Source of the DNA: Candidatus Melainabacteria bacterium RIFCSPHIGHO2_02_FULL_34_12
GTDB taxonomy: Bacteria > Cyanobacteriota > Vampirovibrionia > 2-02-FULL-35-15
Assembly (NCBI GenBank): GCA_001784555.1
Contig: MFRM01000003.1
Coordinates: 47,124-111,123 of the forward strand
DNA length: 64,000 nt
Reading direction: 5' to 3'
The translations under genes and the position numbers were made by a program. The notes beneath the pieces are model-generated. The model was not told where the DNA came from and made no database searches. It worked only from the letters and a program-made list of their open reading frames with translations. Shown piece after piece: positions 1-64,000 of this stretch; position 1 is the stretch's first letter, and each line of letters starts with the position of its first letter.

Positions 1-129
1 GCAGGTACATCATGCAAAGTATCTATGGACGATATTATTCATGCCATTCACTCTACAGGAAGAGATGCTGCACAGAGAGATACGCAGTATAACGTGATAA
101 AAATTATTCCACGTGTAGTGGCAAGGTAA
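1..129 (+). CDS. C-terminal fragment of a protein truncated by the window edge (…AGTSCKVSMDDIIHAIHSTGRDAAQRDTQYNVIKIIPRVVAR*)
   Basis: Open frame 1 from base 1 to TAA at 127-129. Confidence 0.5.
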   Translation, partial: AGTSCKVSMDDIIHAIHSTGRDAAQRDTQYNVIKIIPRVVAR

Positions 130-164
130 CCTTCCTATTACAGATACGTCATATAATCTTTAAT

Positions 165-1007
165 ATGCCAAAAAAACAAAAAATGCGGCTTGATTCTTTG
201 CTTCTTGAAAAGCAACTTTTTCCTTCGCGTGAACAGGCAAGATCAGCAATTATTCAGGGTGCAATTTTAGTAGAAAAAGAAAGGATAACTAAGCCAGGTA
301 CTTTTATTGATTTAAACAGTGAGATAACTGTTCTCTTCACCACAAATCCTTATGTAGGAAGAGGCGGTATAAAGCTGGAAAGTGCTCTGGGTTATTTTGA
401 AATAAGTGCAATGGATAAGATTTGCCTGGATATTGGCACATCAACTGGAGGATTTACAGACTGTCTTTTAAAACGCGGGGCAAAGCTGGTGTATGCAGTG
501 GATGTAGGTTATGGACAGTTTGACTGGAGCCTCAGAAAAGATCCCAGGGTAGTATTGTTTGAAAGAACTAATGTACGTTATTTAATGCCAGAAAAAGTTT
601 ATAAAGAAGAAGATCCGAAGGCTACTATTTGTGCAGTGGATCTTTCATTTATTTCTCTCTCCAAAGTTTTTAAGCCAATAATTGATTTAGTAGAATACAG
701 CGATGAGACTCATATTCTTACTCTTTTTAAACCTCAGTTTGAAGCATTAAGAAGCGAGGTAGGTAAAAAAGGTATTATTACAGATAGGTCAATTCACGAG
801 TCGCTTCTTGTAGGTTATATTGAAAATATTGCTAATCTTGGAATGTATGTTCGCGGTGCTACTTATTCACCTATCACTGGTTCTGCTGGTAATATTGAAT
901 TCTGGTTTGACGTTACATTTAATGAAAATGACACTAATTTAGTAAATGATCAGACCATTATAAATGTAGTAAATGAAGCACATCAAAAATTAGCTAAGAA
1001 GAAATAA
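165..1007 (+). CDS. tlyA: TlyA-family RNA methyltransferase (S4 domain + FtsJ-like)
   Basis: RLDSLLLEKQLFPSREQARSAIIQG S4 start; DIGTSTGGFTDCLL SAM motif. Confidence 0.9.
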   Translation: MPKKQKMRLDSLLLEKQLFPSREQARSAIIQGAILVEKERITKPGTFIDLNSEITVLFTTNPYVGRGGIKLESALGYFEISAMDKICLDIGTSTGGFTDCLLKRGAKLVYAVDVGYGQFDWSLRKDPRVVLFERTNVRYLMPEKVYKEEDPKATICAVDLSFISLSKVFKPIIDLVEYSDETHILTLFKPQFEALRSEVGKKGIITDRSIHESLLVGYIENIANLGMYVRGATYSPITGSAGNIEFWFDVTFNENDTNLVNDQTIINVVNEAHQKLAKKK

Positions 1008-1041
1008 GTAAGGGCAGACCTATCTGTCTGCCAATAAAAAA

Positions 1042-1896
1042 ATGAAAAAAAAAGTCGGACTTGTTTATAATGCAACTAAAAAAGAGAATCTTGAAATAGC
1101 AGACAAAGTTGAAAAATTTCTTCACTCGCATGGAATCAGCACTTGGAAAGGCAGGACTAGCACTGAAGAGAATGATTGGAAGTTTTTAAATGAAGAGCTT
1201 GAGTTTGCAATAATTCTTGGCGGTGATGGTACTTTACTTGGAGCAAGTCGTGCCCTGGCTCCAAAAGGAATACCCATGTTTGGGATAAATACCGGACATC
1301 TGGGGTTTCTCACGGAAGGAAAATCCGGAAGTATTTTAGAACTTGTAGAAAAAGTAATTAAAAAAGAATGCAAAATTGAAGAAAGAGCAATGCTATGCGG
1401 ATATATATTGAATAAAAATAATTCAGAAAACGAACCTATGTTTGCTTTAAACGATATTGTTATAAGCCGAGGTGCAAGCTATAAAATGATTAATATAACT
1501 TTAAACGTAGATGATAAACCTGTTGCTGATTATATTGGCGATGGCTTAATTATCTCAACACCCACAGGATCCACTGCTTATGCACTTTCTGCAGGTGGCG
1601 CAGTAATGGAACCAGGGATACGCGGCATTGAAATAGTCCCTATATGTGCACACAGCCTTACCAGCAGACCTCATATAGTTTCAGATTCCAGGGTAATTAC
1701 AATTACTTTTAACCGTCCGCATGAAGGTACTCTTTTACAGGTAGACGGGCAGGAAACTTTTAATATTAAAGATGGTTCATCAGTTAGAATAAGCCGTGCT
1801 GCACATACTGCAAAATTAATGAGATTACTTGGCGAAGAAAGCGATTTTTACTGGACTATTAGACAAAAATTTCACTGGGGGATATTGGCTAAATAA
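1042..1896 (+). CDS. nadK: NAD kinase
   Basis: ILGGDGTLLGASR and ISTPTGSTAYALSAGGAVMEP motifs. Confidence 0.95.
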   Translation: MKKKVGLVYNATKKENLEIADKVEKFLHSHGISTWKGRTSTEENDWKFLNEELEFAIILGGDGTLLGASRALAPKGIPMFGINTGHLGFLTEGKSGSILELVEKVIKKECKIEERAMLCGYILNKNNSENEPMFALNDIVISRGASYKMINITLNVDDKPVADYIGDGLIISTPTGSTAYALSAGGAVMEPGIRGIEIVPICAHSLTSRPHIVSDSRVITITFNRPHEGTLLQVDGQETFNIKDGSSVRISRAAHTAKLMRLLGEESDFYWTIRQKFHWGILAK

Positions 1897-2497
1897 CTGC
1901 GTGGTCTTTTTCCCGGCCGTTTGAAAGAGATGATGCTCCAAAACCTGAGCTGCCTCCTCTAGACATTAAATGTTTTTGGCCATTTCTGACAGTAGAAAGA
2001 GCGTCAGTTAAATCTTTATCCAGACTTGTTAGAACATTTTCAGCATAGTTATCAGCACCTACTTTAATGCTTTCAGCTTCTTCATATGCTTTCTTTCTCA
2101 TTTCTTCTGATTCTTTAAGTGCTCTCATTCTTATTTCCTCAGCTTCCTGAAGAATAGATCTCTTTATCTTTTCAGCTTCCTGTTCTATTTTCTTTAGTAT
2201 TTCAGAATCTTTTACCATTCTGTCTACTTTATATTGTGTACTTTCCATTAATTCGTCAGATTGTTTCTGGGCTTCTTTTATCATTTTTTCTGCTTTTGAC
2301 TGAGCCTGAGTTATAATTTCTTCTTTTTGATTGATTATTGAGGTGGCTTCTTTAATTTCCTGAGGAAGTTTAGACATGACAAGCTCAAGTTGATCATAAA
2401 ATTTTTCAATGTTAACTAATTTAACTGATGTCCACGGAACTGCTGGTGATTCTTCAACAACTAACCCTAATCGATCAATTAATTTATATATGCTCAT
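1889..2497 (-). CDS. Coiled-coil protein of unknown function
   Basis: Long Glu/Lys-rich heptad region; 8-bp convergent overlap with nadK. Confidence 0.7.
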   Translation of the reverse strand: MSIYKLIDRLGLVVEESPAVPWTSVKLVNIEKFYDQLELVMSKLPQEIKEATSIINQKEEIITQAQSKAEKMIKEAQKQSDELMESTQYKVDRMVKDSEILKKIEQEAEKIKRSILQEAEEIRMRALKESEEMRKKAYEEAESIKVGADNYAENVLTSLDKDLTDALSTVRNGQKHLMSRGGSSGFGASSLSNGREKDHAVI

Positions 2498-2556
2498 AAA
2501 AATTTCTTATCCTTATTATCGTATCTGTGGAACTTATTATACACTTCAATTAAAAC

Positions 2557-3036
2557 TTATTTGATACCCATTTTCTGGTATAGATATTTATGAACTGGCT
2601 TAGGAACCAGATCTGTAATATCACCCCCAAGGTTTACAACCTCCTTAACCCTGCTGGACCTTATAAATGAATATTTAGGATTGGTCATAATAAAAAGGGT
2701 TTCTAAGCCTTTTGAAAGAAAATAGTTTATCTGAGACATCTCCAGTTCATATTCAAAATCTGAGGGTGCTCTTAAACCACGAACAATAGCATTTGCACCT
2801 CTTTTTTTAGCATATTCAACTGTTAAACCTGTAAAACTTTCTATTGATATATTTTTTATGTTTCCTGTTGACTCTTTAATTAATTTAAGCCTATCCTCCA
2901 GGGGAATAAGATTACTTTTATCATTGTTATTAAGAACAGCAATAATTACTTCATTAAAAAGACAAGTAATTCTTTCAATTACATCTATATGGCCGTTAGT
3001 TATTGGATCAAAACTGCCTGGGTAGAGTGCTTTCAT
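2557..3036 (-). CDS. coaD: Phosphopantetheine adenylyltransferase (start at MKALYPGSFDPITNGH rather than the longer ORF start)
   Basis: YPGSFDPITNGHIDVI and YSFIRSSRVKEV motifs. Confidence 0.95.
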   Translation of the reverse strand: MKALYPGSFDPITNGHIDVIERITCLFNEVIIAVLNNNDKSNLIPLEDRLKLIKESTGNIKNISIESFTGLTVEYAKKRGANAIVRGLRAPSDFEYELEMSQINYFLSKGLETLFIMTNPKYSFIRSSRVKEVVNLGGDITDLVPKPVHKYLYQKMGIK

Positions 3037-3149
3037 AGTTAACCAATATACCATTTTAGTATATAAAATATTACTTCGCACAATTAGGGCGCGATAAATC
3101 GCGCCCCTACAATATTATTTAATTATTGATGTATCATTCACGATACATT

Positions 3150-3449
3150 CTAAACTTCAGGATTTTGTGGAATTACTGGAGTATCTCCGTTTACCATGGT
3201 ATGTAATTTACCAAGTTCATCCCCTATCATTTTTGCAAAAAATACGGATGAATTATTTAATTCACCTGCAAGTCTTGTAATTTGTTCTTTTGCAGGAGTT
3301 CCGCTGCTGAGTTTATTTACTTTATTTAATTCAGCTACAAGATCAGCAAAGGATTTTATTGCTTCTGATGCTTTTTTCTCAAGCTTAGGTAAATTACTTG
3401 AAAGATCACTTACATATGCTTTTTGTACTTTATCAAATGATGTAATCAC
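3150..3449 (-). CDS. Small helical protein, unknown function
   Basis: 99-aa ORF in a coding-sized gap; amphipathic composition. Confidence 0.55.
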   Translation of the reverse strand: MITSFDKVQKAYVSDLSSNLPKLEKKASEAIKSFADLVAELNKVNKLSSGTPAKEQITRLAGELNNSSVFFAKMIGDELGKLHTMVNGDTPVIPQNPEV

Positions 3450-3549
3450 AACTTTTCCTCCGCGATTAATGTCAATGGTTGAAATATAAAGGCCAAGCGT
3501 TAACCCTAAGTTAAAACCCTAGATTAAATTTATTTTAGGCTGAAAATAC

Positions 3550-3590
3550 AAAAAAAATAAGGGCAGGTTGCTTATTCCTGCCCTTATCTC
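3550..3590 (-). terminator. Rho-independent terminator downstream of groEL
   Basis: Reverse strand: GAGATAAGGGCAGGAATAAGCAACCTGCCCTTATTTTTTTTG, GC hairpin plus T-run. Confidence 0.85.
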
Positions 3591-3610
3591 ATTAATTTTT
3601 TAACTAGAGC

Positions 3611-5269
<1,659 letters not shown>

Positions 5270-5275
5270 TTAAAA

Positions 5276-5572
5276 TTATTTAACTACTGCCAAAATATCT
5301 CTATCAGAGAGAATTAAATATTCTTCTCCTTCGAGCTTTACTTCAGTGCCACTATACTTTGCAAAAAGTACGTGATCTCCTTCTTTAAGATCGATTGGTT
5401 TTCTTTGACCCTTATCATCAACTGCTCCAGGTCCTACTGCTATTACTTTCCCTTCCTGTGGTTTTTCTTTAGTTGAGTCTGGAAGAAGTATTCCACCTGC
5501 TGTTTTATCTTCAGGTTCTAATTTTTGAACTATTACTTTATCCTGTAATGGTTTTAAAGTTCTTTTTGTCAT
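5276..5572 (-). CDS. groES: 10 kDa co-chaperonin GroES
   Basis: [11 protein letters not shown]…[26 protein letters not shown]. Confidence 0.97.
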
Positions 5573-5837
5573 TGTAGTCAAGGTAATCACCCTCCTTTTA
5601 TTTATTATTACTCCGGCCTGTTTTATTGACTAACATTCCCTGCTATCTTCACAACTTAAAGCTTAGATAGATTTAGAACTAATCAAAGACCAGTAATTAA
5701 TTATTTACTGAACTTAGCGATAGTGTGTTAAATTTTAGAAAATTTTAAATTTGTTTGAAATGATTTACGTGTTTTTGTCCACCATTAAGACTATTAAAGA
5801 TAAGTCCTGGATTGGTATTGATGGATTGGGGGTAAAT

Positions 5838-7631
5838 TTACTTCCTATAAATACTTTCAAGGTTATGCAAAACCCCGCCATAAATAGTAGGTCTTACATT
5901 CGCTAAAGTATTTTGAACAGCCTGAATTCTAATCGGAGATTCCAGATAAACCATGGGCAATTGTTCATAAACTATTTCTTGATACCTGTCATAAAGTTTT
6001 TTCCTTTTTTCAAATTCTACAAATTTTGTAGCATTATTAAATATCCGGTCAATTTCAATTTCCCAGTCTCTGGGCTTATGTTTGCTCTGGTCAAACATAT
6101 GAAGCCTACCGCTTAATTTCCAGACATTTGCACCTTCGTTTGGTTCAAAAAAGCCACCAGTAAAACCAATGATTATTCCTTCCCAATCTCCAGAATCTGA
6201 TCTCCCAATCAGTGTATTAAAATCAAGCGGTCGTAGATTTACTTTTATTCCAAGTTTTTTCAAATCATCCTGAATAATGACACCTATAGACTGACGGGTA
6301 ATATTTTCTGCATTAGTTAGAATAGTGAATTCGACTCTTTGATTTTTATTGTCAAGAAGTTCTCCTTTTTCGTTCCATTTAAATTTGCCTTCCTTAAGAA
6401 GTTTTTTTGAGATCTCCAAATCCTGAGGATAACCACCTGCAATTTTTTTATTTAGATAAATGGAAGGAAGTGCCTCAGGAGTAAAAAGCGGCTCACCTGC
6501 CCCGGCAAGGACGTTATCAACAATGCTCAATCTGTCTATTGCATGTGATACTGCCTGCCTGAAATAAACATTATTAAACCATTTTGATGATTTTAGATTT
6601 ACATCTTTTCTCAAATTAAATATTAAAAACTCAGTACCTGAGCTGGGTCCCAAGTTTACTGTTTTAAAATTCTTTTTCTTTTCTTCAAGTTTTTTCACCA
6701 GAGCAATATCTTCTCCGCGTACTGAAACCACATCTATTTCACCAGCTAAAAATTTAAATAACTCAAGGCTTGAATCCTGAACAACGGTATAAACCACTCT
6801 ATCCAGATAGGGTAGTTTCTGATTTTTAGAATTTAAAATAAAATAATCCGGATCTCTTACAAACTCTATTCTTTCTCCCTGCACATATCTTGAAAGTTTA
6901 AACGGTCCGCTGGTAACAAACTTTTCAGGGTTTGTATCTGTACCCCAGAATCCTAGAAATACTTTTTTTGCTTGTTCTTTTGATTTTGTACTTTTTATAA
7001 GCGGTTCAAAAATATGCTTTGGTGCAGGAGGATAACTTATTTGTCTTAAAAACGGTGCAAAAACCACATGAGTCATGAATTGTACTGTGTGGTTATCTAT
7101 TTTTTTTACTTCAGGGAATTTACCGTCAATTAGACAAAGAGACTGAAATCCAGATCCTTCTAAGCCTGAAAAAACAATTTCATTCCATGTAAAAACCACA
7201 TCATCGCTAGTAATTGGTTTACCATCTGACCACTTAACACCTTCTCTAAGTTTTACAATTATGGTTTTTCCTTCATCAAGTATCTGGTAACTTTTTGCAA
7301 GATGAGGAATAACTTCTCCTGTATCAGGATCATCGGTAAAAAGTCCGTCAAACATAAGATTTCCAAGCGTTGAGCTGGTAGCATCTGTAGAAGCCCATAA
7401 ATTAAATGTTTTTGGACCTGAACCAAACACTGATAAATTAAGTGTTCCGCCAAACATTCCAAGAGGATAAAAAATCTGCTTGTATTCAACAGAATTTATT
7501 TTAATTATTTTAGGGGTTTTTATTTTAGTGTTTAAGAGACTCTGATTAAAGCTTGATATGGGGAATTTATTTACCGAACAGCTGCCTGAAAAGAAAATTA
7601 AAAATGATAAGATTAAACAAACTTTTTTCAT
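5838..7631 (-). CDS. ABC transporter substrate-binding lipoprotein, family 5 (oligopeptide type)
   Basis: Lipobox-like FFSGSC; LREGVKWSDGKPITSDDVVFTW motif. Confidence 0.9.
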   Translation of the reverse strand: MKKVCLILSFLIFFSGSCSVNKFPISSFNQSLLNTKIKTPKIIKINSVEYKQIFYPLGMFGGTLNLSVFGSGPKTFNLWASTDATSSTLGNLMFDGLFTDDPDTGEVIPHLAKSYQILDEGKTIIVKLREGVKWSDGKPITSDDVVFTWNEIVFSGLEGSGFQSLCLIDGKFPEVKKIDNHTVQFMTHVVFAPFLRQISYPPAPKHIFEPLIKSTKSKEQAKKVFLGFWGTDTNPEKFVTSGPFKLSRYVQGERIEFVRDPDYFILNSKNQKLPYLDRVVYTVVQDSSLELFKFLAGEIDVVSVRGEDIALVKKLEEKKKNFKTVNLGPSSGTEFLIFNLRKDVNLKSSKWFNNVYFRQAVSHAIDRLSIVDNVLAGAGEPLFTPEALPSIYLNKKIAGGYPQDLEISKKLLKEGKFKWNEKGELLDNKNQRVEFTILTNAENITRQSIGVIIQDDLKKLGIKVNLRPLDFNTLIGRSDSGDWEGIIIGFTGGFFEPNEGANVWKLSGRLHMFDQSKHKPRDWEIEIDRIFNNATKFVEFEKRKKLYDRYQEIVYEQLPMVYLESPIRIQAVQNTLANVRPTIYGGVLHNLESIYRK

Positions 7632-7653
7632 TCTTTAAAAATATCACAATTAA

Positions 7654-8022
7654 TTAACATTCATTTATTATCTGTTTTAAAAGTGAATAAAAATAAGGAT
7701 GTTCACCTATTGGTTTCAAAAGCTCTATTTCAACCTCTACATATTTCTCTTTAATCTGATTTATCTGTCTGGGAATATCCTGCTCCATATGCCTGCCGGA
7801 AGCCATAAACATAGGTAAGACTTTAAATTTCTTTTTGCCGGTTTTATAAAGTTTTAAGATTATAGCATCCAAGTCGGGTGAGTTTAAATCCATAAAAGCA
7901 AGATTTATTTTATCCTTACTAAAATCTTTTTTTAGTTTTTGATTTAATTCTTCAAATGATTTTTGCCAGAGAGGATCTTTACTTCCATGAGCAATTAGAA
8001 TTAAACTTAAATCTGAACCCAT
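7654..8022 (-). CDS. CbiX/SirB-type sirohydrochlorin chelatase family protein
   Basis: LILIAHGSKDPLWQ…VLPMFMASGRHMEQDIPRQI. Confidence 0.8.
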   Translation of the reverse strand: MGSDLSLILIAHGSKDPLWQKSFEELNQKLKKDFSKDKINLAFMDLNSPDLDAIILKLYKTGKKKFKVLPMFMASGRHMEQDIPRQINQIKEKYVEVEIELLKPIGEHPYFYSLLKQIINEC

Positions 8023-8031
8023 AATTAATAA

Positions 8032-8526
8032 TTATGTAGCTGGTGCATTGTTAGTGTCAAATTCCGATTCAGCATGAATCGAAACAATGATACGGGCATC
8101 TGGATTATTGCCACCTATTCTAATTTCCCTTTGAGAATCAGCATAAACGCAATGAAGAGGTTTATGCTGTCTCCATTGACCATTTGTAATTTTTTCTAAC
8201 GCAAGTCTTGAAAGAGCTTTATCAGACTCATCAAAGCTTTTAAATCTGAGAATAAGACTACTTCTTAGTACATAAGCATTTTCAGGAAAACCTGAAATAA
8301 CACTAACAAGATCAATTCCATCAAATTTAATTGCAAGAACAATTCTTTGATTTAATTTAATGCATGCTTGTGCCAGAATGTTTAAATCTTCTAAACTTTT
8401 TGTTTCTTTAGCTTTAGCCAGAAGAGATTCAAAATCTATGGCTGGTTCAGGATTAGCAATAGCAACTTTTCCATTCCTAGAAAATGGATAAGAAACAAGT
8501 CCTACTAAAGTACGAATTAATTTCAC
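8032..8526 (-). CDS. Hypothetical protein
   Basis: 164-aa ORF with coding-like composition. Confidence 0.6.
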   Translation of the reverse strand: MKLIRTLVGLVSYPFSRNGKVAIANPEPAIDFESLLAKAKETKSLEDLNILAQACIKLNQRIVLAIKFDGIDLVSVISGFPENAYVLRSSLILRFKSFDESDKALSRLALEKITNGQWRQHKPLHCVYADSQREIRIGGNNPDARIIVSIHAESEFDTNNAPAT

Positions 8527-8649
8527 GATAATTTCCTTAAATATTGAGATAAATATAAATGAACTTTCTACTTAACTCCTAAAGGTTTATCTTATTTTTA
8601 TAATCAGGATGTTTTACTAGTAGATTGTCAACAAAGTTTTCATGCCTTG

Positions 8650-8756
8650 CGCCATTCACTGCGGGTCCTGCCGCCTGCAGGTTCCCCTCCATCCTGCGGT
8701 GCAGTAGCTCCTCAGATGGACACCTCCCTTCCGGCGTCACCCCCAGTGAATGGGAC
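8650..8756. repeat. GC-rich intergenic inverted-repeat element (CCATTCACTG…CAGTGAATGGG)
   Basis: Terminal inverted repeats; GC-rich against an AT-rich background. Confidence 0.6.
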
Positions 8757-8788
8757 ACTTAATTATTTAGTTGACGTTACACTAGTAT

Positions 8789-9562
8789 TTAATTAGGAAT
8801 AGTTAATTTTCTACCCAGAGCTAAAACAGAGTTTAGTTTAAGTTTATTAGCTTTTGCAATTTTATTAACATTTTCTGGCGAGGGATCCATATAGTATTTT
8901 TTTGCAATTACCCAGAGAGAATCTCCATTTTCTATCGTATGATAGGTTAAATCTTGAGAGCTATTTGCAGCTTCAGGAATAGGAATAATAACTTTATTTT
9001 CTTCAGTAGCCAGCTGAGTTTTTTCTTCAGGCTTAATTTGATCTGTTGGCTTAGCTTCAACTGGTTTCTTAGCAAAAAGATTAGGCAATGAAAAAGAAAA
9101 TTTTGGAGAGGCTTGCTTAAGTAAGGTTTTAGTTAACTGTTCATCAGCTGTTTTATCAGTAAGAATTTCTGCTGATTTGTGAAATACAAATTGTGTCTGG
9201 TGTTTAGTTTTAATTGCGTGAACACTAATTTGAAAATATATAAGCCATACAAGTGATGTCAAAATTACACCTGCTCCAAACCATGTAAGTTTTGAAAGAA
9301 AATTATTGGGCTGATTAGATAAATTCAAAATCTCTTCCTTATTTTGAGGCCAAAACCCTTGAAGTTCAGGCATTTGGGTAACTTCATTTATATTACTTGG
9401 CTCATCAGCATATATTGTGTCTAACAATTCAAACTCTTGTCTGGTATATAAATTGTTTTTCGGGTAATAGAAGCTAGTGACAGGTTTGTCATCTGTAAAC
9501 TTTGTACTGTTTTCTAGTTTTTTAAGCCTTCTTTGTCTAACCTTATCGAGCTGTGATGACAT
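8789..9562 (-). CDS. Single-TM protein with C-terminal LysM domain
   Basis: YHTIENGDSLWVIAKKYYMDPSPENVNKIAKANKL…LGRKLTIPN. Confidence 0.88.
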   Translation of the reverse strand: MSSQLDKVRQRRLKKLENSTKFTDDKPVTSFYYPKNNLYTRQEFELLDTIYADEPSNINEVTQMPELQGFWPQNKEEILNLSNQPNNFLSKLTWFGAGVILTSLVWLIYFQISVHAIKTKHQTQFVFHKSAEILTDKTADEQLTKTLLKQASPKFSFSLPNLFAKKPVEAKPTDQIKPEEKTQLATEENKVIIPIPEAANSSQDLTYHTIENGDSLWVIAKKYYMDPSPENVNKIAKANKLKLNSVLALGRKLTIPN

Positions 9563-9587
9563 TCCTACCTCCAAGCCTAAATATTCT

Positions 9588-9640
9588 ACACTTTTACACT
9601 TTTACTTTTTTACTCTTTTACTCTTTTACTCTTTTAACTC
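9588..9640. repeat. Short tandem repeat, ~8-bp unit ACTCTTTT and variants
   Basis: cacttttacacttttacttttttactcttttactcttttactcttttaactc. Confidence 0.85.
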
Positions 9641-9901
9641 ATATGCTTACTTAAAACAATTAATTATCACCTTAAAGCAGCAAATAATGAATTACAAATC
9701 AAAATTAAATCATTAATTATATATATTAAGTTGCAAAGACAGAATAATCTTAAGAAATATTGATTATTCGTTATACAATTTATATGCTCTGAAACATCAC
9801 AAAAAGCATGATTAGTGCCGTTACTGCTATGGATTTGATTCTTTAAACCTGTGGAAAATTAATATTTCCTGATTTAATACAAATAACATTTTCAATTTGT
9901 T

Positions 9902-10057
9902 ATGCAAGCCAGAAAAAAAATTTGTAAATCAAAAAAAGAACTTTCTGCAATTAAAAAAGCATATAAAAAAGGAAAATTAAAGTTTAATTCAAAAGATCTT
10001 GCAAAAGAAATTATTAAAGATCTGGGTTTAGGTTTATTTAAAAATAATAATAAATGA
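9902..10057 (+). CDS. 51-aa basic protein, weakly FlgM-like C-terminal pattern
   Basis: MQARKKICKSKKELSAIKKAYKKGKLKFNSKDLAKEIIKDLGLGLFKNNNK. Confidence 0.4.
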   Translation: MQARKKICKSKKELSAIKKAYKKGKLKFNSKDLAKEIIKDLGLGLFKNNNK

Positions 10058-10072
10058 TTTATTCTTTTAAGA

Positions 10073-11512
10073 TTATTTCCCTATACAAAACTTGGCGAAA
10101 ATATTTGTAATAATTTCATCGTTTATTTTTCTGCCTGTAACTTCATCCAGTCTTGAAAGAGCTTCTTTTAAATCATCTGATATTAAATCTTCAGGCTCAT
10201 TGTTCTGAACTTTATCTATAGCTTTACTGATGGAGGAATTACACTGGAGAAGAAGTTCTTTTTGTCTTTGATTTATATAAAGAACAGAGCTTGAATTTTG
10301 GACTCCGTGGTTTGAAGTAAAAGAATTTATTCTTTCTATTATTATTTTTTTTAATTTGTCTATATTTGTGGCATATTTAGCAGATATCTGAACGTTACAT
10401 TTTATATCCTGAAAAGGCTTCTCCAGTAAATCAATTTTATTGCCGACCAAAACTTTAGGCTTTCCATTTACTAGATCAAAAAGTCTGTTTGTGTCATCAT
10501 TTATTCCAACGCTTAAATCAAAAAGCAAAAGTACAATATCTGATTTCAAAAGAGCATTTTTAGTTCTTTCAATGCCTATTTGCTCTGGCTCACTTAAATT
10601 CTTAGCTTCTCTGACTCCTGCGGTATCCACAAAAACAACAGGCCACTCGTCAATCATGGTTTTTTCTTCAATGGTATCTCTCGTCGTACCAGGTTCTTGC
10701 GAAACAATTGCTCTTTTATTTCCAAGTAGAATATTTAACAGGCTAGATTTTCCTACATTTGGAGCACCTACTATTGAAATTTTTATGCCTTCACGTAAAA
10801 ATTGCCCTTCTTTTGAATTTTTAATCAGCTCACAAAAGCTCAGATTAATTTCTTTTAATTCTTTTATAAATTTATTTTTGTCAAAATCAGGCACATCCAT
10901 CGGGAACTCAACTGTACTTTCAACCGAGGTAATTAAATTTAATATTTTCTCTCGAAATGAGCTTACTTTCTCTTTTAATGCTCCAGTAAGATTTCCACTG
11001 GTTTCATAAACCATGCGGTTATTATCAGCGTTAATAATTTCATTTATGGCTTCAGCTTCAGTAAGATCTATTCGTCCGTTCACAAAAGCCCGAAATGTAA
11101 ATTCTCCGTTTTTTGCTTTTCGTGCACCGTTTTCAAGACAAATATCAAGAATCATTGAGGATATATGACTGCCTCCATGACAAAAAATTTCAATCACATC
11201 CTCGCTGGTAAAACTTTTTAGTGCTTTATAAGGAAGAAGAATAATCTCATCAATTATCTTGTTCTCCTTCTTTATATAGCCGTGTAAAGCTTGCATGTGT
11301 TGAAAGCAAGGTTCCTGAAGGCGAGGTTTCGTAACCTCGCCTTCTTTCTTTGTATGATAAAAAAACTTCTTTGCCAGACTCCAGCTGTCAGGTCCTGATA
11401 TGCGAATAGCAGCAATACCGCCATTGCCAGGCGGGGTAATAATTGCTGCAATGGTATCAGATAAATTAAACACAGCAGATAAATTATATATCATGCCGTA
11501 GGGGCATGCCAT
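10073..11512 (-). CDS. mnmE: tRNA modification GTPase MnmE (true start probably downstream of the annotated Met, which lies in a palindrome)
   Basis: DTIAAIITPPGNGGIAAIRISGP, GAPNVGKSSLLN, C-terminal FAKFCIGK. Confidence 0.97.
   Translation of the reverse strand: MACPYGMIYNLSAVFNLSDTIAAIITPPGNGGIAAIRISGPDSWSLAKKFFYHTKKEGEVTKPRLQEPCFQHMQALHGYIKKENKIIDEIILLPYKALKSFTSEDVIEIFCHGGSHISSMILDICLENGARKAKNGEFTFRAFVNGRIDLTEAEAINEIINADNNRMVYETSGNLTGALKEKVSSFREKILNLITSVESTVEFPMDVPDFDKNKFIKELKEINLSFCELIKNSKEGQFLREGIKISIVGAPNVGKSSLLNILLGNKRAIVSQEPGTTRDTIEEKTMIDEWPVVFVDTAGVREAKNLSEPEQIGIERTKNALLKSDIVLLLFDLSVGINDDTNRLFDLVNGKPKVLVGNKIDLLEKPFQDIKCNVQISAKYATNIDKLKKIIIERINSFTSNHGVQNSSSVLYINQRQKELLLQCNSSISKAIDKVQNNEPEDLISDDLKEALSRLDEVTGRKINDEIITNIFAKFCIGK
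11317..11344. repeat. Short palindrome inside mnmE, in frame (KEGEVTKPRLQ)
   Basis: gaaggcgaggtttcgtaacctcgccttc. Confidence 0.85.
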
Positions 11513-11527
11513 GGCATGCCCCTACGG
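11496..11527. repeat. 32-bp perfect palindrome at the 5' end of mnmE
   Basis: ccgtaggggcatgccatggcatgcccctacgg. Confidence 0.95.
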
Positions 11528-11529
11528 AT

Positions 11530-14163
11530 TTATTCTCTGCTTATGGGCTTTTTATCCACAGGTCCTATTTCATCAAGTCTTTTTGAAGATGTCACTCTGT
11601 TTCTTCCTTCACGCTTTGAAACGTACATAGCATCGTCAGCAGCTTTCATGACAATATCCTTATTTCGATCTTCATGAGGAGTACCACTGACTCCTATGCT
11701 GGCACTTAAAGGACCATAACCATTAAGAACAGTTCGATTTAAAGTATCCAGAATTCTTTTTGCAATTTTTTCAGCAGTATCCAAATTAGCTTCAGGCAGA
11801 AGCGCTGCAAATTCATCTCCTCCATATCTGGCAACAATATCCATTTGTCTTAAACACTGTTGTAATTTTCCTGCAACCAATGTAATAGCTTCATCACCTG
11901 CTTTATGTCCCAGCCTGTCATTCATTTGTTTTAAATAATCAAGATCAATCATAATTACCGATAAATCAGATCCGGTTCTTTTTGCACGTTCTGCTTCATG
12001 ATATAAAGCAGTTTGGAAATACGCATGGTTATAGAGTCCAGTCAAACTGTCTCTCTGGGCCTGATACTGGACCTTTGCAAAGAGGTCAGCGTTTAAAACT
12101 GCAATTGAAGCTTCAGATGCAATTCTTTTTGCAAATTCAATTTCATTTTGGGTAAATTTTCTATTTCTGTCACACTGATGTATGCAGAGCGATCCTATTA
12201 CCTGCCCTGCTGCTACAAGCGGCACAGCCAGAAAACTTTTAAGCTGAATTGTTTTAAGAATTGTCAGAAGAGGATCGCTGACTTTTTTAAATCTTTCCTG
12301 TACATCTGAAATATGGAGAGTAGAATTTGCTCTGTCCATTTCAGGTAAAGCACTTAGTGATTCAAGCCACTCTTGTTCAAAGTCAAGGATTAAGTCAGCA
12401 GCTTTATTTATATTTTGTCCTTTATTCAAATATTCCTGTTCAGTTGCCAACACAACCAGAGGATTAGAACTGGTTAATCTTCTTATAAAACATCTGCTGA
12501 CTCCTAAAATCTCACCTAAATCCTGTGCAGCTCTTGCCATTACAGTAGAAAGATTCAAACTATCTCTAATAGCAGTGCTTACCTGATGCAGTAAATTCAT
12601 TTGTCTTTCTGTTTGCTGAACATGCTCATGCAATTCAGCCTGTGATAAAGCCATTTCAACTTGATCACTTATGGCTTCTAGAAGTTGTATTTCGGAGGAA
12701 GTCCAGGTTCTTTTATTTTCAAAATTTGCAAGAATAAGAATTCCTTTTATTTTATTTCCTTTTTTTAGAAGGCAGGCTAAATAAGATTTACAATTAATTT
12801 CATCTATAAGCGGTTGATATTCACCAAAATCAACTGTTCTTAAATCAGATATTGCAATATGCTGTGTAATTAAGTCCGGCAAAAGAACGCTATTTTCATT
12901 ATGTAAAGGTAAAAGAGAAAGTTTTTTCTTACATCCTTCATTAATTGCCCAGATTGAACCTGATGTAAATCCTGAATCATCATTTTTTTTCAAGAATGCA
13001 CCACATGCACTAACTCCAAAAACCTGACCAACTTCACGCGCAGTTTTTTCAAGAACACCTTCAATTTCCAATGTGTCCCTAATCATGGTAGTAATTGAAT
13101 TAAGCAGAAACTCTCTCTGCGCTGTCGAAAGACTTTCTTCATAAAGAGTAGCCTGGTTTAAAATAACTGCTAAGTGCCCTGCAATATCCTGAGTAATTCT
13201 TAAATCCTCAATGCTTACCTCGCATGAAGGAACTGTGCTGACAAAAACCAGAGTTCCAAGAAGTTCATTTCTTATTATTACCGGGATAATGCAAAACACA
13301 GAAGGCTTTTTATCTCGTAAAAATACTCTACTGATTCTTTTAACGTGTTTATTTTTATAAGTTACATACTGATTTTTATACATAAGCTTTATAAGAGGAT
13401 TACCGCTCAGAACTTTGTGTGTAAAGCCAAGCAATGAATGTTCGCTCTTCCCAATAAGTTCCTGAGTTAATTCCAGTCGTTTATCTTTTCTTGTCCAACG
13501 AAGGAAATAAATATCTTCAACGTTAAGAAAATTATAAATTTCTTTTAAAACAATTTCGACTGCTTTTTCTGGTTTTAAAAGTCCGCGGAGTGACCCAGAC
13601 AATTTAGATAAAAGTTTCAGCCTGTGATCTTTTGCATTAACCTGAGCAGCAAGATCAGCTTCCTGAACGATTTTTGTAATGTAATTCAGAACAAAAAGAA
13701 AAATCTTTTTATCTTCAGTAGTATTTATTAGTTTTGGATTTGTAATTAAAACTATGCCGTATAACTGCTCTGTGGTTTGAGAATAAATCGGATAAACAAA
13801 TGTATTTAAATCACTTTGGGAGAGATTTTTTATGTTTAATTCTGACAATGGTACCAGAGCATTAAAAATTCTGGTTTGTTTTGCATCTATTTGTTCTGCT
13901 ATGGTCTCAAGCAACTGACCTAGAATTGTGTACTGTTTAGTGCCAGATTTTGAATTAACCATATTTATTTGTTCTTTTGCATAATTTGTGTAAACAGCAA
14001 TGGTTTCAATATCAAGCAATGACTGAACAAAATTAACCAAAGTACCTATTTGTTCTTTTGCAGAAAGTGAGCTGCATTGTAATTCAAGTATTTTATTTAA
14101 AAGAATTTCTTTTGAGTCTTTGTCAGAGCCGGTGGTTTTTATTTTTGGTTCTTCTTTTTCCAT
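11530..14163 (-). CDS. Multi-GAF-domain diguanylate cyclase (GGDEF)
   Basis: DSLTGLYNHAYFQTALYHE…ARYGGDEFAALLPE; repeated GAF-like segments. Confidence 0.92.
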   Translation of the reverse strand: MEKEEPKIKTTGSDKDSKEILLNKILELQCSSLSAKEQIGTLVNFVQSLLDIETIAVYTNYAKEQINMVNSKSGTKQYTILGQLLETIAEQIDAKQTRIFNALVPLSELNIKNLSQSDLNTFVYPIYSQTTEQLYGIVLITNPKLINTTEDKKIFLFVLNYITKIVQEADLAAQVNAKDHRLKLLSKLSGSLRGLLKPEKAVEIVLKEIYNFLNVEDIYFLRWTRKDKRLELTQELIGKSEHSLLGFTHKVLSGNPLIKLMYKNQYVTYKNKHVKRISRVFLRDKKPSVFCIIPVIIRNELLGTLVFVSTVPSCEVSIEDLRITQDIAGHLAVILNQATLYEESLSTAQREFLLNSITTMIRDTLEIEGVLEKTAREVGQVFGVSACGAFLKKNDDSGFTSGSIWAINEGCKKKLSLLPLHNENSVLLPDLITQHIAISDLRTVDFGEYQPLIDEINCKSYLACLLKKGNKIKGILILANFENKRTWTSSEIQLLEAISDQVEMALSQAELHEHVQQTERQMNLLHQVSTAIRDSLNLSTVMARAAQDLGEILGVSRCFIRRLTSSNPLVVLATEQEYLNKGQNINKAADLILDFEQEWLESLSALPEMDRANSTLHISDVQERFKKVSDPLLTILKTIQLKSFLAVPLVAAGQVIGSLCIHQCDRNRKFTQNEIEFAKRIASEASIAVLNADLFAKVQYQAQRDSLTGLYNHAYFQTALYHEAERAKRTGSDLSVIMIDLDYLKQMNDRLGHKAGDEAITLVAGKLQQCLRQMDIVARYGGDEFAALLPEANLDTAEKIAKRILDTLNRTVLNGYGPLSASIGVSGTPHEDRNKDIVMKAADDAMYVSKREGRNRVTSSKRLDEIGPVDKKPISRE

Positions 14164-14389
14164 TTTTAGTGTTTTCGTGGCCAGTTTTAACAGACGTTCT
14201 AAGTGATAGAATTAAATAGAATTTTTTAAATTACCTAGTTAATTTAGACTAAAAAATTAGTCTACCCGTAAGATCTAATTCCACATTAAAACCTCTGTTA
14301 ATCAAAACTTAGGATAATTACAATGATATACGGGTTTTAGTATAAAATTACTATCTTATAGATTAACAAAACTATAAAATCAGGAACTT

Positions 14390-15778
14390 ATGAAAGACAC
14401 TTTTAAAGAACTTATTGAAAAATACAAAAAAAATGTGGACTATCTCGAGATAAGACTTGAAAATAATGATTCGACTTTAATTCGTTTCCTCGGAAAAAAT
14501 CTGGACAGCTTAAGCCAGATCAAATCAAATGGCGGTTATGTCAGAAGTTGTCATAAAGGTTCATGGGGATTTTGTTCATTTAATAACATTGATAACTTAA
14601 AAGAATATTTTGATAAATCAACTGATCAAGCAATTTTTCTTTCAAAAAGCAAAAACTCAGATAATGAGAAAACCATACTTGCACCAGTAGAACCTGTAGT
14701 AAAAATATCAAATTTTAAACTCCACGGAAAAGATCCAAAAAAAATCCCACTTAATAAAAAAGTTGAATTGTTTAAACATTATAATTCCTTGATTTTGTCT
14801 TATTCAGATTTAATAACCACATCAAATGCAAGATATTCTGAAAAAACACAAAACATAATTTTTGCAAACTCCGAGGGAACATATCTGGAGCATGGATGGA
14901 CTGATCTTGAAGCCAGATTTTCCGCCACCACTAAAAAAAACGACACCGTCCAGGTAGCACAGGAATCCCTGGGTTCAAGGCTTGGTTTTGAAGAAATCGA
15001 AAATCTGGATGAAAGGATTATAAATACTGCGAAACGTGCAGTGGATCAATTAAGTTTAAAACCTCCTAAAGCAGGGACATATACAGTTATCATTGATCCG
15101 ATACTGACAGGACTGTTTGTACATGAAGCATTCGGACATCTTTCAGAGGGAGATTTTATTTTTGATAATCCAAAGATGCAGGAATTTATGGTTTTCGGGA
15201 AAAAGTTCGGTGAAAAGTTTTTAAATATTCTTGACGGCGGAAAGATTCCAGATCACAGAGGATCTTTTTTATTCGACGACGAAGGAACTCCTTCACAAGA
15301 CACTTATCTAATTAAAGAAGGAATACTGGTCGGAAGACTTCACAGTAGAGAAACTGCTGGGAAATTAAATGAAAAACCTACAGGAAATGCCAGGTGTCTG
15401 GATTACAGATATCCACCAATAGTCAGAATGACTAACACCTGGATAGAACCGCAGAAGAATTCTCTCGAAGATTTAATTTCTGATATAAAGCTGGGCATAT
15501 GGGCAGGTAATTGGCTTGGTGGACAGACAAACGGAGAAATGTTTACCTTTGCAAGCGGTGAAGCAAGAATGATTAGAAACGGAACATTGGCTGAACCGCT
15601 AAAAGATGTAAATCTTACAGGAAATGTTTTTCAGACTTTAAAAGATATAGAAGGAATCGGAAATGATATGTACTGGGATGAATCAGGCGGATGTGGAAAA
15701 GCAGGACAGAGCGGGCTTTCAGTAGGAGTAGGTGGACCATCAATAAGAATTAAAAATGTAGTGGTGCCGGGGGAGTGA
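14390..15778 (+). CDS. tldD: TldD/PmbA family metalloprotease, TldD-like
   Basis: LFVHEAFGHLSEGD (HExxxH) and GGCGKAGQSGLSVGVGGPSIRI. Confidence 0.9.
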   Translation: MKDTFKELIEKYKKNVDYLEIRLENNDSTLIRFLGKNLDSLSQIKSNGGYVRSCHKGSWGFCSFNNIDNLKEYFDKSTDQAIFLSKSKNSDNEKTILAPVEPVVKISNFKLHGKDPKKIPLNKKVELFKHYNSLILSYSDLITTSNARYSEKTQNIIFANSEGTYLEHGWTDLEARFSATTKKNDTVQVAQESLGSRLGFEEIENLDERIINTAKRAVDQLSLKPPKAGTYTVIIDPILTGLFVHEAFGHLSEGDFIFDNPKMQEFMVFGKKFGEKFLNILDGGKIPDHRGSFLFDDEGTPSQDTYLIKEGILVGRLHSRETAGKLNEKPTGNARCLDYRYPPIVRMTNTWIEPQKNSLEDLISDIKLGIWAGNWLGGQTNGEMFTFASGEARMIRNGTLAEPLKDVNLTGNVFQTLKDIEGIGNDMYWDESGGCGKAGQSGLSVGVGGPSIRIKNVVVPGE

Positions 15779-15816
15779 GAACGTACCGGCGATGGGGCGA
15801 AACGGCGAGAGAACAG
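15772..15816. repeat. Degenerate CGGCGA-type short-period repeat tract
   Basis: gtgagaacgtaccggcgatggggcgaaacggcgagagaac. Confidence 0.4.
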
Positions 15817-15823
15817 GAAAAAA

Positions 15824-15943
15824 TTAATGTTTTTTAGTCCCAGGTTCAGGTCTTGAAAATCTTTTATAAATCATAAAGAAGCCTATAAAAACATTTAAAA
15901 ATATAAAAAAACCTATAATTGGTAGTATCCATTCATTATTCAT
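15824..15943 (-). CDS. 39-aa single-TM mini-protein (MNNEWILPIIGFFIFLNVFIGFFMIYKRFSRPEPGTKKH)
   Basis: Hydrophobic helix plus basic tail; not in the supplied ORF track. Confidence 0.5.
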   Translation of the reverse strand: MNNEWILPIIGFFIFLNVFIGFFMIYKRFSRPEPGTKKH

Positions 15944-16018
15944 AATCTTTTCCTTTATTCTTTTTATTATATTCTTCTAATTTTTCTTCTCCTTTAAATA
16001 TAAAAATTATACCAAAAT

Positions 16019-16120
16019 GTCATTGCGAGGAGGAGTGTTAGCGACGACGAAGCAATCTCGATCGATTTACACAAAGCAGATCGGGATTGCCACGCCTCAT
16101 TTCATTCGGCTCGCAATGAC
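16019..16120. repeat. Long palindromic element (GTCATTGCGAGG…CTCGCAATGAC), intergenic
   Basis: Terminal inverted repeats and internal GAAGCAATCTCGATCGAT/GATCGGGATTGC foldback. Confidence 0.92.
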
Positions 16121-16242
16121 ACTTCGTGTCAAATAATCTGAAACAAATATCTAAACGTAGACATAAATTCAATCATAAAATATTTTATTTTCATAAATTA
16201 CCTTTCTTTTTATGTACCAGCAAAAACAGGTTGAGGAGCAGA

Positions 16243-17364
16243 TTATGGAGAACTATTTGTTCTTGGATTTAACATTTTATGAAGGGCTCTTATTCTTTCT
16301 TGTTGATCTAATTCACCAAATGATTCTATAGAACGACCTATTGCAGGCAGTGCCCATGCTATAGCAGTGCGTAAAAACCTAGGTAATGGTAATGTGCTAA
16401 TCATTGACATTGCCGGACCTAGTCCAAAATTATTAAACAAGAACGCACCTCTCGATAATCCATCCGCAAGTTCGTCAGGATTAGTGTCTTTTATCCTAAC
16501 CAATGCATTCTTCATAAAACCTAAAGCTCTATTTTTAATAAACCCTAATATAAATCCATCATTTTCATTATCAACTTTAACTTCACCGAGGTCTCTTCCA
16601 CCAATAAAATTAACTACGGCTTCTTTAAGTCCACTTTTATCAACAACCTTCTCAGTAACCCATTTAGTTAAATCTTTCGGCTCAGGAATACCTTTAATAC
16701 CAAAAGCTTTTGCAATCTTTAATCCATTATTTAAAAAACTATTTGGAAGACTAACCCTTCCTGTAAATAATTCAACCAGAGTTTTAACCACTTCACCTGC
16801 TTGTTCATCAATACTTCCTGTAGCCTTCGATCCACTATTTGTATTAGTTGTATTAGTTGTATTTTTTGCATGGTCAGCTGTTTCTTCAGGACCTTTGCTT
16901 CTGCTCTCATTATTTGTTTCAGCACTTTCTCCATCAACTCTGTTAGTTCCAGCATTTGATTCTGTCTTTGTTCCTTCAAAAACTTCTGGAAAAGCTTCAA
17001 TATCAGTCGATCCTCCAGTTTGTGAAATTATACTTTCAAATGCACCAAGTATTCCTCTTCTATCTTCATCTGCAATATTCGGATTATCTGATTCTAATAT
17101 TTCAACAACCTGATCAAATAATTGTTTTTGCTCCACGCTTAAATACTGACCAGCTGAATCCATAAAACTTCTAAGATCAGGAATAAGCCCTTTTGCAAAA
17201 TTTACTGAGTTTGCAAAGCCGCCATCTGCTACAGATTTGGCAAAGTCAGTTATAGGAATAAACTGTTCAGCCAGATCAGCTTTTTCAAATACCTGAGCTA
17301 ATTTTTTAGCTGCTTCAAGAGCTGTTGGTAAAACTTTTGCAACTGCCTGGGCCACTACTGTCAT
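16243..17364 (-). CDS. Hypothetical protein with Asn/Thr-rich linker
   Basis: 373-aa ORF; NTTNTTNTNSGSKATGS linker between helical segments. Confidence 0.7.
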   Translation of the reverse strand: MTVVAQAVAKVLPTALEAAKKLAQVFEKADLAEQFIPITDFAKSVADGGFANSVNFAKGLIPDLRSFMDSAGQYLSVEQKQLFDQVVEILESDNPNIADEDRRGILGAFESIISQTGGSTDIEAFPEVFEGTKTESNAGTNRVDGESAETNNESRSKGPEETADHAKNTTNTTNTNSGSKATGSIDEQAGEVVKTLVELFTGRVSLPNSFLNNGLKIAKAFGIKGIPEPKDLTKWVTEKVVDKSGLKEAVVNFIGGRDLGEVKVDNENDGFILGFIKNRALGFMKNALVRIKDTNPDELADGLSRGAFLFNNFGLGPAMSMISTLPLPRFLRTAIAWALPAIGRSIESFGELDQQERIRALHKMLNPRTNSSP

Positions 17365-17544
17365 TTATTTCTCACCTATATGCATTTCTTAAATATTTCT
17401 ATATAAAAGAAGCTATTTAAATAGCCTCTAAATCTACAAAGTCACGTTAAGAAAAAATTTGATGAAGGCTTGGTTAAGAATCCCGATAAAAGGACAAAAT
17501 TTACGTGATTTGTGAAAGAAAAGGCGATTTGGTATCATTTGTAG

Positions 17545-18915
<1,371 letters not shown>

Positions 18916-18922
18916 ATTAAGT

Positions 18923-20239
18923 ATGGACGACCCGGCGTATCGGCGTATCGGCGTATCGGCGAAAAAGAAATTTGCTGATTCGACTATCCAATATAAATCC
19001 CCTGATCACGCAGCTGTTCGAACACAGGAATATTTATATAATCAATTATTTCCGTATATTGGGAATAAACGAAAATTATTGCCATTAATTTTTGAAGCAA
19101 TATTAAAAACAGAAATAACAAAAGGACTTTTTGTAGATTTTTTTTCCGGAAGCGGTGTAGTCTCACGACTTACAAAAAAAATCGGCTTTCAGGTTATTGC
19201 AAATGACTGGGAGCCGTATTCTTATTTTTATAATCATGCATATATAGAACAAAACGAATATCCTGCCTTTGAAAAACTTGGCGGAATAAAAAAAGTTTAT
19301 GAATATTTAAATAACCTTGAAGGTATTCACGGATATATAAGTAAGTTTTATTGTCCGTGGAATGATAAAAAACCAGACATAAAAAGAGAAAGAATGTTTT
19401 TTACTCATAAGAACGGAATGAAAATTGATGTGATTAGGGAAAAAATAGAAGAATGGGAAAGCAAAGGAAAAATAAACTTAAAAGAAAAATCCATACTTCT
19501 TTCTTCACTTATTTATAGTGCCAGCTATGTAAGCAATACCAGTGGTGTCTTTAAAGGTTTTCATAACGGCTGGGGTGGAAAAACAGGGACAGCTTTGTAT
19601 AGAATATTAAGCGATATTAAATTGGTTCCTCCAATTCTTTTTAATAATAACCAAAAGAACAAGGTTTATCAAAGTGATTCACAGAACCTTGCAGAATCGT
19701 TTTGTAGAGACGAGGTTACCTCGCCTCTACAAAAAAACAAAATAAATATTGCATATCTTGATCCGCCTTATAATCAGCATCCTTACGGAAGTAATTACCA
19801 TGTACTAAATACAATTGCTCTATGGGACAAGCCGAAAATAAACAAATCGATTTTAGTAAATGGTAAAAAAACAAATAAAAGTGCCATAAGAACTGACTGG
19901 AGAACTGAAAGAAGATCAGCATATAACTACAAAAACGAAGCTACAAATGCACTTGAAAAACTGATTACAACAATAGATTCTGATCATATTTTAATGAGTT
20001 ATAGTACAGACGGAATTATTGATCTTAAAGATGTATTAAATATTTTTGCAAGTAATGGAAAACTTTCCATGGTTACAAAAAACTATAAACGTTACAGGGT
20101 AAGCACACCACGTATGTCTGAAAAACCTTATAACGTAGAGGTCGTTTTTATTCTGGATAAAAATAAAACAAGTTCAAGAGGTATTATAAAAAAACTTTTA
20201 GGTGAAATTAAAGAACAGGATAAGTGGCTTAGTATGTAG
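18923..20239 (+). CDS. D12-class N6-adenine DNA methyltransferase
   Basis: LFPYIGNKRKLLPLI, FVDFFSGSGVV, AYLDPPYNQHPYG. Confidence 0.88.
   Translation: MDDPAYRRIGVSAKKKFADSTIQYKSPDHAAVRTQEYLYNQLFPYIGNKRKLLPLIFEAILKTEITKGLFVDFFSGSGVVSRLTKKIGFQVIANDWEPYSYFYNHAYIEQNEYPAFEKLGGIKKVYEYLNNLEGIHGYISKFYCPWNDKKPDIKRERMFFTHKNGMKIDVIREKIEEWESKGKINLKEKSILLSSLIYSASYVSNTSGVFKGFHNGWGGKTGTALYRILSDIKLVPPILFNNNQKNKVYQSDSQNLAESFCRDEVTSPLQKNKINIAYLDPPYNQHPYGSNYHVLNTIALWDKPKINKSILVNGKKTNKSAIRTDWRTERRSAYNYKNEATNALEKLITTIDSDHILMSYSTDGIIDLKDVLNIFASNGKLSMVTKNYKRYRVSTPRMSEKPYNVEVVFILDKNKTSSRGIIKKLLGEIKEQDKWLSM
18927..18955. repeat. Tandem octamer CGGCGTAT x3
   Basis: gacccggcgtatcggcgtatcggcgtatcggcg. Confidence 0.85.
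19703..19731. repeat. Short palindrome in the methyltransferase gene, in frame (CRDEVTSPLQ)
   Basis: tgtagagacgaggttacctcgcctctaca. Confidence 0.95.
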
Positions 20240-20314
20240 TTTTCGTTATGTTCTTGATACCCTAGGTTACATTCGATTTGACAAGACTTTCTCTTATGTT
20301 TGAATATCTGACAT

Positions 20315-20818
20315 ATGTCAAAGCTAATCTTAATATCAGAAGGAATAGAAAACAAAATATATTTTATAAGGGGGGTGAAAGTCTTGCTGGATGAAGATTT
20401 GGCAAAGATGTATCAAGTCTCAACAAAAAGACTAAATGAACAAGTAAAAAGGAATAAAAAGAGATTTCCTAAAGATTTTATGTTTCAACTCACGTTTGAA
20501 GAAATTGAAAACTTGAGGTCGCAAATTGCGACCTCAAAAGGTGGTAGAAGATATTTGCCTTATGCTTTTACCGAACAAGGTGTAGCAATGCTTTCAGGAG
20601 TGTTAAATAGTAAAAGAGCTGTTCTAGTAAATATAGAAATCATGAGAGCTTTTGTAAGATTAAGAAAAGTGATTTCTCAGAATAAAGAATTAGCAAAGAA
20701 AATTGAAGAGCTTGAAGGTAAGTATGAAAAACATGACATGGATATACAAGGCATTTTCAATGCAATACATAAAATACTAACTATAGAGGAAAGACCAAAG
20801 AGAAAAGTAGGTTTTTAA
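20315..20818 (+). CDS. ORF6N-domain protein (phage antirepressor-like)
   Basis: IRGVKVLLDEDLAKMYQVSTKRLNEQVKRNKKRFPKDFMFQLT. Confidence 0.88.
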   Translation: MSKLILISEGIENKIYFIRGVKVLLDEDLAKMYQVSTKRLNEQVKRNKKRFPKDFMFQLTFEEIENLRSQIATSKGGRRYLPYAFTEQGVAMLSGVLNSKRAVLVNIEIMRAFVRLRKVISQNKELAKKIEELEGKYEKHDMDIQGIFNAIHKILTIEERPKRKVGF

Positions 20819-20839
20819 AAAGCAGGATAAGTGGCTTAC

Positions 20840-21271
20840 TTAAAACGGCGTCTCAGAAACTGTTTGTGTCTGAGGAACAGCACTTGAATTATTGTCTCGT
20901 TTGCTTCCGAGAAGTCTGATGTTATCAGCTACAACTACAGGTCTCACCATTTGTTCGCCTGTTTCTTTATGTGCCCAGCTGTCCCATCTGATTTTTCCTT
21001 CTATACCAACAAGTGAGCCTTTTTTTACGTACTCACCTGCAATTTCTGCTGACTTTCCCCATATCTCAATATCAAACCAGTCTGTCTGTGAGTCTTTCAC
21101 AGGACGGTTTACTGCCATGGTAAAAGTAGTAACTACTTTACCGGATTCAAAATATCTCATTTCTGGATCTTTCCCTGCACGTCCGACTAAAACTATATGA
21201 TTTATATCAACCTGTGGTCTTGCATTGTTAGTTTGCATATTCATCCCCTTTGTTGGGGCATGCCATGGCAT
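20840..21271 (-). CDS. ssb: Single-stranded DNA-binding protein (start probably at an internal Met, NMQTNNARPQVD…)
   Basis: NHIVLVGRAGKDPEMRYFESGKVVTTFTMAVNRP. Confidence 0.92.
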   Translation of the reverse strand: MPWHAPTKGMNMQTNNARPQVDINHIVLVGRAGKDPEMRYFESGKVVTTFTMAVNRPVKDSQTDWFDIEIWGKSAEIAGEYVKKGSLVGIEGKIRWDSWAHKETGEQMVRPVVVADNIRLLGSKRDNNSSAVPQTQTVSETPF

Positions 21272-21277
21272 GCCCTT
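21255..21277. repeat. Short palindrome at the 5' end of ssb
   Basis: ggggcatgccatggcatgcccttа core gggcatgccatggcatgccc. Confidence 0.9.
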
Positions 21278-21285
21278 ATACTTTT

Positions 21286-23109
21286 TTATTCTACCACTTT
21301 ACCTTTTAAATATGCCCAGCCAGCAAGGGAAAAAGAAGCAAATACTGAAAAAATTAAAATGGTAAAACCTGTAAGGCTTATAATCGGGTCTGTCTTTTCT
21401 ACCATTATTCTTCCTATAAAAACTAGACAAAAAACAAAAATAATTCCGTAAGATAATTTTGACTTCAGATAAAATTTCGTGGCCTCTGCTTTAAGAAACT
21501 TTTTTTCGCGAATTTCTTTTTTTATTTCTGTGTTATTTATGTTTTCTTTATTTGTTCCTGTTTCATTCAAGTGTTTTCCGTTCTTTTTTTCAATCTCATT
21601 TACATATCTGGGAAGCGATCTAATTACGGCAGAATATGCTTTTATTTTTCCAACAAACTTATTTTCCTCAGGAAAAAGATACTTCAAATAAAACCATTTT
21701 GACTTAGGAAGCTTGTCTTTAAGCCAGTTCTGCAGATATGGTTTAGTAACTGAAATTAGACTAAAATCAGGATCCAGTGTTCTGCAAACTCCTTCCAGAG
21801 TACCTGTCATTCGTAATGTATAAGTAAATTTACTGGGTAATTTCATGGGCTTTTCGTCAATAAGAATTTTTAAATCATCCTCAATATCGCTTACATTTAG
21901 AGAATTTAACTTTGTACCTTCATAATATTTATAAGCTGCTTTTTCAATAACTCTTTTTAAAGGCTGAAGATCAGAGCCTGATTTTAAAAGATCAAGTTCT
22001 TTTAAAGTATCTAACAAAGCATCAGTATCATTCCTTACTATATTTATAAGAACATTTGCCAGTTCTTCCCTTACATTTTCACTAATCCTTCCAACCATTC
22101 CAAAGTCATAAAAAACAATAGTCCCATCATCCTTTACAACAATATTGCCAGGATGCGGATCAGCATGATAAAAACCATCTTTAAAAAACTGCTTAAAGTA
22201 AGCATTTACTAGAATCTTCGCTAGTTCTTTTGGATTATGATTTTTATTTTTAAGTGAAGCAATATCAGTGATTTTTATACCTGGTACATATTCAATCGTT
22301 AAAACTTTTTTAGTAGTATGATGCCAAAAAACTCTCGGTATATAAATTCTTTCTTCATGTTTTAAATTTCTTCTAAAGTGATCTGCATTTTTCCCTTCCT
22401 GGATAAAATCTATTTCTTCAAAAAGCGTTCTCCCAATCTCATCTATAATCTGAACCCATTCTCTGCCTTTCCCGATTTTTGTATATCTTTCAAGAAAAGT
22501 AGCAAGGCACCGTATAATAGCCAGATCACGGTAAAACAAAATATTTAAATCGGGTCTTTGTACTTTTACAACAATCTTTGCCCCGTTAATTAATTCTCCT
22601 TTATATACCTGACCAATACTTGCAGAAGCAATTGGCTCTTCATCAAAGGATTTAAAAATCATATTAAGTGGTTTTCTGAGTTCTTTTTCTAGAAATGGCT
22701 TTATCTCAGAAAATGGAATTGGCGGCAATGAATCCTGCAGTTCAGAAAGTACACCTATAAACTCTTCAGGAATAATATCCGGTCGGCTCGATAAAAATTG
22801 TCCGATTTTAATAAATGTAGGACCCAGCTCAAGAAAAGCTTCTTTTAAATGGACAGGACTTCCGGGATCTTTTTTTAATATTTTCCTAAAAAGTCTAAAA
22901 AATACTTTTGTTATTTTTCTAAATCTGGGATCTCTTAAACAATAATAACTAAGCAAAAATGACTCATGGGTAAATGTAAAAATATTTCCATTAAAAACAA
23001 TGTTTCTTTCCGGAAGTTTGTATCTTTCCTGTACCAATTTTTTGTCATACCAGAGGCGACTTTTAAAGCCATTGTTTATTGATACTTTTTTTTCAAGTAC
23101 ACTTGTCAA
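21286..23109 (-). CDS. AarF/UbiB/ABC1-family atypical kinase
   Basis: ELGPTFIKIGQFLSSRPDIIP, ASIGQVYKGEL, FYHADPHPGNIVV. Confidence 0.93.
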   Translation of the reverse strand: MTSVLEKKVSINNGFKSRLWYDKKLVQERYKLPERNIVFNGNIFTFTHESFLLSYYCLRDPRFRKITKVFFRLFRKILKKDPGSPVHLKEAFLELGPTFIKIGQFLSSRPDIIPEEFIGVLSELQDSLPPIPFSEIKPFLEKELRKPLNMIFKSFDEEPIASASIGQVYKGELINGAKIVVKVQRPDLNILFYRDLAIIRCLATFLERYTKIGKGREWVQIIDEIGRTLFEEIDFIQEGKNADHFRRNLKHEERIYIPRVFWHHTTKKVLTIEYVPGIKITDIASLKNKNHNPKELAKILVNAYFKQFFKDGFYHADPHPGNIVVKDDGTIVFYDFGMVGRISENVREELANVLINIVRNDTDALLDTLKELDLLKSGSDLQPLKRVIEKAAYKYYEGTKLNSLNVSDIEDDLKILIDEKPMKLPSKFTYTLRMTGTLEGVCRTLDPDFSLISVTKPYLQNWLKDKLPKSKWFYLKYLFPEENKFVGKIKAYSAVIRSLPRYVNEIEKKNGKHLNETGTNKENINNTEIKKEIREKKFLKAEATKFYLKSKLSYGIIFVFCLVFIGRIMVEKTDPIISLTGFTILIFSVFASFSLAGWAYLKGKVVE

Positions 23110-23113
23110 TTTC

Positions 23114-32708: not shown

Positions 32709-33895
32709 CCCCGCAAATCCTAGAAAAACAAAAACTATACGAAAACTATTGGCCGTCACTAGACAGCAAAATTGCTATCTGCATGAGCGGTGGAGTAGAC
32801 AGCAGCGTCAGTGCTTATTTACTTGCTAAAAAAGGTTATAAAACTGTCGGACTTACCGGCTGGCTTTTTAAAGGATCCAATCGCTGCTGTGACGGCGGAA
32901 TGATTGATGCAGCAAAGATCTCTGAGTTTATAGGCATAGAACATCTATCTAAAGATTTAAGAGAACTTTTTAAAAATCAAATCGTAGATCATTTTATTTC
33001 TTCCTACGGTAGCGGATCCACACCGATTCCATGCATTACCTGTAACAATGTCATTAAATGGGGATCACTTATGGAATATGCATTTAATGAATTAAATTGT
33101 ACACATATTGCTACGGGTCATTATGCAAAACTGGTAAATGATAACGGATATTTTAAAATCGTCCGTCCAAAAGATTCTAAAAAAGATCAAACATTTATGC
33201 TCTGGGGATTAACACAGGATGTGCTTTCCAGAACAGTTTTTCCATTAGGAGATTTAACAAAAGATGAAGTCAGAGATGCTGCCAGAGACGGAAATTTGTT
33301 TTTAGCCGAAAAAGAAGAAAGTCAGGATATTTGTTTTGTCTCAGAAAAAGAAGGAACTCAGGGGTTCCTTGGAAAATTTCTTGAACAAAAAGAAGGATTT
33401 ATTATTGAAAATAAAACCGGAAATGTTTTAGGAACACATAGCGGTACTCATAATTACACTATCGGTCAAAGAAAAGGCATGGGAATTGCTTATAGCGAAC
33501 CTCTTTATGTAATAGATGTAGATGTAGAAAAAAATATTGTTTATGCAGGTACTAAAGAAGAATTAGAAGGATGTGAATTAATTGCAAAGGATGTGAATTG
33601 GATTTATCCTATAATTGCGAGGAGGCACGAAGTACCGACGAAGCAATCTCGATCGAATTCAAAAGATACGCTCGGGACTGCTTCGGGGTTTTCAACCCCT
33701 CGCAGTGACACTATCCGTGTCATGGCAAAAATCAGATATAATTCAAAAACTTCACCTGCAACAATCTCACTCTTGGAAGATAATAAAATAAAAATGGTCT
33801 TTGATGAACCACAGTCAGCAATTACTCCCGGACAGGCATGTGTGTTTTATGATGAGACGGATCAAATTCTTCTTGGCGGTGGGTGGATAACTTAG
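32705..33895 (+). CDS. mnmA: tRNA-specific 2-thiouridylase MnmA with in-frame repeat insert
   Basis: IAICMSGGVDSSVSAYLLAKKG, ATGHYAKLV, YTIGQRKGMGIA, ITPGQACVFYDE. Confidence 0.96.
   Translation: MTPQILEKQKLYENYWPSLDSKIAICMSGGVDSSVSAYLLAKKGYKTVGLTGWLFKGSNRCCDGGMIDAAKISEFIGIEHLSKDLRELFKNQIVDHFISSYGSGSTPIPCITCNNVIKWGSLMEYAFNELNCTHIATGHYAKLVNDNGYFKIVRPKDSKKDQTFMLWGLTQDVLSRTVFPLGDLTKDEVRDAARDGNLFLAEKEESQDICFVSEKEGTQGFLGKFLEQKEGFIIENKTGNVLGTHSGTHNYTIGQRKGMGIAYSEPLYVIDVDVEKNIVYAGTKEELEGCELIAKDVNWIYPIIARRHEVPTKQSRSNSKDTLGTASGFSTPRSDTIRVMAKIRYNSKTSPATISLLEDNKIKMVFDEPQSAITPGQACVFYDETDQILLGGGWIT
33612..33709. repeat. Long palindromic element inserted in frame in mnmA
   Basis: ATTGCGAGGAGGCACGAAG…CCCCTCGCAGTGAC; encodes IARRHEVPTKQSRSNSKDTLGTASGFSTPRSD. 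Confidence 0.93.
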
Positions 33896-33898
33896 TAT

Positions 33899-33937
33899 GT
33901 CATTGCGAGCCGAACAAAGTGAGGCGTGGCAATCTCC
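33899..33937. repeat. Half copy of the long palindromic element downstream of mnmA
   Basis: gtcattgcgagccgaacaaagtgaggcgtggcaatctcc. Confidence 0.8.
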
Positions 33938-33957
33938 AAACTTTTTTGATGTGTTTC

Positions 33958-34491
33958 TTATCGTAATACTTTAATACCATCTTTTGTAATTTCTATAATC
34001 TTAGATGGTCTATATGACATCTCACCTTTTTTTGCTTTAACAAACAATTTCACCTTTTTTGCAATTTGATTTACATCCTTTTTCCCTGAAACATTTGCAC
34101 TAGTGCTGGCAAGAACATGGTTAGGACATTGTTTTAATAATTTCAAAAGAAATTTATTTTTTGGTACACGAATACCAATGGTTTTAAAACCTTTGTTTAA
34201 AAATTTGGGCACATGTTTTGATACAGGGAGAACAATGGTTAACGGTCCAGGCCATTGTTTTAGTAAGGGCATGCCATGGCGCACGCCTACAACAAATCTC
34301 TTTAACGATTTCCAATCATGCCCCAATAAAATCAATGGTTTGTTTCTGCTTCTTTTTTTTAATTTATATATTTTTTCAACTGCAGATTTTGAATTATAAC
34401 GACAAACCAGACCATAAACCGTATCGGTAGGAATAATAATCGGTTCACTATCTAAAATTAATTTAAGGCATTTCTTTAAATTTTGTTCCAC
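33958..34491 (-). CDS. Sua5/YciO/YrdC-family protein (tRNA t6A threonylcarbamoyl-AMP synthase-like)
   Basis: PIIIPTDTVYGLVCR, KKRSRNKPLILL, WPGPLTIVL, STSANVSGK. Confidence 0.92.
   Translation of the reverse strand: MEQNLKKCLKLILDSEPIIIPTDTVYGLVCRYNSKSAVEKIYKLKKRSRNKPLILLGHDWKSLKRFVVGVRHGMPLLKQWPGPLTIVLPVSKHVPKFLNKGFKTIGIRVPKNKFLLKLLKQCPNHVLASTSANVSGKKDVNQIAKKVKLFVKAKKGEMSYRPSKIIEITKDGIKVLR
34263..34290. repeat. Short palindrome (imperfect) in the Sua5-family gene, in frame (VGVRHGMPLL)
   Basis: gtaagggcatgccatggcgcacgcctac. Confidence 0.85.
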
Positions 34492-34514
34492 GTAATAATT
34501 ATAGTTTACTGCTG

Positions 34515-35708
34515 TTAATTTTCTGGAGCAACAGGAAGTCTTATTATAATTGTCGCGCCGGAATCAGGTATACCAAATTTTGACTCAACTCGTATCGTTC
34601 CACCTGCTTCTTCAACAATTTGTTTAATTATATCCATGCCAAGTCCTCTATTATTCTTGCCTGTTTTTGTAGAAAAACCTCTTTCTAAAATCATATTAGG
34701 ATTAGCTGCAACACCGGGATCAATACCAGGTCCTTTATCTTCTGCTCTGACTTCAATATAATTACCATCTTGCCTAGCGGAAATTTTAAAAGATACTCCA
34801 GTAAGTCGAAATTTTTCACACTCTTCACAAGCATTTGTAGCAAGATTAAGCCATACTTTAAATAAAATATCAGGATCGATTAAAACCTTCGGCAAATTTT
34901 GTCTATTAGAATCAAATTGTTCAACTGTATCAATAGCAAGATAATGTACTACTTTATCAGTAGGGAAATAACCCAAAGCATCTCTGATTGAATCATTTAT
35001 ATCGACTAACGTAGGATCGCCTTTATAACCTAAATCAAATTTTCTTATCATATTCATAAATCTCAAAATAATTTCTGCATTATCGTCAAGTCTGCTGCAA
35101 GTCGCAATAGAATTTACTATACGCTCAGATGGTTTAACCACGCTAGCTAATTCATCATTAAGTTTTCTCAAATTGTCTCTAAATCTCAAAAAGCTCCCCG
35201 CCATTGCAAGATAAATCGCAGAAGTGAATACATCATTAAACTCTTCTTGTAGATCAGTTCTTTCATCTTTAATTCTGCCAGCAATGAGGTCAACCCATCT
35301 ACAAAATGCCTCAGATCTGCGTGCATAAGAAGTAATAGCACCATCAAGACTTTCAAAAGCATTAGATTCAAATCCTGCTGTTTCTAATTCCTCCTGAAGA
35401 TCTATTAATAAAAGCTGAATTGAGGGTACTACCTTCATAGCATCATGATGTTCAGCACCAACCCGATCACAAAAAGCAGAAAAATCAATAGAAACATTAT
35501 TGCTATTTGCTAAAGATGCAGGTGGAACTGTTAAGGTTGGAGGAAAAGTGGATGGCCGAAGAGTTCCTGCATCACTGGTCAAAGTTGTTCTGTCGGGAGA
35601 ATTAACACTCGTATCATCATTAATATCAGAAACATTTTGGCCACCATTAGCTTCATCTCTGGGTAATAATTTTGAGCCTGTTTTGCCAACTCCCAAAAGA
35701 GGGTTCAT
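34515..35708 (-). CDS. Sensor histidine kinase (HATPase_c domain)
   Basis: LPKVLIDPDILFKVWLNLATNACEE, DKGPGIDPGV, NRGLGMDIIKQIVEEAGGTIRVES. Confidence 0.85.
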   Translation of the reverse strand: MNPLLGVGKTGSKLLPRDEANGGQNVSDINDDTSVNSPDRTTLTSDAGTLRPSTFPPTLTVPPASLANSNNVSIDFSAFCDRVGAEHHDAMKVVPSIQLLLIDLQEELETAGFESNAFESLDGAITSYARRSEAFCRWVDLIAGRIKDERTDLQEEFNDVFTSAIYLAMAGSFLRFRDNLRKLNDELASVVKPSERIVNSIATCSRLDDNAEIILRFMNMIRKFDLGYKGDPTLVDINDSIRDALGYFPTDKVVHYLAIDTVEQFDSNRQNLPKVLIDPDILFKVWLNLATNACEECEKFRLTGVSFKISARQDGNYIEVRAEDKGPGIDPGVAANPNMILERGFSTKTGKNNRGLGMDIIKQIVEEAGGTIRVESKFGIPDSGATIIIRLPVAPEN

Positions 35709-35870
35709 TAATAAATCCTTTTGTTTAAAACATTCATTCTAAAATTGTTCATTATGTTAGCGTTTCATTTTGTTTTAAAATACAATTTTAAGTAAGACTT
35801 AATACTAACCAAAAATTAAGAAGCTTAAGAGAAATCATCTTAACCTGATTAATACAATTATAATATCAAA

Positions 35871-36335
35871 ATGATTACTTTAATCCAAAGAGTAACATCT
35901 GCAAAAGTAACCATCGAAAATAAGGTTACAGGCAATATAAAAAATGGGCTGCTTCTATATATAGGCTTTGAAGATGGAGACAACTTAGAAAAAATAAAAT
36001 GGTCCATTAATAAAATAATTAACCTTAGAATATTTGCAGATAAAGAAGACAAGATGAACCTTTCTCTTCTGGATATAAAAGGAGTAGGGGCGTATCGCGA
36101 TACGCCCTTACTATTGGTGATTTCAAATTTCACTCTCCCGGCTGATTTAAATGAATCAGGCAGAAGACCTTCATTTACAAAATCAGCCAGCCCGGAAATA
36201 GCAGAAAATCTCTATAATCAGTTTATAGATGAGTGTAAAAATCAAAATATAAATGTAGCTCAAGGAAAATTCGGCGCCATGATGGATATTGAATCTGTAA
36301 ATGATGGACCGGTTAATTTCATATTAAAAAGATGA
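35871..36335 (+). CDS. dtd: D-aminoacyl-tRNA deacylase with in-frame repeat insert
   Basis: MITLIQRVTSAKVTIE, SNFTLPADLNESGRRPSF, GKFGAMMDIESVNDGPVNFIL. Confidence 0.94.
   Translation: MITLIQRVTSAKVTIENKVTGNIKNGLLLYIGFEDGDNLEKIKWSINKIINLRIFADKEDKMNLSLLDIKGVGAYRDTPLLLVISNFTLPADLNESGRRPSFTKSASPEIAENLYNQFIDECKNQNINVAQGKFGAMMDIESVNDGPVNFILKR
36084..36111. repeat. Short palindrome in dtd, in frame (VGAYRDTPLL)
   Basis: gtaggggcgtatcgcgatacgcccttac. Confidence 0.97.
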
Positions 36336-36338
36336 GCT

Positions 36339-36352
36339 GTCATTGCAATGAC
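36339..36352. repeat. Minimal fused-terminus remnant of the long element
   Basis: gtcattgcaatgac between dtd and dus. Confidence 0.5.
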
Positions 36353-36370
36353 GTATAATAACTTATAACT

Positions 36371-37411
36371 ATGAAACGAATTAAAATTGGCTCACTCGAA
36401 ATAAACTCATACGTCTACATCCCTCCCATGGCAGGAGTAACAGATCTGGCTTTTAGAAAAATGGTAAGAATGTTTGATAAAGAGACTTTAATTGCTACTG
36501 AAATGGTCAGCTCAAAAGCTCTTATGTTTAATCCAAATCAAAGTCTCATGAAACTGAGTCCTGATGAACATCCTGTAGGCATACAACTTTTTGGACATGA
36601 ACCAGAAGTTATGGCAAAAGCAGCAGTACTTGCAGAAGAACAAGGAGCTGATTTTTTAGATATAAATATGGGTTGTCCTGCTCCGAAAATTACAAAAGGA
36701 AAAGATGGAGCAGCTCTTATGAGGGAACCAGAGCTGGCTGTAGAAATTATTAAAGCGGTAATTAATGCGGTTAAAATTCCAGTTACTGTAAAGATGAGAC
36801 TTGGCTGGGATGAATGTCAGAAAAATTCTCCAGATCTAGCTAAGAGACTTGAAGATATTGGTGTCTGTGCTTTTACTATACACGGAAGAACCCGTGAACA
36901 AGGCTATACAGGAAATGCTGACTGGGAAGCAATTTCTGTAGTAAAAAAATCAACTTCAGTTCCGATATTTGGGAATGGTGATGTAAGAACTCCACAAGAC
37001 GCAAAAAAATTAATCGAGATAACAGAATGTGATGGTGTAGCAATTGCTAGAGCAACCATGGGCTCACCCTGGCTTTCAATGCAGATAAACCAGTTTTTAA
37101 ATACCGGAAGTTTTAGTCCCGAACCAAGTCTTTCAGAAAAGTTAGACATTGCTTTAGCTCATCTTGATGAACTTATAAAAATAAAAGGTGAATATGTAGG
37201 TATACGCGAAGGCAGGCGTCATTTGATTAATTACACAAAAGGAATGCCAAACTCTGCACAGATACGGGCTCAGATAGGACAAATAAATACAAGAGAAGAA
37301 GCTTATAATTTATTATCTAGGTTAAAAGAAGAGCTTACAAATTTGGTAAAAAGAATTAACTTAGTTAAGAACACTGAAATGTCTGAATTTGACTTAATTT
37401 CAACAAATTAG
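36371..37411 (+). CDS. dusB: tRNA-dihydrouridine synthase (DusB-like)
   Basis: PPMAGVTDLAFRKMVR, DINMGCPAPKITKGKDGAALM, TIHGRTREQGYTG. Confidence 0.94.
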   Translation: MKRIKIGSLEINSYVYIPPMAGVTDLAFRKMVRMFDKETLIATEMVSSKALMFNPNQSLMKLSPDEHPVGIQLFGHEPEVMAKAAVLAEEQGADFLDINMGCPAPKITKGKDGAALMREPELAVEIIKAVINAVKIPVTVKMRLGWDECQKNSPDLAKRLEDIGVCAFTIHGRTREQGYTGNADWEAISVVKKSTSVPIFGNGDVRTPQDAKKLIEITECDGVAIARATMGSPWLSMQINQFLNTGSFSPEPSLSEKLDIALAHLDELIKIKGEYVGIREGRRHLINYTKGMPNSAQIRAQIGQINTREEAYNLLSRLKEELTNLVKRINLVKNTEMSEFDLISTN

Positions 37412-37484
37412 CATAATAATCAAAATCTATATTGATTTTCACATCTACAATCAGTAGAATAAAAAGAAATCTCAAAGGAAATTT

Positions 37485-38042
37485 ATGGCAGGTCAAAAAA
37501 ATTATTTTGCAGTTTTTGTACTAGGAACAGACAGTATCGGAATAGTCTCTGATATTACTAAGGCCCTGTTTGAGTTAGGCGCAAACATAAATGATTCTTC
37601 CCACACCATAATAGGAAATGAATTTGCAATGCTTCTTCTTATTTCTACATCTCCAAGCGGTACAGTTGAAAATATAAAAAGTGCATTTAAAGAAATCAGC
37701 GAAAAAAGAAATTTAACTGTTCATGCTCATCAGCTTAAAGAAGAAGACATTTACAGAAAGACAACTGACCCGGGACAGCTTTGTGTGATTCATTTATACG
37801 GCGCAGATAAACCAGGAATTGTTTATCAAGTGACCGATCTCCTGGCAAAAAATAAAGTAAATATTACAGATCTAAGCACAAGAAGATTTGGAAATGATAC
37901 AAACCCAATTTATATAATGTATCTGGAAGCTGAAGTACCATATGATGTCGACACCAGAAAACTCGGAAGCGAATTAAATAAAATAGCATCTAAATTAAAC
38001 GTAGAAATTAAGTATGAGTTAGAAGAAGTCGCTAGTTTATAA
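37485..38042 (+). CDS. Tandem ACT-domain regulatory protein (GcvR-like)
   Basis: FVLGTDSIGIVSDITKALFELGANI and HLYGADKPGIVYQVTDLLAKNKVNITDL. Confidence 0.85.
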   Translation: MAGQKNYFAVFVLGTDSIGIVSDITKALFELGANINDSSHTIIGNEFAMLLLISTSPSGTVENIKSAFKEISEKRNLTVHAHQLKEEDIYRKTTDPGQLCVIHLYGADKPGIVYQVTDLLAKNKVNITDLSTRRFGNDTNPIYIMYLEAEVPYDVDTRKLGSELNKIASKLNVEIKYELEEVASL

Positions 38043-38043
38043 T

Positions 38044-38142
38044 GTCATTGCGAGCCCGCCTTTGGCGGGCGAAGCAATCTCGATCGATTTTGCATAGATA
38101 GTTCGGGGTTGCTTCGTCGGGTAAAACCCTCCTCGCAATGAC
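38044..38142. repeat. Long palindromic element (99 bp), intergenic
   Basis: GTCATTGCGAGCCCGCC…CCTCGCAATGAC. Confidence 0.93.
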
Positions 38143-38160
38143 ATGATAAATTTAATCTTT

Positions 38161-38679
38161 ATGGCAATACTACAGGTTCATCAATTTCCCGATCCAATCT
38201 TAAAAAAAATCTGTGCTCCTGTTACAGATTTCGATTCAAAATTAAACTCATTTGTAAATGACTTCACAGAAACCCTGCAAAGTCATAATTTTTGCGTGGG
38301 GCTGGCTGCTCCACAGGTAGGAAATCTTCAAAGAATAATTGCAATAGATGTTTCAAGAGCCAGAAAACCACAGCTGGGAAACGGACTTTTAATTTTAATA
38401 AATCCAGTGATTCTTGAATCTTCAAATTTTAAATTTGTAAGGGAAGGATGTCTTAGCATTCCGGATTTCACAGCAAACGTAAAACGCGCCATGAAGATTA
38501 CAGTGCAATATCAAGAATATTGTAGAGACGCGCCGCGGCGCGTCTCTGATAAGGTATTGGAAACAACCAATTTTGAAGCACATGCCATTCAGCATGAAAT
38601 GGATCATCTGGATGGAATTCTTTTTCTGGACAGAATTACAAATCCAGCCAGTGATTTGTTTAGAAGAAAGAGAGCTTAG
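38161..38679 (+). CDS. def: Peptide deformylase with in-frame repeat insert
   Basis: GLAAPQVG, EGCLSIPDF, QHEMDHLDGILFLDRI. Confidence 0.95.
   Translation: MAILQVHQFPDPILKKICAPVTDFDSKLNSFVNDFTETLQSHNFCVGLAAPQVGNLQRIIAIDVSRARKPQLGNGLLILINPVILESSNFKFVREGCLSIPDFTANVKRAMKITVQYQEYCRDAPRRVSDKVLETTNFEAHAIQHEMDHLDGILFLDRITNPASDLFRRKRA
38521..38549. repeat. Short palindrome in def, in frame (CRDAPRRVS)
   Basis: tgtagagacgcgccgcggcgcgtctctga. Confidence 0.95.
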
Positions 38680-40307
38680 GGTGTTTGCGGCATAAATAAC
38701 ATTTTTTTATTTCTGCCAATTACTGTGGGTAAGTCATCTACCGTTATTGCACCTGCATTTACAAGAAGAGCAAGTAGCCTTCCATCCATAACTTGTTTAT
38801 CAATTTCATCTTCCCAATGAGGTCCTCTATGTTCCAGTACACTTCCATCTTCTGGTCTTAAAACACCGAAAAATCTATTTGCTGATTCCACTCTGCCAGT
38901 ATAGGCAGGCGTACGATCAAATGGTCCAAAGAAACAATCAGTAGAAAGAGCCATTGCAGGAGCCATTAATTTCCAGTAATTATCCAAGTGTTGATTTGCT
39001 CTTGCATGATCACATATGACTCCACGAGATTCTTCTTCAAACCATTTACTTAATTCAATGATGGCTTTAATGGTTTGTCTTGGATTTAAACCTATATAAC
39101 CAAGAAGAGCAGAAATGTTTTTCCCTGAAATAAATTTAAAATCGTTTCTGCCACTGGTTACATCGTCAGATTCTTTTAGCTGTTCACGTGCGCCAACTTC
39201 CCATATAAATGGAAAACCTCTGTCGTCACCTGTGTACATAACTACATTTTTATTTCCTACTACTACAGCAGCTCTTATGGAATTGTAATCCCTGATTTGT
39301 TGTTCATAATGAGGATCAGAGGTTTTAACTGCATAAGCAAGATGTGCCACTGCCTGAAGAACTGCCAGGTTTAAATAATCTGTTTTTGAATTAAATGGAG
39401 AGCCAAGCTTATGTAAAACAATTTCATTTGGATGCTGACTTAACATCCTGGTAATCAATGCAATATTTTGTTCATCGCCATAACCGTTCTGCATCTGATC
39501 AGGAAACATAATAGGAGTATGTCCCAGACTTAAAATATATTCAATTTGTTCTAATCGATATTTTACATAGTCATCTTCAGTGATTTTCCCAGTAGTCAAT
39601 GCAGCTTCAATCCTTTGTTCTTTAGGTACATTTTCAGTACCTGCACCTATCCAGAAGGTAGCCTCCCCAAAGTTTTCTCCATACCATTTCGTGACAGCCT
39701 GAATAAGTTCAGCAGACATCATATCAGGTGTTCTGCATGCAGTATCCATTGCAGCAGCAATACCCAGTAAATTTTTTAATTCAGGAATTCCTGGAATATT
39801 TAAATTATCAGCACATCCACTCCCGCCTGAAAGCAATGATTTGATTATTCTCTCGTTAGCATCATAATCAAAAGCATTTTCACCTATCATTTGACCAGGT
39901 TTTATTTTTTCTCTTTTATAAACAGCTAAAGCTGCAGCAATTGGATCAACAATTAGAGAATTATTTTTAAGCCATTGTATATCTGCGCCTGTAATTTCTG
40001 CTCTTGGTGTTAAAAATACTTCTTCTTGTTTACCATGACCTAAAGGTGTTACTAAAGCTCTCCCTGTTTCACCATCTCTTAAAAAATCCCATTTGTAAAG
40101 CGCATGCTTAGATGGTGGTTTTTCCGGCACATGCCATACACCACTATCTTGAGAAAATCCTAGATCTAATTCAGAAGAAGAAACATTCGGATCTCTATCT
40201 AAAGGAGAACCATTAGAGTGCTTATCTCTAAAATTTGCAGGAGTAAAACGTTGCACATAAGCTGCCGGAAGATTTGTAATAAAACTGCCTCGGGTTCTTG
40301 GAATCAT
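38676..40307 (-). CDS. 543-aa protein of unknown function (possibly TIM-barrel aldolase-like)
   Basis: Long ORF with coding composition; IVLHKLGSPFNSKTDYLNLAVLQAVAHLAYAV region. Confidence 0.75.
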   Translation of the reverse strand: MIPRTRGSFITNLPAAYVQRFTPANFRDKHSNGSPLDRDPNVSSSELDLGFSQDSGVWHVPEKPPSKHALYKWDFLRDGETGRALVTPLGHGKQEEVFLTPRAEITGADIQWLKNNSLIVDPIAAALAVYKREKIKPGQMIGENAFDYDANERIIKSLLSGGSGCADNLNIPGIPELKNLLGIAAAMDTACRTPDMMSAELIQAVTKWYGENFGEATFWIGAGTENVPKEQRIEAALTTGKITEDDYVKYRLEQIEYILSLGHTPIMFPDQMQNGYGDEQNIALITRMLSQHPNEIVLHKLGSPFNSKTDYLNLAVLQAVAHLAYAVKTSDPHYEQQIRDYNSIRAAVVVGNKNVVMYTGDDRGFPFIWEVGAREQLKESDDVTSGRNDFKFISGKNISALLGYIGLNPRQTIKAIIELSKWFEEESRGVICDHARANQHLDNYWKLMAPAMALSTDCFFGPFDRTPAYTGRVESANRFFGVLRPEDGSVLEHRGPHWEDEIDKQVMDGRLLALLVNAGAITVDDLPTVIGRNKKMLFMPQTP

Positions 40308-40334
40308 TTATATTTCTCCTAAAATGTTTTTATT

Positions 40335-41072
40335 TTAAATAGGCAGACTGGGGCAGAGCTCCTTAGCTCTTAGACTGGCTTTTTCATATGAAATTGCTTC
40401 ATCTCTAAATTTTGGTTCACTTTTTGGTGCAAGACCTGGGAAAAATGTCAAAAGTACTTTTACAGGTTTTCCATTTTTACTTACCAATCCATGTTCTATT
40501 CCCGGTACTAAAGTTATTACATCACCTGGTTTTACCTCAAACACTTTCTCCCCAAGCACCATATATCCTTCACCTTCTAATATTTGGTATGTTTCAGTCG
40601 TCATTGCATGCCAATGTACAGGAGAATCAGTAATATCCAGTGCAGCTATAAAAGCACAATTAATTATTTTCGATTCACCGCTTGGTAATGTAAATTTTAT
40701 GACTGAATCAATCATAAAATCCTTAAGTCCACAAACACTAACTTCTCCAGTCAAAATACCTGGTATGTTTGCTAAAACTGCACCATCAACAATTTCATCA
40801 CCATTGCGAAGTTTATAACCTAAAACTTCTCTGGTAGTCCCTTCCGGCAAAACACCCAGACTCTCTCTTAATCTGTGCCTTTCTCCATCACCAAGCTGTG
40901 TTGCCACTACTAGTGATGCTGGATCTACTACTGGCAATGCTGCTGGATCTACTACTGGCAATGCTGCTGGTTCAACCAATGCAGAAGCTAAAGGTGAAAT
41001 AGCCACTGGTGCTCTCACACTTGCAATTGCTAATTTTGCTTGTAAATCTGCTCGCATAAACTTGAAAGACAT
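40335..41072 (-). CDS. Cupin-domain protein
   Basis: VHWHAMTTETYQILEGEGYMVLGEKVFEVKPGDVITLVPGIEHGLVS. Confidence 0.88.
   Translation of the reverse strand: MSFKFMRADLQAKLAIASVRAPVAISPLASALVEPAALPVVDPAALPVVDPASLVVATQLGDGERHRLRESLGVLPEGTTREVLGYKLRNGDEIVDGAVLANIPGILTGEVSVCGLKDFMIDSVIKFTLPSGESKIINCAFIAALDITDSPVHWHAMTTETYQILEGEGYMVLGEKVFEVKPGDVITLVPGIEHGLVSKNGKPVKVLLTFFPGLAPKSEPKFRDEAISYEKASLRAKELCPSLPI
40918..40970. repeat. 24-bp in-frame tandem duplication in the cupin gene (LPVVDPAA)
   Basis: gctggatctactactggcaatgct x2. Confidence 0.9.
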
Positions 41073-41202
41073 CGTAACATACAGGAATACAAATGATTCT
41101 TGTAAATCGTAATTAGTTTATAAACAAAAGTCATTACACAGTGAAAATTAAATTTATTTAATGAAGATTGATATAAAAAAATATCTGATAGGATTGTGAA
41201 TT

Positions 41203-42720
41203 ATGAGTACAGATAGAATAGCAGCAGCAAATTTAGCACTAACAGTAATCCAGCCATCTGAAGGCCCCTTTAGAAAATTAGGTCGTAAAGGCATAGATGA
41301 ATTTAGGCAGCGGCTAGAATCATTAGATATAAGTTTTCTTCCTGTTGATGATGAAATATTAAAAGCTCCTGAATCACCTCTGGCACAGCCATTTTTTATT
41401 GGAGATTTTAAAGTCGGAAACAGATGGACTATACATCCAATGGAAGGATGGGATGGATTTATAAATGGGATTTTAAGTGAAAACTGCATTAGAAGATGGC
41501 AAAGATTTGGTAGTAGCGGTGCAAAATTAATCTGGGGAGGAGAAGCTGTAGCAATACAAGAAGACGCAAGAGCAAATCCAAATCAACTTTTTTATCACCA
41601 TGATAATGAAACTGCATTCAGAACACTTTTTAATACATTGACTGAAGCACATAGAAACCGTTTTGGAACTGTTGATGATTTATTGGTAGGTTTACAGTTA
41701 ACTCACTCTGGAAGATTCTGTAAGCCAAATGATATAAAAAGATTTGAGCCTAAAATAGCATTCCATCATCCTTTGCTGGATAAAAAATTTGGAATAGATA
41801 CAAGTAATGATTCAATAGTCCTTACAGACGATGATCTACAGAGAATTAGAGACAGATATATTGAACTTGCAAAAATGGCAGAGAGAGTGGGTTTTAAGTT
41901 TGTTGATGTGAAACAATGCCATGGATATCTACTTCATGAACTTTTAAGTGCTTATGACAGACCCGGTAGATACGGTGGAGATTTTGAAGGACGTACTCGT
42001 CTTTTAACTGAAATAATAGAAGGAATAAAAGCAGAAACAAATTTAATTGTTACCTCACGTCTTAGTGCATTTGATACTTATCCCTATAATCCAGATGCAT
42101 CACGCACAGATGGAAAAACATTTGGTCCTGGAATTCCTATGCAATGGGATGGAGGCATGCCTTATCCTGGTTTTGGTTTAAATCGGGATAATCCATCTGA
42201 AATCAATTTAGGTGATCCAATAGAATTAATTTCTTACATGAAAACTTTGGGTGTCAAAGCAGTAAATATTTCTGCAGGAAGTCCTTATTATAATCCTCAC
42301 ATCCAAAGACCTGCATTTTTTTTACCATGCGATGCATATCAATTACCTGAGGACCCTCTGCTAGGAGTAGCCAGACAAATTAATGTAGTCAAGCTTTTGA
42401 AGGAAGCAATTCCTGACATGCCAATGATTGGGACAGGATACACATACCTTCAAGAACATCTGCCAAATGTTGCACAAGCAGTCGTAAGAAAAGGCTGGGT
42501 AGATTCAGTAGGAATTGGACGAATGGTTTTATCTTATCCTGAATTACCTGCAGATTGTCTTGAATATGGTGAGCTACGTACACCGCAATTAATCTGCAGA
42601 ACTTTCAGTGACTGTACAACAGGTGCAAGAAATGGATTAGTTTCAGGATGTTTTCCACTTGATCCGCACTATCGCAACAGTGCAGATTTTGCAGCATTAC
42701 AGGCATTAAAGAGAAAATAG
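41203..42720 (+). CDS. NADH:flavin oxidoreductase (old yellow enzyme family)
   Basis: GLQLTHSGRFCKP, DVKQCHGYLLHELLSAYDRPGRYGGDFEGRTRLLTEI. Confidence 0.9.
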   Translation: MSTDRIAAANLALTVIQPSEGPFRKLGRKGIDEFRQRLESLDISFLPVDDEILKAPESPLAQPFFIGDFKVGNRWTIHPMEGWDGFINGILSENCIRRWQRFGSSGAKLIWGGEAVAIQEDARANPNQLFYHHDNETAFRTLFNTLTEAHRNRFGTVDDLLVGLQLTHSGRFCKPNDIKRFEPKIAFHHPLLDKKFGIDTSNDSIVLTDDDLQRIRDRYIELAKMAERVGFKFVDVKQCHGYLLHELLSAYDRPGRYGGDFEGRTRLLTEIIEGIKAETNLIVTSRLSAFDTYPYNPDASRTDGKTFGPGIPMQWDGGMPYPGFGLNRDNPSEINLGDPIELISYMKTLGVKAVNISAGSPYYNPHIQRPAFFLPCDAYQLPEDPLLGVARQINVVKLLKEAIPDMPMIGTGYTYLQEHLPNVAQAVVRKGWVDSVGIGRMVLSYPELPADCLEYGELRTPQLICRTFSDCTTGARNGLVSGCFPLDPHYRNSADFAALQALKRK

Positions 42721-42781
42721 AAATAATAATTTATTTAAGTCCATATTTACAAGCTATAATTTAAACTGTTATTTCATTCTT

Positions 42782-44200
42782 ATGAAACAAGTCTACATAG
42801 AAACCTTTGGATGTCAGATGAATAAAGCAGATACAGAGCATATGCTTGGACTTCTGGATGAAATTGATTATAAACATACAGAAAATATTGAAGAAGCTAA
42901 TCTTGTTTTGTTTAATACTTGTACAATTCGTGAAACAGCAAATCATAAATTTTACAGTCAGCTTGGCATTGTTGGAAAAATGAAAAAGCAAAGATGTAGA
43001 GACGGGGTGACCCCGTCTTTACTGCTTGGAGTAGGGGGTTGTGCAGCCCAGGATAAAAAAGAATGGCTGATTAAAAACTTTCCTTATGTAGATATTGTAT
43101 TTGGCACAAATAATATTCAAAATTTACCTGAGCTTGTAAAAAAAGCTGAGAGCGGTAAAAAAGTCTGTGAGATAGAAGAAGAGCTTCCGTATGAGTTGCC
43201 TGAACTGCCTGTAATCCGTCAGACTAAGGTTAGCGCATGGGTAAATGTAATTCTTGGATGTAATTTTAATTGTACTTATTGCATAGTTCCCAGTGTTCGC
43301 GGAAGAGAAAAAAGCAGAAAGCCTGAAGATATTTTAAAAGAAGTTGAAAGGCTTGCAGAAGAAGGATTTAAGGAAGTCACGTTACTTGGGCAGAATGTAA
43401 CTGCTTATGGTTATGATCTTTCATCAAACTACTCAAAAGAAAAAGCCACATTCGGTCACATACCAGATGATCCTGAATATTCACTTGCAAAGCTTATTAG
43501 ATATGTTCATGACGTAGATGGAATTGAAAGAATAAGATTTTTAACAGGGCATCCATTTCATGTAACTGACGAGCTCATAGATACAGTAGCAGAGCTTCCT
43601 AAAGCATGCGAATACTTTCACATTCCCATGCAATCTGGAGATAACACAGTTTTAAAGCGAATGGCTAGAGTTTATACTGTAGAAAAATATAAAGAGATGG
43701 TAGAGAAAATTAGAAATAAAATGCCAAGTAGAGGCGTATTGCAATACGCCCATGCTGCAATCACAAGCGATTTTATAGTAGGTTTTCCTGGTGAGACAGA
43801 GGAGCAGTTTTTAAATACAGTAAAAATTGTTAAAGAAATTGGATTTGATGGGTGCAATACAGCAGCATATTCACCCAGACCCGATACCCCAAGCGCTACA
43901 TGGGATAAACAAATTCCTGAGGAAGAAAAAAATGCAAGACTTAGATATTTAAACTCTGTTGTAAATGAAGTAGTAGGGATTAAAAATAAAGATCTTTTGG
44001 ATACAATTCAGGAAGTTTTAGTAGAAGGTACAAGTAAGCGAAATGAAAACAATTTGAGCGGCAGAACGCGGGGAAATACAATTGTTAATTTTGATCCTAC
44101 AATGGCGGGTTTTAAACCCGCCATTGTAGGCACATTGGTAAATATAAAAATAACAAAGGTAAAACGATGGGCTCTTGATGGTGAGGTGGTAGGCAATTAA
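42782..44200 (+). CDS. miaB: tRNA-2-methylthio-N6-dimethylallyladenosine synthase MiaB with three in-frame palindromes
   Basis: FGCQMNKADTEHM, NVILGCNFNCTYCIVPSVRGREKSR, IVGFPGETEEQF. Confidence 0.96.
   Translation: MKQVYIETFGCQMNKADTEHMLGLLDEIDYKHTENIEEANLVLFNTCTIRETANHKFYSQLGIVGKMKKQRCRDGVTPSLLLGVGGCAAQDKKEWLIKNFPYVDIVFGTNNIQNLPELVKKAESGKKVCEIEEELPYELPELPVIRQTKVSAWVNVILGCNFNCTYCIVPSVRGREKSRKPEDILKEVERLAEEGFKEVTLLGQNVTAYGYDLSSNYSKEKATFGHIPDDPEYSLAKLIRYVHDVDGIERIRFLTGHPFHVTDELIDTVAELPKACEYFHIPMQSGDNTVLKRMARVYTVEKYKEMVEKIRNKMPSRGVLQYAHAAITSDFIVGFPGETEEQFLNTVKIVKEIGFDGCNTAAYSPRPDTPSATWDKQIPEEEKNARLRYLNSVVNEVVGIKNKDLLDTIQEVLVEGTSKRNENNLSGRTRGNTIVNFDPTMAGFKPAIVGTLVNIKITKVKRWALDGEVVGN
42995..43022. 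repeat. Short palindrome in miaB, copy 1, in frame (CRDGVTPSLL)
   Basis: tgtagagacggggtgaccccgtctttac. Confidence 0.93.
43728..43755. repeat. Short palindrome in miaB, copy 2, in frame (SRGVLQYAHA)
   Basis: gtagaggcgtattgcaatacgcccatgc. Confidence 0.9.
44099..44127. repeat. Palindrome in miaB, copy 3, different termini, in frame (TMAGFKPAIV)
   Basis: acaatggcgggttttaaacccgccattgt. Confidence 0.9.
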
Positions 44201-45471
44201 TGCAAAATAATACTAATGAATCTACGCTGGTAAAGACGCCCCAACGGGGCGTTTCCATAATTGGGGAAGGTGAAAAATATCTTGAAAAATACTTCAAATC
44301 CATTGATAACATTGAACAACATAACTTCAATAAAGTCCTAACAGCATTAACAGAAAATAAACTTGGAGAACAACATTTTAGCTGGGTTACAGGATATGGG
44401 CATGATGATATTGGCAGGCAAAAAATCGATCAGATTTTTGCTCAGGTTTTTAATGCAGAAAGTGCTGTAGTACGTCCACAGTTTGTGTCTGGTACTCATA
44501 CGATTTCATGTGTTTTATTTGGTTGTTTAAGACCAGGTGATGAATTGGTTTCAGTTGCAGGAGAGCCTTACGATACTCTGCATAAAGTAATCGGGATACA
44601 TGGTGAACATAAAGGTTCTTTAAAAGATTTTGGTGTTTCATATAAAGAAATTCCTTTAAAAGATAATTTAAATGTTGATTTAGATGCAATCCCTAACTAT
44701 GTTTCAGCTAATACCAAAATGGTCTTTATTCAAAGATCTAAAGGTTATCACTGGAGAAAATCCCTGACCATAAAAGAAATTGAAAAAATAATTTTAAAAG
44801 TAAAAGAAATAAATAAAAATATAATTTGTTTTGTAGACAATTGTTTTGGTGAATTTACTGAAGAGTTTGAACCTACCGATGTAGGAGCAGATATTACATG
44901 CGGTTCACTTATTAAAAATATAGGCGGCGGCATTGTACCTGCAGGCGGTTATATTGCCGGTAAAAAAGAGCTTGTGCATCTATCCGCAGAAAGACTTACA
45001 GCACCTGGAATAGGAGAAAAAGGTGGATGCATGTTTGATTTAAGCAGAGTAATTTTACAGGGATTGTTTTTTGCACCACATGTAGTAGCTCAAATTTTGA
45101 AAGGGATTTCTCTTGTAAGTTATTTTTTCAAAGAAAAAGGTTATGAAGTAAATCCTTTGCCTGATGAAATAAAAACCGATATAGTTGTTGCTATAAAACT
45201 AAAAGACAAAAAACTCCTTGAAAGCATCTGTAAAACTGTTCAGGCTAATAGTCCTGTGAACAGTCATCTTACGCCTGTTCCTTGCAAGCTTCCCGGCTAT
45301 GAGGATGAAGTAATAATGGCAGGTGGAACTTTTATAGAAGGCTCTACAATTGAACTTTCATGTGATGCTCCAATGCGTGAACCTTATATTCTATACTGGC
45401 AGGGTGGATTAAATTATTTGCATACAAAGCATGTACTAACCAAAATTGTCATTGCGAGCCGAACGCAGTGA
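44200..45471 (+). CDS. Methionine gamma-lyase family / aluminium-resistance-like PLP protein
   Basis: HFSWVTGYGHDDIGRQKIDQIFAQVFNAESAVVRPQFVSGTHTI; GEPYDTLHKVIG. Confidence 0.9.
   Translation: MQNNTNESTLVKTPQRGVSIIGEGEKYLEKYFKSIDNIEQHNFNKVLTALTENKLGEQHFSWVTGYGHDDIGRQKIDQIFAQVFNAESAVVRPQFVSGTHTISCVLFGCLRPGDELVSVAGEPYDTLHKVIGIHGEHKGSLKDFGVSYKEIPLKDNLNVDLDAIPNYVSANTKMVFIQRSKGYHWRKSLTIKEIEKIILKVKEINKNIICFVDNCFGEFTEEFEPTDVGADITCGSLIKNIGGGIVPAGGYIAGKKELVHLSAERLTAPGIGEKGGCMFDLSRVILQGLFFAPHVVAQILKGISLVSYFFKEKGYEVNPLPDEIKTDIVVAIKLKDKKLLESICKTVQANSPVNSHLTPVPCKLPGYEDEVIMAGGTFIEGSTIELSCDAPMREPYILYWQGGLNYLHTKHVLTKIVIASRTQ
44232..44254. repeat. Short palindrome near the 5' end of the PLP gene, in frame
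   Basis: aaagacgccccaacggggcgttt. Confidence 0.8.
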
Positions 45472-45573
45472 GGTGTGGCAATCTCACACTGTGATTACGT
45501 TTCATGAGATTTATTGTTACCGTTATTTACATCGTAAGATTGCTTCGTCAGGTAAAACCTTCCTCGCAATGAC
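45448..45573. repeat. Long palindromic element overlapping the 3' end of the PLP gene
   Basis: GTCATTGCGAGCCGAACGCAGTGAGGTGTGGCAATC…CCTCGCAATGAC; encodes the C-terminus IVIASRTQ*. Confidence 0.9.
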
Positions 45574-45614
45574 AATGTCTATCAGGTTCAGTCTTCTAGA
45601 TTTTTGTACCTTAA

Positions 45615-46631
45615 TCATTTTTTATTTTTCTTTTTTCCTCGTGATTGTTGCATCTGAGCAATTTCTAGTTCAGTTAAGTGTGCTTTTATTCGATTAATTC
45701 TGGCTTCAGTAGTCGGATCTATATTTCCATAACTTTCAGTAATATCTACGATCTGATCCTTTAATCCAAATCTGTAAATAAGCGGTTCAAGAATTCTGGC
45801 TACATAATTTTCACATATCAAATAAACAAGCTGAGAAGCATCTTCAATTCCACTGGTAATAACTGCTGTCGGAGCAAGATCATGCTGATCAGTTATCGCA
45901 CCGATAGCAGATATATCAGCATCTTCAGCTGCTTTAATTACACCAACTCCACCTGAATCAGCTAAGTGAGTAATAACATCCACTCCAGTGTTTATCTGTT
46001 CAATAGCAGCTTCTCGTCCTTTTGAAATGTCGTCCCAGACATTAATGTATGAAACTACAAGATCTGCTTTTGGATTTACTGATTTCAGCCCTTTTCTTAA
46101 ACCTATTATTGTTTTTTCAATAATAGGAGTTTTTTTCCCAACTACTATACCAACTTTATTTGTAGCCGTATTTAATCCAGCTACTGCACCTATTAAATAT
46201 CCATACTGCTCATCCTTAAAGCTAAAAGAACATAGGTTAGGCTCCTGTTTAACTTCCCCGCCTATTACTCCAAAAAATATATCCGGATAGCTGGGTACAA
46301 CTTTTTCAAGAATTGCACCGTAGTCATAGCTATGTGCAATGATTAAATTATATTTTTTGTCTGCCAGAGTGCAAAAAACTGTTTTTGCACTCTCAAGATT
46401 TACTTTTTCAACAACTGCGATTTCCACCTTATAATCAGTTTGAAATCTTTTTAATCCGTTATATGCTGCAGCATTCCAGGAAGAATCATTTACAGGTCCT
46501 GCCAGAACTAAAGCAATACGCAGTTTATCCTTATCTACAAAATTAAAAGCTTTTTTGTGACTTGCACAAGAATGTAAAAAGATAACCAATACAGAGAGAA
46601 AAAAATAAGTGACAATTTTCTTCAGTAACAT
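45615..46631 (-). CDS. BMP-family (PnrA-like) substrate-binding lipoprotein
   Basis: IFLHSCASHKK lipobox; IALVLAGPVNDSSWNAAAYNGLKRF. Confidence 0.88.
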   Translation of the reverse strand: MLLKKIVTYFFLSVLVIFLHSCASHKKAFNFVDKDKLRIALVLAGPVNDSSWNAAAYNGLKRFQTDYKVEIAVVEKVNLESAKTVFCTLADKKYNLIIAHSYDYGAILEKVVPSYPDIFFGVIGGEVKQEPNLCSFSFKDEQYGYLIGAVAGLNTATNKVGIVVGKKTPIIEKTIIGLRKGLKSVNPKADLVVSYINVWDDISKGREAAIEQINTGVDVITHLADSGGVGVIKAAEDADISAIGAITDQHDLAPTAVITSGIEDASQLVYLICENYVARILEPLIYRFGLKDQIVDITESYGNIDPTTEARINRIKAHLTELEIAQMQQSRGKKKNKK

Positions 46632-46713
46632 TAGTGTCTAGTTGCCTTCAGATAATTTATAACCTATATCTCTGACGGATTGATTTAAGGTTGGTTCATT
46701 GAGTGTTATATGA

Positions 46714-47505
46714 CTAGCTGACTTTAGGAAGCTTATATCCAATGCCTCTCACAGTTTGAATTAAAGTAGGTTCATCTGGATTATCTTCTAACTTGCTTCT
46801 TAACCTACTGACATGTGTTCTTACTATATAGACATCTGACTGAGTCCTGACTGGAAAACCCCATGCTTCTTCGAGTAATTGTTCATGAGTCATAGGCTCA
46901 CCGGAATATTTCACAAGTGTTTCAAGAAGAGCAAATTCTTTTTCAGTCAGATGTACTCTTTGTCCTTTGCGGAAAACCTGGCGTTTTGCAATGTCAATTT
47001 TTACATCTTCAAAAACAAGAACCTGACCTACATGAGTGCTTTGGTTTTGGGTTTGTTCTTCTATAGAATGAACTCTACCAATGCGTTTCAAGAGCCCACT
47101 TATTCTTATTTCGAGTTCCATGGGACTAAAAGGTTTTTTTATAAAATCATCAGCTCCATGTTCAAGTCCTTTAACAATACTTGGTTCATCATTTGCAGCT
47201 GAGAGAATTATTATTGGCACAAATGATTTTTTTCTTATTTGTTCAGTTAATTCAAAACCACCCATTTCAGGCAACATAAGATCAACAATCACAAGATCAG
47301 GAAGATTTTGATTAAATACTTCAAGTGCTTCTACTCCGTTTGATGCAGTGATTACTTGATAACCTTTTTGCTGTAATCTGAATGCAACTATTCTTCTAAT
47401 TGCAGCTTCATCATCAACTACTAAAACCTTCCATGGAATTTCATTGGTTTGGTTTGATGTGTTACTTGTGATATTACATACAGTTGGTTCTGTAGCTGTT
47501 ATCAT
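46714..47505 (-). CDS. OmpR/PhoB-family response regulator
   Basis: VLVVDDEAAIRRIVAFRLQ, VIVDLMLPEMGGFEL, VRTHVSRLRSKLEDNPDEPTLIQTVRGIGYKL. Confidence 0.94.
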   Translation of the reverse strand: MITATEPTVCNITSNTSNQTNEIPWKVLVVDDEAAIRRIVAFRLQQKGYQVITASNGVEALEVFNQNLPDLVIVDLMLPEMGGFELTEQIRKKSFVPIIILSAANDEPSIVKGLEHGADDFIKKPFSPMELEIRISGLLKRIGRVHSIEEQTQNQSTHVGQVLVFEDVKIDIAKRQVFRKGQRVHLTEKEFALLETLVKYSGEPMTHEQLLEEAWGFPVRTQSDVYIVRTHVSRLRSKLEDNPDEPTLIQTVRGIGYKLPKVS

Positions 47506-47519
47506 GATTTCTCCTTCGT

Positions 47520-48977
47520 TCAGTACGCTTTTGCAAAAATTACTTTTTCTTTTGCTTTTTTATTACAAGAGATACAATAACCTTCTTCTTGGATTTGGTC
47601 AACTGGCAATTTAAATGGTATGCATCTAATAGTAGCCTTGGTTTTTTGTTTTAAAATTTCTTCACAATTTTCATTTCCACACCAAAAACAAATTAAATAA
47701 CCGCCAGATTTCATTTTTTCAGTAAATTCTTTTTGATCAGTAACTGTAAATGTATTTTTATTTAAATATTCGCTTGCCTGTCTGAACAAATTTTCCTGTA
47801 TCTCGGTTGACAATTTTAATAAATACTCATTTAATCCTTTTTGCTGAACATTTTTTAATTTCTCACCTGTATCTCTCCTTACAATTTCAACAACATTGTT
47901 ACTAATGTCTTTTGGACCCAAATTAATGCGTATTGGGACTCCTTTCATTTCCCAGAAATTAAATTTCCAGCCAGGACTTAATTGCTCCCTGTCATCAATC
48001 TTCACACGAAAATCTTTACTTAAATTATTTAAAATTTCTTTACATTTATCCAACACCATTTCTTTATCTGGTTGTTCTTTATATATAGGTACTATAACAA
48101 TCTGAACCGGTGCAATTTTAGGAGGAAGCTTTAGTCCTTTTTCATCATGATGTGTCATGATTACAGCACCAATTAGCCTGGTGGAAACTCCCCAGCTTGT
48201 CTGATGAACATGTTGAAGCTGTCCGTTTTGATCCTGAAATTTTGTATCAAATGCTTTTGCAAAGTTTTGCCCTAAATAATGAGATGTGCCCATTTGAAGT
48301 GATTTACCATCTTTCATAAGACCTTCAATACAATAAGTAGTAACTGCTCCGGCAAATCTTTGATTTTCAGTTTTTATTCCATCCATTACTGGAATTGCCA
48401 GAATTGTTTCGCTTAAAGTTTTGTAAACATTAAGCATTTTCAATGTCTCTTCTTCTGCTTCTTCTTTTGTAACATGTGCTGTATGGCCTTCCTGCCAGAG
48501 GAACTCGGTAGTTCTTAGAAAAAGCCTGGTTCTCATTTCCCATCTGACAATATTTGCCCACTGATTAATAAGCATGGGCAAATCACGGTAAGACTGAATC
48601 CACTTACTGAACATATGATTAATTATGGTTTCTGATGTAGGTCTTATTACAAGTTTTTCTTCAAGTTCTTTTCCACCGCCATAAGTTACTACTGCACATT
48701 CAGGAGCAAAACCTTCTACATGTTCTTTTTCTTTCTGTAAAAAACTTTCAGGAATAAATAAAGGAAAGTATGCATTCTGGTGCCCGGTATCTTTTATCAT
48801 TTTGTCCAGAGTAGATTGAATTAATTCCCATATGGCATAGCCATAAGGTCTTATTACCATGCAGCCTTTTACCGGTGAATAATCTGCAAGTTCAGCCTCA
48901 AGAGCAAGTTTGGCTAGTAAACTTTCGCCTTGATCGAGATCTTTTTCAGCTATCTCAGTGTTTTCTGTTTTTGGCAT
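47520..48977 (-). CDS. proS: Prolyl-tRNA synthetase
   Basis: KGCMVIRPYGYAIWELIQ, LVIRPTSETIINHMFSKWIQSYRDLPMLINQW, FLWQEGHTAH. Confidence 0.96.
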   Translation of the reverse strand: MPKTENTEIAEKDLDQGESLLAKLALEAELADYSPVKGCMVIRPYGYAIWELIQSTLDKMIKDTGHQNAYFPLFIPESFLQKEKEHVEGFAPECAVVTYGGGKELEEKLVIRPTSETIINHMFSKWIQSYRDLPMLINQWANIVRWEMRTRLFLRTTEFLWQEGHTAHVTKEEAEEETLKMLNVYKTLSETILAIPVMDGIKTENQRFAGAVTTYCIEGLMKDGKSLQMGTSHYLGQNFAKAFDTKFQDQNGQLQHVHQTSWGVSTRLIGAVIMTHHDEKGLKLPPKIAPVQIVIVPIYKEQPDKEMVLDKCKEILNNLSKDFRVKIDDREQLSPGWKFNFWEMKGVPIRINLGPKDISNNVVEIVRRDTGEKLKNVQQKGLNEYLLKLSTEIQENLFRQASEYLNKNTFTVTDQKEFTEKMKSGGYLICFWCGNENCEEILKQKTKATIRCIPFKLPVDQIQEEGYCISCNKKAKEKVIFAKAY

Positions 48978-49105
48978 TAATGCTTATGAGATTTTTTTTT
49001 CTCTTCGTCTCGTTTTGGTTTAATAGAAAATTCATAGTTAATATAATATGTGCCTAGCAAAAAACCAAGTAGCACAATTAATCCTCCCACAAAACTTAAC
49101 GTCAT
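48977..49105 (-). CDS. 42-aa single-TM mini-protein (MTLSFVGGLIVLLGFLLGTYYINYEFSIKPKRDEEKKKSHKH)
   Basis: Stop overlaps the proS start as TAATG; start overlaps the upstream ORF stop as ATGA. Confidence 0.6.
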   Translation of the reverse strand: MTLSFVGGLIVLLGFLLGTYYINYEFSIKPKRDEEKKKSHKH

Positions 49106-49341
49106 TTTTCATCTCCTTTATGTAATATATCATATCCTTCTTTAATCAGACTAAAACCAATTACAGACAGTAAAAGAGAAATAGTTGTAAGCATAGCAAG
49201 TGTAAGTATGTCATAGTATTTCCCCAGATATACAACATCAAAAAAGAATCTTCCACTTGGCGCAAAAAAAGCTAAGCCTAAAATTCTTTTTGTATCTGAT
49301 TTATATTTTATTGAATCTAAAGCCATATGCCGATTATACAA
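49102..49341 (-). CDS. Small two-TM membrane protein, resembles the 55405..55635 product
   Basis: LGLAFFAPSGRFFFDVVY… similar to LGFAFLAPIGSIMFQTIVF…. Confidence 0.6.
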   Translation of the reverse strand: MYNRHMALDSIKYKSDTKRILGLAFFAPSGRFFFDVVYLGKYYDILTLAMLTTISLLLSVIGFSLIKEGYDILHKGDEK

Positions 49342-49422
49342 AACAAAATCCTTAATTTTCTACAAGGTAATTACTGTATTGATGATACTTTGGGTTACAT
49401 TAGAAATTCTTTATGAAAAATC

Positions 49423-50490
49423 TTAAATAGCAATCACTGGCTGCTTGGCATTTATCGTAGTTACAGAAGCACTGGCTGCAATTTTACCTGCTACTTCTTT
49501 AAATGTTTTTGAAATTTCATGCTCAGGATTTACTGCACAAATAGGCTTACCTGAATCTCCACCTTCTCTTACCTTAAGTTCAATTGGTATTCTTCCTAAA
49601 AACGGCACATTTAAATTCTTTGCTGCTTTTTCTCCGCCGCCATAACTGAATATTTCTGTTCTTTCATCACACTTCGGGCAGATAAAGTAACTCATGTTTT
49701 CAACTACGCCTAGAATAGGTACTTTCATCTGCTTAAACATGTTTACTGATTTTCTGGAATCAAGAAGTGCAACATCCTGAGGTGTGGTAACTATTACTCC
49801 ACCAGCCAAAGGCACTGCCTGACAAATAGTAAGCTGGGCATCACCAGTTCCAGGAGGAAGATCTACAAGTAAATAATCCAGCTCTCCCCAAATAACATCT
49901 CTTAAAAATTGTTTTATTACTCCATCCAGCATAGGTCCGCGCCAGACAACTGGCTGGTCAGGAGGAACAAGTACCCCCATTGAAATATATTTAATTCCAT
50001 AGTTTTCCTTAGGAATAATTTTTGCGTTTTCTACTTTCGGTGGTTCTTGTGATCCCATCATAATAGGAACATTGGGACCTGTTATATCTGCATCCAGAAG
50101 CCCGACTTTTGCTCCCATCTGTGAAAGAGCAATTGCCACATTTACTGAAACAGTGGTTTTCCCGACTCCACCTTTACCTGAGCTAATTGCAATAATCTGA
50201 TTTATTCCTTTTAGTGCTTCTTTTCCCTGAGCACCATGTTTACGTACTTCGCCTGTCATATTAATTTTTATATTTTCAGGCTTAAACCCAACAGCACTAA
50301 CGGCTTTTTTACAATCTTCTTCTATAATTGTCTTTAACGGACATGCAGGTGTGGTAAGCACAACGGTAAAAGATACTTTGTCGCCTTCAATTTTTATGTC
50401 ACGCACCATATTTAAAGAAACAAGATCTTGATTTAATTCCGGATCATTTACTTTTCCAAGCGCCTGTTTTACTTTCTCAATGTTCATCAA
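49423..50490 (-). CDS. mrp: Mrp/NBP35-family Fe-S carrier ATPase
   Basis: ISSGKGGVGKTTVSVNVAIALSQMGAKVGLLDADITGPN. Confidence 0.95.
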   Translation of the reverse strand: MMNIEKVKQALGKVNDPELNQDLVSLNMVRDIKIEGDKVSFTVVLTTPACPLKTIIEEDCKKAVSAVGFKPENIKINMTGEVRKHGAQGKEALKGINQIIAISSGKGGVGKTTVSVNVAIALSQMGAKVGLLDADITGPNVPIMMGSQEPPKVENAKIIPKENYGIKYISMGVLVPPDQPVVWRGPMLDGVIKQFLRDVIWGELDYLLVDLPPGTGDAQLTICQAVPLAGGVIVTTPQDVALLDSRKSVNMFKQMKVPILGVVENMSYFICPKCDERTEIFSYGGGEKAAKNLNVPFLGRIPIELKVREGGDSGKPICAVNPEHEISKTFKEVAGKIAASASVTTINAKQPVIAI

Positions 50491-50578
50491 TATTCAATAA
50501 TAACATTTATAGAGACTTAGTAACTATGTCTCTACTACAAGCGTTGATTCATGGTGATATTACTAAAACAAAAATTTA

Positions 50579-50665
50579 TTAGCTAATTGATCTAAATACA
50601 CCAATTACAATTGCCATTATTACTATGAATCCGTGAAGTCCAAATTTTTCAATTACGTTTTGCAT
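50579..50665 (-). CDS. 28-aa hydrophobic mini-ORF (MQNVIEKFGLHGFIVIMAIVIGVFRSIS)
   Basis: Short ORF with a hydrophobic helix between asd and mrp. Confidence 0.3.
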   Translation of the reverse strand: MQNVIEKFGLHGFIVIMAIVIGVFRSIS

Positions 50666-50781
50666 AAAATTTTCCTACTACTATATTTATAAAGATATTT
50701 CTTTAAGAACTTGATAAGTAACCTGAAAATCTTATACCCGCTGTTACAGTGGTTTTAACTGATTCTTAACCTTAACCAAAT

Positions 50782-50811
50782 AGTAGAGGCGTTGCGCGCA
50801 ACGCCTCTACT
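50782..50811. repeat. 30-bp perfect short palindrome, intergenic downstream of asd
   Basis: agtagaggcgttgcgcgcaacgcctctact. Confidence 0.97.
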
Positions 50812-50818
50812 GCAAACA

Positions 50819-51862
50819 TTAATTTTTCTTGCTAAGCAAAAGAGATTCTTTTAGCAATACCTCTGCAATTCTTACTGCATTCAGCGCTGCACCTATTCGT
50901 AAATTATCAGCTACTATCCAGAGATTAAAAGTGTTTGGATTAGATTTATCTTCCCTTATACGTCCGACATAAACAGGATCTGTTCCTGCAATATCAATTG
51001 CCATGGGATATTTCTCAGAGGATGGATCATCAATAATTTCAATTAGAGGCATTGCACGCAATGCCCTTACAATGTCATCGCGAGATATTTGTTTTTCAAA
51101 CTCTACATTCACGCTTTCGCTATGACCGATATAAACCGGCACACGTACTGCCGTACAGGTAATTTTTAAATTTGGTAAGCCTAAGATTTTTCTTGATTCA
51201 TTAATTACTTTTATTTCTTCTTTCGTATACCCATCATCAGAAAAAACATCTATATGAGGGATGACATTAAATGCAAATTTTCTGTTTGTTGAGACGTTGC
51301 ACGCAACGTCTTTACCTTGCAAGATATTTTTTGATTGCTCTGTAAGTTCATCCATGGCTGCTTTTCCAGCACCTGAAACGCTTTGATAAGTGCTAACTAT
51401 TACTCTTTTTAATCCTGCAAGATCTTGAAGAACTTTTAAAGGTGGCATAAGCTGTGCTGTCGTACAGTTTGGATTTGCAATTATGCCTTTGTGTTTTTTT
51501 AGATCATGGTTATTTACACCTGCAACTACAAGTGGCACATCAGGATCCATGCGATATGCAGAGCTATTATCCACTACCACTGCACCAGATTTCACTGCAT
51601 GCGGGACAAGTTCTTTACTTATCGTTCCACCTGCTGATGCTAAAACCAGATCAATACCATTAAAGCTGTCTTTAGTAGCAAGCTCAACAGTGTATTCTTT
51701 TTCTTTAAATTTTACTTTCGTTCCGGCAGATTTTTTACTGGCAAGAAGTTTTAGATTTTTAATCGGAAAATTTTTCTCTTCAAGAACTTCAAGAAATTTA
51801 CGACCTACATTGCCTGTGGCTCCCAAGATAGCAAGATTTACGCCTGATTCATTATTCACCAT
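50819..51862 (-). CDS. asd: Aspartate-semialdehyde dehydrogenase with two in-frame palindromes
   Basis: AILGATGNVGRKFLEVLEE, IANPNCTTAQLMPPLKVL, TAVRVPVYIGHSESVNVEF. Confidence 0.96.
   Translation of the reverse strand: MVNNESGVNLAILGATGNVGRKFLEVLEEKNFPIKNLKLLASKKSAGTKVKFKEKEYTVELATKDSFNGIDLVLASAGGTISKELVPHAVKSGAVVVDNSSAYRMDPDVPLVVAGVNNHDLKKHKGIIANPNCTTAQLMPPLKVLQDLAGLKRVIVSTYQSVSGAGKAAMDELTEQSKNILQGKDVACNVSTNRKFAFNVIPHIDVFSDDGYTKEEIKVINESRKILGLPNLKITCTAVRVPVYIGHSESVNVEFEKQISRDDIVRALRAMPLIEIIDDPSSEKYPMAIDIAGTDPVYVGRIREDKSNPNTFNLWIVADNLRIGAALNAVRIAEVLLKESLLLSKKN
51043..51070. repeat. Short palindrome in asd, copy 1, in frame (VRALRAMPLI)
   Basis: ttagaggcattgcacgcaatgcccttac. Confidence 0.92.
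51291..51314. repeat. Short palindrome in asd, copy 2, in frame (KDVACNVS)
   Basis: gagacgttgcacgcaacgtcttta. Confidence 0.9.
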
Positions 51863-51983
51863 ATAGGTATATTACAATAAAATAACCCTGTAGCAACCTA
51901 CATTTTGAAGAATATGATTTTAATTCTAAACAAAACATAAAATTCATTGACGATTGTTTCAAATCAATATATATTAATTTCAT

Positions 51984-52898
51984 ATGCAAAACCCATTTGG
52001 TCAAGTTTTAACAGCAATGATCACACCTTTTTGTAGAGGCGAGGTAACCTCGCCTCTACAAATAGATTATGAAGGCACTGAAAAATTAATTGACCATTTA
52101 ATTAAGACTGGAACAGACACAATCATAGTTGCTGGCACTACAGGTGAAAGTCCTACCTTATCTCATGAAGAAGAAAGAGAACTTTGCAAATTTGTACAAA
52201 AAACTACGGGCAAAAAAATTAAAATAATTCTAGGTGCAGGTTCTAATTCCACAGCAACTGCAATTGAATCCACAAAAGAAGCAGAAAAATTAGGCGTAGA
52301 TGGAGTACTTTCTGTAGTTCCTTATTACAACAAACCAAATCAAAGAGGACTTATTGAACATTTTAGTCAGATTGCAAAGTCTACAAGTCTGCCAATTATT
52401 TTGTATAACATTCCAGGTCGTACTGGAATAAATATGGAGCCTCAAACAGCAGCAGAACTTGTCAGTAAATTTAAAAATATAATTGGATATAAAGATGCTA
52501 CAGGTAATCTGGAAAATACCAGCCAAGTAATACAATTAGCACCAAAAGGATTCCTTATATATAGCGGGGATGACAGCTTAACCCTTCCAATGTTATCTAT
52601 AGGAGCTGTTGGTGTTATAAGCGTAGCCAGTCATATTGTTGGAAATGAAATTAAGGATATGATAAATTCTTTCTTTACGGGTAAAATAGATAAAGCAAAA
52701 GAGATTCATAACAAACTTTTTCCTTTATTTAAAGCATTATTTAAGGCACCAAATCCTACATGTATAAAAGCAGCACTGGAAATAAAAGGAATATGCAAAT
52801 CAGATTTAAGATTGCCACTTGTAAAATTAACTGAAAAAGAATTAGCTGAATTAAAAATGGTGATTGAAAAAATAGAAAATCAATTAATCAAGGCATAA
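51984..52898 (+). CDS. dapA: 4-hydroxy-tetrahydrodipicolinate synthase with in-frame palindrome
   Basis: IIVAGTTGESPTLSHEEE, PYYNKPNQRGLIEHF, YNIPGRTGINM. Confidence 0.96.
   Translation: MQNPFGQVLTAMITPFCRGEVTSPLQIDYEGTEKLIDHLIKTGTDTIIVAGTTGESPTLSHEEERELCKFVQKTTGKKIKIILGAGSNSTATAIESTKEAEKLGVDGVLSVVPYYNKPNQRGLIEHFSQIAKSTSLPIILYNIPGRTGINMEPQTAAELVSKFKNIIGYKDATGNLENTSQVIQLAPKGFLIYSGDDSLTLPMLSIGAVGVISVASHIVGNEIKDMINSFFTGKIDKAKEIHNKLFPLFKALFKAPNPTCIKAALEIKGICKSDLRLPLVKLTEKELAELKMVIEKIENQLIKA
52032..52060. repeat. Short palindrome in dapA, in frame (CRGEVTSPLQ)
   Basis: tgtagaggcgaggtaacctcgcctctaca. Confidence 0.97.
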
Positions 52899-52984
52899 AC
52901 AGATTTCCCGCCACAGGCGGGTCCGCCTAGGGCGGAAAAAACCGGAAAATTCCATCAACATCTGTGTTGATATCGGTAATTAAA

Positions 52985-53012
52985 TGTAGGGGCATACCAA
53001 TGTGTTTGCCCA
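52985..53012. repeat. Degenerate short palindrome between dapA and the RNase J gene
   Basis: tgtaggggcataccaatgtgtttgccca; shares its core with 62323..62348. Confidence 0.6.
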
Positions 53013-53026
53013 GTGAAACAAAAAAG

Positions 53027-53052
53027 TTTGGGCTTGCTACAGCAAGCCCAAA
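53027..53052. promoter_or_regulatory. Hairpin immediately upstream of the RNase J start
   Basis: tttgggcttgctacagcaagcccaaa, ends 20 nt before the ATG. Confidence 0.5.
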
Positions 53053-53071
53053 AAGAGGGAAACAATAAACA

Positions 53072-54859
53072 ATGACTAAGAATCCAGCAAATACCGAAGA
53101 AAAAAAAATCCGCAAAGTAATAAAGCGTGGTGATGACACAGTAGTAGTTACCAAAGGTGAAACCAGCTTAAACGGACATGTACCAATAGTCCCCGGATCA
53201 AAAGTAAAAGTTATTCCTCTGGGCGGAATGTGTGAAATTGGAAAGAATACCTGGATTATTGAATATGAAGATGAAATGGTTCTTATAGATGGCGGACTTG
53301 CATTCCCTTCAGATGCCATGCCTGGCGTCGAAATAGTTCTGCCTGACATAAGTTATCTGGTTCAAAACAAAAATAAAATTAAAGGACAAGTTATTACTCA
53401 CGGACATGAAGATCATATTGGCGGGATTGTGCCTATGCTGAAACAATTTGACATTCCAATAATTTATGGTCCGTCACTGGCAATAGGACTTCTGGAAGAA
53501 AAACTAAAAGATGCACAGCTTTCTGACAGAACATCTCTTCATAAAGGAAGACCAAGACAAACTTTTAAAATTGGTTCTCTTGCATTTACTTATACAAGGA
53601 ATACCCACTCCATAGCTGATAGTTTTTGTCTTATAATTCATACTCCATGCGGAAAAATTGTTCATTCAGGAGATTTTAAATTTGATTTTACTCCTGTAGA
53701 TGGAGAGTTTTTTGATGTTTATACCCTAGCAAAAGCTAGTGAAGAAGGAGTTTTACTTTTAATTAGTGACAGTACAAATGTGGAGAGAGAAGGATATACT
53801 CCGTCTGAAAGATCTGTATATGGAAGACTTGAAGAAGAATTTAACAAAGCTCCAGGGCGAATAATAATTACTACATTTGCATCACAAGTTCATAGAATAA
53901 GACAAATACTTGATATCTGCATTAAAGCAAATAAAAAAGTTGCAATTTTCGGGCGTTCAATGCTTCTACTTGCAACTATTTCAAGAGAGCTTGGACACAT
54001 GAAATTTCCAGATGGACTTTTGGTAAACCTGGAAGATTTAAATAAATTGCCCGATGAAAGGACTGTGATTCTTACTACAGGTTCACAGGGTGAACCGCTT
54101 TCAGCACTTACAAGAATGGCATTTGATGAACACAGACAGGTAACCATTCAGCCTAAAGACACTGTAATTATTTCCGCTACACCGATTCCTGGGAATGAAA
54201 GAGCAGTAGCAAATGTTGTAAATGCCTTAAGCGCTAAAGGTGCCCATGTAGTTTATGGCAGAGAATCAGGTGTACACGTTTCAGGTCATGCCTGCCGCGA
54301 AGAACAAAGAATGCTTTTAAATATTGTAAAACCAAAATATTTCCTTCCTGCTCACGGTGAATACCGAATGCTTGTGCTGCATGGAAATGTAGGCGTGGAA
54401 TGCGGTGTAGATCCAAAAAATGTTTTTCTAATGGAAAACGGTGATGTGCTTGAACTTACAAGCGAATCAGCAAAATTAAACGGTCAGGTTCCGGCAGGAA
54501 TAATTATGGTAGATAGTACACGCGTGGGCGATGTAGATGAACATATTATTGAACAAAGGCATAAGCTGGCATCTGAAGGATTGCTTAGTATTTTACTTAC
54601 TATAAAAGATAAAAAATCTCTGGCAGAGCCTATTATTGAAGCTAAGGGACTGGTCTTAGCACAAGAAGACAATACTCATGGACAGTTTATAAATGATGCA
54701 AAGAAAATGGTGATTAAAACTATAAGTGATTTCTTTGAAAAAAACGAAAAAGATATAGAAAAATTAAAAGAAAAGGTTAAAGCTGAATTAATAAAACTAG
54801 TTCATGCAGAGCTTAAAAGGGAACCTTTACTTCAGGTTATTATACTAGAATCTAAATAA
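53072..54859 (+). CDS. rnj: Ribonuclease J (metallo-beta-lactamase/beta-CASP)
   Basis: VITHGHEDHIGGIVPML, RNTHSIADSF, YFLPAHGEYRML. Confidence 0.95.
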   Translation: MTKNPANTEEKKIRKVIKRGDDTVVVTKGETSLNGHVPIVPGSKVKVIPLGGMCEIGKNTWIIEYEDEMVLIDGGLAFPSDAMPGVEIVLPDISYLVQNKNKIKGQVITHGHEDHIGGIVPMLKQFDIPIIYGPSLAIGLLEEKLKDAQLSDRTSLHKGRPRQTFKIGSLAFTYTRNTHSIADSFCLIIHTPCGKIVHSGDFKFDFTPVDGEFFDVYTLAKASEEGVLLLISDSTNVEREGYTPSERSVYGRLEEEFNKAPGRIIITTFASQVHRIRQILDICIKANKKVAIFGRSMLLLATISRELGHMKFPDGLLVNLEDLNKLPDERTVILTTGSQGEPLSALTRMAFDEHRQVTIQPKDTVIISATPIPGNERAVANVVNALSAKGAHVVYGRESGVHVSGHACREEQRMLLNIVKPKYFLPAHGEYRMLVLHGNVGVECGVDPKNVFLMENGDVLELTSESAKLNGQVPAGIIMVDSTRVGDVDEHIIEQRHKLASEGLLSILLTIKDKKSLAEPIIEAKGLVLAQEDNTHGQFINDAKKMVIKTISDFFEKNEKDIEKLKEKVKAELIKLVHAELKREPLLQVIILESK

Positions 54860-54912
54860 GGAATTAATAATTCCCTGATAAAAGAACAACCAAAAGGGTA
54901 TTAAATAATTAA

Positions 54913-55155
54913 GTGAACATTGCAGAATTAAAACGCGCCAATATACATGAAATTGATGTCAGTGAACTTCCTGACTATAAAATTATCGGGAAATTGCTTC
55001 TAGAACAAACCATAAAATCTCCTGGCGACATAATTATTATAGATGAGAAAAGCTATATTACCGTAGAAAAGGTTCATCATTACTATTATGACGGTGTAAA
55101 ATACCAATTCGCTAAAATGACATTCATAGTAAGATCTTTAGAAAGATTTTGCTGA
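54913..55155 (+). CDS. Small conserved-looking protein, unknown function (GTG start)
   Basis: 80-aa ORF directly downstream of the RNase J gene. Confidence 0.55.
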   Translation: MNIAELKRANIHEIDVSELPDYKIIGKLLLEQTIKSPGDIIIIDEKSYITVEKVHHYYYDGVKYQFAKMTFIVRSLERFC

Positions 55156-55198
55156 TATCTTCAATGTATAGAACTTACTTAAAGATCATATTAATCCA

Positions 55199-55278
55199 AA
55201 TGTCACCCTGAGAGTTAGCGAAGGGCCTCATTACGTTCAAAGGTCCTTCGCCTTTGGCTCAGGACGACACTTCGTGTC
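55199..55278. repeat. Inverted-repeat element of the GTCA-CCTGAG…GAAGG / CCTTCG…CTCAGGACGAC type plus GACACTTCGTGTC hairpin
   Basis: gtcaccctgagagttagcgaaggg…ccttcgcctttggctcaggacgacacttcgtgtc. Confidence 0.8.
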
Positions 55279-55285
55279 GTTTTTG

Positions 55286-55405
55286 TTAGCTTTTTTTTTC
55301 TTTTTTATTTCGCTTGTTCATATCATAAGCTATTGCACCAAGTGTAATAAACAATGGGATGAAAAATCCTGCCATTAGCATAATTAATTGTTGTTCTTGA
55401 TTCAT
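55286..55405 (-). CDS. 39-aa single-TM mini-protein (MNQEQQLIMLMAGFFIPLFITLGAIAYDMNKRNKKEKKS)
   Basis: TAATG overlap with upstream 55405..55635; not in the supplied ORF track. Confidence 0.55.
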   Translation of the reverse strand: MNQEQQLIMLMAGFFIPLFITLGAIAYDMNKRNKKEKKS

Positions 55406-55635
55406 TATTTTTTCTCTTTAATCGGAATATACCCTAAATAGAAGAATAAGCAACCTAGTAATAATATTAACACAGCCCAGAAAACATAGCCATCCAAAGG
55501 ACTTTTCTTAAAAACAATAGTCTGAAACATTATTGATCCTATGGGTGCTAAAAATGCAAAGCCAAGATTTCTTAATATTCCAGAAAAATATTTTTGCTCT
55601 TCAGTAATCACATTGCCATTTAAGCATAAGAACAA
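55405..55635 (-). CDS. Small membrane protein, resembles the 49102..49341 product
   Basis: LGFAFLAPIGSIMFQTIVF…LLLGCLFFYLGYIPIKE. Confidence 0.55.
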   Translation of the reverse strand: MFLCLNGNVITEEQKYFSGILRNLGFAFLAPIGSIMFQTIVFKKSPLDGYVFWAVLILLLGCLFFYLGYIPIKEKK

Positions 55636-55693
55636 ATTATGTTTAATTTCATGTAACCCAGAGTATCAAAAACATAACAGATGATACTGTCGG

Positions 55694-56656
55694 TTACATA
55701 ATCAATCCATTCAAATACTCGTCAAAATCAAATTCTACGATGTCGTCTATTTGTTCACCTGTTCCTATAAATTTTACAGGTAGAGAAAGTTTGTTCATAA
55801 TATTTAAAATCACACCGCCCTTTGCAGAACTGTCGAGCTTAGAAAGAATAATGCCGGTAAGTCCAATGGCTTTTGAAAATAATTCTGCCTGAACAATTGC
55901 ATTTTGACCAATCGTGGCATCCAGTACGATTAGCTTCTCAAGATTTGGAGCCATGCCAAGGCATGGCTTTACAAATTTTTCGATTATAGAATTTATTTTC
56001 CGCAATTCATCCATGAGATTAATCTGTGAATGTAATCTCCCTGCAGTATCAATGAGGACAACATTAAAATTTTCATTTTTTGCTTTCTTAAGCGCAGCAT
56101 AAACTACAGCATCTGGTTTTTTAACCTCAGGAGGTGAAAATATTTCTGCTTCTGCTCGCTTTGCCCATACATCAAGCTGTTCTCCTGCAGCTGCACGAAA
56201 GGTATCTCCTGCCACGATTAAAACTTTTTGTTTGCCATCTTTAAATCTCCTTGCAAGTTTGCCTATAGATGTGGTTTTACCGGAGCCGTTTACACCGACG
56301 ATTAAATAAATTCCGTTTTGAAGGTGGGGTCCCGGGACTTCACCTTCGGGTAATTGTGATTTTATTGTTTCCTTTATTTTTTCTTGTAATTTATTTTTTT
56401 CAATCTGTAAGGGCGTGCCATGGACTGCCCCTACTTTTATATTCTTCTTTAATTCATTAATAATTTTTTCAGACAGCTCAAGACCTACATCAGCTTTAAT
56501 GAATTTTTCTAAAAGACTGTCATAGAATTCTTCATCAACATTTATGTTTATATTCTCTGTCGTAGGGACGTAGCGAGCTACGTCCCTACGGGTTTTTGAT
56601 AATGCTTCTTTTATCTTGAATATATTATTTTCCAACCACTTCTTCATCTTAAGCAT
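55694..56656 (-). CDS. ftsY: Signal recognition particle receptor FtsY with four in-frame palindromes
   Basis: GVNGSGKTTSIGKLARRF, VAGDTFRAAAGEQLDVWAKR, IDTAGRLHSQINLMDEL, LSKLDSSAKGG. Confidence 0.96.
   Translation of the reverse strand: MLKMKKWLENNIFKIKEALSKTRRDVARYVPTTENININVDEEFYDSLLEKFIKADVGLELSEKIINELKKNIKVGAVHGTPLQIEKNKLQEKIKETIKSQLPEGEVPGPHLQNGIYLIVGVNGSGKTTSIGKLARRFKDGKQKVLIVAGDTFRAAAGEQLDVWAKRAEAEIFSPPEVKKPDAVVYAALKKAKNENFNVVLIDTAGRLHSQINLMDELRKINSIIEKFVKPCLGMAPNLEKLIVLDATIGQNAIVQAELFSKAIGLTGIILSKLDSSAKGGVILNIMNKLSLPVKFIGTGEQIDDIVEFDFDEYLNGLIM
55949..55973. repeat. Palindrome in ftsY, in frame (VKPCLGMAP)
   Basis: agccatgccaaggcatggctttaca. Confidence 0.85.
56320..56347. repeat. 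Palindrome in ftsY, in frame (EGEVPGPHLQ)
   Basis: gaaggtggggtcccgggacttcaccttc. Confidence 0.85.
56406..56434. repeat. Palindrome in ftsY, in frame (VGAVHGTPLQ)
   Basis: tgtaagggcgtgccatggactgcccctac. Confidence 0.88.
56561..56590. repeat. Palindrome in ftsY, in frame (TRRDVARYVPT)
   Basis: cgtagggacgtagcgagctacgtccctacg. Confidence 0.95.
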
Positions 56657-56669
56657 CTATAATAACATT

Positions 56670-58139
56670 ATGGTTAACAAGGACTCCATTGCATTACTCC
56701 CTCTAGACGACCGTCCAGTTTCTTATCTACTTCCAAAACAAATTGCTGATTTTTCAGGAGTAAATTTAATTTTACCTGAGAGAAAATATCTTGGTGATTT
56801 AAATCATGGATCTGATTTGAAATATATTGATAATTGGTGTAGGGGCGTATTGCAATACGCCCCTACATTTGTTGTTTCATTGGACAGCTGGGTTTACGGT
56901 GGATTGGTTCAATCAAGAAAACACGATTTCACATTAGACGAATTAAAGAAACGTGTTAGTGCACTCGCGGGAGGCGAGGTCCCGGGATCTCGCCTGCAGA
57001 ATGTTTATGGATTTTCATCCATAATGCGAATCCCAAATTATAATTCCAGCGAAGAAGAAAAAGATTACTGGAAAGACTATGGAGAAAGTATTTTTAAGTG
57101 GTCTGAGCTTATGCATAAAGTAGGAAGAGGGATTACTGAAAAAGGAACATCTCATGAAGAGCTGCTGGAAAAATGGTATGAGAGTTCAAAATCAATTCCA
57201 GTGAACGTTCTGGCTGATTATAAAAGACACAGAGATAAAAACCTTACGGTTAATTTGCTTTGGATCGAACTGTCACATGATAAATGTTTTGAATGTTTAA
57301 TTTTTTCATGTGACGATTCTTCTAGATATGGAATGAATGTAATTGAAGCTGAATATATTAAACGAGAAATTAAAAAGCACAGATTTTCAGATCTAGCTAA
57401 AGTAATTTCAGGCACTGATGAAATATCTCTTGTTCTTATGACTAAAGCAAATCTTAAATCACAAGACAAAAAACCTTCTCTATGTCTTTTCTTTAACAGC
57501 ATTGAGGGTAAAACCCAGATCCCAAGATATGAATCAAATACAATACATGAATCTATTAAAGATCAAATAGATACTTTAGGGCTTGAAATAAAAGATTTAA
57601 ATGAATCTGATATTTTAGTTTGTATTCATCTTTCAGATTCAGTCCAGGGAGATCATATTTTTAAAATTAAACCCTGCGACACTTCAAAAAATATTGAAGA
57701 GCTAAAGAATATGCTTGAAAAAATTAATAAGCCTTTTATTCTGATAGATCTTGCATATGCAAACGGATCAGATCCACAGCTCATAGAAGCACTGATAAAT
57801 TCAAAAATCAACTGGGACCATTGTTACGGTTATGCAGGCTGGAATACCTGCTCAAACAGCACTGGTTCAGCTCTAGCAATAGGAATAAACAGGTGGATTG
57901 CTGAAAAAAATAGTTCCTTTAATAAGATTGCATTTAAAAAATGTCTTCTTACAAGATTTTTAGATGATTATGCATATCAGGCTCAGATAAGACATGTTGG
58001 TATTACAGAAAAAGAGATAAACAAAAAAATAATGCCACATGTTCAGGCATTTTCAAAACTTTTAGGAATAAATGATATAAAGGTAAAATGTTCACTGCCA
58101 TGGAAAAGAACATTTGAAGCAGAGATCGATGTCATATAA
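56670..58139 (+). CDS. DUF4127-like family protein with two in-frame palindromes
   Basis: IALLPLDDRPVSYLLPKQIA; VVSLDSWVYGGLVQSRKH; DLAYANGSDPQLIEAL. Confidence 0.82.
   Translation: MVNKDSIALLPLDDRPVSYLLPKQIADFSGVNLILPERKYLGDLNHGSDLKYIDNWCRGVLQYAPTFVVSLDSWVYGGLVQSRKHDFTLDELKKRVSALAGGEVPGSRLQNVYGFSSIMRIPNYNSSEEEKDYWKDYGESIFKWSELMHKVGRGITEKGTSHEELLEKWYESSKSIPVNVLADYKRHRDKNLTVNLLWIELSHDKCFECLIFSCDDSSRYGMNVIEAEYIKREIKKHRFSDLAKVISGTDEISLVLMTKANLKSQDKKPSLCLFFNSIEGKTQIPRYESNTIHESIKDQIDTLGLEIKDLNESDILVCIHLSDSVQGDHIFKIKPCDTSKNIEELKNMLEKINKPFILIDLAYANGSDPQLIEALINSKINWDHCYGYAGWNTCSNSTGSALAIGINRWIAEKNSSFNKIAFKKCLLTRFLDDYAYQAQIRHVGITEKEINKKIMPHVQAFSKLLGINDIKVKCSLPWKRTFEAEIDVI
56838..56867. repeat. 30-bp perfect palindrome in the DUF4127-like gene, in frame (CRGVLQYAPT)
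   Basis: tgtaggggcgtattgcaatacgcccctaca. Confidence 0.98.
56971..56997. repeat. Palindrome in the DUF4127-like gene, copy 2, in frame (GGEVPGSRLQ)
   Basis: gaggcgaggtcccgggatctcgcctgc. Confidence 0.85.
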
Positions 58140-59790
58140 ACAAAAAATTCATAAAGAAATCAAAAAAGCCTTAAACGGTGAATCTGATTTGGTTTATTTA
58201 GAACGTACAAAACTAAAAGAACATGGTGATGTTTCAACAAATATTGCAATGGTACTGGCAAAAAAGCAAAAAAGAAATCCACTTGATATTGCAAATGAGC
58301 TAAAAGAAAAAATAAAAGCAGATGGCAGTTTAATCTCACATATAGAAGTAGCAAAACCTGGTTTTGTAAATTTTGTAGTCGGAGATTATGCACTTAGTGA
58401 GTCTTTAGTTGAGGTTATTAATATTGGAGATAAATTTGGCTTTGCGCCTGAAAAATCAAAAGAAGAAACATTAGTGGAATATGTTTCTGCAAATCCAACC
58501 GGAGATTTACACATCGGTCATGGAAGACAGGCAGTGATTGGAAGTTGTTTAGTAAATCTTTTAAGCGCAGCAGGATATGACGTAAAAAGTGAGTTTTACA
58601 TAAATGATTTTGGCGAACAAATACAAAACCTCTCAGACACTGCATGGGCAATACATTGTAAATTAAACGGAGAAAATGTCCAGTGGAAAGAAGATTTTTA
58701 TCCTGAAGATTTATTATTGCCGTACGTGAAGAAAATTGTAGGGGCTTACTGCAGTAAGCCCCAGCAGCAATTGACGAAAGAAATCCTTGGACAAGAAATA
58801 AAAGATTTAATTTTAAAATCACAGGAAGAGCTGCTTTCTTCTCTAAAGATAAGTTTTGATAAATGGCATAGTGAAACAGATCTGCATACTCGTGGAGAAG
58901 TTAAAAATACACTTAAAAAACTAAAAGAGTCTGGCATTACATACGAGCATGAAGGAGCCATATGGCTTAAGGCACAAGAACTTGGAGATGTAAGAGACAG
59001 AGTGCTAGTAAGATCTGACGGGCGAAGTACTTATTTGCTGGCAGACGTTGCATATCATATTAATAAATTTAAACGCAGTACAAAACTAATTACCCTATGG
59101 GGTGCAGATCACCATGGACAGGAAGTTGGACTAAAAGGTGCTTTAAAGGTTCTTAAATATGATGAAAACAAGCTTGAAATAATTTTTGTGCAGATGGTTA
59201 GCTTAAAAAAAGAAGGACAGGAAATAAAAATGTCCAAGCGCGCCGGGACAGTAGTTACTGTAGATGAAGTATTAAATGAAGTAGGCCCCGATGCTTTTAG
59301 ATATTTTCTGGTTGAAAGTCATCCTAACCATAGAATGATTTTTGATATTGATTTAGCTAAAAAACAAGATAAAGATAATCCTGTTTATTACATCCAGTAT
59401 GCCCATGCAAGATGTTGCAGTATTTTTAGACAAATTACAGATGACATTAAAAAAGAGGAGGTGCTAAAAAAGTGCACGATAAGCCCTGATGTTTTTATGT
59501 ATTTATTTAAAGCTAATAATCAGGAGTACTCAGCCACTAAATCTCTTATTTTACGGATTCTTGATTTTCCTGAAGAAGTTCTAAATTCGGCTGAGAGCAG
59601 ATCGCCTAGCAGAATTGCTAATTATTTAAAAGAACTGGCTACAGATTTCCATCAATTTTATACAGTTTGTCGTGTAATATCAAAAGATATAAATTTAACC
59701 GAAGCCAGATTAGGTCTGGTCGAAACAGTAAAAATAACAATTGCAAACGGTTTAAAAATACTAGGTATCAATGCACCTGAATCAATGTAA
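58129..59790 (+). CDS. argS: Arginyl-tRNA synthetase with in-frame palindrome
   Basis: EYVSANPTGDLHIGHGRQAVIGSCL, GADHHGQEVGLKGAL, KMSKRAGTVVTVDEVL. Confidence 0.97.
   Translation: MSYKQKIHKEIKKALNGESDLVYLERTKLKEHGDVSTNIAMVLAKKQKRNPLDIANELKEKIKADGSLISHIEVAKPGFVNFVVGDYALSESLVEVINIGDKFGFAPEKSKEETLVEYVSANPTGDLHIGHGRQAVIGSCLVNLLSAAGYDVKSEFYINDFGEQIQNLSDTAWAIHCKLNGENVQWKEDFYPEDLLLPYVKKIVGAYCSKPQQQLTKEILGQEIKDLILKSQEELLSSLKISFDKWHSETDLHTRGEVKNTLKKLKESGITYEHEGAIWLKAQELGDVRDRVLVRSDGRSTYLLADVAYHINKFKRSTKLITLWGADHHGQEVGLKGALKVLKYDENKLEIIFVQMVSLKKEGQEIKMSKRAGTVVTVDEVLNEVGPDAFRYFLVESHPNHRMIFDIDLAKKQDKDNPVYYIQYAHARCCSIFRQITDDIKKEEVLKKCTISPDVFMYLFKANNQEYSATKSLILRILDFPEEVLNSAESRSPSRIANYLKELATDFHQFYTVCRVISKDINLTEARLGLVETVKITIANGLKILGINAPESM
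58738..58762. repeat. Short palindrome in argS, in frame (VGAYCSKP)
   Basis: gtaggggcttactgcagtaagcccc. Confidence 0.93.
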
Positions 59791-59795
59791 AACAA

Positions 59796-59825
59796 TGTAG
59801 AGGCGTAGTGCATTATGCCTCTACA
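59796..59825. repeat. Short palindrome, intergenic downstream of argS
   Basis: tgtagaggcgtagtgcattatgcctctaca. Confidence 0.93.
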
Positions 59826-59846
59826 AACAAATGCTAGAATTAACAT

Positions 59847-64000: not shown

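Follow-up and report, generated by a model that had tools for sequence, protein, structure and literature searches.

The window, by which we mean the whole stretch of 64,000 nucleotides that was analysed, contains an ftsY gene in which four palindromic DNA segments are translated, a divergently oriented neighbour encoding a DUF4127 protein with two further palindromes, a gene for a RAYT-type Y1 transposase that has a palindrome of its own, and several other palindrome-bearing genes (Table 1). FtsY, the protein-targeting (SRP) receptor, is an essential protein. The product encoded here was identified by profile search (TIGR00064, 303 bits, cut-off 260.7), contains the Pfam domains SRP54 and SRP54_N, and retains unbroken GTPase motifs in the alignment (GVNGSGKTT, DTFRAAA, DTAGR, DATIGQN and SKLD). 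A second canonical ftsY, which the original prediction had named beforehand as the refuting observation, was not found in the genome: ftsY is single-copy, and the two proteins matching PF00448 are FtsY itself and a 505-aa protein of Ffh type. Among the relatives searched (designated below by genome codes such as G001), one member of the same family that is listed as 96% complete (G007) gave no FtsY or Ffh match, and at least one match was obtained in each of the 59 others.

Table 1. Genes and palindromic elements of the window discussed in the text (positions are those of the window).
Feature	Position	Strand	Description
ftsY	55694..56656	(-)	320 aa, SRP receptor GTPase
ftsY site 1	56561..56590	(-)	palindrome CGTAGGGACGTAGC-TC-GCTACGTCCCTACG, perfect 14-bp arms
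ftsY site 2	56407..56434	(-)	palindrome, 10/14 pairs; dispersed repeat family D1, 82%
ftsY site 3	56320..56347	(-)	palindrome, 12/14 pairs, GAAG...CTTC ends
ftsY site 4	55949..55968	(-)	palindrome core, perfect 9-bp; outer arms decayed
Palindrome in DUF4127 gene (divergent neighbour of ftsY)	56838..56867	(+)	perfect 15-bp arms, CRGVLQYAPT
Second palindrome in DUF4127 gene	56972..56995	(+)	GGEVPGSRL; other palindrome at same site in G009
RAYT-type Y1 transposase gene	32112..32708	(+)	198 aa, HUH motif MPNHLHG
Palindrome in RAYT gene	32442..32470	(+)	TGTAGGGGCGGGGTTACCCCGCCCCTACA, in frame, CRGGVTPPLQ, 17 aa past HUH
Palindrome in D-Tyr-tRNA deacylase-like gene	36083..36112	(+)	GVGAYRDTPLL; net +8 aa vs 4/4 relatives
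miaB-like gene	42782..44200	(+)	3 palindromes: 42996-43022, 43733-43750, 44096-44130
Palindrome in dapA-like gene	52030..52062	(+)	FCRGEVTSPLQI, net +5 aa; G001 same place: GTAGTGGTGAGGTTACCTCATCACTAC

The four peptides that had been singled out in FtsY (TRRDVARYVPT, VGAVHGTPLQ, EGEVPGPHLQ and VKPCLGMAP) each correspond, as proposed, to a dyad-symmetric segment of the gene, and all four segments fold better than dinucleotide shuffles. Their reported placement was likewise confirmed, since the third palindrome ends directly ahead of the P-loop strand (GVNGSGKTT) and the fourth directly ahead of LIVLDAT. Site 1 encodes RRDVARYVPT (aa 23-32) in the N-terminal linker and has a predicted RNA hairpin of -24.2 kcal/mol (z -6.9 against dinucleotide shuffles), site 2 encodes VGAVHGTPLQ (aa 75-84) in the coil joining two N-domain helices (z -2.9), site 3 encodes EGEVPGPHLQ (aa 104-113) in the N-G linker (z -2.7), and site 4 encodes KPCLGMA (aa 230-236) in the loop before the LIVLDAT strand (z -3.2). 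Sites 2 and 4 match the dispersed repeat family D1. An intact GTAG/CTAC tag pair is present only at site 1; the corresponding ends are GTAG/TTAC at site 2 and GAAG/CTTC at site 3, and those of site 4 are decayed. A separate GAAG...CTTC subfamily, as site 3 might represent, was considered and rejected: just one strict copy was detected in a 400-kb sample of the genome, in an mnmE-like gene.

A structural model of FtsY was built with AlphaFold (mean pLDDT 66, pTM 0.63), its moderate confidence being due to the two-sequence alignment (window and L001 sequences) that served as input. The best structural match of the model is the FtsY crystal structure 1vma (E 2.3e-21, TM 0.68). All four palindrome sites are located in coil or at helix ends, among which the stretches 1-33, 77-79, 104-111 and 233-236 have pLDDT values below 50. 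The idea that the palindromes occupy tolerant loops fits this model; the protein may be fully active.

The reading of the four segments as inserts, or as loop extensions, stands only in part. Sites 2 and 4 lengthen FtsY by 7 and 5 aa, respectively, and all four sites have the modelled coil or helix-end location, but site 1 brings no net change in length and site 3 falls 2-4 aa short of the same region in G004 and G001 (read from the alignment). Approximately 37 aa are specified by the ftsY palindromes, yet FtsY is only ~6-10 aa longer than its palindrome-free relatives (320 aa here versus 310 and 311 in G004 and G002), and therefore not all four palindromes represent added sequence. Among 15 cases in which the flanks were well aligned and the palindrome-free relatives agreed in length, the net gain per palindrome ranged from 0 to +8 residues and never reached the 9-10 residues that simple insertion of a whole element should give, and element-free orthologues were found to have gaps or other loop sequence at the palindrome places. 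As to inserts or REPLACEMENTS, these comparisons with orthologues from relatives suggest that the palindromes mostly replaced variable loop sequence, the loss having occurred upon insertion or by deletion afterwards.

The genome contains a dispersed family of small dyad-symmetric repeats of the form GTAG-arm-arm'-CTAC (27-29 nt), in whose intact copies GTAG pairs with CTAC instead of forming an unpaired tag at one end of a stem-loop. The strict pattern GTAGNGNC-N8-18-GNCNCTAC occurs in 83 copies in the 2.1-Mb genome, and the reversed control pattern in none. A 400-kb sample of stretches, which is also the basis of the gene-level statistics (ORFs being assigned by a simple longest-ORF rule and not by a trained gene finder), yielded 57 palindromes with an arm score of at least 10, compared to 0-3 in Markov-shuffled controls, and palindrome scans without any GTAG requirement also returned mostly GTAG...CTAC ends. 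Among the 28-nt copies, 23 of 25 cores are distinct although the outer bases are common, and arm pairing amounts to 88-96% at every position, with 31-82% expected from independent arms. Around two thirds of the family-like copies in the sample (51 of 74) lie inside ORFs. Among the intragenic copies, 13 have their GTAG in codon frame 0 and 21 in frame 1, and the absence of copies in the TAG-reading frame follows from the ORFs being open and shows only that copies are read through. Copies per ORF were in mild excess in a Poisson test (two ORFs with three copies and one with four, where 0.36 and 0.03 were expected).

Two further observations were made on repeats of this genome. Just upstream of the window (G000, the source genome, C3:46914-46960), a palindrome is partially duplicated in tandem and encodes GRDLLQQVSTLLQQVST, which may record the way in which copies grow. 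In addition, a second repeat family, TGTCATTGCGAG...GAAGCAATC...CTCGCAATGACA (D2, D6, D11-D14), is present at 23853-23908, 33634-33689, 38043-38143, 45447-45574 and other places of the window, and some of its copies appear to be translated in an amidase-like gene (23576-24508) and an mnmA-like gene (32705-33895).

FtsY is not special in carrying palindromes, as window genes of MiaB, MnmE, PrmC, Def, D-Tyr-tRNA deacylase (DTD), DapA and ArgS type (all named from sequence) hold similar ones. The core GTCCCGGGAY is common to ftsY site 3 and the second DUF4127 palindrome, which suggests that copies were exchanged between these neighbouring genes. In the prmC-like gene (60784-61641), the same PrmC loop holds different repeat families across genera, including a VIPAKAGIQ...PGMT-type repeat in G009 and a WIPTSVGMT-type repeat in G001. 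The DNA palindrome TTGAGGTCGCAAATTGCGACCTCAA, which encodes LRSQIATS in the window (20315-20818) and in G009 (C6:241603-242121), is kept between genera, unlike the mobile palindromes, and is probably a protein motif.

Three of the four FtsY sites were found to hold other palindromes in related genera (G001, G006, G009 and G010), namely site 1 in G001 and G009, site 3 in G009, G010 and G006 (in the last case of the second repeat family), and site 4 in G001, G006 and G010; site 2 is occupied in the source genome only, as read from the alignment. The FtsY proteins of G002, G003 and G004 are palindrome-free. When all orthologue pairs with palindromes in both members were considered, 17 of 33 elements shared their site (defined as lying within 7 alignment columns) with a palindrome of the orthologue, one of the 17 being a conserved protein motif and no element, whereas the null mean was 2.0 and the maximum 8 in 1000 draws. 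Palindromes at a shared site hardly exceed random pairs in arm similarity (mean distance 0.53 versus 0.60). Tolerant loops may have been hit anew, or the shared sites may go back to old insertions that have since changed in sequence.

A candidate mobiliser of these elements is the RAYT-type transposase. Its ORF matches PF01797 (27.2 bits against a cut-off of 23, with its neighbours in the frame) and the NCBIfam model REP_Tyr_transpos (NF047646, E 3.2e-17), the latter with 62.8 bits, which is below the curated cut-off of 80; the in-frame palindrome may lower this score. The palindrome is inside the RAYT gene and does not flank it. Intact RAYT homologues numbered 41, some of them from other parts of the phylum, and in 21 of these the loop past the HUH motif contains a GTAR...YTAC palindrome; such an in-frame palindrome, with varied cores, is shown by the majority of homologues within the family and by several from the phylum at large. 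No description of a palindrome inside a transposase frame was found in the literature searched, although one may exist elsewhere. Genomes of the same family that possess the RAYT type of the window have 83, 77, 67, 20, 17, 10, 8 and 7 strict elements, and those that lack it have 4, 1 and 0. This perfect split (8 versus 3) has a chance of 1 in 165 under the assumption of independent genomes, which genomes of one family are not, so the association is correlational. A RAYT remnant in G004 is decayed, yet this genome has 8 elements. The RAYT-borne core showed no significant match to the dispersed cores of the same genome (88 of 720 permutations were as good). A Mantel test of RAYT distance versus carried core gave r 0.475 (p 0.0002), which may be plain co-inheritance because the palindrome lies within the RAYT gene. 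We infer that mobilisation by the RAYT of the window is the best-supported reading of these data.

Intragenic GTAG REPs and Rickettsia palindromic elements (RPEs) are already known, and the differences here are the pairing of GTAG with CTAC, the mostly intragenic location, the many cores per genome and the palindrome in the transposase frame. GTAG REPs are small GTAG-tagged palindromes with many dispersed copies that co-occur with RAYTs, some of them being intragenic and translated (Di Nocera, De Gregorio and Rocco 2013, PMC3733652), and two Xanthomonas species are reported to have different REPs at nearly the same position in recB (PMC3733652). The elements described here share with them the terminal GTAG and, with 27-29 nt and 83 strict copies, belong to the same 20-40 bp class. 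However, GTAG REPs have an unpaired tag and a stem-loop and are mostly extragenic, whereas our elements form one uninterrupted dyad, are intragenic in 51 of 74 cases (400-kb sample) and have highly variable cores within one genome. With regard to the REPtron, in which a RAYT is flanked by REPs, a RAYT is present here and tracks element number, but the palindrome is within the gene. The RAYT/TnpA-REP enzymes studied so far cleave single-stranded GTAG hairpins (NAR 2021, PMC8266576) and are HUH-motif transposases of the Y1 family (Nunvar 2010, PMC2817692; PMC8266576). The window gene resembles them in its HUH motif, Y1 family membership and match to the REP_Tyr_transpos model; it differs in scoring below the NCBIfam cut-off (62.8 versus 80) and in having its palindrome in frame past HUH, whereas the known palindromes flank the gene. 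PMC10969869 and PMC2229807 present RPEs as selfish palindromic DNA that is tolerated in frame in conserved genes, with a length of ~100-150 bp and conserved peptides (Ogata 2000, 2002, cited therein), and rickettsial REP-type repeats are CGTC-tagged and have no known transposase (PMC3733652). In-frame palindromes in conserved protein genes are also what we observed, but they are 27-29 nt long, use two reading frames and have a variable core, whereas RPEs measure ~100-150 bp and their peptide is conserved.

Considering these features, it is likely that the ftsY segments are non-autonomous REP-like elements (GTAG...CTAC, 27-29 nt) of different age and decay, which are mobilised in trans by a RAYT and kept in tolerant loops. 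Net gains that fall short of a whole element and the non-significant match of the RAYT-borne core to the dispersed cores count against this reading. In such a process, a RAYT-type Y1/HUH transposase would act in trans on the single-stranded hairpin of an element and new copies would land genome-wide. Intragenic copies would survive where the net length is divisible by three, the frame is free of stops and a surface loop tolerates the change; a surviving copy would then contribute 9-10 residues to the protein, usually in place of some loop residues. FtsY would offer four tolerant loops of this kind, namely the N-terminal linker, the N-G linker, a loop that connects two helices of the N domain and the loop that leads into the DATIGQN strand. 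A more far-reaching proposal, which we regard as speculative, concerns a RAYT lineage of this family and elsewhere in the phylum with a palindrome in its own frame past HUH. This lineage would spread arm-symmetric copies and, by hairpin-templated copying, restore their cores to perfect palindromes; the copies would overwrite loop sequence instead of simply adding to it and would hit the same loops of essential proteins, FtsY among them, time and again.

Alternatively, the palindromes might have been made in situ, with template switching (quasi-palindrome correction) creating and keeping loop-coding inverted repeats in loops that tolerate change, without any mobile element. This would account for replacement without added length, as at ftsY sites 1 and 3, and for the upkeep of symmetry during sequence change, which is seen in the very diverse but still symmetric cores and in the paired changes on both arms that separate the source genome from G001 at ftsY site 1 and, likewise, in the dapA palindromes. 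We nevertheless consider such an origin improbable, as local correction cannot produce the outer bases GTAGNGNC...GNCNCTAC that are common to 83 genomic copies, and the low likeness of arms at shared sites (0.53 versus 0.60 in random pairs) also argues against it. A single ancestral insertion in the family, followed by arm-symmetric change or by gene conversion between dispersed copies, would depart from the best explanation only in attributing the shared sites to common descent. The same sites are indeed occupied across several genera, and unoccupied relatives have equal loop length at site 1; however, the restriction of ftsY site 2 to the source genome, together with the unrelated cores or even different repeat families among the palindromes of DUF4127, PrmC and ftsY site 3, makes this scenario rather unlikely too.

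It is also conceivable, but very unlikely, that selection for FtsY function acts on the palindromes as RNA or protein features, such as translation pauses or a new binding surface. The stable mRNA hairpins (predicted folds) and the recurrence of palindromes at the same sites in relatives are in line with selection, whereas the presence of the same elements in many unrelated genes and intergenic regions, the palindrome-free FtsY of G002, G003 and G004, and the decay of ftsY sites 2 and 4 are not. Chance or an assembly artefact, for which only the draft state of the genome (26 contigs) could be adduced, is already refuted by control counts of zero or nearly so and by similar elements in several separately assembled relatives.

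These palindromes raise the questions of how symmetry is maintained across dozens of cores per genome and of elements replacing target sequence as opposed to only adding to it. In-frame selfish DNA, best known from Rickettsia, is now observed in a Cyanobacteria-related lineage, and the gene for a candidate enzyme lies in the same window. In this lineage, nature has in effect carried out a mutational scan of the essential FtsY, a small GTPase that has four translated palindromes here and between zero and three at the same sites in relatives.
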